Assembly: GCF_003076755.1 (NCBI RefSeq) | Contig: NZ_QDKM01000002.1 | Coordinates: 62,001-126,000, forward strand | From: Pararhodobacter oceanensis | GTDB lineage: Bacteria > Pseudomonadota > Alphaproteobacteria > Rhodobacterales > Rhodobacteraceae | Direction of reading: 5' to 3' | DNA length: 64,000 nt | Shown: positions 1-64,000 of the stretch, one piece after another | How positions within the stretch are numbered: the first letter of the stretch is position 1 | How the letters are laid out: every line of letters starts with the position of its first letter | Notes under the pieces: generated by a model | What the model was told of the DNA's origin: nothing | Databases searched by the model: none | Seen by the model: the letters and a program-made list of their open reading frames with translations, nothing else | Program-made: the position numbers and the translations under genes

Positions 1-1
1 G

Positions 2-3000
2 ATGCACCGTTCGCCGGGCGTGTTCTTTGACCATGACAAGGGCAAGACCCACTCGTCGGGCAAGCTGTTGTTCCAGTGCCGCATTATCCCCTACCGCGGC
101 AGCTGGCTGGACTTTGAATTCGATCCCAAGGATCTGGTCTTCGCGCGCATCGACCGCCGCCGCAAACTGCCGGTGACGACGCTGCTCTATGCGCTTGGCA
201 TGGATCAGGAAGACATCGTCAGCGCCTATTACGACAAGGTCACCTACCGTCTGGAAAAGAACCGTGGCTGGGTCACCAAGTTCTTCCCCGAGCGTGTGCG
301 CGGCACCCGTCCGACGATGGATCTGGTCGATGCCGCAACTGGCGAAGTGATCCTTGAAGCTGGCGACAAAGCCACCCCGCGTCTGGTCAAAAAGTGGATC
401 GACGACGGCGAGATCACCGAACTGCTGGTGCCGTTTGAGCATATTCAGGGGCGTTTCGTCGCTGAAGACATGATCAACGAAGAGACCGGCGAAATCTGGG
501 TCGAGGCCGGTGACGAGCTCACCTGGGAACTCGACAAGGATGGCGAAGTCAAAGGCGGGTCGCTGAAAACCCTGCTCGATCAGGACATCACCGAGATTCA
601 GGTGCTGGACATCGACAACGTCAACGTCGGCCCCTACATCCGCAACACGCTGGCCACCGATAAGAACATGAACCGCGATCAGGCGCTCATGGATATCTAC
701 CGCGTGATGCGTCCGGGCGAGCCGCCCACCGTTGACGCCGCCTCGGCGCTGTTCGACACGCTGTTCTTCGACAGCGAGCGTTATGATCTCTCGGCCGTGG
801 GCCGGGTGAAAATGAACATGCGTCTGGCGCTTGATGCCCCCGACACCCAGCGCACCCTGCGCAAGGAAGACATCATTGAATGTATCCGCGCGCTGGTTGA
901 ACTGCGTGACGGCAAGGGCGAAATCGACGACATCGACCACCTCGGCAACCGCCGTGTGCGTTCGGTCGGCGAATTGATGGAAAACCAGTATCGTCTGGGC
1001 CTTCTGCGCATGGAGCGCGCAATCCGCGAGCGCATGTCCTCGGTCGATATCGACACGGTGATGCCGCAGGATCTGATCAACGCCAAACCCGCCGCAGCGG
1101 CAGTGCGTGAATTCTTCGGCTCGTCGCAGCTGTCGCAATTCATGGACCAAACCAACCCGCTCTCCGAGGTGACCCACAAGCGTCGTCTCTCGGCGCTTGG
1201 GCCGGGCGGTCTGACCCGTGAGCGTGCCGGTTTTGAGGTGCGCGACGTTCACCCGACCCACTATGGCCGGATGTGCCCGATTGAAACGCCGGAAGGTCAG
1301 AACATTGGTCTGATCAACTCGCTGGCCACCTATGCCCGCGTGAACAAATACGGCTTCATCGAGACCCCCTATCGCCGTGTGACCGACAGCACCGTTACCG
1401 ATGATGTCGAATATCTCTCGGCCACCGAAGAGCAGCGCCATGTCATCGCGCAGGCCAACGCCACGCTCGACGACGAGGGCAAATTCGTCAACGAGCTGGT
1501 TTCGACCCGCACCGCTGGCGAATACACGCTGAACCCGCGCGAGGCGGTCAACCTGATTGACGTGTCGCCGAAACAGCTGGTCTCGGTCGCCGCCTCGTTG
1601 ATCCCGTTCCTCGAGAACGACGACGCCAACCGCGCTCTGATGGGCTCGAACATGATGCGTCAGGCGGTGCCATTGCTGCAAAGCGATTCGCCGCTGGTCG
1701 GCACCGGTATCGAGGGTATCGTTGCCCGCGACTCGGGTGCGTCGATCATGGCCCGCCGTGCCGGTATCGTTGACCAAGTGGATGCGCAGCGTATCGTGGT
1801 GCGCGCCACCGAGATGCTGGAGCCGGGTGAGCCGGGCGTTGACATCTACCGTCTGCGCAAGTTCAAGCGTTCGAACCAGTCGTCCTGCATCAACCAGCGT
1901 CCGCTGGTGAAAGTCGGCGAAAAGGTGGTGCGTGACGAGGTCATCGCCGATGGTCCCTCGACCGATATGGGCGAACTGGCCGTGGGCCGGAACGTGGTCG
2001 TCGCGTTCATGCCGTGGAACGGCTACAACTACGAAGACTCGATCCTGATCTCCGAGCGTATCCTCAAGGATGACGTCTATACCTCGATCCATATCGAGGA
2101 ATACGAAGTCGCCGCGCGCGATACCAAGCTCGGGCCGGAAGAGATCACCCGCGACATTCCCAACGTCGGTGAAGAAGCGCTGCGCAACCTCGACGAGGCG
2201 GGCATCGTCTATATCGGCGCCGAAGTGCAGGCGGGCGATATTCTGGTCGGTAAGATCACCCCCAAGGGCGAAAGCCCGATGACGCCGGAAGAGAAACTTC
2301 TGCGCGCCATCTTCGGTGAGAAGGCGTCCGACGTGCGCGACACCTCGCTGCGCTTGCCGCCGGGTGCTTATGGCACCGTGGTCGAAGTGCGGGTGTTCAA
2401 CCGTCACGGCGTCGACAAAGACGAGCGTGCGCTGCAGATCGAGCGTGAAGAGATCGAGCGTCTGTCGCGTGACCGCGATGACGAGATGGCGATTCTTGAC
2501 CGCAACATCTACTCGCGTCTGCGCACCCTGATCCTCGGCAAAACCGCGGTCAAAGGCCCCAAAGGCGTGCGTCCGAACACCGAGATCACCGAAGAGCTGC
2601 TCGACGGGCAGTTGTCGCGTGGCCAGTGGTGGCAGTTGGCTCTGGCAGATGACGCCGAAGCACAGGAAGTCGAGGCGCTCAACGCCCTCTACGACCAGCA
2701 GAAACGCGCTCTGACCCACCGCTTCGACGATAAGGTCGAGAAGGTGCGCCGTGGCGACGATCTGCCGCCGGGTGTGATGAAGATGGTCAAAGTGTTCCTC
2801 GCGGTGAAGCGCAAGCTGCAGCCGGGCGACAAGATGGCCGGTCGTCACGGGAACAAGGGTGTGGTGTCGAAAGTGGTGCCCGAAGAGGACATGCCGTTCC
2901 TCGCCGATGGCACCACCGTCGACCTCGTGCTGAACCCCTTGGGCGTGCCCTCGCGGATGAACGTCGGGCAGATTCTCGAGACCCATATGGGTTGGGCGTT

Positions 3001-3679
3001 GCGCGGTCTGGGCATCCAGATCGACGAGGCGCTGCAAGAGTATCGCCGCTCGGGTGATCTGACGCCGGTGCGTGAGGCGATGCATCACGCGTATGGCGAT
3101 CTGGTCTATGAGGACGCTTTCGCCGGTATGGACGAAGACGAGTTGGTGGATTCTGCCAGCACCGTGACCCGCGGGGTGCCGATCGGCACGCCGGTGTTCA
3201 ACGGTGCCAAGGAAGCCGATGTCAATGACGCGCTGCGCCGCGCCGGGTTCAACGAATCCGGTCAGTCGGTGGTGTTCGATGGCCGCTCGGGCGAGAAATT
3301 CGCCCGTGAGGTCACCGTGGGTGTGAAATACATGCTCAAGCTGCACCACCTCGTTGACGACAAGCTCCACGCGCGTTCGACCGGGCCGTACAGCCTTGTG
3401 ACCCAGCAGCCGCTGGGTGGTAAGGCGCAGTTCGGTGGCCAGCGTCTCGGGGAAATGGAGGTCTGGGCCCTTGAGGCATACGGCGCCGCCTATACCCTGC
3501 AAGAGATGCTGACCGTGAAGTCGGATGACGTTGCAGGCCGGACCAAGGTCTACGAGTCGATCGTCAAGGGCGAAGACAGCTACGAGGCCGGCGTGCCGGA
3601 ATCCTTCAACGTGTTGGTGAAGGAAGTCCGCGGCCTCGGCCTGAATATGGAACTCCTGGACTCGGAGGAGGAGGGCTGA
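2..3679 (+). CDS. rpoB: RNA polymerase beta subunit (5'-truncated by window edge)
   Basis: Beta subunit of RNA polymerase, forming one side of the catalytic cleft. The visible part is 1225 residues. The open frame is already running at base 2 and the first Met lies inside the conserved [20 protein letters not shown] block, so roughly 150 N-terminal residues are outside the window (my estimate from family length). The rifampicin-binding segment at about 1111-1240 keeps the Asp, His and Ser positions ([23 protein letters not shown]) linked to sensitivity, with Thr where E. coli has Asn after DQ. The lysine-rich nucleotide-binding motif [12 protein letters not shown] is at about 2830. The stop is followed by a 99-bp gap with a REP palindrome, then rpoC. 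Confidence 0.98.
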
Positions 3680-3714
3680 CGCTGCGCCCGAACCACGCGC
3701 CCTCGGCAACAGCC

Positions 3715-3739
3715 GTAGGGTGCGTGGTCTCCACGCACC
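3715..3739 (+). repeat. REP-like palindrome with GTAG head (copy 1)
   Basis: GTAG (3715-3718) is followed by GGTGCGTGG, loop TCT, CCACGCACC: a perfect 9-bp stem. It lies in the rpoB-rpoC gap. It is one of nine copies in the window, all beside ribosomal-protein, elongation-factor or RNAP genes or their insertions. The head-plus-stem layout is that of REP elements mobilised by RAYT (TnpA-REP) enzymes; assignment to that class is inference. Confidence 0.85.
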
Positions 3740-3778
3740 GTACCCCCCCTTTGTCCGACGCCTTTCAAGGAATGTAGT

Positions 3779-8002
<4,224 letters not shown>

Positions 8003-8027
8003 GCCGCGCCGGACCTGACAAAAACCA

Positions 8028-8060
8028 GCCCCCCCGCAGAGCAATCTGCGGGGGGCTTTT
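8028..8060 (+). terminator. Intrinsic terminator after rpoC
   Basis: The stem CCCCCCGCAGA pairs with TCTGCGGGGGG around a GCAA tetraloop and is followed by TTTT. This ends the rpoBC operon, so rpsL needs its own promoter. Confidence 0.9.
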
Positions 8061-8166
8061 CATTCCGTCCTATGTGAGCCGGTGCTTGGGCCTATCGCAT
8101 ACTCGTGCCGTCACGCCGCTGGCGTCTGGGCTTCTGCGCCGCAGGCCGCAGGGCAGGGGGCACCAC

Positions 8167-9009
8167 CTACCCCCGCCAGATCGCCCGCACCTGTTCCGCG
8201 TCGATCCCGAAGTCACGGGCAAACTCGGCCTCCTGCGCCATGGTTAAGGGCTGTGTCTCCAACCCGATCCTATCGCCCGAGTCGTTATGATCATTGACCC
8301 CGCGCAGCCACATATTCTTGTCGGTCTTGGACAGCGTCGGCATATGCTGCCACGCCGTGTGATGGGTGAAATTCATCACCGACAGGCTCACATCCGACCG
8401 GAAGATAATCGCATAGGCCACGCCCAGATGCAGCTGGTTCGCCGGTTCCGCCGCCAGCCCCTCGGCACCGGCCCGCACATTGAACCCGCGCGTATAATCG
8501 AGCACCACATGGCGGCTGGCGCGAAAAAGCGGGTAATGCTGGCGCAGGGTCTTGCGGGTCTCGGCCACAAACCGCCGATTGATCGCATCGTCATCATCAA
8601 GCCGGAACTGCACCGAATAACAGCCCCTGCGGCGCACCGAATTGATCGCCTGTTTCATCACCATTCGGTGGTTGCCCGGCGGATGCGCCTGTATCACCAC
8701 CTGCGGAATATCCGCTGTCAGCGCCTCCAACTGCGCGCGGCGCTCTGGCGGGAAATCCTCGCTGATCACGATCAGAAAGGTGAAATCCTTATCGGTTTGC
8801 GCGCGCACCGAGGGCAGGGTGATCGCCTCGAACAGCCGGAACCGCTCGTCCAGCCGCGCGGGCGCATAGAGATAGGCGGCGCGCGCCTCGGGGCTCTCAT
8901 GCTCGCGTTTGAACCCGCCCAGAGCGTTATAGGAAAACCGGCAAATCCCGATCACCTGCGCCTTGGCGGCAGCGCGCCGCGCGGTAAACCGCCGTCTGAA
9001 AAATCCCAT
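8167..9009 (-). CDS. Putative rhamnosyltransferase-type glycosyltransferase
   Basis: 280-residue cytosolic protein resembling the 'putative rhamnosyl transferase' family common in Rhodobacterales. Features seen: an N-terminal basic stretch, [10 protein letters not shown] (24-33), [19 protein letters not shown] (54-72), and an acidic DxD-like motif RLDDDDAI (136-143) that would hold the metal and nucleotide sugar in a GT-A fold. The ATG at 9009 is the only good start near the conserved N-terminus. It lies antisense between the rpoC terminator and the str-operon promoter, so it is transcriptionally isolated from its neighbours. The sugar donor and acceptor cannot be read from the sequence; a role in capsule or LPS is plausible. 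Confidence 0.75.
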
Positions 9010-9404
9010 GCCGCGCGCCCTTCACTGCCTCGCGCCACCCTAGCCCTGGCCGCCGCGCTGTGGCAAGTTGCGCCCCGCCGCACCGGCCAAAGCCGCGCAT
9101 TCACCAACATGCCGTAACGTTCTGCGCATCCATGCCGCAGTGTGTTGACAAGGACGCCGAGTCTGACCTATACGGCGCCCACCCGATACGTGCATCACGT
9201 GCGAGTCGGGGCTTTGATACAGCAAGTGGTCATGATCCGGGCCTTCACGCCCCGATCCTCTGGAATTCCACCGCGGCGATTCCTTATTCGGGATCGCATG
9301 CGGTTTTGTGCTTTGCGGACGCGCTAGGCATACAGATACGAACTGCCCCCGGATACCCCTCTGACGAGTGGAGGTTGAACGGGCCGCAAGACAAGGCGAT
9401 CAAT
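9010..9404. other. Divergent intergenic region and rpsL leader
   Basis: This 395-bp gap separates the divergent glycosyltransferase and rpsL. It holds the str promoter (9145-9173) and a roughly 225-nt untranslated leader. The start of the leader can fold CCCGA...TCGGG around a CACGTG palindrome (about 9182-9210). No conserved reading frame is seen. A leader this long before a ribosomal operon could carry autoregulatory structure, but I do not recognise one. Confidence 0.6.
9145..9173 (+). promoter_or_regulatory. Sigma-70 type promoter of the str operon
   Basis: TTGACA (9145-9150), 17-bp spacer, CTATAC (9168-9173). The -35 box is a full consensus match. Transcription should start near 9180, giving the rpsL-rpsG-fusA message. 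It is the best promoter match in the window. Confidence 0.75.
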
Positions 9405-9776
9405 ATGCCGACGATCCAACAGCTGATCCGCAACCCGCGGCAGCCGCGAGTCAAACGCTCCAAGTCGATGCACCTGGAGAACTGCCCCCAAAAACGCGGC
9501 GTCTGTACGCGCGTTTACACCACGACGCCGAAAAAGCCGAACTCGGCTATGCGTAAGGTTGCCAAAGTGCGCCTGACCAACGGCTACGAAGTGATCAGCT
9601 ACATCCCCGGCGAGAAGCACAACCTGCAAGAGCACTCGGTTGTTCTGATCCGCGGTGGTCGAATCAAAGACCTTCCCGGTGTCCGTTACCACATCCTGCG
9701 CGGTGTGCTGGATACCCAAGGTGTTAAAGATCGTCGCCAGCGTCGTTCGAAATACGGCGCCAAGCGTCCGAAGTAA
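9405..9776 (+). CDS. rpsL: 30S ribosomal protein S12
   Basis: 123-residue S12, part of the decoding centre. The conserved loops [18 protein letters not shown] and [13 protein letters not shown] are intact, and the lysine in PKKPNSA that is mutated in streptomycin-resistant strains is wild type. The open frame extends upstream, but the ATG at 9405 has AAGG 8 nt before it and begins the conserved MPTIQQLIR. First gene of the str operon; rpsG follows 12 nt later. Confidence 0.99.
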
Positions 9777-10259
<483 letters not shown>

Positions 10260-10269
10260 GGAGCGCAAC

Positions 10270-12393
10270 ATGACACGCGAATATTCGCTAGAGCGCTATC
10301 GTAACTTCGGGATCATGGCCCACATCGACGCCGGTAAGACGACGATGACCGAGCGGATTCTGTATTACACCGGCAAAAACCACAAAATGGGCGAGACGCA
10401 TGACGGCGCCTCGACCATGGACTGGATGGAGCAGGAAGCAGAGCGCGGGATCACGATTTCCTCGGCTGCGACCACCACCTCCTGGCAGCGGCAGTATGAT
10501 CCGAGCGCCGATGGCACCTCGGAAACCAAATACCGCTTCAACATCATCGATACCCCCGGCCACGTGGATTTCACCATTGAAGTCGAGCGTTCGCTGGCGG
10601 TTCTCGACGGCGCCGTGGCGCTGCTCGATGGTAACGCCGGTGTTGAGCCGCAGACCGAAACCGTCTGGCGTCAGGCCGACCGCTACAGCGTTCCGCGGTT
10701 GGTGTTCGTCAACAAGATGGACAAAATCGGCGCTGACTTCTTCAAATGCGTTGAGATGGTCAAAGACCGCACCGGCGGCACCCCGTGCCCGATCGCTCTG
10801 CCGATCGGTTCCGAGGATTCGCTGGAAGGCATCATTGACCTGATCACCATGGAAGAATGGGTCTGGAAGGGCGAAGATCTGGGCTCCTCCTGGGTGCACA
10901 ATCCGATCCGTCCCGAGCTGCAGGACTTGGCCGACAAATGGCGCGCCAATATGATCGAGTTGGCCGTCGAAATGGACGACGACGCGATGGAAGCCTACCT
11001 CGAAGGCCAAGAGCCCGATGAGGACACGCTGCGCAAGCTGATCCGCAAGGGCACGCTGTCGATGGCGTTCTTCCCGATGCTGGCCGGTTCGGCGTTCAAG
11101 AACAAGGGCGTGCAGCCCCTGCTCAACGCCGTGATCGACTTCCTGCCTGGTCCGAAAGACGTGCCGGTGCTGATGGGCTTCTCGCCTTCGGACGAAACCG
11201 AAGAGCGCAACATCCCGCGTCCGGCCGATGATGCCGAGCCGTTCTCGGCGCTGGCCTTCAAGATCATGAACGACCCCTTCGTCGGCTCGCTGACCTTTAC
11301 CCGGATTTACTCGGGCACCCTCAAAAAGGGTGACTCGATGCTGAACTCGACCAAAGGCAAGCGTGAGCGCGTCGGCCGTATGATGATCATGCACGCCGTC
11401 GACCGCGAAGAGATCGAAGAGGCATTCGCCGGCGATATTATCGCGCTGGCCGGCCTGAAGGAAACGACGACCGGTGACACCCTGTCCGACCCGAGCAAAC
11501 AGGTCGTGCTGGAAACCATGTCGTTCCCGGATCCGGTGATCGAAATCGCAGTCGAGCCGAAAACCAAGGCCGACCAGGAAAAGATGGGCATCGCGCTGGC
11601 ACGTTTGGCAGCCGAAGATCCGTCGTTCCGCGTGGAAACCGACTTCGAGTCGGGCCAGACGATCATGAAGGGGATGGGCGAGCTTCACCTCGACATTCTC
11701 GTTGACCGGATGAAGCGCGAGTTCAAGGTCGAAGCCAACATCGGTGCGCCGCAGGTTGCTTACCGTGAGACGATCAGCCACAAGGCCGAGATCGACTACA
11801 CGCATAAAAAGCAGACCGGTGGTACCGGCCAGTTCGCCCGCATCAAGCTGGTGATCGAGCCGACCGAGCCGGGCGAAGGTTACTCCTTCGAATCCAAGAT
11901 CGTTGGCGGTGCGGTGCCGAAAGAATACATCCCGGGTGTCGAAAAAGGCATCAAATCGGTGATGGATTCGGGTCCGCTGGCTGGCTTCCCGGTGATCGAC
12001 TTCAAAGTGACGTTGATCGACGGTGCCTTCCACGATGTGGACTCTTCGGTTCTGGCCTTTGAAATTGCCGCCCGCGCCGCGATGCGTGACGGTATGAAGA
12101 AGGCGGGCGCCAAGATGCTCGAGCCGATCATGAAGGTCGAAGTTGTGACGCCCGAGGAATACACCGGGTCGATCATCGGCGATCTGACCAGCCGTCGTGG
12201 CATGGTTCAGGGTCAGGACACCCGCGGCAATGCCAACGTGATCGACGCGATGGTGCCGCTGGCCAATATGTTCGGCTACATCAACAACCTGCGTTCGATG
12301 TCGTCGGGCCGGGCTGTGTTCTCGATGCAGTTCGACCATTACGACGCTGTGCCGCAGAACATCTCGGACGAGATCCAGAAGAAATTCGCATAA
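10270..12393 (+). CDS. fusA: Elongation factor G
   Basis: 707-residue translocase GTPase. G1 is [16 protein letters not shown]3 is DTPGHVDF and G4 is NKMDK. Domains II-V follow to the C-terminal motif [13 protein letters not shown]. Length is normal. AAGGAGCGCAAC precedes the ATG, 10 nt after rpsG. A back-to-back pair of REP palindromes lies between this gene and tuf. Confidence 0.99.
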
Positions 12394-12397
12394 CGGC

Positions 12398-12423
12398 GGT
12401 GCGTGGGAAACCACGCACCCTAC
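12398..12423 (-). repeat. REP-like palindrome (copy 2, reverse)
   Basis: GGTGCGTGG, loop GAAA, CCACGCACC, then CTAC (GTAG on the other strand). It pairs head-to-head with copy 3 in the fusA-tuf gap, a BIME-like arrangement. Confidence 0.85.
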
Positions 12424-12431
12424 CAACCCCC

Positions 12432-12455
12432 GTAGGGTGCGTGATTGCACGCACC
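12432..12455 (+). repeat. REP-like palindrome (copy 3, forward)
   Basis: GTAG, GGTGCGTG, loop ATTG, CACGCACC with a perfect 8-bp stem. Its GTAG head faces copy 2 across 8 bp. It lies 27 bp upstream of tuf. Confidence 0.85.
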
Positions 12456-12482
12456 GTCACTTGAAAAAACAGGAGCCACACC

Positions 12483-13658
<1,176 letters not shown>

Positions 13659-13710
13659 TTGGGGCTGGCGGGGCCGCTTAGGTCCCGCCGCGCTTCCAGA
13701 GGAAAGAGAA

Positions 13711-14019
13711 ATGTCAGGTCAGACTATCCGCATCCGGCTTAAGGCCTTCGATTACCGCGTGTTGGATTCCAGCACCGCGGAAATCGTCTCCACGGCCAAG
13801 CGTACCGGCGCTAATGTTCGCGGGCCGATTCCGTTGCCCAACCGTATTGAGAAGTTCACGGTTCTCCGTGGTCCGCACATCGACAAGAAGTCGCGCGACC
13901 AGTGGGAAATCCGCACGCATAAGCGTCTTCTCGACATCATCGACCCAACCCCGCAGACCGTAGACGCGCTGATGAAGCTCGATCTGGCTGCCGGTGTTGA
14001 CGTCGAGATCAAAGTTTAA
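13711..14019 (+). CDS. rpsJ: 30S ribosomal protein S10
   Basis: 102-residue S10, also the NusB partner in antitermination. The start is [15 protein letters not shown]. The open frame extends upstream without homology, and AGAGGAAAG supports the ATG at 13711. First gene of the S10 operon, followed 12 nt later by rplC. Confidence 0.99.
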
Positions 14020-14031
14020 GGAGCCAATCAC

Positions 14032-14751
14032 ATGCGCTCTGGAGTGATTGCAAAAAAGCTGGGCATGACCCGGCTGTTCATGGAGGACGGACGCCAGATC
14101 CCGGTGACCGTTCTGCAACTCGATGGTCTGCAAGTGGTCGCACAGCGCACCGCCGAGACCGATGGTTACACCGCTGTCCAACTCGGCGCCGGTGCAGCAA
14201 AAGCCAAGCGAGTGACCGCGCCGATGCGTGGCTATTTCGCCAAGGCCAATGTTGCCCCCAAGCGCAAGCTTACCGAGTTCCGCGTCAGCCCCGAGAACCT
14301 GATCGAAGTCGGCGCCGAGATTTCGGCCGACCACTATCTGCCCGGGCAGTATGTGGACATTGCCGGCACCTCGATCGGTAAAGGTTTTGCGGGCGTGATG
14401 AAGCGGCACAACTTCCGGGGTCTGGAAATGACCCACGGTGTGTCGATCAGCCACCGTTCGCACGGCTCGACGGGCCAGTGTCAGGATCCTGGCCGCGTGT
14501 TCAAGGGCAAGAAAATGGCCGGTCACATGGGCGCTGTCCGTGTCACCACGCAGAACCTTGAGGTTGTCCGCTGTGACGCCGACCGTGGCCTGATCATGGT
14601 CAAGGGCGCCGTGCCGGGTTCCAAAGGTGGCTGGGTCACGATCAAGGATGCCGTCAAGAAGCCTGCTCATGCCGATGCGCCGCGTCCCGCTGCGTTGAAA
14701 GCTGCCGCTGGCGCCGAGGCTGCACCTGCTGCTGAAGGAGCTCAAGAATGA
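14032..14751 (+). CDS. rplC: 50S ribosomal protein L3
   Basis: 239-residue L3, an early-assembly protein reaching the peptidyl-transferase centre. Conserved core [20 protein letters not shown] is present. An Ala/Pro-rich C-terminal tail of about 25 residues ([20 protein letters not shown]) extends past the core, as often seen in alphaproteobacteria. The stop overlaps the rplD start by 4 nt (ATGA). Confidence 0.98.
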
Positions 14752-15368
14752 AAACCGAAGTGATCAAACTCGACGCTGGCAAAGCCGGTGAACTCGAGCT
14801 GAACGAAGCGATCTTCGGGCTTGAGCCGCGCGCCGACATCCTGCACCGCGTGGTGCGCTGGCAGCGCGCCCGCGCGCAGGCTGGCACGCATTCGACGCTG
14901 GGCCGTTCGGAAGTGTCCTATTCGACCAAGAAGATCTATCGCCAGAAGGGCACCGGCGGCGCACGCCACGGCGCTCGCAGCGCGCCGATCTTCCGTTCGG
15001 GCGGTATCTACAAGGGCCCGGTCTCGCGCAGCCATGCGTTCGACCTGCCCAAGAAGGTCCGCAAGCTCGGTCTGAAGCTGGCGCTCTCGGCCAAGGCTGC
15101 CGCTGGCAAGCTGGTGATCCTGGACTCGACCGAACTGGCCGAAGCCAAGACCGCACTGCTGGCCAAAGCGGTCAATGATCTGGGCTGGAAGAAGGTCCTG
15201 GTCATCGACGGTGCCGAGGTCAACGCGAACTTCGCCGCCGCCGCCCGTAACCTTGATGGTGTGGATATCCTGCCGTCGATGGGCGCAAACGTCTATGACA
15301 TCCTCAAGCGCGACACTCTGGTGATCACGCGGGCGGGTGTCGAAGCTCTGGAGGCTCGTCTGGCATGA
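14748..15368 (+). CDS. rplD: 50S ribosomal protein L4
   Basis: 206-residue L4, lining the exit tunnel. The tunnel-loop motif [21 protein letters not shown] is intact, with the lysine altered in macrolide resistance wild type. In E. coli L4 represses the S10 operon through the leader; whether that holds here cannot be seen. It is coupled by ATGA overlaps to rplC and rplW. Confidence 0.98.
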
Positions 15369-15661
15369 GCGCGAAAGCACAACATTACGACGTGATCCGC
15401 AAGCCGGTGATCACCGAGAAAGCCACCATGGCCTCCGAGGCCAATGCGGTGGTGTTCGAAGTGGCCATCGAGTCGACCAAGCCGCAGATCAAGGAGTCCG
15501 TCGAGGCTCTGTTCGGCGTCAAGGTCAAAGCGGTGAACACGACGATCACCAAGGGCAAGCAGAAGCGGTTCCGCGGCATGCTTGGCCGCCGCAAGGACGT
15601 CAAAAAGGCCTATGTGACCCTCGAAGAGGGCAACGCCATCGACGTCTCGACCGGCCTGTAA
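15365..15661 (+). CDS. rplW: 50S ribosomal protein L23
   Basis: 98-residue L23 at the tunnel exit, docking site for SRP and trigger factor. [22 protein letters not shown] and the basic [19 protein letters not shown] loop are typical. Overlaps rplD by 4 nt. Unlike the usual rplW-rplB junction, a strong terminator follows 26 nt downstream. Confidence 0.98.
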
Positions 15662-15687
15662 TTGGTCTTACTGTTTTGAAAATGAAC

Positions 15688-15716
15688 CCCGGCCGTTTGC
15701 GGCCGGGTTTTTTTTT
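15688..15716 (+). terminator. Intrinsic terminator inside the S10 operon, after rplW
   Basis: CCCGGCCG, loop TTTG, CGGCCGGG, then nine T (15708-15716). A textbook structure that should stop rpsJ-rplC-rplD-rplW transcription before rplB. Confidence 0.92.
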
Positions 15717-15806
15717 GAGGTAAGTTCGTGAAATTATTGGGAGCTCGACAGACGCCGAGGGATAAGTGATTATTGCTTTTGAGTTTTTCGGTTGAAAGTA
15801 TCACGA

Positions 15807-16244
15807 ATGAGAAAAACAATTCTAACACTCGCGTTGGCTGTGTCGTTTTTTGGCGGCCCCTTGGAGGCAAGTTGGATTTCGCCGGAACTCCGAGAGAGGC
15901 CCGCGCTTGATATTTCGATCAGATTGGCCGACGAAGCCGTAGATCGTTGTTGGGTTCGGACTGACAGCGCTCGTAGTTGGGCGGATAGACGCCTCCGCGG
16001 CATCGGTTATCAAATTTACGATTCATCGGTTCCGAGGTTGCCTTACTTGCTTATTTTAGTGAATGCGCGAAGATTAGATAATAGATGTGTAGGAAGTGTG
16101 TCAGTCTCGCTGCGGCAGGATATCGTCTACGATGGACGGCGCGTCTCGGTGATTATGGCAGAGGTGTCTGGTTTTGCTGTAGAGGAAGGAAATTTGAACC
16201 AGTTCGTTCTGGATGCAATTGAGCGTTTCGCACGGCTACACTAA
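15807..16244 (+). CDS. Low-GC secreted hypothetical protein
   Basis: 145-residue protein of unknown family. The N-terminus MRKTILTLALAVSFFGGPLEA is a clear Sec signal peptide with AxA-like cleavage before SW. Two cysteines remain in the mature part (DRCWVR, NRCVGS), possibly a disulfide. The start could be a TTG five codons earlier, but the ATG at 15807 gives the better signal peptide. Base composition and codon use are far more AT-rich than the flanking ribosomal genes, which suggests transfer. It stands alone between the rplW terminator and a GC-rich repeat array. Confidence 0.65.
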   Translation: MRKTILTLALAVSFFGGPLEASWISPELRERPALDISIRLADEAVDRCWVRTDSARSWADRRLRGIGYQIYDSSVPRLPYLLILVNARRLDNRCVGSVSVSLRQDIVYDGRRVSVIMAEVSGFAVEEGNLNQFVLDAIERFARLH

Positions 16245-16353
16245 AACAAGTAGTTTTCATCTCATTCGATAGTTCATCGGCGTTGTCAGTTGCAACGATG
16301 GTGTTCTCGCTTTCAAAGCAGTTTTCACGATTCGCCGACCACCTAATCACCCC

Positions 16354-16443
16354 TTCCGCCCGGCTTGCCGGGCAGCGCCCGTCCGCCCCCTCGGGCGGGC
16401 GCTCCGCTTCCGCCCGCGGCCGGGCGCCGCCCTCTATCTGGCG
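16354..16443 (+). repeat. Multi-hairpin repeat family A, unit A1
   Basis: About 90 bp of conserved GC-rich sequence. The first hairpin is GCCCGGCTTGCCGGGC. A larger GCGCCC...GGGCGC hairpin follows, then CCGCCCGCGGCCGGGCG, ending CTCTATCTGGCG. Units start every ~140-145 bp, with a poorly conserved ~53-bp segment between conserved blocks. Confidence 0.85.
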
Positions 16444-16498
16444 CTGAGCAACCGTCGAGAGCACTCTCATCGTTTTTTCGCACCGCCCTGATCCACCC

Positions 16499-16588
16499 TC
16501 CCGCCCGGCTTGCCGGGCAGCGCCCGTCCGCACCCTCGGGCGGGTGTTCCACCCCGCCCGCGGCCGGGTGCTGCCCTCTGTTTGGCGT
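16499..16588 (+). repeat. Multi-hairpin repeat family A, unit A2
   Basis: Same architecture as A1, starting 145 bp after it and ending CTCTGTTTGGCG. The central block reads GTGTTCCACC where A1 has GCTCCGCTTC. Confidence 0.85.
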
Positions 16589-16640
16589 CATACCAGCGCC
16601 GATTGATTCATGTCACCAAAGCGTGCCGCTCTGAACACCC

Positions 16641-16730
16641 CTCCCGCCCGGCAACGCCGGGCAGCGCCCGACCGCCCCCACGGGCGGGTGTTCCACCCAC
16701 CCGCGGTCGGGTGCTGCCCTATGTTTCGCG
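16641..16730 (+). repeat. Multi-hairpin repeat family A, unit A3
   Basis: Same architecture, 142 bp after A2. In the first hairpin the loop side changed in both arms (GCCCGGCAACGCCGGGC), so the fold is kept. A degenerate fourth copy near 16786-16820 keeps both ends (TTCCGCCCG and GGGCGCCGCTCCTCTGTTC) but has lost the middle. Confidence 0.82.
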
Positions 16731-16859
16731 GTAGACCAACGCGGGATAGTCCGGTGTCGTCTTTGCGTGACGCGCCATTCAATTCTTCCGCCCGCAATTG
16801 GGCGCCGCTCCTCTGTTCACTCCCAATCCCCCCGCACAGCAGATTCCCGCCACGCGCTA

Positions 16860-16887
16860 TAGACACCCCCCCTCAACCCTGCTATCT
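16860..16887 (+). promoter_or_regulatory. Candidate promoter for rplB segment
   Basis: TAGACA (16860-16865), 16-bp spacer, CTATCT (16882-16887). The match is moderate. Some promoter is needed here because of the strong terminator after rplW. Confidence 0.35.
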
Positions 16888-16901
16888 CGCGCGTGTCGCT
16901 C

Positions 16902-16935
16902 GGCCTCGGATTCGCTCCGGGGCCTGTGATTTTTT
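16902..16935 (+). promoter_or_regulatory. Hairpin plus T-run in rplB leader (possible attenuator)
   Basis: GGCCTCGGA, loop TTCGC, TCCGGGGCC (one G-T pair), then TGTGA and six T. A second small GC hairpin follows (16940-16957). The structure lies 70 nt before rplB and could attenuate transcription of rplB-rpsS-rplV-rpsC-rplP. Confidence 0.4.
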
Positions 16936-17005
16936 GATCCGGGGACCTTCGGGGCCCTTTACACATGGCAGCTACCTGCCACAAAGCAAACGGAAGACAG
17001 AAAGC

Positions 17006-17845
17006 ATGGCACTCAAGTCGTACAAACCGACGACGCCAGGCCAGCGAGGGCTGGTTCTGATCGACCGTTCGGAGCTTTGGAAAGGTCGCCCCGTCAAGGC
17101 CCTCACGCAGGGTCTGACGAAATCGGGTGGCCGGAACAACACCGGACGGATTACGATGCGCCGCATTGGCGGCGGGGCGAAGCGACTCTATCGCATCGTT
17201 GATTTCAAGCGTCGCAAGTTCGATGTTCCCGGCACCGTGGAACGCATTGAATACGACCCCAACCGCACCGCGTTTATCGCGCTCATCCGCTACGAAGACG
17301 GCGAGCAGGCCTATATCCTGGCTCCGCAGCGTCTGGCCGTGGGTGACACGATTGTCGCAGGCGCGAAAACCGACGTGAAGCCGGGCAACGCGATGCCGTT
17401 CTCGGGCATGCCGCTCGGTACGATTGTCCATAACGTCGAGATGAAGCCCGGCAAGGGTGGCCAGATCGCACGTGCCGCGGGCACCTACGCCCAATTCGTC
17501 GGTCGTGACGGTGGCTACGCACAGCTGCGCCTGTCCTCGGGCGAGATGCGCATGGTCCGTCAGGAATGCCTGGCGACGATCGGTGCAGTCTCGAACTCCG
17601 AGCATTCGAACCAAAACCTTGGTAAAGCGGGCCGCAACCGCCATTTCGGCATCCGCCCCTCGGTGCGCGGTGTTGCAATGAACCCGATCGACCACCCGCA
17701 CGGCGGTGGTGAAGGTCGGACCTCGGGTGGCCGGACGCCGGTTACGCCCTGGGGCAAGGACACCAAAGGTAAGCGCACGCGTACCAATAAGGCGACGGAT
17801 AAATACATCATCCGCTCGCGTCACGCCAAGAAGAAGGGCCGTTAA
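17006..17845 (+). CDS. rplB: 50S ribosomal protein L2
   Basis: 279-residue L2, needed for subunit joining and peptidyl transfer. [15 protein letters not shown] start, and the conserved C-terminal [17 protein letters not shown] with the histidine implicated in catalysis. The open frame runs far upstream into repeat DNA, but homology starts at 17006. Three nucleotides separate it from rpsS. Confidence 0.99.
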
Positions 17846-17848
17846 TCC

Positions 17849-18127
17849 ATGGCACGTTCTGTTTGGAAGGGCCCTTTCGTTGACGCCTATCTGCTGAAAA
17901 AAGCAGAAAAAGCGCAAGAATCCGGCCGCAACGATGTGATCAAAATCTGGTCGCGCCGTTCGACGATCCTCCCCCAATTCGTGGGGCTGACCTTTGGCGT
18001 GTATAACGGCAAAAAGCATATCCCGGTGAATGTCACCGAGGAGATGATCGGTCAGAAGTTTGGTGAGTACTCGCCGACGCGCACGTATTACGGGCACGCC
18101 GCCGACAAAAAAGCGAAACGGAAATAA
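17849..18127 (+). CDS. rpsS: 30S ribosomal protein S19
   Basis: 92-residue S19 in the head of the small subunit, partner of S13. [16 protein letters not shown] start and [23 protein letters not shown] end are typical. It sits 3 nt after rplB and 3 nt before rplV, so it is translationally coupled. Confidence 0.99.
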
Positions 18128-18130
18128 GCC

Positions 18131-18511
18131 ATGGGTAAAGAGCAAAATCCGCGCCGCGTGGCTGACAATGAAGCTATGGCCAAGGCCAGCATGCTGCGCA
18201 CGTCGCCGCAAAAGCTGAACCTTGTGGCTGGCCTCATCCGCGGCAAAAAGGTTGAAAAGGCGATGGCCGATTTGACCTTCTCGAAAAAGCGTATCGCGAT
18301 CGACGTGAAGAAATGCCTTCAGTCGGCCATCGCCAACGCCGAAAACAACCACGGTCTGGACGTTGACAACCTCATCGTCGCCGAGGCCTGGGTTGGCAAA
18401 AAGATGGTGATGAAACGTGGGCGTCCGCGCGCACGGGGTCGCTTCGGCAAGATCCTGAAGCCGTTTTCCGAGATCACCATCAAGGTGCGTGAGCGCGAGG
18501 AGCAAGCGTAA
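18131..18511 (+). CDS. rplV: 50S ribosomal protein L22
   Basis: 126-residue L22 whose beta-hairpin lines the exit tunnel; the hairpin tip [18 protein letters not shown] is visible. The stop overlaps the rpsC ATG by 1 nt (TAATG). Confidence 0.99.
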
Positions 18512-19218
18512 TGGGACAAAAAGTTAACCCCATCGGGATGCGCCTGCAGGTCAACCGTACCTGGGACAGCCGCTGGTATGCCGACGGTAAAAACTATGGC
18601 GAACTCCTGTTGGAAGACCTGCGCATGCGGGAATTCATCAAGCAAGAGTGCAAGGCCGCCGGCGTCAGCCGGGTGATCATCGAGCGTCCGCACAAAAAGT
18701 GCCGGGTGACGATCCACACCGCACGTCCGGGCGTGATCATCGGCAAAAAAGGCGCCGATATCGAAGGTCTGCGCAAGAAGCTGGCACAGTTCACCGATAG
18801 CGAACTGCACCTGAACATCGTCGAAGTCCGCAAGCCGGATCTGGACGCTGCTCTGGTCGCCGAGTCGATTGCCCAGCAGCTTGAGCGTCGGGTCTCGTTC
18901 CGTCGCGCGATGAAGCGTGCCGTGCAAAACGCGATGCGTGTCGGCTCCTTGGGTATCCGGGTCAACATCGCCGGTCGTCTTGGCGGTGCCGAGATCGCGC
19001 GGACCGAATGGTATCGCGAGGGCCGTGTGCCGCTGCACACGCTGCGCGCTGACATCGACTATGCACTGGCCGAGGCGATGACTCCCTACGGGATCATCGG
19101 GATCAAGGTCTGGATCTACAAAGGCGACATCATGGAGCATGATCCGCAGGCGCACGATCGCCGGCATCAAGAGCTTCAGGATGCCCCCGGCGGCGGCGCA
19201 CCCCGCGGTCGGCGCTAA
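18511..19218 (+). CDS. rpsC: 30S ribosomal protein S3
   Basis: 235-residue S3 at the mRNA entry site with helicase activity. The KH motif [17 protein letters not shown] and the C-terminal domain ([31 protein letters not shown]) are present. It overlaps rplV by 1 nt, and rplP follows 21 nt later. Confidence 0.99.
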
Positions 19219-19239
19219 TCGCCTGATAGGAGAGAATAG

Positions 19240-19653
19240 ATGCTGCAACCGAAACGGACGAAGTTCCGCAAACAGTTCAAGGGACGCATCCACGGCGAAG
19301 CCAAAGGCGGTTCGGATCTGACCTTCGGGTCCTATGGCCTGAAAGCTGTTGAACCCGAGCGCATGACCGCGCGCCAGATCGAAGCTGCCCGTCGGGCCAT
19401 GACGCGTCACATGAAGCGTCAGGGTCGCGTCTGGATCCGTGTGTTCCCCGATGTGCCGGTGTCGTCGAAACCGACCGAAGTGCGGATGGGTAAAGGCAAG
19501 GGCTCGGTGGACTATTGGGCCGCCAAGATCAAACCCGGCCGGATCATGTTCGAGATCGACGGCGTGAACGACGAAACCGCCCGCGAAGCCCTGCGTCTGG
19601 CCGCTATGAAGCTGCCGATGAAGACCCGGGTCGTGGTCCGCGAAGACTGGTAA
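19240..19653 (+). CDS. rplP: 50S ribosomal protein L16
   Basis: 137-residue L16 near the A-site tRNA elbow. [16 protein letters not shown] start; the [22 protein letters not shown] loop is typical. AGGAGAG precedes the ATG. Normally rpmC follows directly; here a REP palindrome, a terminator and 4.1 kb of other genes intervene. Confidence 0.99.
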
Positions 19654-19654
19654 C

Positions 19655-19679
19655 GGTGCGTGCAAAGCACACACCCTAC
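19655..19679 (-). repeat. REP-like palindrome (copy 4, reverse)
   Basis: GGTGCGTGC, loop AAA, GCACACACC, then CTAC, starting 2 nt after the rplP stop. The single mismatch becomes a G-T pair on the GTAG strand. Copies 4, 7 and 9 share this exact 25-bp form. Confidence 0.85.
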
Positions 19680-19687
19680 GCTAACGA

Positions 19688-19720
19688 GGCTCCCGCTGCG
19701 AAAGTTGCGGGGGCCTTTTT
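19688..19720 (+). terminator. Intrinsic terminator after rplP
   Basis: GGCTCCCGC pairs with GCGGGGGCC (one G-T) and is followed by five T (19716-19720). It ends the rplB-rplP segment. Confidence 0.8.
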
Positions 19721-19735
19721 CATTCGAGGCGCAAA

Positions 19736-20077
19736 TTGACGGATGCTGAACTGACGTTCCGGGTGTGGTGGCAAAAGGGGCAGCTTGAAGCCGCTGTGCC
19801 TGCATGGAAAGACCGCGTTTATGAAGCGTCCAAATATGCGGGACGCGACAAGGCCGCGTTCGAGGCAAAGGTTGGCCAACGCCGGAGTCGGTCACTTTTC
19901 AAGACACTTGAGGCGCTCGAATCCGCCATGTTCCGGATTAAACCGGATTGGTCGAATGATGCGACGTTATCTGACGTCGCGATGCAGATGGAAGCCGTGC
20001 TGCGCGGCAGATTCGCAGGCATTCCGGACAAAGTCATGTCCGAGTTGATCAACCGGTATATGTTCAGTTACCGCTAA
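19736..20077 (+). CDS. Orphan 113-aa hypothetical protein
   Basis: Small soluble protein, 113 residues, that I do not recognise. It starts at TTG, with GAGG 6 nt upstream. The sequence is rich in Trp, Lys, Arg and Ala with likely amphipathic helices (WWQKGQLEAAVPAWKDRVYEA, RSRSLFKTLEALESAMFRI), which suggests an all-helical fold. It has no signal peptide and no cysteine. It is the first gene of the 4.1-kb block splitting rplP from rpmC. A REP palindrome lies 20 bp after its stop, then the GIY-YIG gene. Confidence 0.6.
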   Translation: MTDAELTFRVWWQKGQLEAAVPAWKDRVYEASKYAGRDKAAFEAKVGQRRSRSLFKTLEALESAMFRIKPDWSNDATLSDVAMQMEAVLRGRFAGIPDKVMSELINRYMFSYR

Positions 20078-20097
20078 GGGATGTGGCGTGCGGGGAC

Positions 20098-20122
20098 GGT
20101 GCGTGCAAGCACGCCACCCTAC
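20098..20122 (-). repeat. REP-like palindrome (copy 5, reverse)
   Basis: GGTGCGTGC, loop AA, GCACGCCACC (one bulged C), CTAC. It lies between the orphan 113-aa gene and the GIY-YIG gene. Confidence 0.8.
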
Positions 20123-20193
20123 GAATGCTGATACTTGGGCGACTCGTTGACGGTTATATGCATGTGCTGGAACTTGGTTTGAGGGGGATCCAA

Positions 20194-20517
20194 ATGGCGG
20201 CGGGCGGGCGCAAATTCACCTATGTGGTCTATAAGATCACCTTTCCCAATGGAAAAATCTACATCGGCAAAGATATCGGACGGGGTGGACACTCGATCAG
20301 GTATTTCGGCTCGTGGAGTGCGTCACTTGTCGAGAGCGAATTCACCAAAGACCAGTTGATGGATTTCACGATTAGGCGTGAGATTTTGTTCGAAAGTCCT
20401 GATCGGGTGGAGGTCAGCAAGAAAGAAATCGAATTTATCATTTCCACTAAGGCGAATGATCCTCGATATGGATACAATCGAACACCGAGATTAGCCGCAC
20501 CACTTGTCGAGCGTTAA
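20194..20517 (+). CDS. Solo GIY-YIG nuclease-fold protein
   Basis: 107-residue protein consisting of little more than a GIY-YIG domain. VVY (11-13) and YIG (23-25) stand 12 residues apart as TYVVYKITFPNGKIYIGKD. A candidate catalytic Arg is R30; Tyr37 and Glu80 (KKEIEFI) are followed by the terminal Asn95 (YGYNR), the order seen in phage-type GIY-YIG enzymes. The ATG at 20194 has GAGGGGG 6 nt upstream; longer starts lack homology. No DNA-binding domain is attached and no intron is evident. It could be a degenerate homing endonuclease or a small structure-specific nuclease. Composition is less GC-rich than its neighbours. Confidence 0.7.
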   Translation: MAAGGRKFTYVVYKITFPNGKIYIGKDIGRGGHSIRYFGSWSASLVESEFTKDQLMDFTIRREILFESPDRVEVSKKEIEFIISTKANDPRYGYNRTPRLAAPLVER

Positions 20518-20570
20518 GTAATAGTAATTGTTCATACAATTGATCCCGCGATCTGCTGTGCTGGTCTTTT

Positions 20571-20657
20571 CGCCAGGCTTGCCGGGCAGCGCCCGTCCGC
20601 CCCCTCGGGCGGGCGCTTCGCTTCCCGCCCGCGGCCGGGCACTCCCCTCTGTGTGGC
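20571..20657 (+). repeat. Multi-hairpin repeat family A, unit A4
   Basis: CGCCAGGCTTGCCGGGC at the left (one change from the consensus), GCGCCC...GGGCGC hairpin, CCCGCGGCCGGGC, ending CTCTGTGTGGC. First of a second triplet. Confidence 0.84.
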
Positions 20658-20710
20658 TTGAAGTGGATTACATGAACCGATTGTGTATGTTGAGTCTCCG
20701 TCCAGCACAC

Positions 20711-20795
20711 GCTCCGCCCGGCTTGCCGGGCAACACCCGACCGCGGGCGGGTGTTCCACCCCCGCCCGCGGTCGGGTGCAGCCCTATGTCTGGCG
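20711..20795 (+). repeat. Multi-hairpin repeat family A, unit A5
   Basis: Starts exactly 140 bp after A4. The central hairpin is shorter (ACACCCGACCGCGGGCGGGTGT) but still paired. Ends CCTATGTCTGGCG. Confidence 0.84.
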
Positions 20796-20850
20796 TCCAA
20801 TCCGCTGCATCGAGAACCGGTGCCGTTCTGGCATGCCGCGTCAATCACAT

Positions 20851-20967
20851 CTTCCGCCCGGCAAGCCGGGCAGCGCCCGTCCGCCCCGTCACGCCGTAGG
20901 CGTGCCTATGGCCCTCGGGCGGGCGCTCCGCTTCCGCCCGCGGACGGGTGCTGCCCTCTGTTCGGTG
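20851..20967 (+). repeat. Multi-hairpin repeat family A, unit A6, with nested insertion
   Basis: Starts exactly 140 bp after A5. About 26 bp containing the palindrome CACGCCGTAGGCGTG (about 20890-20904) is inserted in the loop of the central hairpin, making the unit longer. The rest matches A1. Confidence 0.84.
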
Positions 20968-21084
20968 CAAAAGGGATGCATTGCTCGGTTATGGCCTGAT
21001 GTTAAAGGTAATCAGCCCTGCCAAGCCCCGGGTGCCGGCCCGTAGGTTTTCGTTGAAAACCCGCACCACCGCACGCAGTTCGCC

Positions 21085-21705
21085 CTACGCCCAACTGTAA
21101 TTAAAACTCACCGATATCCGGTCGTCCTCGGACATATTCATCGGCACCTCATGGCGCAGCCAGCTCTCCCAGAGCAGCACTTCGCCGACCTCGGGCGCCA
21201 GGTAGATAAACGGCTGCAACTCCCGCCGCGCGTCTTTGAACCGGGGCGGGGCGGCCATCATCATCGCCGCCCGCGGGTCCTCGAGTTTCAGCGCCGAGGT
21301 GCCCGCGGGCATCGCCACATAACAGGTCCCCGAGATCACCGAATGCGGGTGGATATGCGAGGCATGCATCCCGCCCTGCGGCAGAATATTGATCCATAGA
21401 TCCTCAAGCTTCAGCTTGCGCCCCTCCAGATCAAACGCCAGATCCTCGGCGAAAGCCGCCACATGCTTGTCCAGCGCCTTAACCATTGCCTTGAACACCG
21501 GAAACCGCCAGGGCAGATCGGTCAAGGAGGCATAGCTGGTATAGCCCGGATAGCCGTTGGCCTCGCACCAATCCTGCCCGGCCTCGTCATCCTCGGCAAT
21601 CGAATAGCAGGACGCCTCCAACTCCTGCGGATCTAGCGCAGAGCCGGATTTGGCCAGACGGGCGCGGTAAAGGCGGGTCGCAAACAGCGATTCAATCTGT
21701 GTCAT
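21085..21705 (-). CDS. 2OG-Fe(II) oxygenase-like protein (TIGR02466 type)
   Basis: 206-residue cupin-fold protein resembling the TIGR02466 / 2OG-Fe(II) oxygenase 5 family. Candidate metal ligands are in HASHIHPHSVISG (His117/His119) and distal His185 (WLRHEVPMN); Arg196 in DRISVSFNY would bind the 2-oxoglutarate carboxylate. The start MTQIESLFATRLY is typical of the family. It is divergent from the RidA gene across 106 bp and converges on the repeat array. The substrate is unknown; related proteins hydroxylate protein or small-molecule targets. Confidence 0.75.
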   Translation of the reverse strand: MTQIESLFATRLYRARLAKSGSALDPQELEASCYSIAEDDEAGQDWCEANGYPGYTSYASLTDLPWRFPVFKAMVKALDKHVAAFAEDLAFDLEGRKLKLEDLWINILPQGGMHASHIHPHSVISGTCYVAMPAGTSALKLEDPRAAMMMAAPPRFKDARRELQPFIYLAPEVGEVLLWESWLRHEVPMNMSEDDRISVSFNYSWA

Positions 21706-21811
21706 AGGTTTGGTCTAGCCGATAAAAAACCCGCATGCGAGGCCGGATTTGCGCTTGATCCGCCGGGCAAATCCCCGCATTACGCCGCGTAATTTGCAAC
21801 AAGGATATCCC

Positions 21812-22153
21812 ATGATCGACCGTATCGACATCAACGCGCGCTCTTCGAAAATCGTCAAACATAATGGCGTCGCCTATATCACCGGACAGGTCGGCGAGGG
21901 CGAGACCATCCAAGAGCAAACCCATGAGTGCCTGCGCCGGCTTGAGGATCTGCTGATCAAATCCGGCTCCTCGCGTGAGAAGATGCTGCGCGCGACGATC
22001 TGGCTGTCGGATATGAAATATTTCACCAAGTTCAACGAGATCTGGGACGCCTGGGTGCCCGCAGGCCACGCCCCCGCCCGCGCCTGCGGCGAGTCGAAAC
22101 TGGCCCGTGAAGCGCTGATGGTCGAAATCATCGTGGATGCGGCCTACGACTGA
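21812..22153 (+). CDS. RidA family (YjgF/YER057c/UK114) protein
   Basis: 113-residue RidA-like protein; canonical RidA hydrolyses reactive enamine/imine intermediates. The framework HNGVAYITGQVGEGETIQEQTHECLRRLEDLL and the C-terminal ESKLAREALMVEIIVDA are typical. The ATG at 21812 with AAGG 7 nt upstream is preferred over an upstream in-frame Met. Cys83 occupies the usual catalytic-Arg region (HAPARACGESKLA), with Arg two residues earlier, so it may belong to a divergent Rid subgroup rather than true RidA. Confidence 0.85.
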   Translation: MIDRIDINARSSKIVKHNGVAYITGQVGEGETIQEQTHECLRRLEDLLIKSGSSREKMLRATIWLSDMKYFTKFNEIWDAWVPAGHAPARACGESKLAREALMVEIIVDAAYD

Positions 22154-22190
22154 GCGGCCGACGACTGAGCCGAAACCGCCTAAAGACCCC

Positions 22191-22219
22191 GTGCTGCCGG
22201 TGCCCAGATCCGGCAGCAC
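22191..22219. terminator. Bidirectional terminator-like hairpin
   Basis: A perfect 10-bp stem GTGCTGCCGG / CCGGCAGCAC with a 9-nt loop lies between the converging RidA and RTX-like genes. T-tracts are poor on both sides. Confidence 0.55.
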
Positions 22220-22222
22220 ATT

Positions 22223-23401
22223 CTACCGCCGATAGATCACATCCTCGGGCGCCAGATCGCTGACCCCTTCGAGATCCACGACCATGACCAGCGTGACCTG
22301 ATCGCGCACCATATCCACCAGAATCCTTGTGCCGTCTGCATCCACCACATGGCGGATCTCGCCGACCTCAAAGCCACTGTCGATCCCGCGCAGGTCGATC
22401 ACCAACTGGTCCGCGCTGCTGTCGAAATCCTTGATCGTGCCCGCCGTGGTGCCCAGCCGCAGCTCCTCCTCGCCACCATACGAGATGATCTCCGTGCCCT
22501 CATCAATGAGCACCTCGAAGCTGTCGCTGCCCTCACCGCCGTAAAATTCGATCGGCTCGACGCGGAACCCCATGCCCTTCATCACCCAGGGCGCGTGAAT
22601 GCGCAGCGTGTCATCACCCTCGCCGCCGTGATGGTCAATCACCGCATAGGGCGTGATATTGCCGGTATATTGAAAGCCGCCTTGCACCTCGATCAGGTCA
22701 TCGCCCGCGCCGCCGCGGGTGACCACCAACGGCGTGTGACGCGCGTCGATCGTGTCATTGCCCAGACCGCCCTCCAGCGTTGTCGGCGCCCATTCCGCGC
22801 CAAACGCCCAGACATCTGGCGGGGCGTAGATGATCAGATCATCGCCCTCGCCGCCGTCAATGAGGCTGCTGTCTCCGCGCAGATACATCTCGTCATCGCC
22901 AGCGCCGCCCAGAAGTGTCGAGCCATGGGCGGTGGCATAGAGCGTGTCATCCCCCGCACCGCCATCGACATAAGAGCCGGTGAGCACGCTCTCGCCATCC
23001 TCCACACCGCGCAGATCAATCAGATCGGCGCCATCCCCGGCATCCAGCGTGATCTGCGCCGGATCGGGGTCATCGGCCAGGGTGATCGTGTCGTTGAGCG
23101 CGCTGGCGGTCAGATCCTCGCCGTCGCGCATCTGATAGGTGATGCCCGTTGCGGGCGGGGCGATATCATCGGTGCCATCTTCATCGCCGGTGCCATCTTC
23201 CGCCGACCCCGAATCGCTGCCGTCTTCCTCCTCGGATGGCGGCTCATCGAGCAGGTCGCCAGGCCCGCCATCTGCGCCGCTATCTGTGCCGCTGTCCCCA
23301 GAGCCCTCATCCTCGGTCGCAGGTGCCGCCTCGTCCCCGGCATCCAGTGACCCCATGGCAAACGCCACCCCCAGCAACAACACGACCAATGCGGCAACCA
23401 T
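22223..23401 (-). CDS. Membrane-anchored RTX-like calcium-binding protein
   Basis: 392 residues starting at an ATG just inside the first membrane segment (MVAALVVLLLGVAFAMG). The open frame continues upstream, but this start has a G-rich ribosome site. After the anchor comes a very acidic Asp/Glu/Ser/Gly linker (about residues 25-80), then seven degenerate hemolysin-type nonapeptides such as GGAGDDTLY, GGAGDDEMY, GGEGDDLII, GGLGNDTID and GGEGDDTLR. A C-terminal region follows (TIKDFDSSADQLVIDLRG), as in Rhodobacterales RTX proteins. It probably folds as a calcium-dependent beta-roll outside the cytoplasmic membrane. Role unknown. Confidence 0.8.
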   Translation of the reverse strand: MVAALVVLLLGVAFAMGSLDAGDEAAPATEDEGSGDSGTDSGADGGPGDLLDEPPSEEEDGSDSGSAEDGTGDEDGTDDIAPPATGITYQMRDGEDLTASALNDTITLADDPDPAQITLDAGDGADLIDLRGVEDGESVLTGSYVDGGAGDDTLYATAHGSTLLGGAGDDEMYLRGDSSLIDGGEGDDLIIYAPPDVWAFGAEWAPTTLEGGLGNDTIDARHTPLVVTRGGAGDDLIEVQGGFQYTGNITPYAVIDHHGGEGDDTLRIHAPWVMKGMGFRVEPIEFYGGEGSDSFEVLIDEGTEIISYGGEEELRLGTTAGTIKDFDSSADQLVIDLRGIDSGFEVGEIRHVVDADGTRILVDMVRDQVTLVMVVDLEGVSDLAPEDVIYRR

Positions 23402-23748
23402 CAAATACGCCCCCCCGAGCAACTCATTACAATTGTAATGAACCCTAACGCCGCCACTCTGCACGGTAAAGTGGAGTGTCACGCCCCCATAAGCCCCAAG
23501 CTGCGCCAACCGGACAGCCCGCCGCCCGCCGCCCATTCCCTCCGCCAGCGCATCCGGCCGGATCCCGCCACCGCCACCATACCGCGCCGCCTTGCGGGCA
23601 AGTTCACCCTTGCCCTTAGGGTGCAACTCCCTTAAAGGAGCACATCCAGCCGATTCCGCCCTGCGGTCTTGGTTGGTAAATCAATGACTCCACCGGACAC
23701 AGGGTCACCCCAAAAGGGCCCTCTGGTGATGTTGAAAGGAAAGCGCGC
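23402..23748. other. Divergent gap between RTX-like gene and rpmC
   Basis: 347 bp that must contain the promoter restarting the r-protein operon. A weak candidate is TTGCCC (23610-23615), 16 bp, TTAAAG (23632-23637), overlapping the small palindrome ACCCTTGCCCTTAGGGT. AAAGGAAAG precedes rpmC. The first part encodes only an unconserved upstream extension of the RTX-like frame. Confidence 0.45.
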
Positions 23749-23952
23749 ATGAAAGCCGCAGAACTACGTGACAAGACCCCGGACCAGCTGCGCGATCAGC
23801 TGGTGGCGCTGAAGAAAGAGGCCTTCAACCTCCGTTTTCAGGCCGCAACCAACCAATTGGAAAACACCGCCCGTCAGCGCCAAGTGCGCCGTGACGTCGC
23901 GCGTGTGAACACCATTTTGAACCAAAAAGCCGCTGAAGCGGCGGCGAACTGA
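23749..23952 (+). CDS. rpmC: 50S ribosomal protein L29
   Basis: 67-residue L29, a two-helix protein at the tunnel exit. [31 protein letters not shown] is typical. AAAGGAAAG precedes the ATG. First gene after the 4.1-kb insertion; rpsQ follows 11 nt later. Confidence 0.98.
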
Positions 23953-23963
23953 GGAGCACGCAC

Positions 23964-24203
23964 ATGCCCAAACGCATCCTGTCTGGCACCGTGACGAGCG
24001 ACAAGAACGAGCAGACCATCACGGTTCTGGTCGAGCGCCGCTTCAAGCACCCGCAGATGAAGAAAACGGTTCGGAGCTCGAAGAAGTATCGCGCCCACGA
24101 CCCGCAAAACCAATTCAAAGTTGGTGATATTGTGCGCATCGAAGAATGTGCGCCGGTATCGAAATCGAAGCGCTGGCAGGTGGTGGTCGAAGCTTCGGCT
24201 TAA
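23964..24203 (+). CDS. rpsQ: 30S ribosomal protein S17
   Basis: 79-residue S17, an early 16S rRNA binder with an OB fold. [30 protein letters not shown] is typical. AGGAG lies upstream of the ATG. A perfect TGGGCA-TCC-TGCCCA hairpin (24232-24246) lies in the 62-nt gap to rplN. Confidence 0.98.
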
Positions 24204-24265
24204 ACCATTCCTGACAGACTAAGCGAAACCCTGGGCATCCTGCCCAAAGGTCGGGAGACTATTCC

Positions 24266-24634
24266 ATGATCCAGATGCAAACTAATCTGGATGTTGCTGA
24301 CAACTCCGGCGCGCGCCGAGTTCAGTGCATCAAGGTTTTGGGCGGTTCGCATCGCCGCTATGCATCCGTAGGCGACATCATCGTCGTCTCGGTAAAAGAA
24401 GCGATTCCGAAAGGCCGTGTGAAAAAAGGCGACGTCCGTAAGGCCGTCGTTGTGCGCACCGCCAAGGAAGTTCGTCGTGCAGACGGTTCTGCCATCCGTT
24501 TTGACCGCAATGCTGCCGTCATCCTGAATCCTCAGGGTGAGCCGGTTGGCACGCGTATCTTCGGGCCGGTGGTTCGTGAATTGCGCGCGAAGAACTTCAT
24601 GAAGATCATCTCGCTGGCGCCGGAGGTGCTGTGA
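24266..24634 (+). CDS. rplN: 50S ribosomal protein L14
   Basis: 122-residue L14 at the subunit interface and RsfS docking site. [27 protein letters not shown] start and [19 protein letters not shown] end are canonical. CGGGAGA precedes the ATG. The stop overlaps the rplX ATG by 1 nt. Confidence 0.99.
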
Positions 24635-24939
24635 TGGCTGCGAAACTCAAAAAGGGCGACAAGGTCGTCGTTTTGACCGGTAAGGACAAAGGCAAGCAGG
24701 GGGAAATTACCTCGGTGTCGCCTTCGACCGGCAAAGCCGTGGTGGACGGGGTGAATATCGCCATCCGTCACACCAAACAAAGCCAAACCGCGCAGGGCGG
24801 CCGCTTGCCGCAGGCAATGCCGATCGACCTGTCGAACCTTGCTCTGCTGGACGCAAACGGCAAAGCCACCCGCGTGGGTTTCCGCGTTGAAGACGGTGAG
24901 AAGGTTCGTTTCGCCAAGACGACCGGAGAGGTGATCTGA
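24634..24939 (+). CDS. rplX: 50S ribosomal protein L24
   Basis: 101-residue L24 with a KOW motif ([20 protein letters not shown]), an initiator of 50S assembly. The ATG at 24634 is chosen over the GTG three bases earlier because it gives the TGATG coupling with rplN and a standard N-terminus. The end overlaps the rplE start by 1 nt. Confidence 0.97.
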
Positions 24940-25499
24940 TGTTGGACACCGCAACCTATACCCCGCGTCTGAAAGCCGATTATCAAAACCGCATCCGTGC
25001 GGCGATGATCGAAGAATTCGGCTATAAGAACGCAATGATGGCCCCCAAGCTCGACAAGATCGTGCTGAACATGGGCGTCGGTGAAGCTGTCAAGGACACC
25101 AAAAAGGTGAAATCGGCAGAGGCAGATATGACCCTGATTGCGGGTCAGAAAGCTGTCATCACCAAAGCCAAGAATTCGATCGCAGGCTTTCGGGTCCGCG
25201 AAGAGATGCCTCTCGGCGTCAAGGTCACCCTGCGCGGCGACCGGATGTATGAATTCTTGGACCGCCTGATCACCGTGGCTCTGCCCCGCGTCCGCGACTT
25301 CCGCGGCGTCAAAGGCACTTCGTTTGATGGCCGTGGCAACTATGCCATGGGAATCAAAGAGCACATCGTGTTCCCGGAAATCGACTTTGATAAAGTTGAT
25401 GAAGTCTGGGGCATGGACGTGATCATCTGCACGACTGCGGCAACCGACGCGGAAGCCAAGGCGCTGTTGAAACTGTTCAACATGCCGTTCAACAGCTGA
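24939..25499 (+). CDS. rplE: 50S ribosomal protein L5
   Basis: 186-residue L5 that binds 5S rRNA in the central protuberance. [49 protein letters not shown] and [25 protein letters not shown] are canonical. Coupled to rplX by TGATG; rpsN follows 21 nt later. Confidence 0.99.
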
Positions 25500-25520
25500 C
25501 GCGGAAGGAGAGGAATAAAC

Positions 25521-25826
25521 ATGGCCAAGAAATCAATGGTCGAACGCGAGAAGAAGCGCCAGCGCATGGTCGAGCAGTATGCTGCCAAGCGCGCCGCCCT
25601 GAAAGCGATCATCAACGACCAGTCCCTGCCGATGGAAGAGCGCTTCAAAGCGAATCTGAAGCTCGCTGAATTGCCGCGCAACTCGTCGGCAACCCGTCTG
25701 CACAACCGCTGCGAACTGACCGGCCGCCCGAAGGCCTACTATCGCAAACTGCAACTTAGCCGCATCATGCTGCGTGACTTGTCCTCGAATGGGCAGGTTC
25801 CGGGTATGGTCAAGTCTAGCTGGTAA
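25521..25826 (+). CDS. rpsN: 30S ribosomal protein S14 (zinc-free long form)
   Basis: 101-residue S14 of the C-minus type: the zinc-binding cysteine pairs are absent and only one Cys ([11 protein letters not shown]) remains. C-terminus [11 protein letters not shown] is canonical. GGAGAGGAATAAAC precedes the ATG. Confidence 0.99.
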
Positions 25827-25838
25827 GGAGGAAAGATC

Positions 25839-26237
25839 ATGGCGATCAACGATCCTCTCGGCGATATGCTGACCCGTATCCGTAACGCGCAGCTGCGTGG
25901 CAAAACGAGCGTCCGGACCCCGGCCTCGAAAGTCCGCGCCTGGGTGCTCGATGTGCTGCAGTCCGAAGGCTATATCCGTGGTTACACGGCTGGCACCTCG
26001 GCTGACGGTCACCCCGAGCTGACCATCGAGCTCAAGTATTCGTCGGGTGAACCGGCGATCCGCGAGCTCAGCCGCGTCTCCAAGCCGGGCCGTCGTGTCT
26101 ACGCCGGCGTCAAAGAAATCCCGCAGGTTCGCAACGGTCTGGGTGTTTCGGTGGTTTCGACCCCGAAAGGCATCATGTCCGACGCGAATGCACGCGCAGC
26201 CAACGTCGGCGGCGAAGTGCTCTGCCGTGTATTCTGA
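25839..26237 (+). CDS. rpsH: 30S ribosomal protein S8
   Basis: 132-residue S8, which binds helix 21 of 16S r[25 protein letters not shown] start; [30 protein letters not shown] is canonical. In E. coli S8 represses the spc operon at rplE; a similar structure is not obvious here. GGAGG precedes the ATG. Confidence 0.99.
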
Positions 26238-26248
26238 GGAGGGCTGAC

Positions 26249-26782
26249 ATGTCTCGTATTGGCAAGAAGCCTGTTGCACTGCCCCAAGGCGTCACTGCGA
26301 CGATCTCGGGCCAGTCCATCGAAGTCAAAGGGCCCAAGGGCACCCGCAACTTCACCGCAACCGATGACGTCGATCTGGTGCTCGAAGATGGTGCCGTAGC
26401 GGTCAAGCCGCGCGGGTCCTCCAAGCGCGCGCGCCAGCAGTGGGGAATGACCCGCTCGATGCTCGCCAACCTCGCGGTCGGCGTGTCTGCCGGTTTCAAG
26501 AAAGACCTTGAACTGGTCGGCGTTGGTTACCGTGCCGCAATGCAGGGCAAGGACCTGAAATTGCAGCTCGGCTACAGCCACGACGTGATCTTTAACGCCC
26601 CCGAGGGCGTGACGATCAGCACCCCCAAGCCCACCGAAGTGGTGGTCGAAGGGATTGACCAGCAAGTCGTGGGTCAGGTTGCCGCAAACATCCGCGCATG
26701 GCGCAAGCCCGAGCCCTATAAGGGCAAAGGCATCCGCTATAAGGATGAGTATATCTTCCGCAAGGAAGGCAAGAAGAAGTAA
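26249..26782 (+). CDS. rplF: 50S ribosomal protein L6
   Basis: 177-residue L6 with two duplicated domains, near the factor-binding site. [19 protein letters not shown] start and the [23 protein letters not shown] tail are typical. Spaced 11 nt on each side. Confidence 0.99.
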
Positions 26783-26793
26783 GGGCGTTTACG

Positions 26794-27153
26794 ATGGCGA
26801 ACACAAAAATGAAGCTGTTCCAAAAGCGTCGTCAGCGCGTGCGGAACAAACTGCGGAAAACCGCCAATGGCCGTCTGCGCCTGTCGGTTCACCGTTCGAA
26901 CAAGAACATCAGCTGCCAGCTGATCGACGATCTCAACGGCACCACCGTTGCGGCCGCCTCGACGCTGGAAAAAGAGCTGGGTGTGGTCGGTGTGAACAAC
27001 ATCGACGCGGCCACCAAGGTTGGCTCCAAGATTGCCGAGCGCGCGAAAGCGGCCGGTATCGAAGAGTGCTATTTCGACCGTGGCGGCTTCTTGTTCCATG
27101 GCAAGGTCAAAGCTCTGGCCGATGCCGCTCGCGAAGGCGGGTTGAAGTTCTAA
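26794..27153 (+). CDS. rplR: 50S ribosomal protein L18
   Basis: 119-residue L18, a 5S rRNA binder. The [25 protein letters not shown] and [33 protein letters not shown] blocks are canonical. An unusually long 132-nt gap with a GAGAC...GGCGCC-GCTCT-GGCGCC...GTCTC hairpin (27154-27188) separates it from rpsE. Confidence 0.99.
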
Positions 27154-27285
27154 GAGACCTGAAGGCGGCGCCGCTCTGGCGCCGTCTCGATGATCCGGGA
27201 CGGGTGCAGCCCTTGGCCGCGCCCGTCACCGCGATTGAATTTCACGGCGCAGCTTGAGACGCGCCACCTTTGAAAGGATGCCTTG

Positions 27286-27843
27286 ATGGCAGAACGTGAT
27301 AATCGCCGGGGTCGCCGCGACGACCGTGATGAAAATCCTGAGTTTCAGGATCGTCTGGTAGCAATCAACCGGGTGTCGAAAACCGTGAAGGGTGGTAAGC
27401 GCTTCGGTTTCGCCGCTCTCGTGGTTGTTGGCGACCAGAAGGGCCGTGTCGGCTTTGGTAAGGGCAAGGCGAAAGAAGTGCCTGAAGCCGTGCGCAAAGC
27501 CACCGAGCAAGCCAAACGCCAGATGATCCGCGTGCCGCTGCGCGACGGTCGCACCCTGCACCATGACGTCGAAGGCCGCCACGGCGCTGGCCGCGTGATG
27601 ATGCGCTCGGCTGTTGCCGGTACCGGGGTGATCGCCGGTGGTCCGATGCGTGCGGTGTTCGAGATGCTCGGCCTGCAGGACGTTGTGGCCAAGTCGCTCG
27701 GTTCGCAAAACCCGTATAACATGATCCGTGCAACGATGGACGGCCTCAAAAAGGAAGCCAGCCCCCGCCAGATCGCGCAGCGTCGCGGTAAAAAGGTGGC
27801 TGACATCCTGAAGAAGCCCGAAACCGAAACCACAGACGCGTAA
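27286..27843 (+). CDS. rpsE: 30S ribosomal protein S5
   Basis: 185-residue S5, a decoding-fidelity protein. [20 protein letters not shown] and [20 protein letters not shown] are canonical. The ATG at 27286 has AAAGGA 10 nt upstream and is preferred over the adjacent TTG. Confidence 0.98.
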
Positions 27844-27855
27844 GGAGAACGGGAC

Positions 27856-28041
27856 ATGGCTACTATTGTTGTCAAACAGATCGCCTCGCCGATCCGTCGC
27901 CCCGCCGAGCAGCGTGCCACGCTGATCGGTCTGGGCCTGAACAAAATGCACCGCACCCGCGAGCTGGAAGACACCCCTTCCATCCGCGGCATGGTCGCAA
28001 AGGTTTCGCATTTGGTCGAAATCGTCGAAGAAAAGGCCTAA
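27856..28041 (+). CDS. rpmD: 50S ribosomal protein L30
   Basis: 61-residue L30. [20 protein letters not shown] start and [20 protein letters not shown] are canonical. AAGGAGAACGGGAC precedes the ATG. Normally rplO follows immediately; here a REP palindrome and a strong terminator follow. Confidence 0.98.
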
Positions 28042-28059
28042 GGGCCAGCGTTCGCTGAC

Positions 28060-28084
28060 GGTGCGTGCAAAGCACACACCCTAC
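28060..28084 (-). repeat. REP-like palindrome (copy 7, reverse)
   Basis: GGTGCGTGC, AAA, GCACACACC, CTAC, identical to copy 4, lying 18 bp after the rpmD stop and directly before a terminator, exactly as copy 4 lies before the rplP terminator. Confidence 0.87.
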
Positions 28085-28100
28085 GGCTGACGAATTGAAA

Positions 28101-28128
28101 AGCCCCGGTCACCAGACCGGGGCTTTTT
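28101..28128 (+). terminator. Intrinsic terminator after rpmD
   Basis: AGCCCCGGTC, loop ACCA, GACCGGGGCT, then a T-run (28124-28128). A perfect 10-bp stem that ends the rpmC-rpmD segment. Confidence 0.93.
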
Positions 28129-28170
28129 CTTTTGCAGGGAAACCCTGTGCGCACTCCACACGATGCGCAA

Positions 28171-28301
28171 GGGGTCGCGCCTGACCCTGGGTGGGCGCAA
28201 TGCCCTCTCCACTCCGCGCTGCACTCAAAAGCTTCGATGTCACCCGAGCCACTCAAGCCATCGCCATTGCGCCCTCCCATGGGGAGGGTCGGGCGCGGCC
28301 C
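28171..28301 (+). repeat. Inverted-arm repeat family B, copy B1
   Basis: Left arm GTCGCGCCTGACCCTGGGTGGGCGC, a ~68-bp core (AAAGCTTCGATGTCA, CCACTCAAGCCATCGCCA), and right arm GCGCCCTCCCATGGGGAGGGTCGGGCGCGGCCC cited here by position 28269-28301. The arms are imperfect inverted repeats; the right arm also folds on itself (CCCTCCCATGGGGAGGG). Confidence 0.8.
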
Positions 28302-28478
28302 GTGGTGCCCACGTGCCAGACGGGTCAGCCGGAGTGCCATACGCCCGCGTCAAATTCTCGCTGACCACATTTCATAAAACGGCCTAGCGCCGCGCATGAT
28401 GGGTGGCGTTCGCAGCGCGAAGCGACCACAGGATCTCGCTGCACTCCGTTTCAGCCTGAGAGGCGAGCAACGCGAGAC

Positions 28479-28607
28479 GGGCCGCGCCCGACCCTGGGTG
28501 GGCGCAACGTCCTGTCCACAACGCGGTGGTCTCAAAGCTTCGATGTCAGCCGCGCCACTCAAACCATCGCCAATGCGCCCTCCCGGGGGGAGGGTCGGGC
28601 GCGGCCC
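28479..28607 (+). repeat. Inverted-arm repeat family B, copy B2
   Basis: Left arm GGGCCGCGCCCGACCCTGGG, a core sharing CAAAGCTTCGATGTCA and CCACTCAAACCATCGCCA with B1, and a right arm at 28575-28607 with the stem CCCTCCCGGGGGGAGGG. Copies differ by scattered substitutions, so they have diverged since duplication. Confidence 0.8.
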
Positions 28608-28765
28608 GGCGGGGGCGCCGGGCGGGGCGGGTGAACTGGAGCACTTATGACCATCGGCAATTCGCGCGGTGCCCCGACGTCACGCGGCACACGCAGGACG
28701 CTGCACCACCCGCACAACGCTGTCTCTACCGCCACCCGCGCCGTGCCCCAGCGTCATGCACGCCC

Positions 28766-28838
28766 CGCACCACTGCCACGGCCGCGCCTCCAGATCACCG
28801 GCTACCACCCGCACCACTGCCACGGCCGCGCCTCCAGA
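28766..28838 (+). repeat. Direct repeat of 29 bp with 44-bp period
   Basis: The same 29 bp, beginning CGCACCACTGCCACGGCCGC, occurs at 28766-28794 and 28810-28838, inside a C/A-rich stretch. It looks like a small tandem duplication in non-coding DNA. Confidence 0.8.
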
Positions 28839-28908
28839 CCACCTGCCACAGCCTGCGTCACCGCCACAGCCCGCGCCGCCCACACCACCGCCACACCCCC
28901 GCCGCGCC

Positions 28909-28933
28909 GTAGGGTGTGTGCTTCGTACGCACC
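28909..28933 (+). repeat. REP-like palindrome (copy 8, forward)
   Basis: GTAG, GGTGTGTGC, loop TTC, GTACGCACC; two positions pair as G-T. It lies 30 bp upstream of the rplO promoter candidate. Confidence 0.78.
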
Positions 28934-28963
28934 GTCCCCGGAGCTTGCGCGCCACCACATCCC

Positions 28964-28991
28964 TTGCGTCCGGCGCGTTCCCCGTCTATAC
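28964..28991 (+). promoter_or_regulatory. Candidate promoter for rplO-secY-adk
   Basis: TTGCGT (28964-28969), 16-bp spacer, CTATAC (28986-28991). The -10 box is identical to that of the rpsL promoter. Needed because of the terminator after rpmD. Confidence 0.5.
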
Positions 28992-29097
28992 GCCCGATCA
29001 CGACTCCCTGTATCCCCTCGGGGTCGATCTATATCTGTAACACGCCGTGTTGCCCCGATCCGTCGCTGGTGGGGTATTCCGGACAAGGAGAAGCGAC

Positions 29098-29577
29098 ATG
29101 AAACTCAACGAACTTCACGACAACGAAGGCGCGAACCGCAAGAAAAAGCGCGTCGCCCGTGGCCCGGGTTCGGGCAAGGGTAAAATGGCCGGCCGTGGTA
29201 TCAAAGGCCAGAAGTCGCGCTCGGGCGTGGCGATCAACGCCTATGAAGGCGGCCAGATGCCGCTCTATCGCCGCCTGCCCAAGCGTGGCTTCAGCAAGCC
29301 GAACCGCAAAGAATGGGCGGTCACCAACCTCGGCGCCATCGAGGCGTTTATCGAAGCCGGCAAAATCGACGCCGCCGCCGAGATCAACGCCGAAGTGCTG
29401 GTCGCCTCGGGTCTGGTGCGCCGCAAGCTTGACGGCATCCGCGTTCTGGCCAAAGGTGAGGTCACCCGCGCGCTGAATATTTCGGTCGCCGGTGCTTCGA
29501 AAGCCGCTGTTGAAGCGGTCGAGAAAGCCGGTGGAACGCTGAAAACCGCGGTCGCCGCAGCCGAAGCTGCCGAATAA
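29098..29577 (+). CDS. rplO: 50S ribosomal protein L15
   Basis: 159-residue L15, a late-assembly protein. [42 protein letters not shown] and [18 protein letters not shown] are canonical. The frame extends upstream, but ACAAGGAGAAGCGAC fixes the ATG at 29098. First gene of the rplO-secY-adk segment. Confidence 0.98.
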
Positions 29578-29681
29578 GGTGTTGTGACGGGGCCATTCGC
29601 CCCTTACATCATCCGCATAGGTTTTCCTGCGCCGCCACCGGGAACCGGACTGGCGGCGCTGTCACGTAAGAAAGACAGACC

Positions 29682-31064
29682 ATGGCATCAGCTGCAGAGC
29701 AAATGGCGGCCAACACGTCTTGGGCCACCCTCGTTAAGGCGAAAGATCTGCGCCAGCGCATCGTTTTTGCGATTGGCCTTTTGATCGTATACCGGCTCGG
29801 GACGTATATCCCGGTTCCGGGTATCGACGGTGGCGCATTGCGCGAATTCATGACCGACGCGGCCGCAGGCATCGGCGGCATGCTCAATATGTTCACCGGC
29901 GGTGCGATTTCCCGCATGGGGATCTTCGCGCTCGGCATCATGCCGTATATTTCCGCCTCGATTATCGTGCAGCTTGTCGCCTCGATGTATGGCCCGTGGC
30001 AGAACCTGCGCAAAGAGGGCGAGTTGGGGCGGCGCAAGCTCAACCAATACACCCGCTATGGCACGGTGTTTCTGGCGCTCCTGCAGTCTTACGGCCTCGC
30101 GGTCAGCCTTGAGGCCGGCGAATTGGCCACCGATCCGGGCTGGTTCTTCCGCATCTCGACGATCATCACGCTGGTCGGCGGCACATTGTTCCTGATGTGG
30201 CTTGGTGAGCAGATCACCGCCCGCGGCATCGGCAATGGCGTCTCGCTGATCATCTTTGTCGGCATTATCGCCGAGGTGCCCGGACAGCTGGCGCAATTCC
30301 TCAGCCAGGGCCGCTCGGGCTCGGTCAGCCCGGTGGTAGTGATCGGCATCCTGTTGATGATGATCGCGCTCGTGGCCTTTGTGGTGTTCATGGAACGCGC
30401 CATTCGAAAGGTGCATATCCAGTATCCGCGGCGTCAGGTCGGCATGAAAGTCTATGACGGCGGCTCCTCGCATCTGCCGATCAAGGTCAACCCGGCCAAC
30501 GTGATTCCGGCGATCTTTGCCTCCTCGCTGCTCCTGCTGCCGACGACGATCTCGACCTTCTCGGGCAATGCCACCAATCCGGTGATGGCCACGGTGCTGG
30601 CCTATTTCGGCCCCGGCCAGCCCTTGTATCTGGCGTTCTTCACCGCGCTCATTGTCTTCTTTACCTTCTTCTACACGCTCAATGTGTCGTTCAAGGTCGA
30701 TGATGTGGCCGACAATCTGAAGAACCAGAATGGCTTTATTCCCGGTATCCGTCCGGGCAAGCGCACCGAAGAGTATCTCTATTTCGTCGTCACCCGTCTG
30801 GTGACCGTCGGCGCGCTCTATCTGGCCTTTGTGGCGCTGCTGCCCGAGATCCTGCGCGCGCAATTGTCGATCCCCTTCTACTTTGGCGGCACCTCGGTGC
30901 TGATTGTTGTCGCGGTGACACTGGACACCATGAGCCAAGTGCAGTCTCATCTCGTTGCGCATCAATACGAGGGCTTGCTGGAGCGCTCGCAATTGCGCGG
31001 TCGCGGCGGTAAGGGCGGCGGCAAGAAAGGGTCTACGAAACGGAAAGGGCCGGCACTGAGATGA
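29682..31064 (+). CDS. secY: Preprotein translocase subunit SecY
   Basis: 460-residue, ten-helix channel of the SecYEG translocon. [22 protein letters not shown] at TM1/plug, [18 protein letters not shown] in TM2, and the conserved basic C5 loop region ([16 protein letters not shown]) are visible. A charged Gly/Lys/Arg tail ends the protein. The ribosome site is weak (AAGAAAGA), and 104 nt separate it from rplO. Stop and adk start overlap (ATGA). Confidence 0.98.
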
Positions 31065-31705
31065 ATATAATACTGCTGGGCGCGCCAGGCGCTGGAAAGG
31101 GAACCCAGGCACGGGTCCTCGTGGAAACGCGCGGCATGATGCAACTCTCGACCGGGGATATGCTGCGTGCAGCACGGACCTCGGGCACCGGGATGGGGCA
31201 GAAGGTCGCCGAGATCATGGATGCGGGCCAATTGGTCACCGATGAGATCGTCATCGGCCTGATTTCCGAGCAACTGGACGGCGCGCACAGCGGTGGTTTC
31301 ATCTTTGACGGCTTCCCGCGCACCTTGGCGCAGGCCGATGCTCTGGCCGATCTTCTGGCCGCCAAAGGGCAGCAGATCGACGCGGTGATCGAATTGCGCG
31401 TCGATGACGAGGCGCTGGTCGCACGGATCACCGGCCGCTACACCTGCGGCAATTGCGGTGAGGTCTACCACGACGCCACCAAACCGACCAAGACCGAGGG
31501 CGTCTGCGATGTCTGCGGCTCGGGCAACCTGCAGCGGCGTGCCGATGACAACGAAGACAGCCTGCGCCAGCGGTTGATGGAATACTATAAAAAGACCTCG
31601 CCGCTGATTGGCTATTACTACGCCAAAGGCAGCCTGCGGGTGATCGACGGGCTGCAAGAGATGGAGGCGGTGACCGCGGATGTGGGCGCTGCTCTCGACA
31701 AGTGA
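31061..31705 (+). CDS. adk: Adenylate kinase (zinc-lid type)
   Basis: 214-residue enzyme interconverting ATP + AMP and 2 ADP. P-loop [14 protein letters not shown]-binding [10 protein letters not shown], and [11 protein letters not shown]. The lid contains four Cys as CGNCG...CDVCG (about residues 129-152), a structural zinc site typical of Gram-positive Adk and also found in several Rhodobacterales. Translationally coupled to secY by a 4-nt overlap. Confidence 0.98.
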
Positions 31706-31760
31706 TCACCGGCTCTTGACGATCCCCGCAAAACCCACTAGGCGATGCGGCTGATACCTT

Positions 31761-31791
31761 GATCCGAGTCGTTTTCCGACTCGGGTCTTTT
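31761..31791 (+). terminator. Intrinsic terminator/attenuator after adk
   Basis: GATCCGAGTCG, loop TTTTC, CGACTCGGGTC (one G-T), then TTTT. It separates rplO-secY-adk from rpsM-rpsK-rpoA-rplQ, 91 nt before rpsM. Confidence 0.85.
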
Positions 31792-31882
31792 AGTTGGTAT
31801 CCTCATTTGGCACGGCCACTCGGCGCGTGTTGTGAAAAAAGGTTCTGGGACTACGGAACCGCAACGAAAAGGAAAATGCTGC

Positions 31883-32251
31883 GTGGCACGTATTGCTGGC
31901 GTCAACATCCCCACAGGAAAGCGCGTTCCCATCGCTCTGACCTATATCACCGGAATCGGCGCATCCACCGCCGAACAAATCATCGCCGCTCTGAACATCG
32001 ACGCAACCCGTCGTGTGAACCAGCTGTCGGATGATGAGGTCCTGCAAATCCGCGAATACATCGACGCCAATGTGTCGGTCGAAGGCGATCTGCGTCGCGA
32101 AACCCAGATGAACATCAAACGGATGATGGACATGGGCTCGTATCGCGGTCTGCGCCATCGTCGCAACCTGCCTGTGCGCGGTCAGCGCACGCACACCAAC
32201 GCTCGCACCCGCAAAGGCCCCGCAAAGGCCATTGCCGGCAAGAAGAAGTAA
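31883..32251 (+). CDS. rpsM: 30S ribosomal protein S13
   Basis: 122-residue S13, bridging the subunits in the 30S head. [26 protein letters not shown] start and [25 protein letters not shown] end are canonical. The start is GTG at 31883 with AAAAGGA 9 nt upstream; the longer frame has no homology and a nearby ATG is out of frame. Confidence 0.97.
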
Positions 32252-32266
32252 GGGGAGGCAGGACTA

Positions 32267-32656
32267 ATGGCTCGCGAAAAAACCCGCGCTAAGCGGAAAG
32301 AACGGAAAAACATTGCCGCCGGTGTGGCGCATGTGAATTCCACCTTTAACAACACCAAGATCCTGATCTCGGACGTGCAGGGCAATGCGATCTCCTGGTC
32401 GTCGGCTGGCACCATGGGCTTCAAGGGGTCGCGTAAATCGACCCCCTATGCTGCCCAGTTGGCCGCCGAAGACGCCGCCAAAAAGGCACAGGACCACGGT
32501 CTGCGCACCCTCGAAGTCGAAGTGCAGGGTCCGGGCTCGGGCCGCGAATCGGCGCTGCGTGCGCTGGCCGCTGCTGGCCTCGTGATCACCTCGATCCGCG
32601 ACGTGACCCCGCTGGCGCACAACGGTTGCCGCCCGCCCAAGCGTCGCCGCGTCTAA
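32267..32656 (+). CDS. rpsK: 30S ribosomal protein S11
   Basis: 129-residue S11 on the platform near the Shine-Dalgarno duplex. The block beginning [20 protein letters not shown], the [20 protein letters not shown] segment and the C-terminal [12 protein letters not shown] are canonical. A GGGCCGCGC-CTTTT-GCGCGGTCC hairpin (32676-32698), without a T-tract, lies between it and rpoA. Confidence 0.99.
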
Positions 32657-32773
32657 CGCTGGTTACTATTACGACGGGCCGCGCCTTTTGCGCGGTCCGA
32701 TACTGTCATTCTGACTGAACCTCGGGCGTGTCCGGTTTGATCATGAATCGGGTGCAGGTATGGAGGCGACTAC

Positions 32774-33790
32774 ATGATCCACAAAAATTGGCAGGAATTG
32801 ATCAAGCCGGCGCAGCTGGATGTGCGTCCTGGCGCTGATCCGTCGCGTAAGGCGACGGTCACGGCAGAACCGCTTGAGCGCGGCTTTGGCCTGACGCTGG
32901 GCAATGCCCTGCGTCGCGTGCTGATGTCGTCGCTGCAGGGTGCAGCGATCACTTCGGTGCAGATCGACAACGTGCTGCACGAATTCTCCAGCGTCGCTGG
33001 CGTGCGCGAAGACGTGACCGACATCGTCCTCAACCTCAAGGGCGTGGCCCTGCGGATGGACGTCGATGGCCCCAAGCGGGTGACCATCTCGACCCGCGGT
33101 CCGGCGGTTGTCAAAGCTGGCGATATCGCGGTGACGGCGGGCATCGAAGTGCTCAACGCCGACCACGTGATCTGCCACATCGACGAAGGCGCCGAATTGT
33201 TCATGGAACTCACCGTGAACACCGGCAAAGGCTATGTGTCGGCTGATAAAAACCGTCCCGAAGACGCGCCCATCGGGTTGATCCCGATCGATGCGATCTA
33301 CTCGCCGGTGAAGAAAGTCGCCTACGAGGTCGCGCCCACCCGTGAGGGGCAGGTGCTCGACTATGACAAGCTGACGATGAAGATCGAAACCGACGGTTCG
33401 GTGACGCCGGATGACGCGGTGGCCTTTGCCGCCCGCATTCTGCAAGACCAGCTGCAGGTTTTCGTCAACTTCGAAGAGCCGGAAGCCGCAGGCCGTGGCG
33501 ATGCCGACGACGGGCTGGAATTCAACCCGCTGCTGCTCAAGAAGGTCGACGAGCTGGAGCTTTCGGTGCGGTCTGCAAACTGCCTGAAGAACGACAATAT
33601 CGTGTATATTGGCGATCTGATCCAGAAAACCGAAGCCGAGATGCTGCGCACCCCGAACTTCGGCCGCAAGTCCTTGAACGAGATCAAGGAAGTGCTGTCG
33701 GGCATGGGCCTGCATCTGGGTATGGAAGTCGAAGACTGGCCGCCAGAGAACATCGAAGAGCTGGCCAAGCGTTTTGAGGACCAGTTCTAA
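32774..33790 (+). CDS. rpoA: RNA polymerase alpha subunit
   Basis: 338-residue alpha subunit. The N-terminal domain (residues 1-230) has the dimerisation block [20 protein letters not shown]. The C-terminal domain has [44 protein letters not shown], which binds UP elements and activators. ATG at 32774 with GGAGGC upstream. A REP copy begins 4 nt after the stop. Confidence 0.99.
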
Positions 33791-33794
33791 GAAC

Positions 33795-33819
33795 GGTGCG
33801 TGCAAAGCACACACCCTAC
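33795..33819 (-). repeat. REP-like palindrome (copy 9, reverse) with degenerate partner
   Basis: GGTGCGTGC, AAA, GCACACACC, CTAC directly after rpoA. GTGG plus GGTGTGTGC (33824-33836) then opens a second, decayed copy lacking its right arm, so the pair was once head-to-head as in the fusA-tuf gap. Confidence 0.87.
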
Positions 33820-33961
33820 ATCTGTGGGGTGTGTGCCAAGCCGCATAAGACGACCCGGGGTGCACGCGCCCCAAGACGACTCGGGATATCACCCGCAAGG
33901 AGAGCGGTCCTCACGCAGGGGCCGCCGGACAAAGCAAAACGACGTTAATAGGAGATACACC

Positions 33962-34381
33962 ATGCGTCACGCCCGTGGCTACCGCCGCCTCAACCGGACC
34001 CATGAACACCGCAAAGCGCTGTTCTCGAATATGTGTGGCTCGCTGATCGAGCACGAGCAGATCAAGACCACGCTGCCGAAAGCCAAAGAATTGCGCCCGA
34101 TCATCGAGAAGATGATCACCCTCGCCAAGCGCGGCGATCTGCACGCCCGCCGTCAGGCCGCAGCGATGCTCAAGCAGGACAAGGACGTCGCCAAGCTGTT
34201 CGAAGTCCTCGGCCCGCGCTATGCCGAGCGTCAGGGCGGTTACACCCGCGTGCTGCGCGCCGGTTTCCGCTATGGCGATATGGCACCGATGGCGATCATC
34301 GAATTTGTCGAGCGTGACGTCGAGGCCAAAGGCGCCGCCGACCGCGCCCGCGAAGATGCGGCTGACGACGCCGAAGCGTAA
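33962..34381 (+). CDS. rplQ: 50S ribosomal protein L17
   Basis: 139-residue L17, last gene of the super-cluster. [24 protein letters not shown] start and [27 protein letters not shown] are canonical. The longer frame upstream reads through REP DNA; the ATG at 33962 is supported by AGGAGATACACC. Confidence 0.98.
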
Positions 34382-34430
34382 GCAATCGGCACCTAGGCCA
34401 AGCAACTAGGCACGACTTACGAAAAATTGA

Positions 34431-34462
34431 GCCCTCGTTGCCTTGGCAGCGGGGGCTTTTTT
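34431..34462 (+). terminator. Intrinsic terminator after rplQ
   Basis: GCCCTCGTTGCC, loop TT, GGCAGCGGGGGC (two G-T pairs), then six T. Ends the alpha operon. Confidence 0.88.
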
Positions 34463-34504
34463 CTGCACTGAACAGCAGGGCGCCGCCATCGGCGTGCGCC
34501 CGCG

Positions 34505-34533
34505 TTGAATCACCCGTGCACCGACCCCATTAT
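34505..34533 (+). promoter_or_regulatory. Candidate promoter for Do-like protease
   Basis: TTGAAT (34505-34510), 17 bp, CATTAT (34528-34533), 50 nt upstream of the start codon. Confidence 0.45.
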
Positions 34534-34582
34534 CTGTCGGACCCGCAATTTGATTTCGATTTTGGCATCTACGGAGGGCGCA

Positions 34583-36043
34583 ATGCGACGTTTCTTTCTG
34601 GTCGGAGGGGCGCTGGCGGTTATCGGCCTCGGCGCGTTCATTGCAGCGGGGGGCAGCGCGCCGCTCGCCCATCACCTGTCACATGGCGCCGCGGCGCAGA
34701 CCGTCGCGCCCGCGCCGATCACCGAGGAGGTGCCGCAAAGCCGCGCGCAGATCAGCCTGAGCTATGCGCCGGTGGTGCGTCAGGCCGCCCCCGCGGTGGC
34801 CTCGATCTATGCCCGCCGGATTGTGGAAAGCCGCCCCAATCCGTTCTTTGACGATCCTTTGTTCGGGCAATTGTTCGGCGACCGTGGCCGCGCCGCCCCA
34901 AGGGTGCAAAACGCGCTCGGCTCGGCGGTGATCGTCTCGGCAGACGGCATTGTGGTGTCCAATTACCATGTGGTCGGCGGCGCCGATGATATCCGCGTGG
35001 TGCTTGGCGACCGCCGCGAATTTGCCGCCGATGTGATCCTCGCCGACCGCGAAAGCGATCTGGCGGTGCTGCAACTGCGCGGCGCGGCCAATCTGCCGGT
35101 GATCGACCTGGCCGATTCGGATAATATCGAGGTCGGCGATCTGGTGCTGGCCATCGGCAACCCCTTCGGCGTTGGCCAGACGGTGAGCAGCGGCATCGTC
35201 TCGGCGCTGGCGCGATCCGGCCTCGCGATGGGCTCGGGGCGCGGCTATTTCATCCAGACCGACGCGGCGATCAATCCCGGCAACTCGGGCGGCGCGCTGG
35301 TCGATATGCAGGGCCGTCTGGTTGGCATTAACACCGCGATCCTGACCCGCTCGGGCGGCTCCAATGGTATCGGCTTTGCGATCCCCGCCAATCTGGTGGA
35401 ACAGGTGGTGGCGCAGGCGCGCGAGGGGCGCAGCCAGTTCATGCGGCCATGGATCGGGATCACCGGTCAGGCGGTGGATGCGGCGCTGGCCGAGGGGTTT
35501 GGCCTCAGCCTGCCGCAGGGCGTGGTGATCGCCCAGATGCACCCGCGCAGCCCCTTGGGCGCGGCGGGGCTCAGGGTCGGTGATGTGGTGCTTGCGGTCG
35601 ATGGCGAGGCGGTGAATTCGCCGCAGGAAATGATGTTCCGCCTCTCGGCGCAGGGCATCGGCGGCGAGGTCGAACTGTCCTATCTGCGCGGCCAGACCCA
35701 TTCCAGCACCGACCTGATCCTCACCGCACCGCCCGAATCCCCCGCCCGCAACCGTGTCACCATCACCGATCTGGCCCTGCGCGGGCTGGTGGCCGAGACC
35801 ATCAATCCTGCGGTGATCGCCGAATACAACCTGCACCCCGAGGCCAATGGCGTGGTGGTGGTCGAAGCCCGCGACCTCGCCGCCCGCGCCGGTCTGATGG
35901 CCGGTGATGTGCTTCTGTCGGTCAACCGCCAGCCGGTGATGTCGAGCCGCGATCTCGAGCGGCTCCTGCGCGATCCCTCGCGCTATTGGGAGATCGAGAT
36001 TCTGCGCGAAGGGCAGCGCAGCCTGTTGCGCTTCCGGCTGTGA
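34583..36043 (+). CDS. Periplasmic Do-like serine protease (DegP/DegQ family)
   Basis: 486-residue trypsin-like protease. N-terminal signal anchor FFLVGGALAVIGLGAFIAAGG. Catalytic triad: His129 (SNYHVVGG), Asp159 (DRESDLAV), Ser235 (NPGNSGGAL). Two PDZ-type domains follow (about 300-385 and 400-480); GVVVVEARDLAARAGLMAGDVLLSVN marks the second. The ATG at 34583 with GGAGG is chosen over an in-frame upstream GTG. The long LA loop of DegP is absent, so it is closer to DegQ/DegS. Probable role: quality control of envelope proteins. Confidence 0.9.
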   Translation: MRRFFLVGGALAVIGLGAFIAAGGSAPLAHHLSHGAAAQTVAPAPITEEVPQSRAQISLSYAPVVRQAAPAVASIYARRIVESRPNPFFDDPLFGQLFGDRGRAAPRVQNALGSAVIVSADGIVVSNYHVVGGADDIRVVLGDRREFAADVILADRESDLAVLQLRGAANLPVIDLADSDNIEVGDLVLAIGNPFGVGQTVSSGIVSALARSGLAMGSGRGYFIQTDAAINPGNSGGALVDMQGRLVGINTAILTRSGGSNGIGFAIPANLVEQVVAQAREGRSQFMRPWIGITGQAVDAALAEGFGLSLPQGVVIAQMHPRSPLGAAGLRVGDVVLAVDGEAVNSPQEMMFRLSAQGIGGEVELSYLRGQTHSSTDLILTAPPESPARNRVTITDLALRGLVAETINPAVIAEYNLHPEANGVVVVEARDLAARAGLMAGDVLLSVNRQPVMSSRDLERLLRDPSRYWEIEILREGQRSLLRFRL

Positions 36044-36070
36044 GGCGCTGCGTTTAGGGGCAGGGGTGGA

Positions 36071-36112
36071 GGGGGCTCTGCCCCCGCGGCTGCGCCGCCC
36101 CCCGGGATATTT
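36071..36112 (+). repeat. Two-hairpin GGATATTTA repeat family C, copy C1
   Basis: GGGGGC-TCTG-CCCCC hairpin, then GCGGC-TGC-GCCGC hairpin, then CCCCCGGGATATTTA. It follows the protease gene and may act as its transcript end, although it has no long T-tract. Confidence 0.75.
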
Positions 36113-36220
36113 ATCGACAGATGACGGGGCGGGGCGTGCCTGATGGGGCAGGGTGGCGCGACCTGCTTCGCGGTGTTTATTCGCATGGCATAAAGGGCGC
36201 TTGCGGCGTAATCTGGCACT

Positions 36221-37564
36221 ATGGCTGATTTGTTCAATACCTCTGCGGCAAGCGAGACCGCCAACGCGCCGACCGACGAGACGCAGGCCCCGCGCCCGCT
36301 GGCCGACCGGCTGCGCCCGCAGGTGCTCTCCGAGGTGATCGGGCAGGGCGCGGTGCTGGGCGCCGATGGCCCTTTGGGCGCGATGCTGGGGGCGGGCGCG
36401 CTGTCGTCCCTGATCCTCTGGGGGCCGCCGGGGGTGGGCAAAACCACCATCGCGCGGCTGCTCGCGCAGGCCACCGACCTGCATTTCGTCCAGATCAGCG
36501 CGATTTTCACCGGCGTGCCGGATCTGCGCAAGGTCTTCGAGGCGGCGCGGATGCGGCGGGGCAACGGGCAAGGGACCTTGCTGTTCGTCGATGAGATCCA
36601 CCGCTTCAACAAGGCCCAGCAGGACGGGTTTCTGCCCTATATGGAGGACGGCACGATCCTGTTGGTCGGCGCCACCACCGAGAACCCCTCATTTGAATTA
36701 AACGCCGCCTTGATGAGCCGCGCGCAGGTGATCGTGCTGACCCGCCTGACGCTAGCCGATCTGGAGCTGCTGACCCAGCGCGCCGAGCGGGCGCTGGATC
36801 GCGCGCTGCCGCTGAAAGCCGAGGCGCGTGAGGCGCTTTTGGAAATGGCCGATGGCGACGGGCGCGCGCTCCTTAACCTGATCGAGCAGGTGATGGCGTG
36901 GAGGCTCAAGGCGCCCCTGGACCGCGAGAGCCTGTCGAAACGTCTGATGCGGCGCGCGGCGAAATACGACAAGAACGGCGAAGAGCATTACAACCTGATT
37001 TCGGCGCTGCATAAATCGGTGCGCGGCTCGGACCCCGACGCGGCGCTCTATTGGTTCGCGCGGATGCTCGAGGGCGGCGAGGATCCCCGCTTTCTGGCCC
37101 GCCGCATCACCCGTATGGCGATCGAGGACATCGGTCTGGCCGATCCGCAAGCGCAGGCGCGCTGCCTTGAGGCCTGGCAGATCTTCGAGCGTCTGGGCAG
37201 CCCCGAGGGCGAGCTGGCGCTGGCCGGCGCGGTGACCTATCTGGCCTTGGCGCCGAAATCCAACGCCGTCTATATGGCCTATAACGCGGCGCGGCGGCTG
37301 GCCAAAAAGACCGGCTCCGAGATGCCGCCCGCGCATATCCTCAACGCGCCGACGACAATGATGAAAGAGCAGGGCTACGGCGCCGGCTACGCCTATGACC
37401 ATGACGCCGAGGACGGGTTCTCGGGGCAGAACTACTTTCCCGACGGGGTCAAACGGCCGGTGCTCTATGCGCCACCCGAACGCGGGTTCGAGCGCGAGTT
37501 GAAAAAGCGCGTCGAGTATTTCGCGCGGCTGCGCAGCAAGCGCCAAGGCGAGCGCGGCACCTGA
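36221..37564 (+). CDS. rarA: Replication-associated recombination protein A (RarA/MgsA)
   Basis: 447-residue clamp-loader-like AAA+ ATPase acting at stalled forks. Walker A GPPGVGKTT (68-76), Walker B LLFVDEIHRF (120-129), sensor region GATTENPSFELN, and the C-terminal tetramerisation block (KSVRGSDPDAALYWFARMLEGGEDPRF). There is no Shine-Dalgarno before the ATG, and TAATCT ends 6 nt upstream, so the mRNA may be leaderless. First gene of the rarA-crcB-rluC-HAD-ATP12 run. Confidence 0.96.
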   Translation: MADLFNTSAASETANAPTDETQAPRPLADRLRPQVLSEVIGQGAVLGADGPLGAMLGAGALSSLILWGPPGVGKTTIARLLAQATDLHFVQISAIFTGVPDLRKVFEAARMRRGNGQGTLLFVDEIHRFNKAQQDGFLPYMEDGTILLVGATTENPSFELNAALMSRAQVIVLTRLTLADLELLTQRAERALDRALPLKAEAREALLEMADGDGRALLNLIEQVMAWRLKAPLDRESLSKRLMRRAAKYDKNGEEHYNLISALHKSVRGSDPDAALYWFARMLEGGEDPRFLARRITRMAIEDIGLADPQAQARCLEAWQIFERLGSPEGELALAGAVTYLALAPKSNAVYMAYNAARRLAKKTGSEMPPAHILNAPTTMMKEQGYGAGYAYDHDAEDGFSGQNYFPDGVKRPVLYAPPERGFERELKKRVEYFARLRSKRQGERGT

Positions 37565-37616
37565 GAATAAAGGGCTTTGGGTTGACTTTGCGCCATGCCC
37601 GGTTCAAGGCAAGCCG

Positions 37617-37994
37617 ATGATGGGAACGCTTGTTCAGGTTGCACTCGGGGGCGCTTTGGGGGCCTCGTGCCGGTATTTGACCGGCCTCGCGGCGCTGCGG
37701 CTTCTGGGCGCCGGTTTCCCTTGGGGCACGCTGGCGGTCAATGTGATCGGCAGCTTTGTCATGGGCGTTGTGGTGGTGGTTTTGGCGCAGGTCAACGGCA
37801 CCCGTTACGCGCCCTTTCTGATGACCGGCCTGCTGGGCGGTTTCACCACATTCTCGGCCTTTTCGCTGGACGCGCTGACCCTCTGGCAGCGCGGCGAAAC
37901 CTGGGCCGCCGGAGCCTATGTCATGGCATCGGTTATCTTGTCGCTGGTGGCAATTGCCGCCGGTTTGATCCTTGCACGGAGCCTGATCGCATGA
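37617..37994 (+). CDS. crcB: Fluoride channel CrcB/Fluc
   Basis: 125-residue four-helix protein that exports fluoride as a dual-topology dimer. GGALGASCRYLTG in helix 1, GTLAVNVIGSFVMG in helix 2, and TGLLGGFTTFSAFSLDA with the Phe-box and central break in helix 3. No fluoride-riboswitch motif is visible in the 52-nt upstream gap. The stop overlaps the rluC ATG by 4 nt. Confidence 0.95.
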   Translation: MMGTLVQVALGGALGASCRYLTGLAALRLLGAGFPWGTLAVNVIGSFVMGVVVVVLAQVNGTRYAPFLMTGLLGGFTTFSAFSLDALTLWQRGETWAAGAYVMASVILSLVAIAAGLILARSLIA

Positions 37995-39028
37995 GCGGTG
38001 TCCAACATATTGAAATCACCGAAGACGAGGCCGGCCAGCGGCTTGACCGCGCGCTGCGCAAACGCTTTCCGCAGGTCACCCAGGGCATGGTCGAGAAATT
38101 CTGCCGCAAGGGCGAATTGCGCCTTGATGGCAAGCGGGTGAAAGCCTCGGACCGTGTCGAAGAGGGCCAGAAGGTGCGCGTGCCGCCCTTGCCGGCGGGG
38201 CAGGCTCCGGCGCCGGTGCGCGTCGAGGTCGAGACGATTGCCGACGCCGACGCGCGGATGATCCAGGAGGCGGTGCTCTGGCAGGACGAGCATATCATCG
38301 CGCTGAACAAACCGCCGGGCCTGCCCTCGCAGGGCGGCTCGGGGCAGGGCAACCGCCATGTTGACGGGCTCACCGAGGCGCTGAAATTCGGCTACAAAGA
38401 CCGGCCGGTGCTGGTGCATCGCTTGGACAAGGACACCTCTGGCGTGCTGCTACTGGCCCGCACCCCGCGCATTGCCCGCCGTCTCGGTGAGGCGTTTCGC
38501 AACCGCAGCACCCGCAAGATCTACTGGGCGATTGTCGCCGGTGTGCCCTCGCCGGCAATGGGCACGGTGCGCTTTGGTCTGGTGAAAACCGGCGGCCACG
38601 GCGCCGAGAAAATGCGCTGCATCCATCCGCGCGACATCGACGACACCATCGGCGCCAAACGCGCGACCACCGATTTCGCCGTGCTCGAACGCTTGGGTAG
38701 CCGCGCCGCATGGATGGCGCTGGTGCCGATCACCGGCCGCACCCACCAGCTGCGCGCGCATATGGCCGAACTGGGGCATCCGATTGTCGGCGACGGTAAA
38801 TATGGCGGCTCGGGGCAGGAAAACCTCGGCGATGGCTGGGGCGCGCAACTCGGCGGTGATATCAGCCGCAAGCTGCATCTCCACGCCCGCTCGATCCGCT
38901 TTACCCATCCGATCACCGGCGATGAAATCAACCTCACCGCGCCCTTGCCCTCGCATATGGCGCGCAGCTGGAAAACGCTGGGCTGGCGCGAGAGCGATGT
39001 GCCCGCCGATCCCTTCGAGGACCTCTGA
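37991..39028 (+). CDS. rluC: 23S rRNA pseudouridine synthase, RluC/RluD type
   Basis: 345-residue enzyme. An S4 RNA-binding domain (about 7-65) precedes the RluA-type catalytic domain. HRLDKDTSGVLLL holds the catalytic Asp146, and ITGRTHQLRAHMAELGHPIVGD is the conserved second motif. The true start is the ATG at 37991 overlapping the crcB stop; the longer frame is crcB read in another phase. RluC specificity is inferred from family and neighbourhood, not proven. Confidence 0.92.
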   Translation: MSGVQHIEITEDEAGQRLDRALRKRFPQVTQGMVEKFCRKGELRLDGKRVKASDRVEEGQKVRVPPLPAGQAPAPVRVEVETIADADARMIQEAVLWQDEHIIALNKPPGLPSQGGSGQGNRHVDGLTEALKFGYKDRPVLVHRLDKDTSGVLLLARTPRIARRLGEAFRNRSTRKIYWAIVAGVPSPAMGTVRFGLVKTGGHGAEKMRCIHPRDIDDTIGAKRATTDFAVLERLGSRAAWMALVPITGRTHQLRAHMAELGHPIVGDGKYGGSGQENLGDGWGAQLGGDISRKLHLHARSIRFTHPITGDEINLTAPLPSHMARSWKTLGWRESDVPADPFEDL

Positions 39029-39034
39029 GACGCG

Positions 39035-39682
39035 ATGAAACTGGTTATTTTCGACGTTGATGGCACGCTGGTCGACAGCCAGATGCATATCGCGGGGGCG
39101 ATGGGTTTTGCCTTCGCCTCATGCGGTCTGACCTGCCCGCCGCATGAGGCGATCCTTGGCATTGTCGGCCTGTCGCTGCCGCAGGCGATGGCGCAGCTGG
39201 CGCCCGAGGCCGACCATCCGCGCCTTGTCGCCGCCTATAAAGCCAGTTTTACCCAGTTGCGCGCCGACGCCGGTTCGCCGCTCTACCCCGGTGCCCGCGC
39301 CGCGATCGAGGCGCTGGCCGGACGCGAGCGGATGTTTCTGGGCGTCGCCACCGGCAAATCGCGCCGCGGGCTGACCCATGTGCTGGCCGCGCATGAACTC
39401 AACGGCTATTTCGTCACCACGCAGGTTGCCGATGATCACCCGTCCAAACCCAGCCCTTCGATGGTGCTGACGGCGATGCGCGAGGCCGGAACCACGCCGG
39501 AGAACACCGTGATGATCGGCGATACCAGCTTTGATATGGAGATGGGCCGCGCCGCCGGTGTCCATACCATCGGCGTCAGCTGGGGCTATCATCCGGTCAC
39601 CGCGCTGGCGGCCGCCGACCATCTGATCGACGATTTCGCCGCCCTGCCGGCGACCATTGATAGCCTCTGGAGCCCGTCATGA
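39035..39682 (+). CDS. HAD-IA family phosphatase (phosphoglycolate phosphatase-like)
   Basis: 215-residue haloacid-dehalogenase hydrolase. Motif I DVDGTLVDS, motif II VATGKSRRG, motif III Lys in DHPSKPSPSM, motif IV MIGDTSFDMEMGRAAG. The small alpha-helical cap fits subclass IA. Six nt after rluC and overlapping the ATP12 gene by 4 nt, so the three are cotranslated. The substrate is not determinable. Confidence 0.92.
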   Translation: MKLVIFDVDGTLVDSQMHIAGAMGFAFASCGLTCPPHEAILGIVGLSLPQAMAQLAPEADHPRLVAAYKASFTQLRADAGSPLYPGARAAIEALAGRERMFLGVATGKSRRGLTHVLAAHELNGYFVTTQVADDHPSKPSPSMVLTAMREAGTTPENTVMIGDTSFDMEMGRAAGVHTIGVSWGYHPVTALAAADHLIDDFAALPATIDSLWSPS

Positions 39683-40404
39683 GCACGTCCCGCAAACGCT
39701 TCTGGACCAAAACCGAGATCACCGAAACCAAAGACGGATTCGGCGTGCAACTGGACGGGCGCGAGGTAAAAACCCCCGCCAAGGCGCCGCTTTTGGTGCC
39801 GACCCGCGCAATTGCCGAGATGATCGCGGCGGAATGGCAGGCGCAGGGCGAAAAAATCGACCCCGAGACCATGCCCGCCACCCGCTTTGCCAATGCCGCG
39901 ATTGACAAGGTGGCGACGCAATTCGACGAGGTCGCGGCGATGCTGGTGGCCTACGGCGAGACCGATCTTCTGTGCTACCGCGCCAGTTTCCCCGAGGCGC
40001 TGATCGCGCGGCAGGCGGCGGCTTGGGATCCGCTGCTTGACTGGGCCAGCCAGCGTTTCGGGGTCACCTGGAATATCACCACCGGCGTGATGCCAACCCC
40101 GCAAGATCAACAGGTTACCCAGCGTCTCGGCGCCCATGTTGCGCAGTTCACCGCGTTTCAACTGGCGGCATTCCATGACCTTGTGGCGGTCTCGGGCTCT
40201 CTGGTGATCGGGCTGGCAGCGGCGGAAAATCACCGCGACCCTGAGACCCTCTGGCAGGCCTCGCAGCTTGATGAGGATTGGCAGATCGAGCAATGGGGCG
40301 CCGACGAAGACGCCGCCGAATTGATCGCCACGCGCCGCGCTGCCTTCCTCAATGCCGGGCGCTATTTTAACGCCTGCACCACAGACAGCAGCTTGCTAAA
40401 ATAA
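39679..40404 (+). CDS. ATP12 family F1-ATPase assembly chaperone
   Basis: 241-residue homologue of mitochondrial Atp12, which chaperones the F1 alpha subunit; it occurs in alphaproteobacteria as well as mitochondria. RFWTKTEITETKDGFGVQLDGREVKTPAKAPLLVPTRA is the family signature, and EWQAQGEKIDPETMPATRFANAAID follows. Last gene of the rarA run. Confidence 0.92.
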   Translation: MSTSRKRFWTKTEITETKDGFGVQLDGREVKTPAKAPLLVPTRAIAEMIAAEWQAQGEKIDPETMPATRFANAAIDKVATQFDEVAAMLVAYGETDLLCYRASFPEALIARQAAAWDPLLDWASQRFGVTWNITTGVMPTPQDQQVTQRLGAHVAQFTAFQLAAFHDLVAVSGSLVIGLAAAENHRDPETLWQASQLDEDWQIEQWGADEDAAELIATRRAAFLNAGRYFNACTTDSSLLK

Positions 40405-40469
40405 CCGCCACAATCTGCGTTTTGACGGGTCTTTTCCTTGGCGTAATGCGCGCAGCGGGAAGGATGTAC

Positions 40470-40498
40470 TTGACGCATCCGAAATCTCCGATCAGATT
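40470..40498 (+). promoter_or_regulatory. Candidate promoter of the aap operon
   Basis: TTGACG (40470-40475), 17 bp, CAGATT (40493-40498). A second TTGACG lies at about 40424. The 223-bp gap before aapJ leaves room for a regulator site that I do not recognise. Confidence 0.4.
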
Positions 40499-40627
40499 TA
40501 ACCTGCAAGGCCGCGACATGCGGCTCATCGCTTTGCGCGATGTTGCGCCGGTAACTCCGGTATTCAAGGTCCTCCGGTCTTTGGGGGGCGGCCGCTCAGG
40601 CGGTGAAGACAACAGGAAGAGGTAAAA

Positions 40628-41644
40628 ATGAAAAAATCTGTATTTCTCGGGACGCTGACCGTCGCCGGCCTGGCTGCCGGTATGGCTGCGGCCGGGACGC
40701 TGGAAGACGTGCAAGAGCGCGGCACATTGAACTGTGGCGTCTCGACCGGCGTCAACGGCTTCAGCGCGCCTGACGCCAATGGCGTATGGCAGGGCTTTGA
40801 CGTGGCGATCTGCCGCGCGGTGGCCGCGGCTGTGCTTGATGATCCGATGGCGGTGAACTTTGTGCCGACCACCGGCCAGACCCGCTTTACCGCGCTGGCC
40901 TCGGGCGAGATCGACATGCTGGCCCGCAACACCACCTGGACGCTGTCGCGCGATGTTGACCTCGGCTTTACCTTTGTCGGCGTGAACTATTACGACGGTC
41001 AGGGCTTTATCACCAACCGTGAGTTGGGCGTGTCCTCGGCCACCGAACTCGACGGCGCCACGGTCTGCATCCAGACCGGCACCACCACCGAGTTGAACCT
41101 CGCGGACTTCTTCCGCGCTAACAACATGACCTATGAGCCGGTGCCGATCGAGACCAACGCCGAAGCGCAGCAGCAGTATCTGGCCGGCGCTTGCGACACC
41201 TATACCACCGATGCTTCGGGCCTCGCCGCAACCCGCGCCTCGTTCAGCGCGCCGGGCGATCACGTGATTCTGCCCGAGATCATCTCGAAAGAGCCGCTCG
41301 GTCCGCTGGTCCGTCAGGGCGATGACGAATGGGCCGACATTGTCCGCTGGACGCTGAACGCGCTGGTCGCCGCCGAAGAGCTGGGCATCACCTCGACCAA
41401 CCTCGACCAGATGACCGCCGGCACCGACAATCCGGAGATCAACCGGATGATGGGCACCGAAGGGTCGCTCGGCGAAATGCTGGGTCTCGAGGCTGACTGG
41501 GCCGTGCGCGCCATCGCCGCTTCGGGCAACTACGGCGAGATCTTTGCCGCCAACATCGGCGAGCAAACGCCGGTCGGTCTGGCCCGCGGTCTCAACGCAC
41601 AATGGACCCAGGGTGGTCTGATGTACGCACCGCCCTTCCGTTAA
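40628..41644 (+). CDS. aapJ: General L-amino acid ABC transporter, binding protein
   Basis: 338-residue periplasmic solute-binding protein (AapJ; BztA in Rhodobacter) that captures Glu, Gln, Asp, Asn and other L-amino acids. The signal peptide MKKSVFLGTLTVAGLAAGMAAA is cleaved before GTLED. RGTLNCGVSTGVNGFSAPD, DMLARNTTWTLSRD and QTGTTTELNLADFF are family blocks. AGGAAGAGG precedes the ATG. A strong hairpin follows, separating it from the permease genes. Confidence 0.96.
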   Translation: MKKSVFLGTLTVAGLAAGMAAAGTLEDVQERGTLNCGVSTGVNGFSAPDANGVWQGFDVAICRAVAAAVLDDPMAVNFVPTTGQTRFTALASGEIDMLARNTTWTLSRDVDLGFTFVGVNYYDGQGFITNRELGVSSATELDGATVCIQTGTTTELNLADFFRANNMTYEPVPIETNAEAQQQYLAGACDTYTTDASGLAATRASFSAPGDHVILPEIISKEPLGPLVRQGDDEWADIVRWTLNALVAAEELGITSTNLDQMTAGTDNPEINRMMGTEGSLGEMLGLEADWAVRAIAASGNYGEIFAANIGEQTPVGLARGLNAQWTQGGLMYAPPFR

Positions 41645-41653
41645 GGATCGGTT

Positions 41654-41690
41654 CGGCGCGCGGTCTCCGGGCCGCGCGCCGTTTCTCTTT
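41654..41690 (+). terminator. Intercistronic hairpin after aapJ
   Basis: CGGCGCGCGG, 8-nt loop, CCGCGCGCCG, then TTTCTCTTTT. A partial terminator or mRNA-stabilising stem that would give more AapJ than permease, as is common in ABC operons. Confidence 0.75.
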
Positions 41691-41771
41691 TAGAGACAAC
41701 GCATAAACGTGCTTGCCGCCTCATCGGGGCTGCGAAAAAAACAAAAGCGCACGGATGCAGGGAGATATATA

Positions 41772-43025
41772 ATGGCGATGGACAGCGGGGCTCCGACAGG
41801 GTCATTTCGCTTGAGCATGCTGCTTTATGATACGCGGTATCGTTCTTACACTATTCAGATTTTTGCACTGTTTTTGTTGATGCTGGGCGCCGCCTGGCTG
41901 GTCGACAATACGATCCGCAACCTCGCGGCTCTGGGCAAGGATTTCTCGTTCAGCTTTCTATGGAACGTCTCGGGCTACGATATTTCGCAGCGCCCGATCG
42001 AATATTCCTCTACCAGCACCCATGCGCGCGCCGCTTGGGTCGGGCTGCTCAACACGCTGATCCTGGCGGTGATGGCCTGTGTCACCGCGACCGTCCTCGG
42101 GGTGATCGCGGGGGTGCTGCGGCTGTCGAATAACTGGATCATCGGCCGGTTGATGACCATCTATATCGAGACCTTCCGCAACATCCCGGCGCTGCTGTGG
42201 ATCGTGGTCTTCGGCGCGATCATGGCCGAATCGATGCCCGCGCCGCGCGACTTCCGCGGCGATACGCCCGAGGCGACGATGCAGGTCTTTGACAGCGTCG
42301 CGATCACCAACCGCGGCGTCTATATCCCCGCCCCGCAGTTCGAGCGCAGCCTCGGCACGCTGGATCTCGGGTTTGTCGCGCCGAGCCTTGATGCGATTGC
42401 CTTTATCCTTGTGGTGGTGCTGTCGATCTGGGCCAACAAGCGGCTGATCGCCCATGCCACCAAGGTGCAAAACGCCACCGGCGTGCGCCCCAAAACATGG
42501 TGGAAATCGATCCTGATCCTCTTTGGTCCGGCGATTGTGCTGCTGGTCGCGCTCGGGTTCTACCTCGATTATCCGGCGCTCGCGGGGTTCAACTTCAGGG
42601 GCGGCATCCATATGCGGTCCTCGCTGATCGCGATGTGGCTGGGCTTAAGCTTCTACACCGGCGCCTTTATCGCCGAAGTGGTGCGCGGCGGGATCATGGC
42701 GATCTCGAAGGGCCAGTCCGAGGCCGCCGCCGCGCTTGGCATCCAGCCCGGCAAAACCATGCGGCTGGTGATTCTGCCGCAGGCGATGCGGGTGATCATC
42801 CCGCCGATGATCTCGCAATATCTCAACATCACCAAGAACACCTCGCTGGGGCTGGCGGTGGGCTATATGGACCTGCGCTCGACGCTGGGCGGGATCACCA
42901 TCAACCAGACCGGGCGTGAGCTCGAGGGGATGGGGCTGATGATGCTGATCTATCTGCTCCTGTCGCTGCTGATCTCTTCGGCGATGAATCTCTACAACAA
43001 CCGCGTCAAGCTGAGGGAGCGCTGA
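41772..43025 (+). CDS. aapQ: General L-amino acid ABC transporter, permease
   Basis: 417-residue inner-membrane permease of the HisMQ type with a large insertion between the first helices, as in AapQ/BztB. The EAA loop is EVVRGGIMAISKGQSEAAAALG...LPQAMRVIIPPM. The ATG at 41772 with AGGGAGA is preferred to the upstream GTG. One nucleotide separates it from aapM. Confidence 0.95.
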   Translation: MAMDSGAPTGSFRLSMLLYDTRYRSYTIQIFALFLLMLGAAWLVDNTIRNLAALGKDFSFSFLWNVSGYDISQRPIEYSSTSTHARAAWVGLLNTLILAVMACVTATVLGVIAGVLRLSNNWIIGRLMTIYIETFRNIPALLWIVVFGAIMAESMPAPRDFRGDTPEATMQVFDSVAITNRGVYIPAPQFERSLGTLDLGFVAPSLDAIAFILVVVLSIWANKRLIAHATKVQNATGVRPKTWWKSILILFGPAIVLLVALGFYLDYPALAGFNFRGGIHMRSSLIAMWLGLSFYTGAFIAEVVRGGIMAISKGQSEAAAALGIQPGKTMRLVILPQAMRVIIPPMISQYLNITKNTSLGLAVGYMDLRSTLGGITINQTGRELEGMGLMMLIYLLLSLLISSAMNLYNNRVKLRER

Positions 43026-43026
43026 T

Positions 43027-44343
43027 ATGGAAGAGCATCATGGTCTCAACTATGTCCGCACCGAAATGCTGGGCGAACAGGCGCCGCCGGTCTCGGAGGT
43101 CGGCGCGGTGCGCTGGGTCCGCGAGAATCTGTTCAGCGGCTGGGTCAATACGATCCTGACGGTGATCTCGCTGGCGGTGATCGCCTGGGCGGTGATGGCC
43201 ATCGGCCCCTGGCTGCTCAACTCGGTCTGGGAGGCGGAATCACTGGCGCAATGCCGTGAGATCCTCGCCGCCGCCGGCGCGGTCAATGAACATGGCACTT
43301 TCGGCGCTTGTTGGGGGGTGATCAACGACCGCTGGCACCAGCTTTTGTTCGGCTTCTACCCGCCCGAGCTATACTGGCGCCCGATCCTTGCCTTCGTGCT
43401 GATGCTTGTTGCCCTTGCGCCGGTGCTGTTCCCGAATGTGCCGCGCAAATGGCTGTTTTTCTCGGTCGCCTATCCGTTTATCGGGTTTTTCCTGCTCTGG
43501 GGGGGCACCGTCTGGCTGCCGCTGATGATCGCAGCGGGGTTTGTCGTCGGCTATATCGCCGCGCGGCTGACCTCGGGCTATAGCACGCTGATCACCAGCG
43601 CCGCGGCGATCATCGCGCCGCTGATCTGGTGGTTCTACCTGATGGGGCCGGTCACCGAAGCGCTGCACAGCATGATCCCGATCGGGTTGGAAGCGGTGCA
43701 ATCCAATGACTTCGGCGGCTTTATGCTGTCGATCATCATCGGCGTCACCGGCATTGTCCTGTCGCTGCCCTTGGGCATCCTGCTGGCACTGGGGCGGCAA
43801 TCGAATATGCCGCTGATCAAAACCATCTGCGTGGTGTTTATTGAGTTCGTCCGCGGCGTGCCGCTGATCACCCTGCTGTTCACCGCGTCCTTGCTGCTGA
43901 ACTACTTCCTGCCACCGGGGACCAATTTCGACCTGATCCTGCGGGTGATCATCATGGTCACGCTGTTTGCCACCGCCTATATGGCCGAGGTGATTCGCGG
44001 CGGTCTGGCGGCCTTGCCCAACGGCCAATATGAGGCGGCCGATGCGCTGGGGCTCGATTACTGGAAGGCACAGCGGCTGATCATCATGCCGCAGGCGCTG
44101 AAAATCTCGATCCCGGGCATCGTCAACACCTTCATCGGGTTGTTCAAGGACACCACGCTGGTGGTCTTTATCGGCCTGTTGGATCCGATCGGCCTGTCCA
44201 GTGCCATCCGCGCCAGTTCCGACTGGCAGGGTATTTATTGGGAGCTGTTCATCTTCATCGGCGCGATCTTCTGGATCTTCTGTTTCGGGATGTCGCGCTA
44301 TTCGATGTATCTTGAACGCCGCCTGAAGACCGACCACCGTTAA
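43027..44343 (+). CDS. aapM: General L-amino acid ABC transporter, permease
   Basis: 438-residue second permease (AapM/BztC). Several extra N-terminal helices precede the conserved core; the EAA loop is EVIRGGLAALPNGQYEAADALGLD...MPQALKISIPG. Forms the heterodimeric pore with AapQ. aapP starts 10 nt later. Confidence 0.95.
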   Translation: MEEHHGLNYVRTEMLGEQAPPVSEVGAVRWVRENLFSGWVNTILTVISLAVIAWAVMAIGPWLLNSVWEAESLAQCREILAAAGAVNEHGTFGACWGVINDRWHQLLFGFYPPELYWRPILAFVLMLVALAPVLFPNVPRKWLFFSVAYPFIGFFLLWGGTVWLPLMIAAGFVVGYIAARLTSGYSTLITSAAAIIAPLIWWFYLMGPVTEALHSMIPIGLEAVQSNDFGGFMLSIIIGVTGIVLSLPLGILLALGRQSNMPLIKTICVVFIEFVRGVPLITLLFTASLLLNYFLPPGTNFDLILRVIIMVTLFATAYMAEVIRGGLAALPNGQYEAADALGLDYWKAQRLIIMPQALKISIPGIVNTFIGLFKDTTLVVFIGLLDPIGLSSAIRASSDWQGIYWELFIFIGAIFWIFCFGMSRYSMYLERRLKTDHR

Positions 44344-44353
44344 GGAGAAACCA

Positions 44354-45142
44354 ATGAACACGACGGCAGAACGCGGTATCGACCGCAGCCAGATGACGGT
44401 GAGCGATGAGGTCGCGATCCAGATTACCAATATGAACAAATGGTATGGCGCGTTCCATGTGTTGCGCGACATCAATATGACGGTGAATAGGGGCGAGCGG
44501 ATCGTGATCTGCGGCCCCTCGGGCTCGGGCAAATCGACGCTGATCCGCTGTATCAACCGGCTTGAGGAACATCAGGCGGGGCAGATCATCGTCGATGGAA
44601 CGGAACTTTCGTCGGACCTGAAGAACATCGACAAGGTGCGCTCCGAGGTCGGGATGGTGTTCCAGCATTTCAACCTGTTCCCGCATCTGACGATCCTCGA
44701 AAACCTCACGCTGGCGCCGATCTGGGTGCGCAAAACGCCCAAGCGCGAGGCCGAGGAAACCGCGATGTATTATCTGGAAAAGGTGAAAATCCCCGAGCAG
44801 GCCAATAAATTCCCCGGCCAGCTATCGGGCGGGCAGCAGCAGCGTGTGGCGATCGCGCGCTCGCTCTGTATGAAACCGCGGATCATGCTGTTTGACGAGC
44901 CGACTTCGGCGCTCGATCCCGAGATGATCAAAGAGGTGCTCGACACGATGATCGAGCTCGCGGAAGAGGGGATGACGATGCTCTGCGTGACCCATGAGAT
45001 GGGCTTTGCGCAGGCGGTGGCCAACCGTGTGGTGTTCATGGACCAAGGCCAGATTGTCGAGCAGAACGAGCCCAACGAGTTCTTCAACAACCCGCAATCC
45101 GAACGCACGCAGCTGTTCCTGAGCCAGATTCTGGGGCACTAA
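44354..45142 (+). CDS. aapP: General L-amino acid ABC transporter, ATPase
   Basis: 262-residue ATP-binding subunit. Walker A GPSGSGKST, Q-loop VFQHFNLFPHLT, signature LSGGQQQRVAIARSL, Walker B IMLFDEPTSALD, and the H-loop His. AAGGAGAAACC precedes the ATG. The TAA stop is part of the CTAA target duplication of a MITE-like insert; the protein end (LSQILGH) is intact. Confidence 0.97.
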   Translation: MNTTAERGIDRSQMTVSDEVAIQITNMNKWYGAFHVLRDINMTVNRGERIVICGPSGSGKSTLIRCINRLEEHQAGQIIVDGTELSSDLKNIDKVRSEVGMVFQHFNLFPHLTILENLTLAPIWVRKTPKREAEETAMYYLEKVKIPEQANKFPGQLSGGQQQRVAIARSLCMKPRIMLFDEPTSALDPEMIKEVLDTMIELAEEGMTMLCVTHEMGFAQAVANRVVFMDQGQIVEQNEPNEFFNNPQSERTQLFLSQILGH

Positions 45143-45251
45143 AGCGTGTCGCACTCAATACGGATCGGGCATTCACCGGTTGGGGTGAGGCAGCGTTGGC
45201 AAAGCCAATGCGTTCACGCCAACAGGTGAACTCAATTGGGTGCGACACGCC
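45143..45251. mobile_element. MITE-like inverted-repeat element, about 109 bp
   Basis: Terminal inverted repeats: AGCGTGTCGCACTCAAT at the left and ATTGGGTGCGACACGCC at the right (15 of 17 match). Flanked by direct CTAA (45139-45142 and 45252-45255). The interior folds (GTTGGCAAAGCCAA) and has no reading frame. CTAA fits the YTAR target of IS5-type transposases; the parent transposon is not in the window. Confidence 0.65.
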
Positions 45252-45282
45252 CTAAACACCGCGTCAGGGTTGGGACGCTAAG

Positions 45283-45307
45283 AAAAGGGGGCCACGGCCC
45301 CCTTTTT
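45283..45307 (+). terminator. Intrinsic terminator of the aap operon
   Basis: AAAAGGGGGC, loop CACG, GCCCCCTTTT with a further T. It is displaced about 113 bp downstream of aapP by the MITE. Confidence 0.88.
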
Positions 45308-45345
45308 GCCCCGCACCAATCTACCCTTACGCCCGGGGGCACCAC

Positions 45346-45477
45346 GGGCCGCGCCCGACCCTCCCCCCGGGAGGGCGCATCGGCGATGAAGTGTATGGCT
45401 CGACCGACAAGAGTGCTTTGAATTGCAACGCCTTCTGGCAAGGGCAGGAGCGCCCACCCAGGCTCGGGCGCGTCCCT
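45346..45477 (-). repeat. Inverted-arm repeat family B, copy B3
   Basis: Reverse-oriented copy: right arm GGGCCGCGCCCGACCCTCCC at 45346 on, core with CATCGGCGATGAAGTG, left arm GCGCCCACCCAGGCTCGGGC near 45450. The core is more diverged than in B1/B2. Confidence 0.75.
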
Positions 45478-45508
45478 GACAGCCCGGCGTATCCGCCGGG
45501 CGGTGGCA

Positions 45509-45574
45509 GGGGGCTTTCCGCCCCCTCTTTGCTGCGCAAATTCACCCCCGAGGATATTTAGAGCACAAAGATGA
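45509..45574 (+). repeat. Two-hairpin GGATATTTA repeat family C, copy C2
   Basis: GGGGGC-TTTCCG-CCCCC hairpin, TTTGC-TGC-GCAAA hairpin, then CCCCCGAGGATATTTA and GAGCACAAAGATGAG. The second stem differs from C1 in both arms but stays paired with the same TGC loop. Confidence 0.75.
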
Positions 45575-45601
45575 GGGGGCGGCGCGCGGCGAGACACCGT
45601 T

Positions 45602-45630
45602 AAAAAATCCCTAACGCGACAGCGTAAGGG
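45602..45630 (-). terminator. Intrinsic terminator downstream of sixA
   Basis: On the minus strand CCCTTACGC, loop TGTC, GCGTTAGGG (one mismatch), then A and six T. Ends the rpmH-to-sixA gene train. Confidence 0.8.
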
Positions 45631-45695
45631 GTTGATTTCATTGGCACGGCGCAATGTCCCACGCGCGGGACAGCGCTGCTATTTGGCGGCGCGTC

Positions 45696-46202
45696 TCAGG
45701 CCGGAACTTCGCTCGGCACGATAAAATCCCGCACCGCCCCGAACCCGTATTCCACCTGGCCCCAGTCGTCGATTTCCAAGGTCACCACCAAAGTCGCGCC
45801 GGTCGGATAGCGCTGGAAATCCGGATTAGGCGGCACCTGCGCGACGATCCTTTCGGCGAATTCGCTGATCCCCGGATTATGCCCGATCATCATCACCGTA
45901 TCCGCCGTGGCATGGCGCAATACCGCCATCATCACATCCGGTCCGGCATGATACAGCGCGGGTTTCAAGGTCACCTCCGGCGCCCCCTCCAACTCCGGCG
46001 CGACCCCGCTCCAGGTCTCATGGGTGCGCGCCGCATCCGAGCAGAGCACCTCCTCGGGCTGATACCCGCGCGAGGCCAGCCAGGCGCCCAAATCGGCCGC
46101 CGCCGCCTTGCCGCGCTCATTCAATGGGCGGTCATGGTCAGGGGTCGTCGGATCATCCCAGCTGGATTTGGCATGCCGCGTAAGAATCAGGCGCTTTGTC
46201 AT
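45696..46202 (-). CDS. sixA: SixA-type phosphohistidine phosphatase
   Basis: 168-residue single-domain histidine phosphatase. The catalytic motif is LILTRHAKSSW (RHG-like, with the nucleophilic His10) and MIGHNPGISEFAE carries the second catalytic His. In E. coli SixA acts on HPr-type phosphohistidine; the target here is unknown. The ATG at 46202 overlaps the stop of the upstream ferredoxin gene by 4 nt; the longer frame is that gene in another phase. Confidence 0.88.
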   Translation of the reverse strand: MTKRLILTRHAKSSWDDPTTPDHDRPLNERGKAAAADLGAWLASRGYQPEEVLCSDAARTHETWSGVAPELEGAPEVTLKPALYHAGPDVMMAVLRHATADTVMMIGHNPGISEFAERIVAQVPPNPDFQRYPTGATLVVTLEIDDWGQVEYGFGAVRDFIVPSEVPA

Positions 46203-46852
46203 GTATGAAACCGGCTCATGTGATAGGCAGACTGTTGCGCCAGTCTTGCATGGGATTGTGACGCGGGGCAAGCACGACGCGCGCGGCACCCCTCGGAAAG
46301 ACAATCCGCCCCCGCAGGCCGGTCCAGATGCGCGTGACAGGCGGCGATATCGTAGCCCTTCGCCTTTGAGAGCGCCGCCACCGGACAGGCGCTCAGACAG
46401 GGCTGCTCCGCGCAGCTCAGGCAAGGGTTCGTGGTGGCGGGGATTGTGACCGTGAACGGCAGCGCCAGCGCCCCGCGAAACGACACCCAAAGCCCCGCGT
46501 CGGCATGCACCAACATCCCCACCGGCGACTGCCAGAGCGCGCCCGAGTCCTGCGCCCAGCGAAAGAACGGCGGATAGGGCGGCCCATCGGACGGATAAAG
46601 CGCCATCCCCCCGAACCGCGCCGCGATCCCGTCAAGGATACGTTTCGACCAGCGATCAATCGGGTCCGGCGCGCCGTCCTGCCATTCCGGTGAGGCGGTG
46701 ACCAACTCCCACCAAGCTGCGCCACCTTCCGGCCCGATCAGCACCAGCGATTGCAGCGGCGCGGGGCAAAACTCAGGGTCAGCGGGCAGAGCGGCCAGCA
46801 CCAGCAGATGCTCGGCCCCGAGCGCCGAGATCAGGTCAGCCGTCGTCGCCAT
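46199..46852 (-). CDS. Ferredoxin-like 4Fe-4S protein
   Basis: 217-residue protein with an N-terminal domain of unknown function and a C-terminal iron-sulfur region. [15 protein letters not shown] (about 144-158) supplies a CxxC...CxxxCP set; Cys residues near [25 protein letters not shown] supply more, so one or two clusters are possible. It overlaps argB by 17 nt upstream and sixA by 4 nt downstream. Rhodobacterales homologues are annotated only as ferredoxin; its redox partner is unknown. Confidence 0.75.
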
Positions 46853-47720
46853 CAGCCGGTGCCTCGCGCGCGGCCATGCGGATCATACTGCCCGCGCCAT
46901 GCTCGGTGAACAGCTCCAACAGGCAGGCATTCGGCACCCGCCCGTCAAGGATCACCACCGCCCGCACCCCCGCCTCGAGCGCCTCAAGCGCGGTTTCGGT
47001 TTTCGGGATCATCCCGCCCGCAATCGTGCCCTCGGCGATCATCTCGCGCACCTGCACATCGGTGAGTTCGGTGACCACATCGCCATTGGCCCCCTTCACG
47101 CCGCTGACATCGGTGAGCAGCAACAGACGGTCAGCCTTGAGCGCGCCAGCAATCGCGCCGGCGGCGGTGTCGCCGTTGACGTTGAAGGTCTGGTTCGCCT
47201 CCATGCCGGTGGCGACCGGGGCAACGACGGGGATGATCCCGGCGTTGAACAGATCGCGCAGCACCTGCACATTCATCTCGACCGGACGACCGACAAAGCC
47301 GAGTTCCGGATCATCAGGCTCGCAGACGATCATATCGTCATCCTTGCCCGAGAGCCCCACCGCGCGCCCGCCCTCATCCATGATCGCCTGCACGATGCGC
47401 TTGTTCACCAGACCGGTGAGCACCATTTCGACGACTTCGACGGTGGCCTTATCGGTCACCCGCTTGCCGCGCACGAAATTCGATTCGATGCCCAGCCGGT
47501 TCAGCAGATCATTGATCATCGGGCCGCCGCCATGCACCACGATCGGGTTGAGCCCGACCTGCCGCATCAGCACCACATCACGGGCGAATTCGGCCATCGC
47601 CTCGGCGTCGCCCATCGCGTTGCCGCCGAATTTGACGACCACAACGGCGCCGGAGAACCGCTGCAGATAGGGAAGGGCTTCGGACAAAGTCCGGGCGATG
47701 GCGGTCCAGTCACGGTTCAT
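46836..47720 (-). CDS. argB: N-acetylglutamate kinase
   Basis: 294-residue second enzyme of arginine biosynthesis, phosphorylating N-acetyl-L-glutamate. [27 protein letters not shown], and [29 protein letters not shown] bind substrate and ATP. The start is ATG at 47720; a GTG five codons upstream is possible but has no ribosome site. Follows engB by 21 nt. Confidence 0.96.
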
Positions 47721-47741
47721 GGTTTGCTGTCTCACGGGCGG

Positions 47742-48410
47742 TTACTGCATGGTTGCGATCAAGGCGCGGAGGGTCGCGACACCATCGCCCTTTTCCGAGG
47801 AGGTCACAAGGATCTCGGGGAAGGCGGCGGGGTGTTTTTGCAAGGTCTCGCGAACCTGTTTGAGGGTGCGTTCCTGCTCGGTCTTGCTGATCTTGTCGGC
47901 TTTGGTCAGCACCACCTGAAAGGTCACCGCGGATTTGTTCAACAGGTCCATGATCTCGGCGTCGACGGCTTTGATCCCGTGGCGCATGTCAATCAACACG
48001 AAGGCGCGGCGCAGGGTCACACGGCCGGACAGATAGGCCTTGAGCAGCGCCTGCCATTGTTTGACGATATTGACCGGCGCCTCGGCATAGCCATAGCCCG
48101 GCAGGTCGACCAGAAACAGCTGCCCGCCAACGTCGAAATAGTTGATCTCTTGCGTGCGGCCCGGGGTGTTCGAGGTGCGCGCGAGGGATTTGCGGCCGGT
48201 CAGCGCGTTGATCAGGCTGGATTTGCCGACATTCGAGCGGCCGGCGAAACAGACCTCGATCCGGTCGGCGGGCGGCAGGCCGGAAATCGCCACCACGCCT
48301 TTGACGAAATCGACATCACCGGCAAAGAGCTTGCGCCCCGCCTCAAGGTCTTCGGGCGGCGGCGTGTCGGTCAGCGGGAAGGGCAGGGGCTGCGGTTCGG
48401 GATGGGTCAT
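47742..48410 (-). CDS. engB: Ribosome biogenesis GTPase EngB/YihA
   Basis: 222-residue GTPase needed for 50S maturation. G1 GRSNVGKSS, G2/switch SNTPGRTQEINYF, G3 DLPGYGYAE, G4 TKADK. The Pro-rich N-terminal extension is typical for alphaproteobacteria. It follows yidC, separated by 185 nt with a GGGCGGCCC hairpin (48530-48553). Confidence 0.97.
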   Translation of the reverse strand: MTHPEPQPLPFPLTDTPPPEDLEAGRKLFAGDVDFVKGVVAISGLPPADRIEVCFAGRSNVGKSSLINALTGRKSLARTSNTPGRTQEINYFDVGGQLFLVDLPGYGYAEAPVNIVKQWQALLKAYLSGRVTLRRAFVLIDMRHGIKAVDAEIMDLLNKSAVTFQVVLTKADKISKTEQERTLKQVRETLQKHPAAFPEILVTSSEKGDGVATLRALIATMQ

Positions 48411-48595
48411 GGCGGGCTGTCACTTCATCGGTTTGGGCGCTTTGGCCCGAGGGTAGCACGCGTGCGCAGGGGCCGAAATCCTCAACGCTCAACGGGTGAA
48501 CATTAGTGCGAGGGCTAGAATGGAGGCGGGCGGCCCGTTGCGGGGCCGCCCTGTCTGGCTCTGGCGCGCCAGAGGGGATGCGTGAATGCGCCGCC

Positions 48596-50386
48596 CTATC
48601 CTGACTTATCGCCCTTTTTTCGTTTCACCGAGGCTTTGATATTGCCGAACACGTCGGGCCGCGCGCCATGGGTCGACATGATCAGATACTGCTGGGTGAA
48701 GGTGATGATGTTGTTCCCGATCCAGTAGATCAACAGGCCCGAGGCGAAGCCGCCCATAACGAACATGAAGACCCATGGCATCCAGTTGAAGATCATCGCC
48801 TGCATCGGATCGGCGGGGGCCGGGTTCAGGCGCATCTGGAACCACATCGTCGTGCCGAACAGCAGCGGCAGGATGCCAAGGAATGCCGTCGCCATGATCG
48901 TGCCCGCCTCAGGTGCCGCCCATGGCAGCATGCCGAAGAGGTTATACAGCGAGGTCGGATCGGGCGCCGAGAGGTCGTTGAACACCCAGATCCACGGCGC
49001 GTGCCGCAGCTCGATGGTGACGAAGATCACCTTATAGAGCGAGAAGAAGATCGGGATTTGCAGCAGGATCGGCAGGCAGCCAGCGGCGGGATTGACCTTC
49101 TTTTCACGGTAGAGGGTCATCATTTCCTGCTGCAGCTTCTGACGGTCGTCGCCAGCGCGCTCCTTGAGCTTCGCCATTTCCGGCTGAAGCTCTTTCATCC
49201 GCGCCATCGAGACGTAGGATTTCCACGCCAGCGGGAGAAGCAGTGCCTTGAGGAACAGGGTCAGCACGAGGATCGACCAGCCCATGTTGCCGATCACGCC
49301 GTGGATGAAGTTGAGCACCTGAAAGATCGGGCGGGTGAGGAAGAAGAACCAGCCCCAGTCGATCGCATCGGTGAACCGCTCGACCTCTGCGTCCTCATAT
49401 TCGGACAGGGTGGCGAATTCCTTGGCGCCGGTGAACAGCATCGATTGCACGCTGCTGGTGGCGCCGGGCTGCACCGTGACGGTGGCTTGGCGCATGCTGG
49501 CCTGATAGATATCGGCGCCCGGCACATGTTGCGACACGGCGGTAAAGCCTTGTCCCGGCATGCCGATCAGCGAGGCCATGAAGTATTTCGAGGTGAAGCC
49601 GATCCAGCCGTTTTCCGCAACGGATTGCTGGCTGGCGGGGGTGCCTTCACGCTCGCTGACCGTGTAATTGGTCATGTTTTTATAGCTGTCTTCGGTCAGG
49701 CTGCCGTCGGCCATGCTGACCAGACCTTCATGCGAGATGAAGAATGCCTGCAGGTCATCGGGCTGGCTGTGCTGCGCCAGAATCCCGTAAGGATCGAGCG
49801 AAACGGCCGCGTCCGAGGTGTTCTCGACACTTTGGTCGATGGTGAAGGCGAAGTCTTCGTCGACGCTGATCACACGGGTAAAGATCAACCCGGCGCCATT
49901 GTCCCAACGCAGGCTGACCGGAGTCTCGGGGGTCAGATCATTGCTGCCGACCTGCGTCCATTCGGTGTTCGGGCCGGGCACTTGGGCGTAATCCAGCGCG
50001 CCGCGCGGGCTCCAGCCAAAGAGCGCATAATAGGGATGCCGTTCGCCGCCCACCGGATTCAGCAGGTGCACGAGGTCGGAGTCGTCGTCGACGGTTTCCG
50101 TGTAGTCGCGCAGTTGCAGATCGTCGAAACGACCACCGGTCAGCGCGATCGAGCCGGTCAGGCGCGGCGTTTCAATCGCCACGCGCACGGTCTGGGCCAG
50201 CGGCGTCGCGGTGGTTTCTGCGGCCGAGGCGGCAGGTGCGTCACCGGCCGGAGGTGGCAGCAATTCGCTTTGCGCGACACTCTCGGAGGGATCGGGCTCG
50301 GGCGGTGGGAACAGCGCGAACCAGCCCATGATAACCGCGAGGCTCAGGGCAAAAGCGAGGATTAGGTTTTTGGTTTGATCGTCCAT
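48596..50386 (-). CDS. yidC: Membrane protein insertase YidC
   Basis: 596-residue Oxa1-type insertase. N-terminal helix LILAFALSLAVIMGWFALFPP, a large periplasmic beta domain (about 50-340), then the conserved five-helix core (WGWFFFLTRPIFQVLNFIHGVIGNMGWSIL, KVNPAAGCLPILLQIPIFFSLY). Basic C-terminal tail KRKKGDKSG. Normally directly downstream of yidD; here ttcA and an EAL gene lie between. Confidence 0.98.
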   Translation of the reverse strand: MDDQTKNLILAFALSLAVIMGWFALFPPPEPDPSESVAQSELLPPPAGDAPAASAAETTATPLAQTVRVAIETPRLTGSIALTGGRFDDLQLRDYTETVDDDSDLVHLLNPVGGERHPYYALFGWSPRGALDYAQVPGPNTEWTQVGSNDLTPETPVSLRWDNGAGLIFTRVISVDEDFAFTIDQSVENTSDAAVSLDPYGILAQHSQPDDLQAFFISHEGLVSMADGSLTEDSYKNMTNYTVSEREGTPASQQSVAENGWIGFTSKYFMASLIGMPGQGFTAVSQHVPGADIYQASMRQATVTVQPGATSSVQSMLFTGAKEFATLSEYEDAEVERFTDAIDWGWFFFLTRPIFQVLNFIHGVIGNMGWSILVLTLFLKALLLPLAWKSYVSMARMKELQPEMAKLKERAGDDRQKLQQEMMTLYREKKVNPAAGCLPILLQIPIFFSLYKVIFVTIELRHAPWIWVFNDLSAPDPTSLYNLFGMLPWAAPEAGTIMATAFLGILPLLFGTTMWFQMRLNPAPADPMQAMIFNWMPWVFMFVMGGFASGLLIYWIGNNIITFTQQYLIMSTHGARPDVFGNIKASVKRKKGDKSG

Positions 50387-50739
50387 CGGTACTTTCCGGG
50401 CGCGATTTCAATGCAGGGAGGGTTCAACCTGCCCTGCCCGCAAAGGTCAAGCGGAATCCCCCTACGCGGGGTGCAAAGGCGGGTTTTGCGCGCGACATCT
50501 TCGGTTGACTTTGGAGAAAGCGCAAGCAGCGCGCAAAAACGCCAATGAGCGCCCGGCCAGATCGGCGCGCCGCAGAAAGCAGCCGCAAATCGGCGGCGGT
50601 CGCCTGGTGGTGCAAGATTGCGGTGGGGCGCGATGCGGGAGGGGGGCAGTTCACGCAAATGCACGAACCGCGAGGCGGGGGCGAGATCGGGGAGCTGCCG
50701 AACCCGCGAAGGTGGCGCGCGGCGCACTGGCCGTGAGGG
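50387..50739. other. Gap between EAL gene and yidC
   Basis: 353 bp. Open frames on both strands are Arg/Pro-rich and have no recognisable family. It probably carries the yidC promoter and leader, but I cannot pick a convincing promoter. Confidence 0.5.
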
Positions 50740-52278
50740 TCAGGCGCGGCTGGCGGTTTTTTGCTGCTCGCTGTCTTCGCACCAGGGTTCGCCGCAAGCC
50801 AGTGCCGCATTATGCGCGTCCAGCCAGCCGACCAGATCCTCGGCGGGCATCGGGCGGGCAATCGCATAGCCTTGCAGGTGGTGGCAGCCCATCTGCGCCA
50901 GCATGACCTGTTCTTCGGCGCATTCGACCCCTTCGGCGAGGGTCAGCACCTCAAGATGTCGGGCCATCGACAGGATCGCCGACACCATCCGTTGCTGGTC
51001 CTCGTCTTCATGCATGCGGGTGACAAAGGAGCGGTCGATCTTGATCCGCCCGACGGCAAAACGGCGAATATTGGCGATCGAGGCGTGGCCGGTGCCGAAA
51101 TCATCGAGATCAATGCCGCAACCCAGCCCCGCGAGCCGCGCGATATTGCGCACCGCGACATCCTCATCACTGTCGGCGACCACGGTTTCAAGGATTTCCA
51201 CGGTCAGGCGGTCGGGCGTCAGGTCGTTGCGGTCCAGCTCCCACGAGATTTCATCGGCGAGGCGGGGATTGCGCAGCTCATCGGCCGAGAGGTTGACCGA
51301 AATCGTCGGCACCCGGTAGCCGGCCGCGTCGAGTTTGGCGAGCGTGGTCATTGCGTCGCGCAGCATGCAGGTGGCGAGATTTGCGGCGAGCCCTGCGGCT
51401 TCGATCTGTGGCAGGAATTCCGCCGGCGAGATCAACCCGCGTTCAGGGTGTCGCCATCTGGCCAAGGCCTCAAAGCCGCTGACTTCGCCGGTCGCGGTGC
51501 GCACTTGCGGCTGGAAGAACGCGTGAATTTCACCGGTTTCCAAGGCTTTGCGCAGCCCGCCGATGGTATCAGCCGAGACCGCGGCAGGGAAATCGACCAC
51601 GCTATAGCTGCTGATCCCGCCGGGGCCGGAGTTGAGCGCTTTGGCCGCCGCTTGCTGCGCCGCATCCAGCATGCCGATACCATTGAGCGCAGCGGCGCGC
51701 GGGCTCAGGCAAAAGCCGACCGAGACGCTGGGCCAAAGGGTGAGCCCCTCAAACCGGAAAGGTTGCGACAGGCGCGTCTGGATCCGTTGGGCGATCGAGA
51801 GCACCGCGCCGACATCAACGCTGCGCTGGGGGCATAGGGCGACGCCAAAACCATCGTCGGAGAGCAGGCAGAAATGATCCTGTTCGCGCAGGGCGCGGGC
51901 AAGTTGTTGGCCAAGCGCATCCTGCAGCGCGAGGCTGAGCCGCTGGCCGTGCATGTCCTTGATTCGCGCGGCGCTGTCGATGCGGACGACCAAGGCTGCG
52001 CTTTGGGTGTTAGGGGGCAGGTTGGCCAAGACATCATCGAGATGATCGCGCGATTTCACCGTTGGGGCGTCATCCGCTGCCTCAGCGCGCGATGATCCAT
52101 AGCCGGTCACCCAGAGCAGAATGATCAATTGCGTGGCCGCCGCGACCAAAAGCGCGGCGGTGGTCAGCCCGCCGATCAATCCGGCCAGGGTGAGCGCGGG
52201 TATCAGGACCAGCGCCAAATGCCGCCGGTAGCGCGCCAATATCCCGTTAACCCGTTCGATCAAACTGCTGTGCTGCAT
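50740..52278 (-). CDS. Cyclic-di-GMP phosphodiesterase, EAL with degenerate GGDEF
   Basis: 512-residue membrane protein. Two N-terminal helices (about 20-56) are followed by a degenerate GGDEF domain in which the active loop reads SDDGF (140-144), so cyclase activity is unlikely. The EAL domain looks active: EAL (270-272), NLSADEL, DDFGTG (392-397), KIDRSF, LAEGVE and LQGY are all present. ATG at 52278 with GGAAGG upstream is preferred to an earlier GTG. Predicted to hydrolyse c-di-GMP, affecting motility and biofilm. It lies between ttcA and yidC. Confidence 0.9.
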   Translation of the reverse strand: MQHSSLIERVNGILARYRRHLALVLIPALTLAGLIGGLTTAALLVAAATQLIILLWVTGYGSSRAEAADDAPTVKSRDHLDDVLANLPPNTQSAALVVRIDSAARIKDMHGQRLSLALQDALGQQLARALREQDHFCLLSDDGFGVALCPQRSVDVGAVLSIAQRIQTRLSQPFRFEGLTLWPSVSVGFCLSPRAAALNGIGMLDAAQQAAAKALNSGPGGISSYSVVDFPAAVSADTIGGLRKALETGEIHAFFQPQVRTATGEVSGFEALARWRHPERGLISPAEFLPQIEAAGLAANLATCMLRDAMTTLAKLDAAGYRVPTISVNLSADELRNPRLADEISWELDRNDLTPDRLTVEILETVVADSDEDVAVRNIARLAGLGCGIDLDDFGTGHASIANIRRFAVGRIKIDRSFVTRMHEDEDQQRMVSAILSMARHLEVLTLAEGVECAEEQVMLAQMGCHHLQGYAIARPMPAEDLVGWLDAHNAALACGEPWCEDSEQQKTASRA

Positions 52279-52349
52279 CGCTGTGCCTTCCCCGTCTCCG
52301 GCGACATCCACCGGCGACACCAGACTCGGGCATTGGCCTAACTGAAGGC

Positions 52350-53240
52350 TTAACGCAGAAGCGGAATCTGTTTCGAATTGTTCCTATCCTCACCCGCGGG
52401 CGGAGTTTCCGCCACTGCCTCGGGCATCAAGGCAGCGAAATCAAAGAGTTGCGGGTCGACAAGATGCGAGGGCCGGACATTCATTAAAGCTTTAAACATG
52501 ATGTTGCGGCGCCCCGGCGTGCGGCCTTCCCAGTCATCAAGGATGCGTTTGACCTGCTGGCGCTGCAATCCGTCCTGACTTCCGCAGAGATCGCAGGGGA
52601 TAATCGGGTAATTCATCCCTTGTGCGAATCTCTCGCAATCGGCCTCGGCGACCAAGGCCAAGGGGCGCAGAAGCGTCAGATCGCCGTCCTCATTCAGCAG
52701 TTTCGGCGGCATCGTCGCCAGCCGTCCGCCATGGAAGAGGTTCATGAAAAACGTCTCGAGAATATCGTCGCGGTGATGGCCCAGAACCACCGAGGAACAG
52801 CCCTCTTCACGCGCGATCCGGTAGAGATTGCCCCGCCGCAGCCGCGAGCACATGCTGCAATAGGTGCGCCCGTTGGGGACTTTATCGACCACCACCGAAT
52901 AGGTATCGCGGAACTCGATGCGGTGCTCGACGCCCATCTTTTGCAGGAACTCGGGCAGCACGGTGGCGGGGAAACCGGGTTGGCCTTGGTCGAGATTGCA
53001 GGCCAGCAGATCCACAGGCAGTAGTCCGCGCCATTTCAGCTCATGAAGCACCGCCAGCAGCGTGTAACTGTCCTTGCCACCCGAGAGGCAGACCAGCCAG
53101 CGCGCGCCCGGCTGGATCATCCCGAAGGTCTCGGTCGCCTCGCGGACTTGCTGCACCAAACGCTTGCGCAGCTTGCGAAATTCGGTGGTCTTGGGCGCGC
53201 CGTGAAACAGCGGGTGGATGTCGTCGCAATCGTCCAGCAT
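52350..53240 (-). CDS. ttcA: tRNA 2-thiocytidine(32) synthetase TtcA
   Basis: 296-residue iron-sulfur enzyme thiolating C32 of certain tRNAs. PP-loop SGGKDS (53-58), and cluster Cys pairs CSMC (128-131) and CDLC (216-219). Length and motif spacing are normal. The modification affects the anticodon loop, a link to the translation genes around it. Lies 76 nt after yidD. Confidence 0.95.
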
Positions 53241-53316
53241 GGCAGGGCCTCCTGCGGCGTGGCTTAGTGCGATTTGCGGCGCTGGGTCAATGAAAACCCC
53301 CAGTTAACGCAAGAAA

Positions 53317-53610
53317 TTAATGCTTATGATTGCAGCGATGTTCCGCGTCATGGGCGGGGTCGGCGCCGGGCACCGGATCATAGCCATTGCCGCCCAGAGG
53401 ATTGCAGCGGGCGATGCGGTGCGCGGCCAGATAGCTGCCTTTGAGCGCGCCGTGCCGCTCGAGCGCTTCGAGCGCATAGGCCGAGCAGGTGGGCTGGAAG
53501 CGGCAACCATGGCCGACCCAAGGGCTGAGCAGCAACCGGTAGGCGCGCACCGGCAGCGAGACCAGCCAAGCGGCGGGCGAGCGTAGGGAGGGGCGGGGCA
53601 GTTGCGGCAA
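53317..53610 (-). CDS. yidD: Membrane protein insertion efficiency factor YidD
   Basis: 97-residue peripheral protein aiding Yid[36 protein letters not shown] and the [17 protein letters not shown] block with conserved Cys residues are typical. The His-rich C-terminus (EHRCNHKH) could bind metal. Start at 53610 is the likeliest of several. Confidence 0.95.
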
Positions 53611-53682
53611 CGGGGCAAGCCTTTCGCAAAAGATGCCCTTGATGTGGGGCGTTGCGGGCCGTTATGCAAGCGGCGGCGGCGT

Positions 53683-54096
53683 TCAGCGCGGTTTGTGGAT
53701 CTTTGCGATGGCCTGCGCCATATCGGCCAGAAGGTCGCTGTATTCGCGCGTCACCGTGGCGCGGGGCTTGCCGACCAGCACATAGTCCCAGCCGTCCAGC
53801 GCATGCGGCAGCAGCGCCTCACGGGCGAGCGCGCGCAAGCGGCGTTTGGCACGGTTGCGGGTCACCGCATTGCCGAGCTTTTTGGAACAGGTGAAACCGA
53901 CGCGCACACCTTTGGCGGGCTCGGCCTCGCTGCGCTGGCGGGCTTGCAGCAGAAATCCCGCCACGGGCGCGCGGCGGGCCTTGGCCGCAGCCAGAAAATC
54001 CGAGCGTTTTTGCAGGACCTGCAGGCATGACGAAGCCGCCGGATCCGCCTGCGTCCCAGCGTCGTTGCTGGTTCGGGCATGATCCGGCGGCGTCAT
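53683..54096 (-). CDS. rnpA: Ribonuclease P protein component
   Basis: 137-residue protein cofactor of RNase P. The RNR motif is in NAVTRNRAKRRLRALARE (80-82), with VGFTCSKKLGNAVTR before it. The ATG at 54096 has AGGACAG upstream; 25 nt separate it from the rpmH stop. The N-terminal 25 residues are a variable extension. Confidence 0.93.
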   Translation of the reverse strand: MTPPDHARTSNDAGTQADPAASSCLQVLQKRSDFLAAAKARRAPVAGFLLQARQRSEAEPAKGVRVGFTCSKKLGNAVTRNRAKRRLRALAREALLPHALDGWDYVLVGKPRATVTREYSDLLADMAQAIAKIHKPR

Positions 54097-54121
54097 AAAG
54101 CTGTCCTGTAAAGCGGTGGGC

Positions 54122-54256
54122 TTAGGCCGACAGCTTTGCACGACCCTTGGCGCGGCGCGCGTTCAGGATCTTCCGGCCGGCTTTGGTGGCCATGCGCGAA
54201 CGAAAACCGTGGCGGCGCTTGCGAACCAGGTTCGAGGGCTGAAACGTGCGTTTCAT
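54122..54256 (-). CDS. rpmH: 50S ribosomal protein L34
   Basis: 44-residue L34, canonical from [22 protein letters not shown] to [11 protein letters not shown]. The frame continues upstream, but length and homology fix the start at 54256. First gene of the minus-strand train, driven by the promoter at 54328-54356. Confidence 0.98.
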
Positions 54257-54614
54257 CGCAAAATTCCTTTGTCCAAGGCCCAAACCACCCGATACGGGAT
54301 TCGAAGGCCGATAATCTTGAAGGCTGGGCAATAGCCAAGCTGGGCGGGCAAGTCAACGTTTCGCACCGCAACTTGGCAAAAAAGAATCGCCGCAATCTGT
54401 GGTGCCTGTCGGGTAGCCTGTTCGCGGCGGCGCTGCAATGCGTGATGATAGCGGTGAGGGCGGTGGCGGACGGTTTTTCCGCCGTTAGGCGAAACACGAC
54501 GCTACGGCCCAAGGTTTGTTGCCCCACATTCGCGTGACGTGACTGAAATATGGAAATACTTCCGCCGCGGGTCATGTAGTGGCAGGCAGTGCCAAAACCA
54601 GACCGGAGGTCCCT
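54257..54614. other. Divergent gap between rpmH and TVP38-like gene
   Basis: 358 bp. Contains the rpmH promoter on the minus strand. No DnaA-box cluster or origin-like AT-rich stretch is visible, although rpmH lies near oriC in many bacteria. The plus-strand frames here are not convincing genes. Confidence 0.6.
54328..54356 (-). promoter_or_regulatory. Promoter of rpmH-rnpA
   Basis: On the minus strand TTGACT (54356-54351), 17-bp spacer, TATTGC (54333-54328). About 72 nt upstream of the rpmH start. Confidence 0.65.
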
Positions 54615-55352
54615 GTGTCCCATTCGCCCGCGCCCAAGCGCTCTGATCCCAAGCCCCATGCCCTGCGGCGCTGGCTGCCGCTGGTTGTCATTCTTTCAGG
54701 CGCGGTGATCGGTGCGGTGTTCCTGCGCGATTACCTGAGCTTCGACACGCTGCGCGACAACCGCGAGGCCCTGATCGCCTACCGCGCGGCGCATCCCTTA
54801 TTGATGCCCGCCGTGTTCATCACCGCCTATGTGCTGATCGTGGCGTTCTCCCTGCCCGGTGCGCTGGTCGCCTCACTGACCGGCGGTTTCCTGTTCGGCG
54901 TGTTTCCGGGCGTCGCCTATAATGTCGTGGCGGCGACGCTGGGCTCGCTGGCGATCTTTCTGGCGGTGCGGATCGGCTTGGGCGAGGGGCTTAAGGCGCG
55001 AATCGATGCCTCGGACGGGCGCGTGCGGCAATTGAGCGAAGGCATCCGCGCCAATGAAATCTCGGTGCTCTTGATCATGCGGCTAGTGCCAGTGGTGCCG
55101 TTTTTCATCGCCAATCTGATCCCTGCGGTGCTGGGTGTGGCGACATGGCGCTTTGTCTGGACCACCGGTCTCGGGATCATTCCGGCGGGGCTGGTCTATA
55201 CATGGATCGGCGCGGGGCTGGGCGAGGTCTTCGCGCGCGGCGAGGCGCCTGATCTCGGGATCATCTTTGAGCCTTATATACTCGGGCCGCTGCTCGGGCT
55301 GGCCGCGCTGGCATTGCTGCCGGTGGTCATCAAACGTTTTCAACGCGCCTGA
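54615..55352 (+). CDS. TVP38/TMEM64 (SNARE-associated) family membrane protein
   Basis: 245-residue inner-membrane protein of the DedA/TVP38 superfamily. About five to six hydrophobic helices; signature FSLPGALVASLTGGFLFGVFPGVAYNVVAATLGS and the re-entrant RLVPVVPFFIANLIPAVLGV. The start is GTG at 54615 with GGAGGT 4 nt upstream, better than a GTG 36 nt earlier. The FAD oxidoreductase follows 10 nt later; this pairing is frequent in bacteria and the two proteins are sometimes fused. Lipid or lipid-carrier transport is the current view of the superfamily. Confidence 0.9.
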   Translation: MSHSPAPKRSDPKPHALRRWLPLVVILSGAVIGAVFLRDYLSFDTLRDNREALIAYRAAHPLLMPAVFITAYVLIVAFSLPGALVASLTGGFLFGVFPGVAYNVVAATLGSLAIFLAVRIGLGEGLKARIDASDGRVRQLSEGIRANEISVLLIMRLVPVVPFFIANLIPAVLGVATWRFVWTTGLGIIPAGLVYTWIGAGLGEVFARGEAPDLGIIFEPYILGPLLGLAALALLPVVIKRFQRA

Positions 55353-55362
55353 GGAGGGCAGA

Positions 55363-56781
55363 ATGGACCTGATCAAGACGGATATCTGCGTGATCGGCGC
55401 GGGCTCGGGCGGGCTGTCGGTGGCGGCGGGCGCGGTGCAGATGGGTGCCAGCGTGGTGCTCATTGAGGGGCACAAGATGGGCGGCGACTGCCTGAACTAC
55501 GGCTGCGTGCCCTCCAAGGCGCTGCTGGCGGCGGGCAAAGCGGCGGCGCAGCACCGGCGCGGGGCGGCGCTGGGGATCACGCCGGACGAGCCGGTGATCA
55601 GCTACGGCGCGGCGCAAGAGCATGTGGCGCAGGTGATCGCCGCCATCGAGCCGCATGATTCGCAAGAGCGCTTCGAGGGGCTGGGCGTGCAGGTGATCCG
55701 CGACTGGGCGCGGTTTACCGGCAAGGATGAGGTCGAGGCGGGCGGCAAACGCATCCGCGCGCGGCGCTTTGTCATCGCCACCGGCTCGCGCCCCTTGGTG
55801 CCGCCGATCACCGGGCTGGCCGATGTGCCGCATCTGACCAATGAAACGATCTTTGACCTGCGCGCGGCGCCCGAGCATCTGTTAATCATCGGTGGCGGGC
55901 CGATCGGGCTGGAGATGGCGCAGGCGCACCGGCGGTTGGGCTGCAAGGTGACGGTGATTGAAGGGGCCAAAGCGCTGGGCAATGACGACCCCGAGGCGGC
56001 GGCGCTGGTGGTTGCGGCGCTCCGCGGCGAGGGGATCGAGATCATCGAGGGCGCGCAGGTCGAGGCGGTGCGCGGTGAGGCCGGCGCGATTGAGGTCAAA
56101 GTGGCCGGCGGGCAGGTCCTCACCGGCTCTCATCTGTTGGTCGCGGTCGGGCGCACACCCAATACCGACCGTCTTAACCTTGAGGCGGCGGGCGTCACCC
56201 ATGGGCGCGGCGGTGTCGAGGTGAATGAGTCGCTGCGCACCAGCAACCGCAAGGTCTATGCCATCGGTGATATCGCCGGACGCGGGCAGTTCACCCATGT
56301 CGCGGGCTATCAGGCGGGGGTGATCATCCGCTCGATGCTGTTTGCGCTGCCGTCAAAGGCGCGCAGGGATCACATCCCCCATGTCACCTATTGCGACCCT
56401 GAACTGGCGCAGGTCGGCCTGACCGAAGCCGCGGCGAAACAGGCGCATGGCGACGGCGTGCAGGTGATCAAACTCGGATTTGACGCCGCCGACCGCGCGC
56501 AGGCCGAGGGCAAGACTCGTGGCTTCATCAAGGTGATGGTGCTCAAGGGCCGCCCGATTGGCGCGACGATTGTCGGGCCGAATGCGGGCGAGATGATCGG
56601 CATCTGGGCTATGGCTTTGGCCAATAAGATGAAAATAGGCGCCATTGCGAGCATGGTTTTGCCCTATCCGACCATGGGAGAGCTTTCCAAACGCGTCGCG
56701 GGTGCCTATTTTTCCCCTAAGTTGTTTGAGTCCTCTTTGGTGAAACGGGTGGTCGGCGTGGTGCAGAGCCTCGTGCCCTGA
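55363..56781 (+). CDS. FAD-dependent pyridine nucleotide-disulfide oxidoreductase (Lpd/mercuric-reductase-like)
   Basis: 472-residue flavoenzyme. FAD motif VIGAGSGGLSVAAGA (10-24), redox disulfide GGDCLNYGCVPSK (Cys43/Cys48), NAD(P) motif IIGGGPIGLEMA (175-186), and YAIGDIAG. The C-terminal dimer domain lacks both the His-Glu pair of lipoamide dehydrogenase (PYPTMGELSKRV in place of HAHPTLSE) and the vicinal Cys pair of mercuric reductase, so its substrate is unknown. GAGGAGGGCAGA precedes the ATG. Operon with the TVP38-like gene. Confidence 0.9.
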   Translation: MDLIKTDICVIGAGSGGLSVAAGAVQMGASVVLIEGHKMGGDCLNYGCVPSKALLAAGKAAAQHRRGAALGITPDEPVISYGAAQEHVAQVIAAIEPHDSQERFEGLGVQVIRDWARFTGKDEVEAGGKRIRARRFVIATGSRPLVPPITGLADVPHLTNETIFDLRAAPEHLLIIGGGPIGLEMAQAHRRLGCKVTVIEGAKALGNDDPEAAALVVAALRGEGIEIIEGAQVEAVRGEAGAIEVKVAGGQVLTGSHLLVAVGRTPNTDRLNLEAAGVTHGRGGVEVNESLRTSNRKVYAIGDIAGRGQFTHVAGYQAGVIIRSMLFALPSKARRDHIPHVTYCDPELAQVGLTEAAAKQAHGDGVQVIKLGFDAADRAQAEGKTRGFIKVMVLKGRPIGATIVGPNAGEMIGIWAMALANKMKIGAIASMVLPYPTMGELSKRVAGAYFSPKLFESSLVKRVVGVVQSLVP

Positions 56782-56800
56782 CCCCTGATTTGGGTAGGTC

Positions 56801-58189
56801 ATGTTCTTTCGGACGCTGTCGGGGCGATTTTTACTGCTGACGCTGGTCTTCGTCCTCTTGGCCGAGGTGCTGGTGCTTGCCCCGTCGATTGCGCGGTTCC
56901 GCGAGGAATATCTGTTGACGCGGCTGGAACGGGCGCAGATCGCCTCGCTGGCGCTCTTGGCGTCCGATGGGACGATTGGCGACAAACTGGCCGAGGAACT
57001 GCTGTTGACCGCGGGCGTGTTCAACGTCGTGCTGCGCCGCGATGCGATTCGCGAGTTGGTGCTGGCCTCGCCGGTGCCGGGGCCGATCTCGGCGACCTAT
57101 GACCTGCGTGCGCCGCCGACCGTGGAGTTGCTGCGCGACGGGCTGGCGGCAATGTTCACCGAGGATGGCACGGTGATCCGGGTGATCGGCGATCCGGTGC
57201 AAGAGGCGGGGCTGCTTTTGGAGGTCACCATGGCCACCGAGCCCCTGCGCGATTCGCTCTGGGCCTATGCGCTGCGCATCCTGTGGCTGTCGCTGCTGAT
57301 CTCGATGGCCACCGCGATGCTGCTGTTTCTGGCGGTGCAGCGGCTGATCGTGAGCCCGATCCGGCGGGTGATCGATTCGATGGCCGCCTATGCCAAAGCC
57401 CCCGAGGACGCGCGCCGCATCATCGCCCCCGATTCGCGGGTGACGGAACTGCGTGAGGCCGAGGAGGCGTTGCAACATATGCAGGAGGATCTGACGCAGG
57501 CGCTGCGCCAAAAGGAGCGGCTGGCGCAACTGGGCGGGGCGGTGGCGCGGATCAGCCACGATCTGCGCAATATCCTCTCGACCGCAACGCTGGTTGCCGA
57601 CCGCATCGAGAATTCCAAGGATCCGGCAGTGATCCGCGCTGCGCCAAAGCTGCTCAACTCGCTCTCGCGGGCGGTGAACCTGTGTGAAAGCACGCTGGCC
57701 TTCGGCAAGGCCGAGGATCCGCCGCCGAAGCTCAGCCAATTCGCCCTGCGCACCTTGGTCGAGGATATGGTCGAGGGCGAGCAGATCGCCGGTCGCAATG
57801 CCGCGCATCCGGTGGAGTTTCTGGTCGATGTGCCCCCGACCTTGATGCTGCGCGCCGATCCCGAGCAATTGTTCCGCGTGCTCTCGAACCTCGTGCGCAA
57901 CGCGCGGCAGGCGATCGAGGCCACCGGTGCCGCCGGCTCTATCGAGATCTGCGCCCGCGATGGTGATGAAGGCAGCGTGATCCGCGTCATCGACACCGGC
58001 CCCGGTTTGCCCAAACGCGCCCGCGACAATCTATTCGCGGCGTTTCAGGGCGGGGCGCGCAAGGGTGGCACCGGTCTGGGGCTGGTGATCGCGGCGGAAC
58101 TGGTGCGCGGCCATGGCGGCACGCTGGATCTGGTGCGCACCGGCGATGAGGGCACCGAGTTTGGCATCTGGCTGCCCCATGGCGGGTGA
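56801..58189 (+). CDS. Membrane sensor histidine kinase
   Basis: 462-residue kinase. N-terminal helix (FLLLTLVFVLLAEVLVL), a periplasmic sensor of about 135 residues, second helix (about 160-180), HAMP-like linker, then the H-box ARISHDLRN (His253), N-box NLVRNARQAI, G1 DTGPGLP (Asp398 on) and G2 GGTGLGLVIA. No response regulator is adjacent, so it is an orphan. 19 nt after the oxidoreductase gene, so probably cotranscribed and possibly sensing what that pair handles. Confidence 0.92.
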   Translation: MFFRTLSGRFLLLTLVFVLLAEVLVLAPSIARFREEYLLTRLERAQIASLALLASDGTIGDKLAEELLLTAGVFNVVLRRDAIRELVLASPVPGPISATYDLRAPPTVELLRDGLAAMFTEDGTVIRVIGDPVQEAGLLLEVTMATEPLRDSLWAYALRILWLSLLISMATAMLLFLAVQRLIVSPIRRVIDSMAAYAKAPEDARRIIAPDSRVTELREAEEALQHMQEDLTQALRQKERLAQLGGAVARISHDLRNILSTATLVADRIENSKDPAVIRAAPKLLNSLSRAVNLCESTLAFGKAEDPPPKLSQFALRTLVEDMVEGEQIAGRNAAHPVEFLVDVPPTLMLRADPEQLFRVLSNLVRNARQAIEATGAAGSIEICARDGDEGSVIRVIDTGPGLPKRARDNLFAAFQGGARKGGTGLGLVIAAELVRGHGGTLDLVRTGDEGTEFGIWLPHGG

Positions 58190-58268
58190 AAAATCACCGC
58201 TTCGGCGCTATTGAATGCGCCTGCAGCACTCTCTTTTGCCAAAACGCCAGATTTTCCGGTTTCCCCTC

Positions 58269-58296
58269 TTGCATAACCCTGCCCACCCCGTTAGAT
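58269..58296 (+). promoter_or_regulatory. Candidate promoter of tRNA-Arg
   Basis: TTGCAT (58269-58274), 16 bp, TTAGAT (58291-58296). Transcription would start about 7 nt before the tRNA. Confidence 0.5.
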
Positions 58297-58309
58297 CACG
58301 CCGCACAGC

Positions 58310-58386
58310 GCGCCCGTAGCTCAGCTGGATAGAGCACCAGACTACGAATCTGGGGGTCAGAGGTTCGAATCCTTTCGGGCGCGCCA
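58310..58386 (+). tRNA. tRNA-Arg (anticodon ACG)
   Basis: 77 nt including encoded CCA (58384-58386). Acceptor GCGCCCG pairs with CGGGCGC, D-arm GCTC/GAGC, anticodon stem CCAGA/TCTGG around loop CTACGAA with ACG at 58344-58346, T-arm AGAGG-TTCGAAT-CCTTT. The first anticodon base would be edited to inosine to read CGU, CGC and CGA. Discriminator G. Confidence 0.97.
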
Positions 58387-58499
58387 TTTCACCAAACCTT
58401 CGGTTTTCACCGTCCCTTGGGCTGGTGGCAGGGCTTACGGGCCGGGTGATTTCGCGCCAGCGCCGCAAATTTTGCACAATGCTGTGGTTTCATCAGCCG

Positions 58500-59708
58500 A
58501 TGAACCAGCAAACCCATATCCCCACCAAAGCGGCCTCGCTGCATCTCACGGTGATCGACGATCTGGCGCGGTTGGCGGCATTCAAACCGGCGTGGGATGC
58601 GCTGCATATGCGCGATCCCGAGGTCGGGATTTTCATGTCCTATGATTGGTTGATCTCGGGGTTTCGCGCCAAACCGGGCCGCTGGCGGGTGTTTGTGGTG
58701 GCGGATGTGCAGGGCAAGCCTTTGTGCATCTTTCCGGCCAAGACCCGCGTGCATTGGAGCCAGTCGGCGCAGGAGTTCCAGACCGAGATCGAAGCGGCGG
58801 GGCGCCTGTCATGGGGCGAGCATACCGGCTTTATCTGTGATCCCGGGCAAGAGGCACCGGCGCTGGCCGCTCTCGCCCATGCCCTGCGCGCGCTGCCATG
58901 GAAAACCCTCGCGATTCGCTATGAGGTCACCGGCCGCCGCGCGCGGCTCTTTGCCGAGGCGATGGGCGAGGGGTTCAGCCATAGGTTTCGCGACTACCGG
59001 ATCAATCGGGGCCAGACGAACAATCTGATCGGCCTCAAGACCCCCTTACCGCGCAGCTTTGACAGTTTGCTGGCCGAGGGGCTCAGCGCCAACACCCGCC
59101 AGAAAATCCGCCGCTACCGGCGCAAATTTATCGACAGCGGCATCTACACGATTCGTAGCGCGACGCCGGAAACATCCGAGCGTGATATCGCAGGGATGTT
59201 GCAAAACTGGGCGCTGACATGGGCGGGCAACAAGGGGCTCGACGACACGCTGCTGATCGCCGAACGTTATGCCCGCGCGCTGTTGAATGCCGAGGCGCTG
59301 GGCGCGCTCTATCTGCCGACGCTCTGGCAGGGTGAGCGGATGCTGGGCGGGCTGGCGCATGTCATCGACCGTGAGGCGGGCGTGGCGCATTTTCTCTTGT
59401 CAGGCCGCGATCCCGAGGCCGGTGAACCGGCGATTGGCATTTTGCTGCATGCGCAGGCCATCGAATGGGCGATCGGGCTGGGGTTGCAAACCTATGACTT
59501 CGGCCATGGTGACCAGCCCTATAAATACTCCTTCGGCGCGCAGGAGGTCGAGAGTTTCAACCTCGAGATCCGCCGCCACGGGCAGGAGCGCATATTCGAC
59601 CCGCGCGGCCTTAAACTGGCGCTCGAGCGGTTGCACGCTTTTGCCAGCGCCGGACAGCTAGAGCGGGTGCAAAACGGCAGCGCGCAATTGCTTAAGGTCT
59701 TGGGCTGA
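58500..59708 (+). CDS. GNAT acetyltransferase, BioF2/CelD-like
   Basis: 402-residue protein of the FemAB/BioF2-like GNAT superfamily. Motifs: FMSYDWLISGFRAKPGRWRVFVV, LSANTRQKIRRYRRKF, and YDFGHGDQPYKYSFGAQEVESFNLEIRR, the last typical of the family. The start is uncertain: the ATG at 58500 is used, but in-frame ATG at 58479 is possible and neither has a clear ribosome site. Such proteins are often linked to polysaccharide or peptidoglycan modification; the acceptor is unknown. It begins 113 bp after tRNA-Arg. Confidence 0.8.
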   Translation: MNQQTHIPTKAASLHLTVIDDLARLAAFKPAWDALHMRDPEVGIFMSYDWLISGFRAKPGRWRVFVVADVQGKPLCIFPAKTRVHWSQSAQEFQTEIEAAGRLSWGEHTGFICDPGQEAPALAALAHALRALPWKTLAIRYEVTGRRARLFAEAMGEGFSHRFRDYRINRGQTNNLIGLKTPLPRSFDSLLAEGLSANTRQKIRRYRRKFIDSGIYTIRSATPETSERDIAGMLQNWALTWAGNKGLDDTLLIAERYARALLNAEALGALYLPTLWQGERMLGGLAHVIDREAGVAHFLLSGRDPEAGEPAIGILLHAQAIEWAIGLGLQTYDFGHGDQPYKYSFGAQEVESFNLEIRRHGQERIFDPRGLKLALERLHAFASAGQLERVQNGSAQLLKVLG

Positions 59709-59772
59709 CGCCATCCGCTAAAACACCGCGCGCTCTCTTGTCGATACGCGCGCGCGTGCTACTCTCGCAGCG

Positions 59773-61950
59773 ATGCAAGACGCGCCCCATCACAGAACCG
59801 AAGAGTTTGCCAACGCGGGGCGTGCTCCGGCTTTGCCGCAAGCACGGCGGGGCCTACTCGGGCTGTTCGGGTGGCTCTTGGCACGCCCGCTTTGGCCGGG
59901 ATTATTACTGGCCCTGATCACCGTTCTGGCGCTGTGGCAAACCACGCAGGTGCAGGTGGCGGTGAACCTGAGCGGCTTGATCGGTCCGCAAACCGCAGGC
60001 GCGCAGGCGATCCGCGACTATGAGCGCCGGTTCGAGCCGATCCGCGCCGAAGAGGTGCTACTGGTGCGCGCCCCAAGCTTTGGCGATGAGGCGGTATTGG
60101 CGGGGTTCGAAGACCTCGTGCTGGAACTGCAATTCGTCGAGGGCGTCGAGCAAGTGATCTCGCTCGCTGGATTGCCCGCACCCGGCCGCGACGGGGCGTG
60201 GCTTTCGGGGCCGGAACTGGCGCCGCTGCCCACCGAGGCGCGGCTGCGCCGGATGCGCAACGAGAGCCCCTTGGCGGCACAACTGATCTCGGAAGATCTG
60301 ACCTCGGCGGTGGTGGTGGTGATCCCCGAGCGCGGCGCGGGCGGCGATGCGCTGGTCGCGGGCATCAACGAGGCGGTGGCGATCTCCGGCGGGATGGAGG
60401 TCCATAACGTCGGACTGGCCGCCGTGCAGCGCGCGATTGCGCAGGAATTGATCTATGATCTGAGCGTGTTAACTCCCATGGCGGTGGGGCTGTGCCTGCT
60501 GCTGACGCTGCTACTCTACCGCAGTTGGCGGGTGGTGGTGGTGATCGCCCTCCCAGCAATCACCGGGTTGTTCTGGTTCATGGGCTGGATGGGCGTCACC
60601 GGCACCGGCATTGATCCGGTGATGGGGGCGCTGCCGGTGCTGCTGGTGGTCTTGGCGGTGTCGGACAGTATCCACATCTATCACGCCGCGATCCATGCCA
60701 GCACGGCAGCAGGTGATGACGCGCGCCCATCGAAACAAGCCCTTGTGCGCGCCTTGGCCGAGACCGCTCCGGCGGCGGCGCTGACCTCCTTAACCACGAT
60801 CATCGCGTTCCTCTCGCTGTCGATCCCCGATTCGCCTTCGCTCAACACGATGTCCTATGCCGGGGTTGCGGGGATGATCCTCAGCCTAACCGCCGTGCTG
60901 ACCCTGACGCCGCTGTTCATGTATGCGCTGGGCGTGCCGCGTGCGGGCATGCAGGTGCCACGGGTGTTCTCGGCGCTGATGGGACCGGCGCGGGCGATAT
61001 CAAGGATGCGCCGCGCGGTGCCGATGGTGACGCTGTTGGTGCTGGCGGGGCTCTGGGCGCTGCAATCGCAATCCGAGATAGGGTTTCGCTATGCCGATTA
61101 CCTGCCGCGCGGGGCCGAGGTCAGCGATGCGCTGGCGCAGATGGAGCAATCGGGGCTGGGCTCGGACCGAATGATGCTGATTGTCGAGGCCGACCCCGCA
61201 GCGCCCTATGCGCGGGTGCGCCGTGCGGTAGCAGCGATCTGGGGCGAGGGGCGCGGCGGCTGGATCGAGGGTGCCTCGGGCGAGGCGATGCTGGCGCGGA
61301 TGGCGGCGCTGGACGGTTCGGCCCATGCGCTGCCCCTGCAACTGCCGATCGCGGCGCGAGATATCCGCGCCGATACCGCGCTCAACGAGCTGCGCGAGAC
61401 GCTGGCTCAGACCGGTTTGGCCGAGCACAGCGCGATCATCGGGCCGGGCTATGCGCTGCTCACCGAGGGGCCCAATCTGGTGCAAAGCCTGCGCTACGGG
61501 CTTTATGGCACCATCGCGGTAATCACGCTGCTGGTGGCTTTGGTCTACCGCAGTTGGTGGCTAGGACTGGTGGCGATGGTGGTCAATCTGATCCCGATCC
61601 TCGGGGTTGAGGCGTGGCTGGTGCTGATCGGGCGTGAGTTAACCATTATGAATGTGATTGCCCTGACCATTGCCTTCGGGATTGCGGTCGATGACACGCT
61701 GCATTTCCTCAACCGCTACCGGCTGGCACGCGCGACGCCTGAGCATGACCGCGCCACGCAGGCGCTGATTGACGCCGGTCCGCCGATGGTGGCAACGACA
61801 GTGATCCTGCTGGCGGGGATCATGATGACGCTGACCTCGGCGCTGCCCGGCATGGCGGTCTACGGCGGGTTGATTGCGCTGGCGATCCTGCTGGCGCTAT
61901 TGACCGATCTGTTTTTATTGCCCGGATTGATCCGTGGGAGGTCACGATGA
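59773..61950 (+). CDS. MMPL/RND-superfamily exporter
   Basis: 725-residue inner-membrane protein with two repeated halves: one helix, a large periplasmic loop, then five helices each time. Pore motifs PVLLVVLAVSDSIHIYHAA (half 1) and IALTIAFGIAVDDTLHFLNRY (half 2) hold the Asp residues used for proton coupling. The family moves lipids, hopanoids or other hydrophobic cargo. No ribosome site precedes the ATG; TACTCT ends 7 nt before it, so it may be leaderless. Overlaps the next gene by 4 nt. Confidence 0.92.
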   Translation: MQDAPHHRTEEFANAGRAPALPQARRGLLGLFGWLLARPLWPGLLLALITVLALWQTTQVQVAVNLSGLIGPQTAGAQAIRDYERRFEPIRAEEVLLVRAPSFGDEAVLAGFEDLVLELQFVEGVEQVISLAGLPAPGRDGAWLSGPELAPLPTEARLRRMRNESPLAAQLISEDLTSAVVVVIPERGAGGDALVAGINEAVAISGGMEVHNVGLAAVQRAIAQELIYDLSVLTPMAVGLCLLLTLLLYRSWRVVVVIALPAITGLFWFMGWMGVTGTGIDPVMGALPVLLVVLAVSDSIHIYHAAIHASTAAGDDARPSKQALVRALAETAPAAALTSLTTIIAFLSLSIPDSPSLNTMSYAGVAGMILSLTAVLTLTPLFMYALGVPRAGMQVPRVFSALMGPARAISRMRRAVPMVTLLVLAGLWALQSQSEIGFRYADYLPRGAEVSDALAQMEQSGLGSDRMMLIVEADPAAPYARVRRAVAAIWGEGRGGWIEGASGEAMLARMAALDGSAHALPLQLPIAARDIRADTALNELRETLAQTGLAEHSAIIGPGYALLTEGPNLVQSLRYGLYGTIAVITLLVALVYRSWWLGLVAMVVNLIPILGVEAWLVLIGRELTIMNVIALTIAFGIAVDDTLHFLNRYRLARATPEHDRATQALIDAGPPMVATTVILLAGIMMTLTSALPGMAVYGGLIALAILLALLTDLFLLPGLIRGRSR

Positions 61951-62405
61951 GGCTATGGATCGCGCTGATGCTCGCGCTGCTGGCCGCACCTCTGCAGGCG
62001 TTTTCGCTCGATGCCTTCGAGGGACGCTGGCGCGGTGAGGGCGGAATGGTGCTGAATGCCGAGCCCGAGCAGAGGTTTCGCTGCCGAATTCGCCTGCGCG
62101 CGATTGATCCGGGGCAGTCGTTCTTCACCGGCCGTTGCGCCACCTCGCAGGCCGCGCAATCCTTTACCTATATGCTGTTCGAGACCAGCGACGGCGGGCT
62201 GCGCGCCGAAAACACCGCCTCAGTCGAGAGCAATCTACCAGCGGTGATGCAGGGCCAAGCCAGCGAGGGATTGCTGCGGCTCCACGCCGAGGAGGATGCG
62301 ATGTTCGAGTTGCAATTGACCGCCGGCGCGCTGCAGTTTCGCATTGAGGGCGAGGGCGATCAGGGGTTCGCGCGGGGCATTGCGCATCTGACCCGCAGCG
62401 AGTGA
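61947..62405 (+). CDS. Small periplasmic protein partner of MMPL exporter
   Basis: 152-residue secreted protein, unknown family. Signal peptide MRLWIALMLALLAAPLQA is cleaved before FSLDAFEGRWRGEG. The mature part looks beta-rich and lipocalin-like (GRWRGEGGMVL, then alternating strands), with two Cys (RCRIR, GRCATS). Its ATG overlaps the exporter's stop (ATGA), so the two are cotranslated and probably act together, for instance as a periplasmic cargo carrier. Confidence 0.75.
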   Translation: MRLWIALMLALLAAPLQAFSLDAFEGRWRGEGGMVLNAEPEQRFRCRIRLRAIDPGQSFFTGRCATSQAAQSFTYMLFETSDGGLRAENTASVESNLPAVMQGQASEGLLRLHAEEDAMFELQLTAGALQFRIEGEGDQGFARGIAHLTRSE

Positions 62406-62568
62406 AATCCGGCCCAAATCCGGCCCAAATCCGCCCTAGCCCCACTTTTACGCCGCGTCACCAGAGCCGCGCAGGGGGAAATCCACGGTTTCGCTGGGCT
62501 GGTATTTCGCCAATCATCGCCCTATAGCGAAATTGGCCAGCGGAATGACCCCGCGCAATTGAGGTTTT

Positions 62569-63732
62569 ATGAATATCATCACCACGACCGAGGCGCTTGC
62601 CGCGCTCTGTGACGAAGCCGCCGGTGAGCCCTATGTCACCCTCGACACCGAGTTCCTGCGCGAGCGCACCTATTACGCGAAACTCTGCCTCGTGCAGATG
62701 GCGCTACCCGGCACCGGACCCGAGCGCGCCTATATCATCGACCCGCTGGCCGAAGGACTGTCGCTTGAGCCGCTGTTCGCGCTGATCCGCAACCCCGATG
62801 TGGTCAAAGTGTTCCACGCCGCGCGGCAGGATCTGGAGATTTTCTATATCGACGGCGGGGTGATCCCCGAGCCCCTGTTCGACACCCAGATCGCGGCGAT
62901 GGTCTGCGGCTTTGGCGAGCAGGTCGGCTATGAGACCTTGGTGCGCAAGATCATTCGCGCGCCTTTGGATAAGGGCTCGCGGTTTACCGATTGGTCGCGC
63001 CGCCCGCTGAGCGATGCACAACTGGCCTATGCGCTCGATGACGTCACCCATCTGCGGCAGATCTACGAGCATCTCTCGGCGAAGATCCAGAAAACCGGTC
63101 GCGAAAGCTGGGTGGCCGAGGAAATCAAGACCCTGACTACGCCTGACACCTATGTCACCCGTCCCGAGGATGCCTGGAAGCGGATCAAGACCCGCGGCCA
63201 ATCCGGCAAGTTTCTGGCGGTGGTGCGCGAATTGGCACGGTTCCGCGAGGATTTCGCGCAGACCCGCAATGTGCCGCGCTCACGGGTCTATAAGGACGAC
63301 GCGCTGCTGGAACTGGCCTCGACGAAACCGGGTAATCTTGAGGCGCTGAGCCGCTCGCGGCTGCTGCTGCGCGAGGCGCGGCGCGGGGATATTGCCGAGG
63401 GGATTCTGAACGCGGTGAAAACGGCGCTCGAGATGCCGTCGTCGGAATGGCCCAAGAGTAACGGCGATGACGAGCAACTGCAGGTCAATCCGGCGCTGGC
63501 CGATCTGTTGCGGGTGTTGATCAAGACCAAGGCCGATCAATCGGATGTGGCGCAGCGGTTGATCGCTCCGACCTCCGAGTTGGACGCCATCGCCGCGGGC
63601 AAACGTGATCTACCCTGTCTGAAGGGCTGGCGGCATGAGGTCTTTGGCAAGGACGCTTTGCGGCTCTGCGCCGGCGAAGTGGCGCTGACCGCCAAGGGCC
63701 AGCACGTCAAACTGATCGACATTCCGGCCTGA
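62569..63732 (+). CDS. rnd: Ribonuclease D
   Basis: 387-residue 3'-5' exoribonuclease for tRNA 3'-end maturation. DEDDy residues: Asp26 and Glu28 (TLDTEFL), Asp88 (FHAARQDLEIF), Tyr154 and Asp158 (YALDD). An HRDC domain follows (about 205-285) and a second helical domain after it. An inverted repeat ATTTCGC/GCGAAAT (62504-62533) brackets a possible -10 CTATAG about 40 nt upstream. Confidence 0.96.
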   Translation: MNIITTTEALAALCDEAAGEPYVTLDTEFLRERTYYAKLCLVQMALPGTGPERAYIIDPLAEGLSLEPLFALIRNPDVVKVFHAARQDLEIFYIDGGVIPEPLFDTQIAAMVCGFGEQVGYETLVRKIIRAPLDKGSRFTDWSRRPLSDAQLAYALDDVTHLRQIYEHLSAKIQKTGRESWVAEEIKTLTTPDTYVTRPEDAWKRIKTRGQSGKFLAVVRELARFREDFAQTRNVPRSRVYKDDALLELASTKPGNLEALSRSRLLLREARRGDIAEGILNAVKTALEMPSSEWPKSNGDDEQLQVNPALADLLRVLIKTKADQSDVAQRLIAPTSELDAIAAGKRDLPCLKGWRHEVFGKDALRLCAGEVALTAKGQHVKLIDIPA

Positions 63733-63756
63733 GGCGACGCTCAAGTTAAGCACCAA

Positions 63757-63890
63757 GGGACGCGCCCGACCCTGGGCGGGCGCTCCTGCTCATGCCACGG
63801 TGCGGTGCTCATACAAGCATCCTTGCCGCTCGAGCATCGAACACCATCGCCACTGCGCCCTCCCGCGGGGAGGGTCGGGGGTGCCCACGG
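63757..63890 (+). repeat. Inverted-arm repeat family B, copy B4
   Basis: Left arm GACGCGCCCGACCCTGGGCG, a core ending ACACCATCGCCACTGCGC, right arm with the stem CCCTCCCGCGGGGAGGG. It begins 24 bp after the rnd stop. Confidence 0.78.
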
Positions 63891-63975
63891 GCGGGCCGGG
63901 TGGTGTTGACGTGAGAGCTTGAGCTTTAACTGCTTTTTGCCAATGCGAGCGTTCCAACGCGGATGACTGCGCAAA

Positions 63976-64000
63976 GGGCCGCGCCTGACCCTGGGTGGGC
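63976..64000 (+). repeat. Inverted-arm repeat family B, copy B5 (partial, window edge)
   Basis: GGGCCGCGCCTGACCCTGGG and the next five bases match the left arm, nearly identical to B2. The rest lies outside the window. The 85 bp between B4 and B5 hold no recognisable feature. Confidence 0.7.

Follow-up and report, generated by a model that had tools for sequence, protein, structure and literature searches.

A probable homing-type GIY-YIG nuclease gene in a variable slot behind rplP in the S10 operon of Pararhodobacter oceanensis

The 107-amino-acid open reading frame (ORF) P0003 of Pararhodobacter oceanensis is probably, with a likelihood that we place at about 0.6, a mobile, free-standing cassette encoding a single-domain, homing-type GIY-YIG nuclease, and it occupies a variable slot between the ribosomal protein genes rplP and rpmC. 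The window, that is, the whole stretch of DNA that was analyzed, comprises 64,000 nt of the forward strand (assembly GCF_003076755.1, contig NZ_QDKM01000002.1, positions 62,001 to 126,000). Computed support comes from a predicted fold, conserved residues of catalytic type, patchy presence, varied genomic sites, foreign composition, DNA similarity that mostly stops at the ORF, constraint on the protein, and slots that congeners leave empty or fill with other DNA; from these we infer nuclease activity, a target, and self-driven spread. The palindromes around the gene and the 113-amino-acid ORF before it, P0001, are regarded as fellow occupants of the slot and not as partners of the nuclease gene.

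The window contains an alphaproteobacterial S10 operon, with an L2-Alphaproteobacteria leader at 16941 to 17003, and the slot opens after rplP (uL16; 19240 to 19653, forward strand). There follow a degenerate REP-like palindrome (19655 to 19682), a terminator-like hairpin with a T-run (19696 to 19718, forward strand; a weak candidate, with two found in 1.5 kb and a mean of 1.5 in shuffled sequences), the TTG-started P0001 (19736 to 20077, forward strand), a second REP palindrome (20083 to 20125), the ATG-started P0003 (20194 to 20517, forward strand) behind a Shine-Dalgarno-like stretch, and the units of a G+C-rich hairpin array (20568 to 20960). Both ORFs, the palindrome between them, and the array, numbered A4 to A6 in a preliminary description of this DNA, are present as reported there. 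The far border of the slot is a putative 2OG-Fe(II) oxygenase gene (TIGR02466; 21085 to 21705, reverse strand), and the operon resumes with rpmC (uL29; 23749 to 23952, forward strand), about 4 kb from rplP and with other genes between. A promoter scan of 19600 to 21100, with a pattern not tuned to the group of the host, found none.

A tblastn match to rplP was obtained in 13 of the 18 genomes of the genus, the window's own included, and the slot was compared in the 12 other congeners over stretches of up to 8 kb, some of them cut by contig ends. The two ORFs had been described as lying within the S10 operon; this holds in that they stand between rplP and rpmC, but the place is a variable slot, and in 6 of the 12 congeners the two ribosomal genes are only some 110 to 190 nt apart. 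The oxygenase gene follows rplP at about 110 to 490 nt in five congeners and other DNA follows it in one, and neither P0001 nor the nuclease gene was present in any of the 12 stretches. In congener G011, the gap of about 490 nt between rplP and the oxygenase gene holds a 103-amino-acid HNH-type ORF on the opposite strand (locus L046; Pfam HNH E value of 0.0022, below the cutoff). Since this gap holds an HNH-type ORF and that of the window a GIY-YIG one, the slot behind rplP is one that takes different small genes. The window and genome G112 both have a family member near rplP and the oxygenase gene, on different sides of the latter. No exact empty-site pair was found for the copy in the window, where more than the P0003 ORF has entered the slot.

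The GIY-YIG fold that had been read from the letters of P0003 is borne out by structure prediction. An AlphaFold model built from 16 sequences (mean pLDDT of 79) was compared with known structures by VIA-align, which is a second look at Foldseek's own list and warns that Z scores below 8 may mean only a common arrangement; its best row was the catalytic domain of I-TevI (1mk0; Z score of 8.2, 81 residues, 2.4 Å), and the other I-TevI entry (1ln0) scored 7.8, both aligning over 81 residues with 21% identity. The nine best rows were entries for I-TevI (two), the PD-T4-3 restriction enzyme (three), and the GIY-YIG domain of UvrC (four), and the match spans residues 8 to 98 of the 107. Plain Foldseek returned poor matches to the model, none significant, and searching the PDB by sequence yielded no meaningful match and no link to I-TevI. 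Pfam, NCBIfam, and PADLOC gave P0003 no name, and the Pfam GIY-YIG family PF01541 did not match it at E values up to 1, although it matched 2 of 16 family members and 3 of 19 in another set weakly (best E value of 0.00025). SegE_GIY-YIG matched 7 of the 16 (best E value of 0.037, also weak), and HNH_repeat (4 of 16; 0.0029) and Imm3 (3 of 16; 0.0035) did no worse than the GIY-YIG families of Pfam. Two PHROG homing endonuclease families matched P0003 weakly (E value of about 0.001), and the annotation of its plasmid relatives reads "GIY-YIG nuclease family protein."

Members of the GIY-YIG superfamily have a conserved catalytic arginine. An alignment of 19 family members, one of them P0003, shows no change at Y23, E78, or N95. 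Of the residues that had been singled out earlier (R30, E80, and N95), only the last is thus retained throughout; R30 and E80 are not conserved, and of the VVY...YIG motif Y23 is kept in all 19 whereas the first tyrosine, Y13, is replaced in some rows. As candidates for the arginine, position 36 is variable and position 62 is basic in all 19. NUMOD domains were found neither in P0003 nor among the 25 commonest Pfam families of 16 members.

The small, single-domain protein and the occurrence of UvrC and UPF0213 structures in the VIA-align table are what one might expect of a chromosomal DNA repair or housekeeping enzyme akin to either of these, but we consider this reading very unlikely: Pfam does not place the family there, a conserved syntenic orthologue in most relatives was not seen, and members occur in only some 1 to 2% of sampled genomes, at unrelated sites. 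The family is rare and scattered. Counting the window's own genome each time, it was found in 2 of the 18 genus genomes, in 8 of 394 Rhodobacteraceae (the same 8 in 388 with a wider profile), in 4 of 385 genomes of the class, and in 5 of 398 in the phylum sample; the samples of family (both profiles), class, and phylum overlap. A pattern scan of a collection of species genomes yielded 18 loci, in Alphaproteobacteria, Betaproteobacteria, and two metagenome-assembled genomes of other phyla. Five plasmid records hold relatives of up to 50% identity and three phage records, those of mycobacteriophages Gaia (deposited twice) and Nebkiss, relatives of 35% identity. An origin in phages was considered and set aside, as only these mycobacteriophages and two weak viral contigs matched. 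The full set examined comprises 36 loci; L062, on a Tistrella plasmid, looks like the same record as L078, being of equal length, and was counted once.

Several features of these loci point to movement of the ORF by itself. Where members lie at different sites, DNA similarity begins no more than about 15 nt from the start codon; flanking DNA is shared only by pairs at the same site (recA, rpoD, pheS, and cas3-cas5) and by a group of four (L013, L014, L015, and L082). Labrenzia alba has a copy at each of two places, one full and one truncated; the two are 92.7% alike over 110 nt, counted from 12 nt before the ATG, and in the 500 nt upstream nothing more matches. The rpoD slot is polymorphic: in the genus of G379 the gene is carried there by 2 of 16 genomes, with insertion borders that could not be fixed exactly. 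At 35 of 36 loci the gene is poorer in G+C than its flanks, and P0003 has 47.8% against 62.2% for the window, a value as low as that of only 5 of 1,274 windows of the same size, those covering the gene included. Four members are shorter than 80 amino acids (L025, which lies beside a masked stretch, L027, L028, and L077); these and L095 were omitted from the family tree, and all five are counted among the 36.

Of 18 pairs of relatives compared, 14 are more alike in amino acids than in nucleotides (for example, 85% against 75%), two are tied, and two show the reverse; dS is saturated in 16 pairs and above 3.6 in the other two. Since amino acid identity is mostly the higher, the protein is constrained and no remnant. 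Of the earlier suggestion of a homing remnant, the first word is favored, by a rare, patchy, AT-rich, free-standing gene at many unrelated sites between genes, and the second is not, the gene being intact and constrained. Divergence at fourfold sites is greater in the gene than in its neighbors (0.62 to 0.68 against 0.25 to 0.37 in adjacent rpoD or recA, and 0.64 to 0.71 against 0.47 to 0.55 in adjacent cas5), with a less clear contrast for the pair of the window and G112 (gene, 0.76; rplP, 0.64; oxygenase gene, 0.55), but codon bias may account for the higher values, and few sites and saturation also weaken any inference of repeated arrival from them. At recA in two Chitinilyticum genomes and at rpoD in three genomes, closely related members occupy the same place, which fits vertical descent. 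Given such common sites and a tree of little resolution (4 of 28 inner branches starred), part of the family has likely been inherited in place.

The sites themselves are diverse. In 17 of the 36 loci, a conserved gene lies on the same strand within 300 nt upstream: rpoD and cas3 three times each, recA and pheS twice each, and once each cas7, purD, mfd, thiC, and the genes for a Pyr_redox (lpd-like) enzyme, a heptosyltransferase, and a glyoxalase. Pfam supplied 14 of these names, and flank or query identity the other 3. In 15 of 36 loci, an open frame of 150 codons or more overlaps the member or stops no more than 60 nt before it; both figures are raw counts with no baseline. The names cas8, phd/pemK, and mazEF-like were assigned by eye in these neighborhoods, and the neighbor of L022 has no Pfam match. 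Other members lie on plasmids or near contig ends. Since rare relatives stand behind many different core genes, P0003 looks like a wandering homing-type gene and not like an enzyme for the repeats next to it.

The same sites also lend themselves to a reading in which the gene is passive cargo of general gene turnover hotspots, such as slots behind conserved genes or the ends of integrative elements at tRNA genes; the nuclease would then have a useful accessory job, for instance in defense or in the processing of DNA, and would not be what moves the gene. We hold this to be unlikely. It would account for the constraint on the sequence, for the flanking DNA shared by the group of four, and for the other DNA that fills the rplP and rpoD slots in congeners. 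A tRNA-Ser gene lies about 100 nt from the end of one member and a tRNA-Leu gene about 215 nt from the end of another, and L027 follows a ParE-type toxin gene at about 100 nt, positions that would also suit cargo. Against this reading, PADLOC matched neither P0003 nor P0001 and no partner gene recurred in the listed neighborhoods of members, and generic islands poorly explain several sites that are single-gene insertions inside cas operons. In the rpoD comparison (L090 to L119), the DNA directly behind rpoD was seen to differ between most genomes of the G379 genus, as in a gene turnover slot, and to be alike in four of them (G1133, G1136, G1146, and G1147).

The members inside cas operons were observed in four genomes at two junctions, cas3-GIY-cas5 (L079, L086, and L087) and cas7-GIY-cas4 (L088), and three of the four group together in the tree (93/81). 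From their gene content we read these operons as type I-C. Their GIY-YIG genes are either the product of repeated invasion or accessory nucleases, and they would interest those who work on CRISPR; no title among the matches listed from the open full-text literature referred to the present family or to GIY-YIG genes within cas operons.

Returning to the homing-type cassette, we envisage that the nuclease ORF would land behind a conserved gene, be expressed by transcription from upstream or through a weak start of its own, and yield a product that nicks or cuts the DNA of alleles lacking the gene, whereupon recombination repair through the conserved flanking genes (rplP and the oxygenase gene or rpmC) would copy the ORF in, in the manner of seg and mob of phage T4. 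Selfish free-standing nuclease genes are known mainly from phages. If the proposed mechanism is true, they also shape bacterial core operons, there is a simple reason why small foreign genes recur just behind rpoD, rplP, and recA, and one has to ask how a small GIY-YIG protein lacking a separate DNA-binding domain finds the target that it cuts. A wider proposal, which we advance tentatively and judge somewhat short of probable, is that the family is a bacterial-chromosome counterpart of T4 seg/mob, consisting of GIY-YIG cassettes of about 100 amino acids without a DNA-binding domain that home behind the core genes rplP, rpoD, recA, pheS, and thiC and have entered cas operons of I-C content at cas3/cas5 and cas7/cas4, that the conservation of the host genes serves as landing homology, and that the cassettes seed turnover hotspots.

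I-TevI has a long DNA-binding part; the P0003 gene is free-standing, and no such part was seen in its product. The predicted fold of P0003 resembles the catalytic domain of I-TevI, which is intron encoded according to PMC2988022. The same source describes T4 seg and mob as free-standing ORFs between conserved genes, with seg encoding a GIY-YIG nuclease domain and mob an HNH one. P0003 shares with them a patchy presence and a place between genes, beside conserved ones; in contrast, its family occurs on bacterial chromosomes and plasmids, its members have some 95 to 125 amino acids, and no DNA-binding module was seen outside the nuclease domain. Since P0003 lacks the DNA-binding part of known homing endonucleases, we describe it as acting in their manner without classifying it among them. 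The "unorthodox" GIY-YIG homing endonucleases of Dunin-Horkawicz et al. (2006; PMC1564403) likewise have a GIY-YIG domain without NUMOD; that survey reports no GIY-YIG homing endonuclease in Alphaproteobacteria, where the P0003 family does occur, and the comparison with its proteins is by description only. According to Barth et al. (2023; PMC10448857), homing endonuclease genes (HEGs) of phages cluster near essential genes and different nuclease classes share one locus, much as nuclease genes lie near essential genes here and GIY-YIG and HNH types share one slot, but the genomes there are those of phages and the families are others (T5orf172 and IPA-HNH).

P0001 is most plausibly a further foreign gene that occupies the slot. 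Within the genus it was found only in its own genome (1 of 18), a search of 295 genomes of the family gave one weak relative besides (34% over 75 residues), and none was found in plasmids, phages, or viral contigs. It had been put forward as a helical protein of unknown family; near-orphan it is, whereas the helical form comes from a single-sequence model of low confidence (pLDDT of 60). Its G+C content is 55%, with 56 of 1,274 windows as low. A two-gene module of P0001 and P0003 was ruled out, since no relative of the former was found at the other 35 GIY-YIG loci. Elsewhere in the window, a 150-amino-acid ORF with a signal-like N terminus and a G+C content of 50%, for which no family was found, lies at 15792 to 16244, between an ORF at 15365 to 15661 and rplB.

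The closeness of gene and palindromes had prompted the idea that the nuclease is a structure-specific enzyme acting on the REP and hairpin sequences nearby, which we now regard as very unlikely. The repeats are close to the gene in the window, and the second REP palindrome folds better than shuffled sequences (z score of -3.1; 1 of 200 shuffles as good), with weaker results for the REP-like copy behind rplP (z score of -1.7; 11 of 200) and for the array unit at 20568 to 20650 (z score of -1.8; 11 of 200). The 19-nt core of the array has six matches in the window at up to 3 mismatches against 0.21 expected. Among the 18 genomes of the genus, however, the array unit is confined to that of the window, with five copies at up to 2 mismatches, four of them in the S10 region, and at up to 4 mismatches it lies within 1.5 kb of only 1 of the 36 family members, that in the window. 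The REP consensus (up to 2 mismatches) is found in 6 of the 18 genomes; the nuclease gene is missing from G001, which has 97 matches, while G003, which carries a family gene, has none. The idea does not withstand the refuting test that was set out with it, and the co-occurrence expected of a REP-processing (RAYT-like) enzyme is not seen. An ungapped REP pattern was found near none of the 36 loci, a scan that missed the second copy in the window owing to a one-base insertion. With the array unit near a single member and REPs abundant where the gene is absent, the data do not support an action of the enzyme on either.

Hairpins of any sequence with a stem of 9 nevertheless speak somewhat for the idea, being about five times as dense within 400 nt of the gene (13 in 27.8 kb, or 0.47 per kb) as further out (14 in 156.9 kb, or 0.09 per kb), but only 10 of the 36 loci have one so near and 26 have none. 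In noncoding DNA alone, the excess is 1.1- to 1.3-fold or 2.5- to 3-fold, depending on which of two markings of coding DNA is used, and thus remains by one of them, with small counts (3 to 12 near and 4 to 9 far). By position, the terminators of recA and rpoD are among the hairpins near the gene, and terminators of upstream genes may explain the excess, which arises at least in part because the gene lies between genes. The excess led us to raise the odds of an enzyme for palindromes slightly, within the range of the very unlikely, and a general preference of the enzyme for hairpins is a weak possibility. In L084, inspection by eye shows REP-like inverted repeats, though with a different sequence, immediately after the gene, and a REP lies directly behind rplP both in the window and in G001 (L044). 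The array units of the window occupy two gaps of the S10 operon, before rplB (16340 to 16860) and after rplP (20568 to 20960), and the strict unit has one more match elsewhere in the genome, all five being on one strand.
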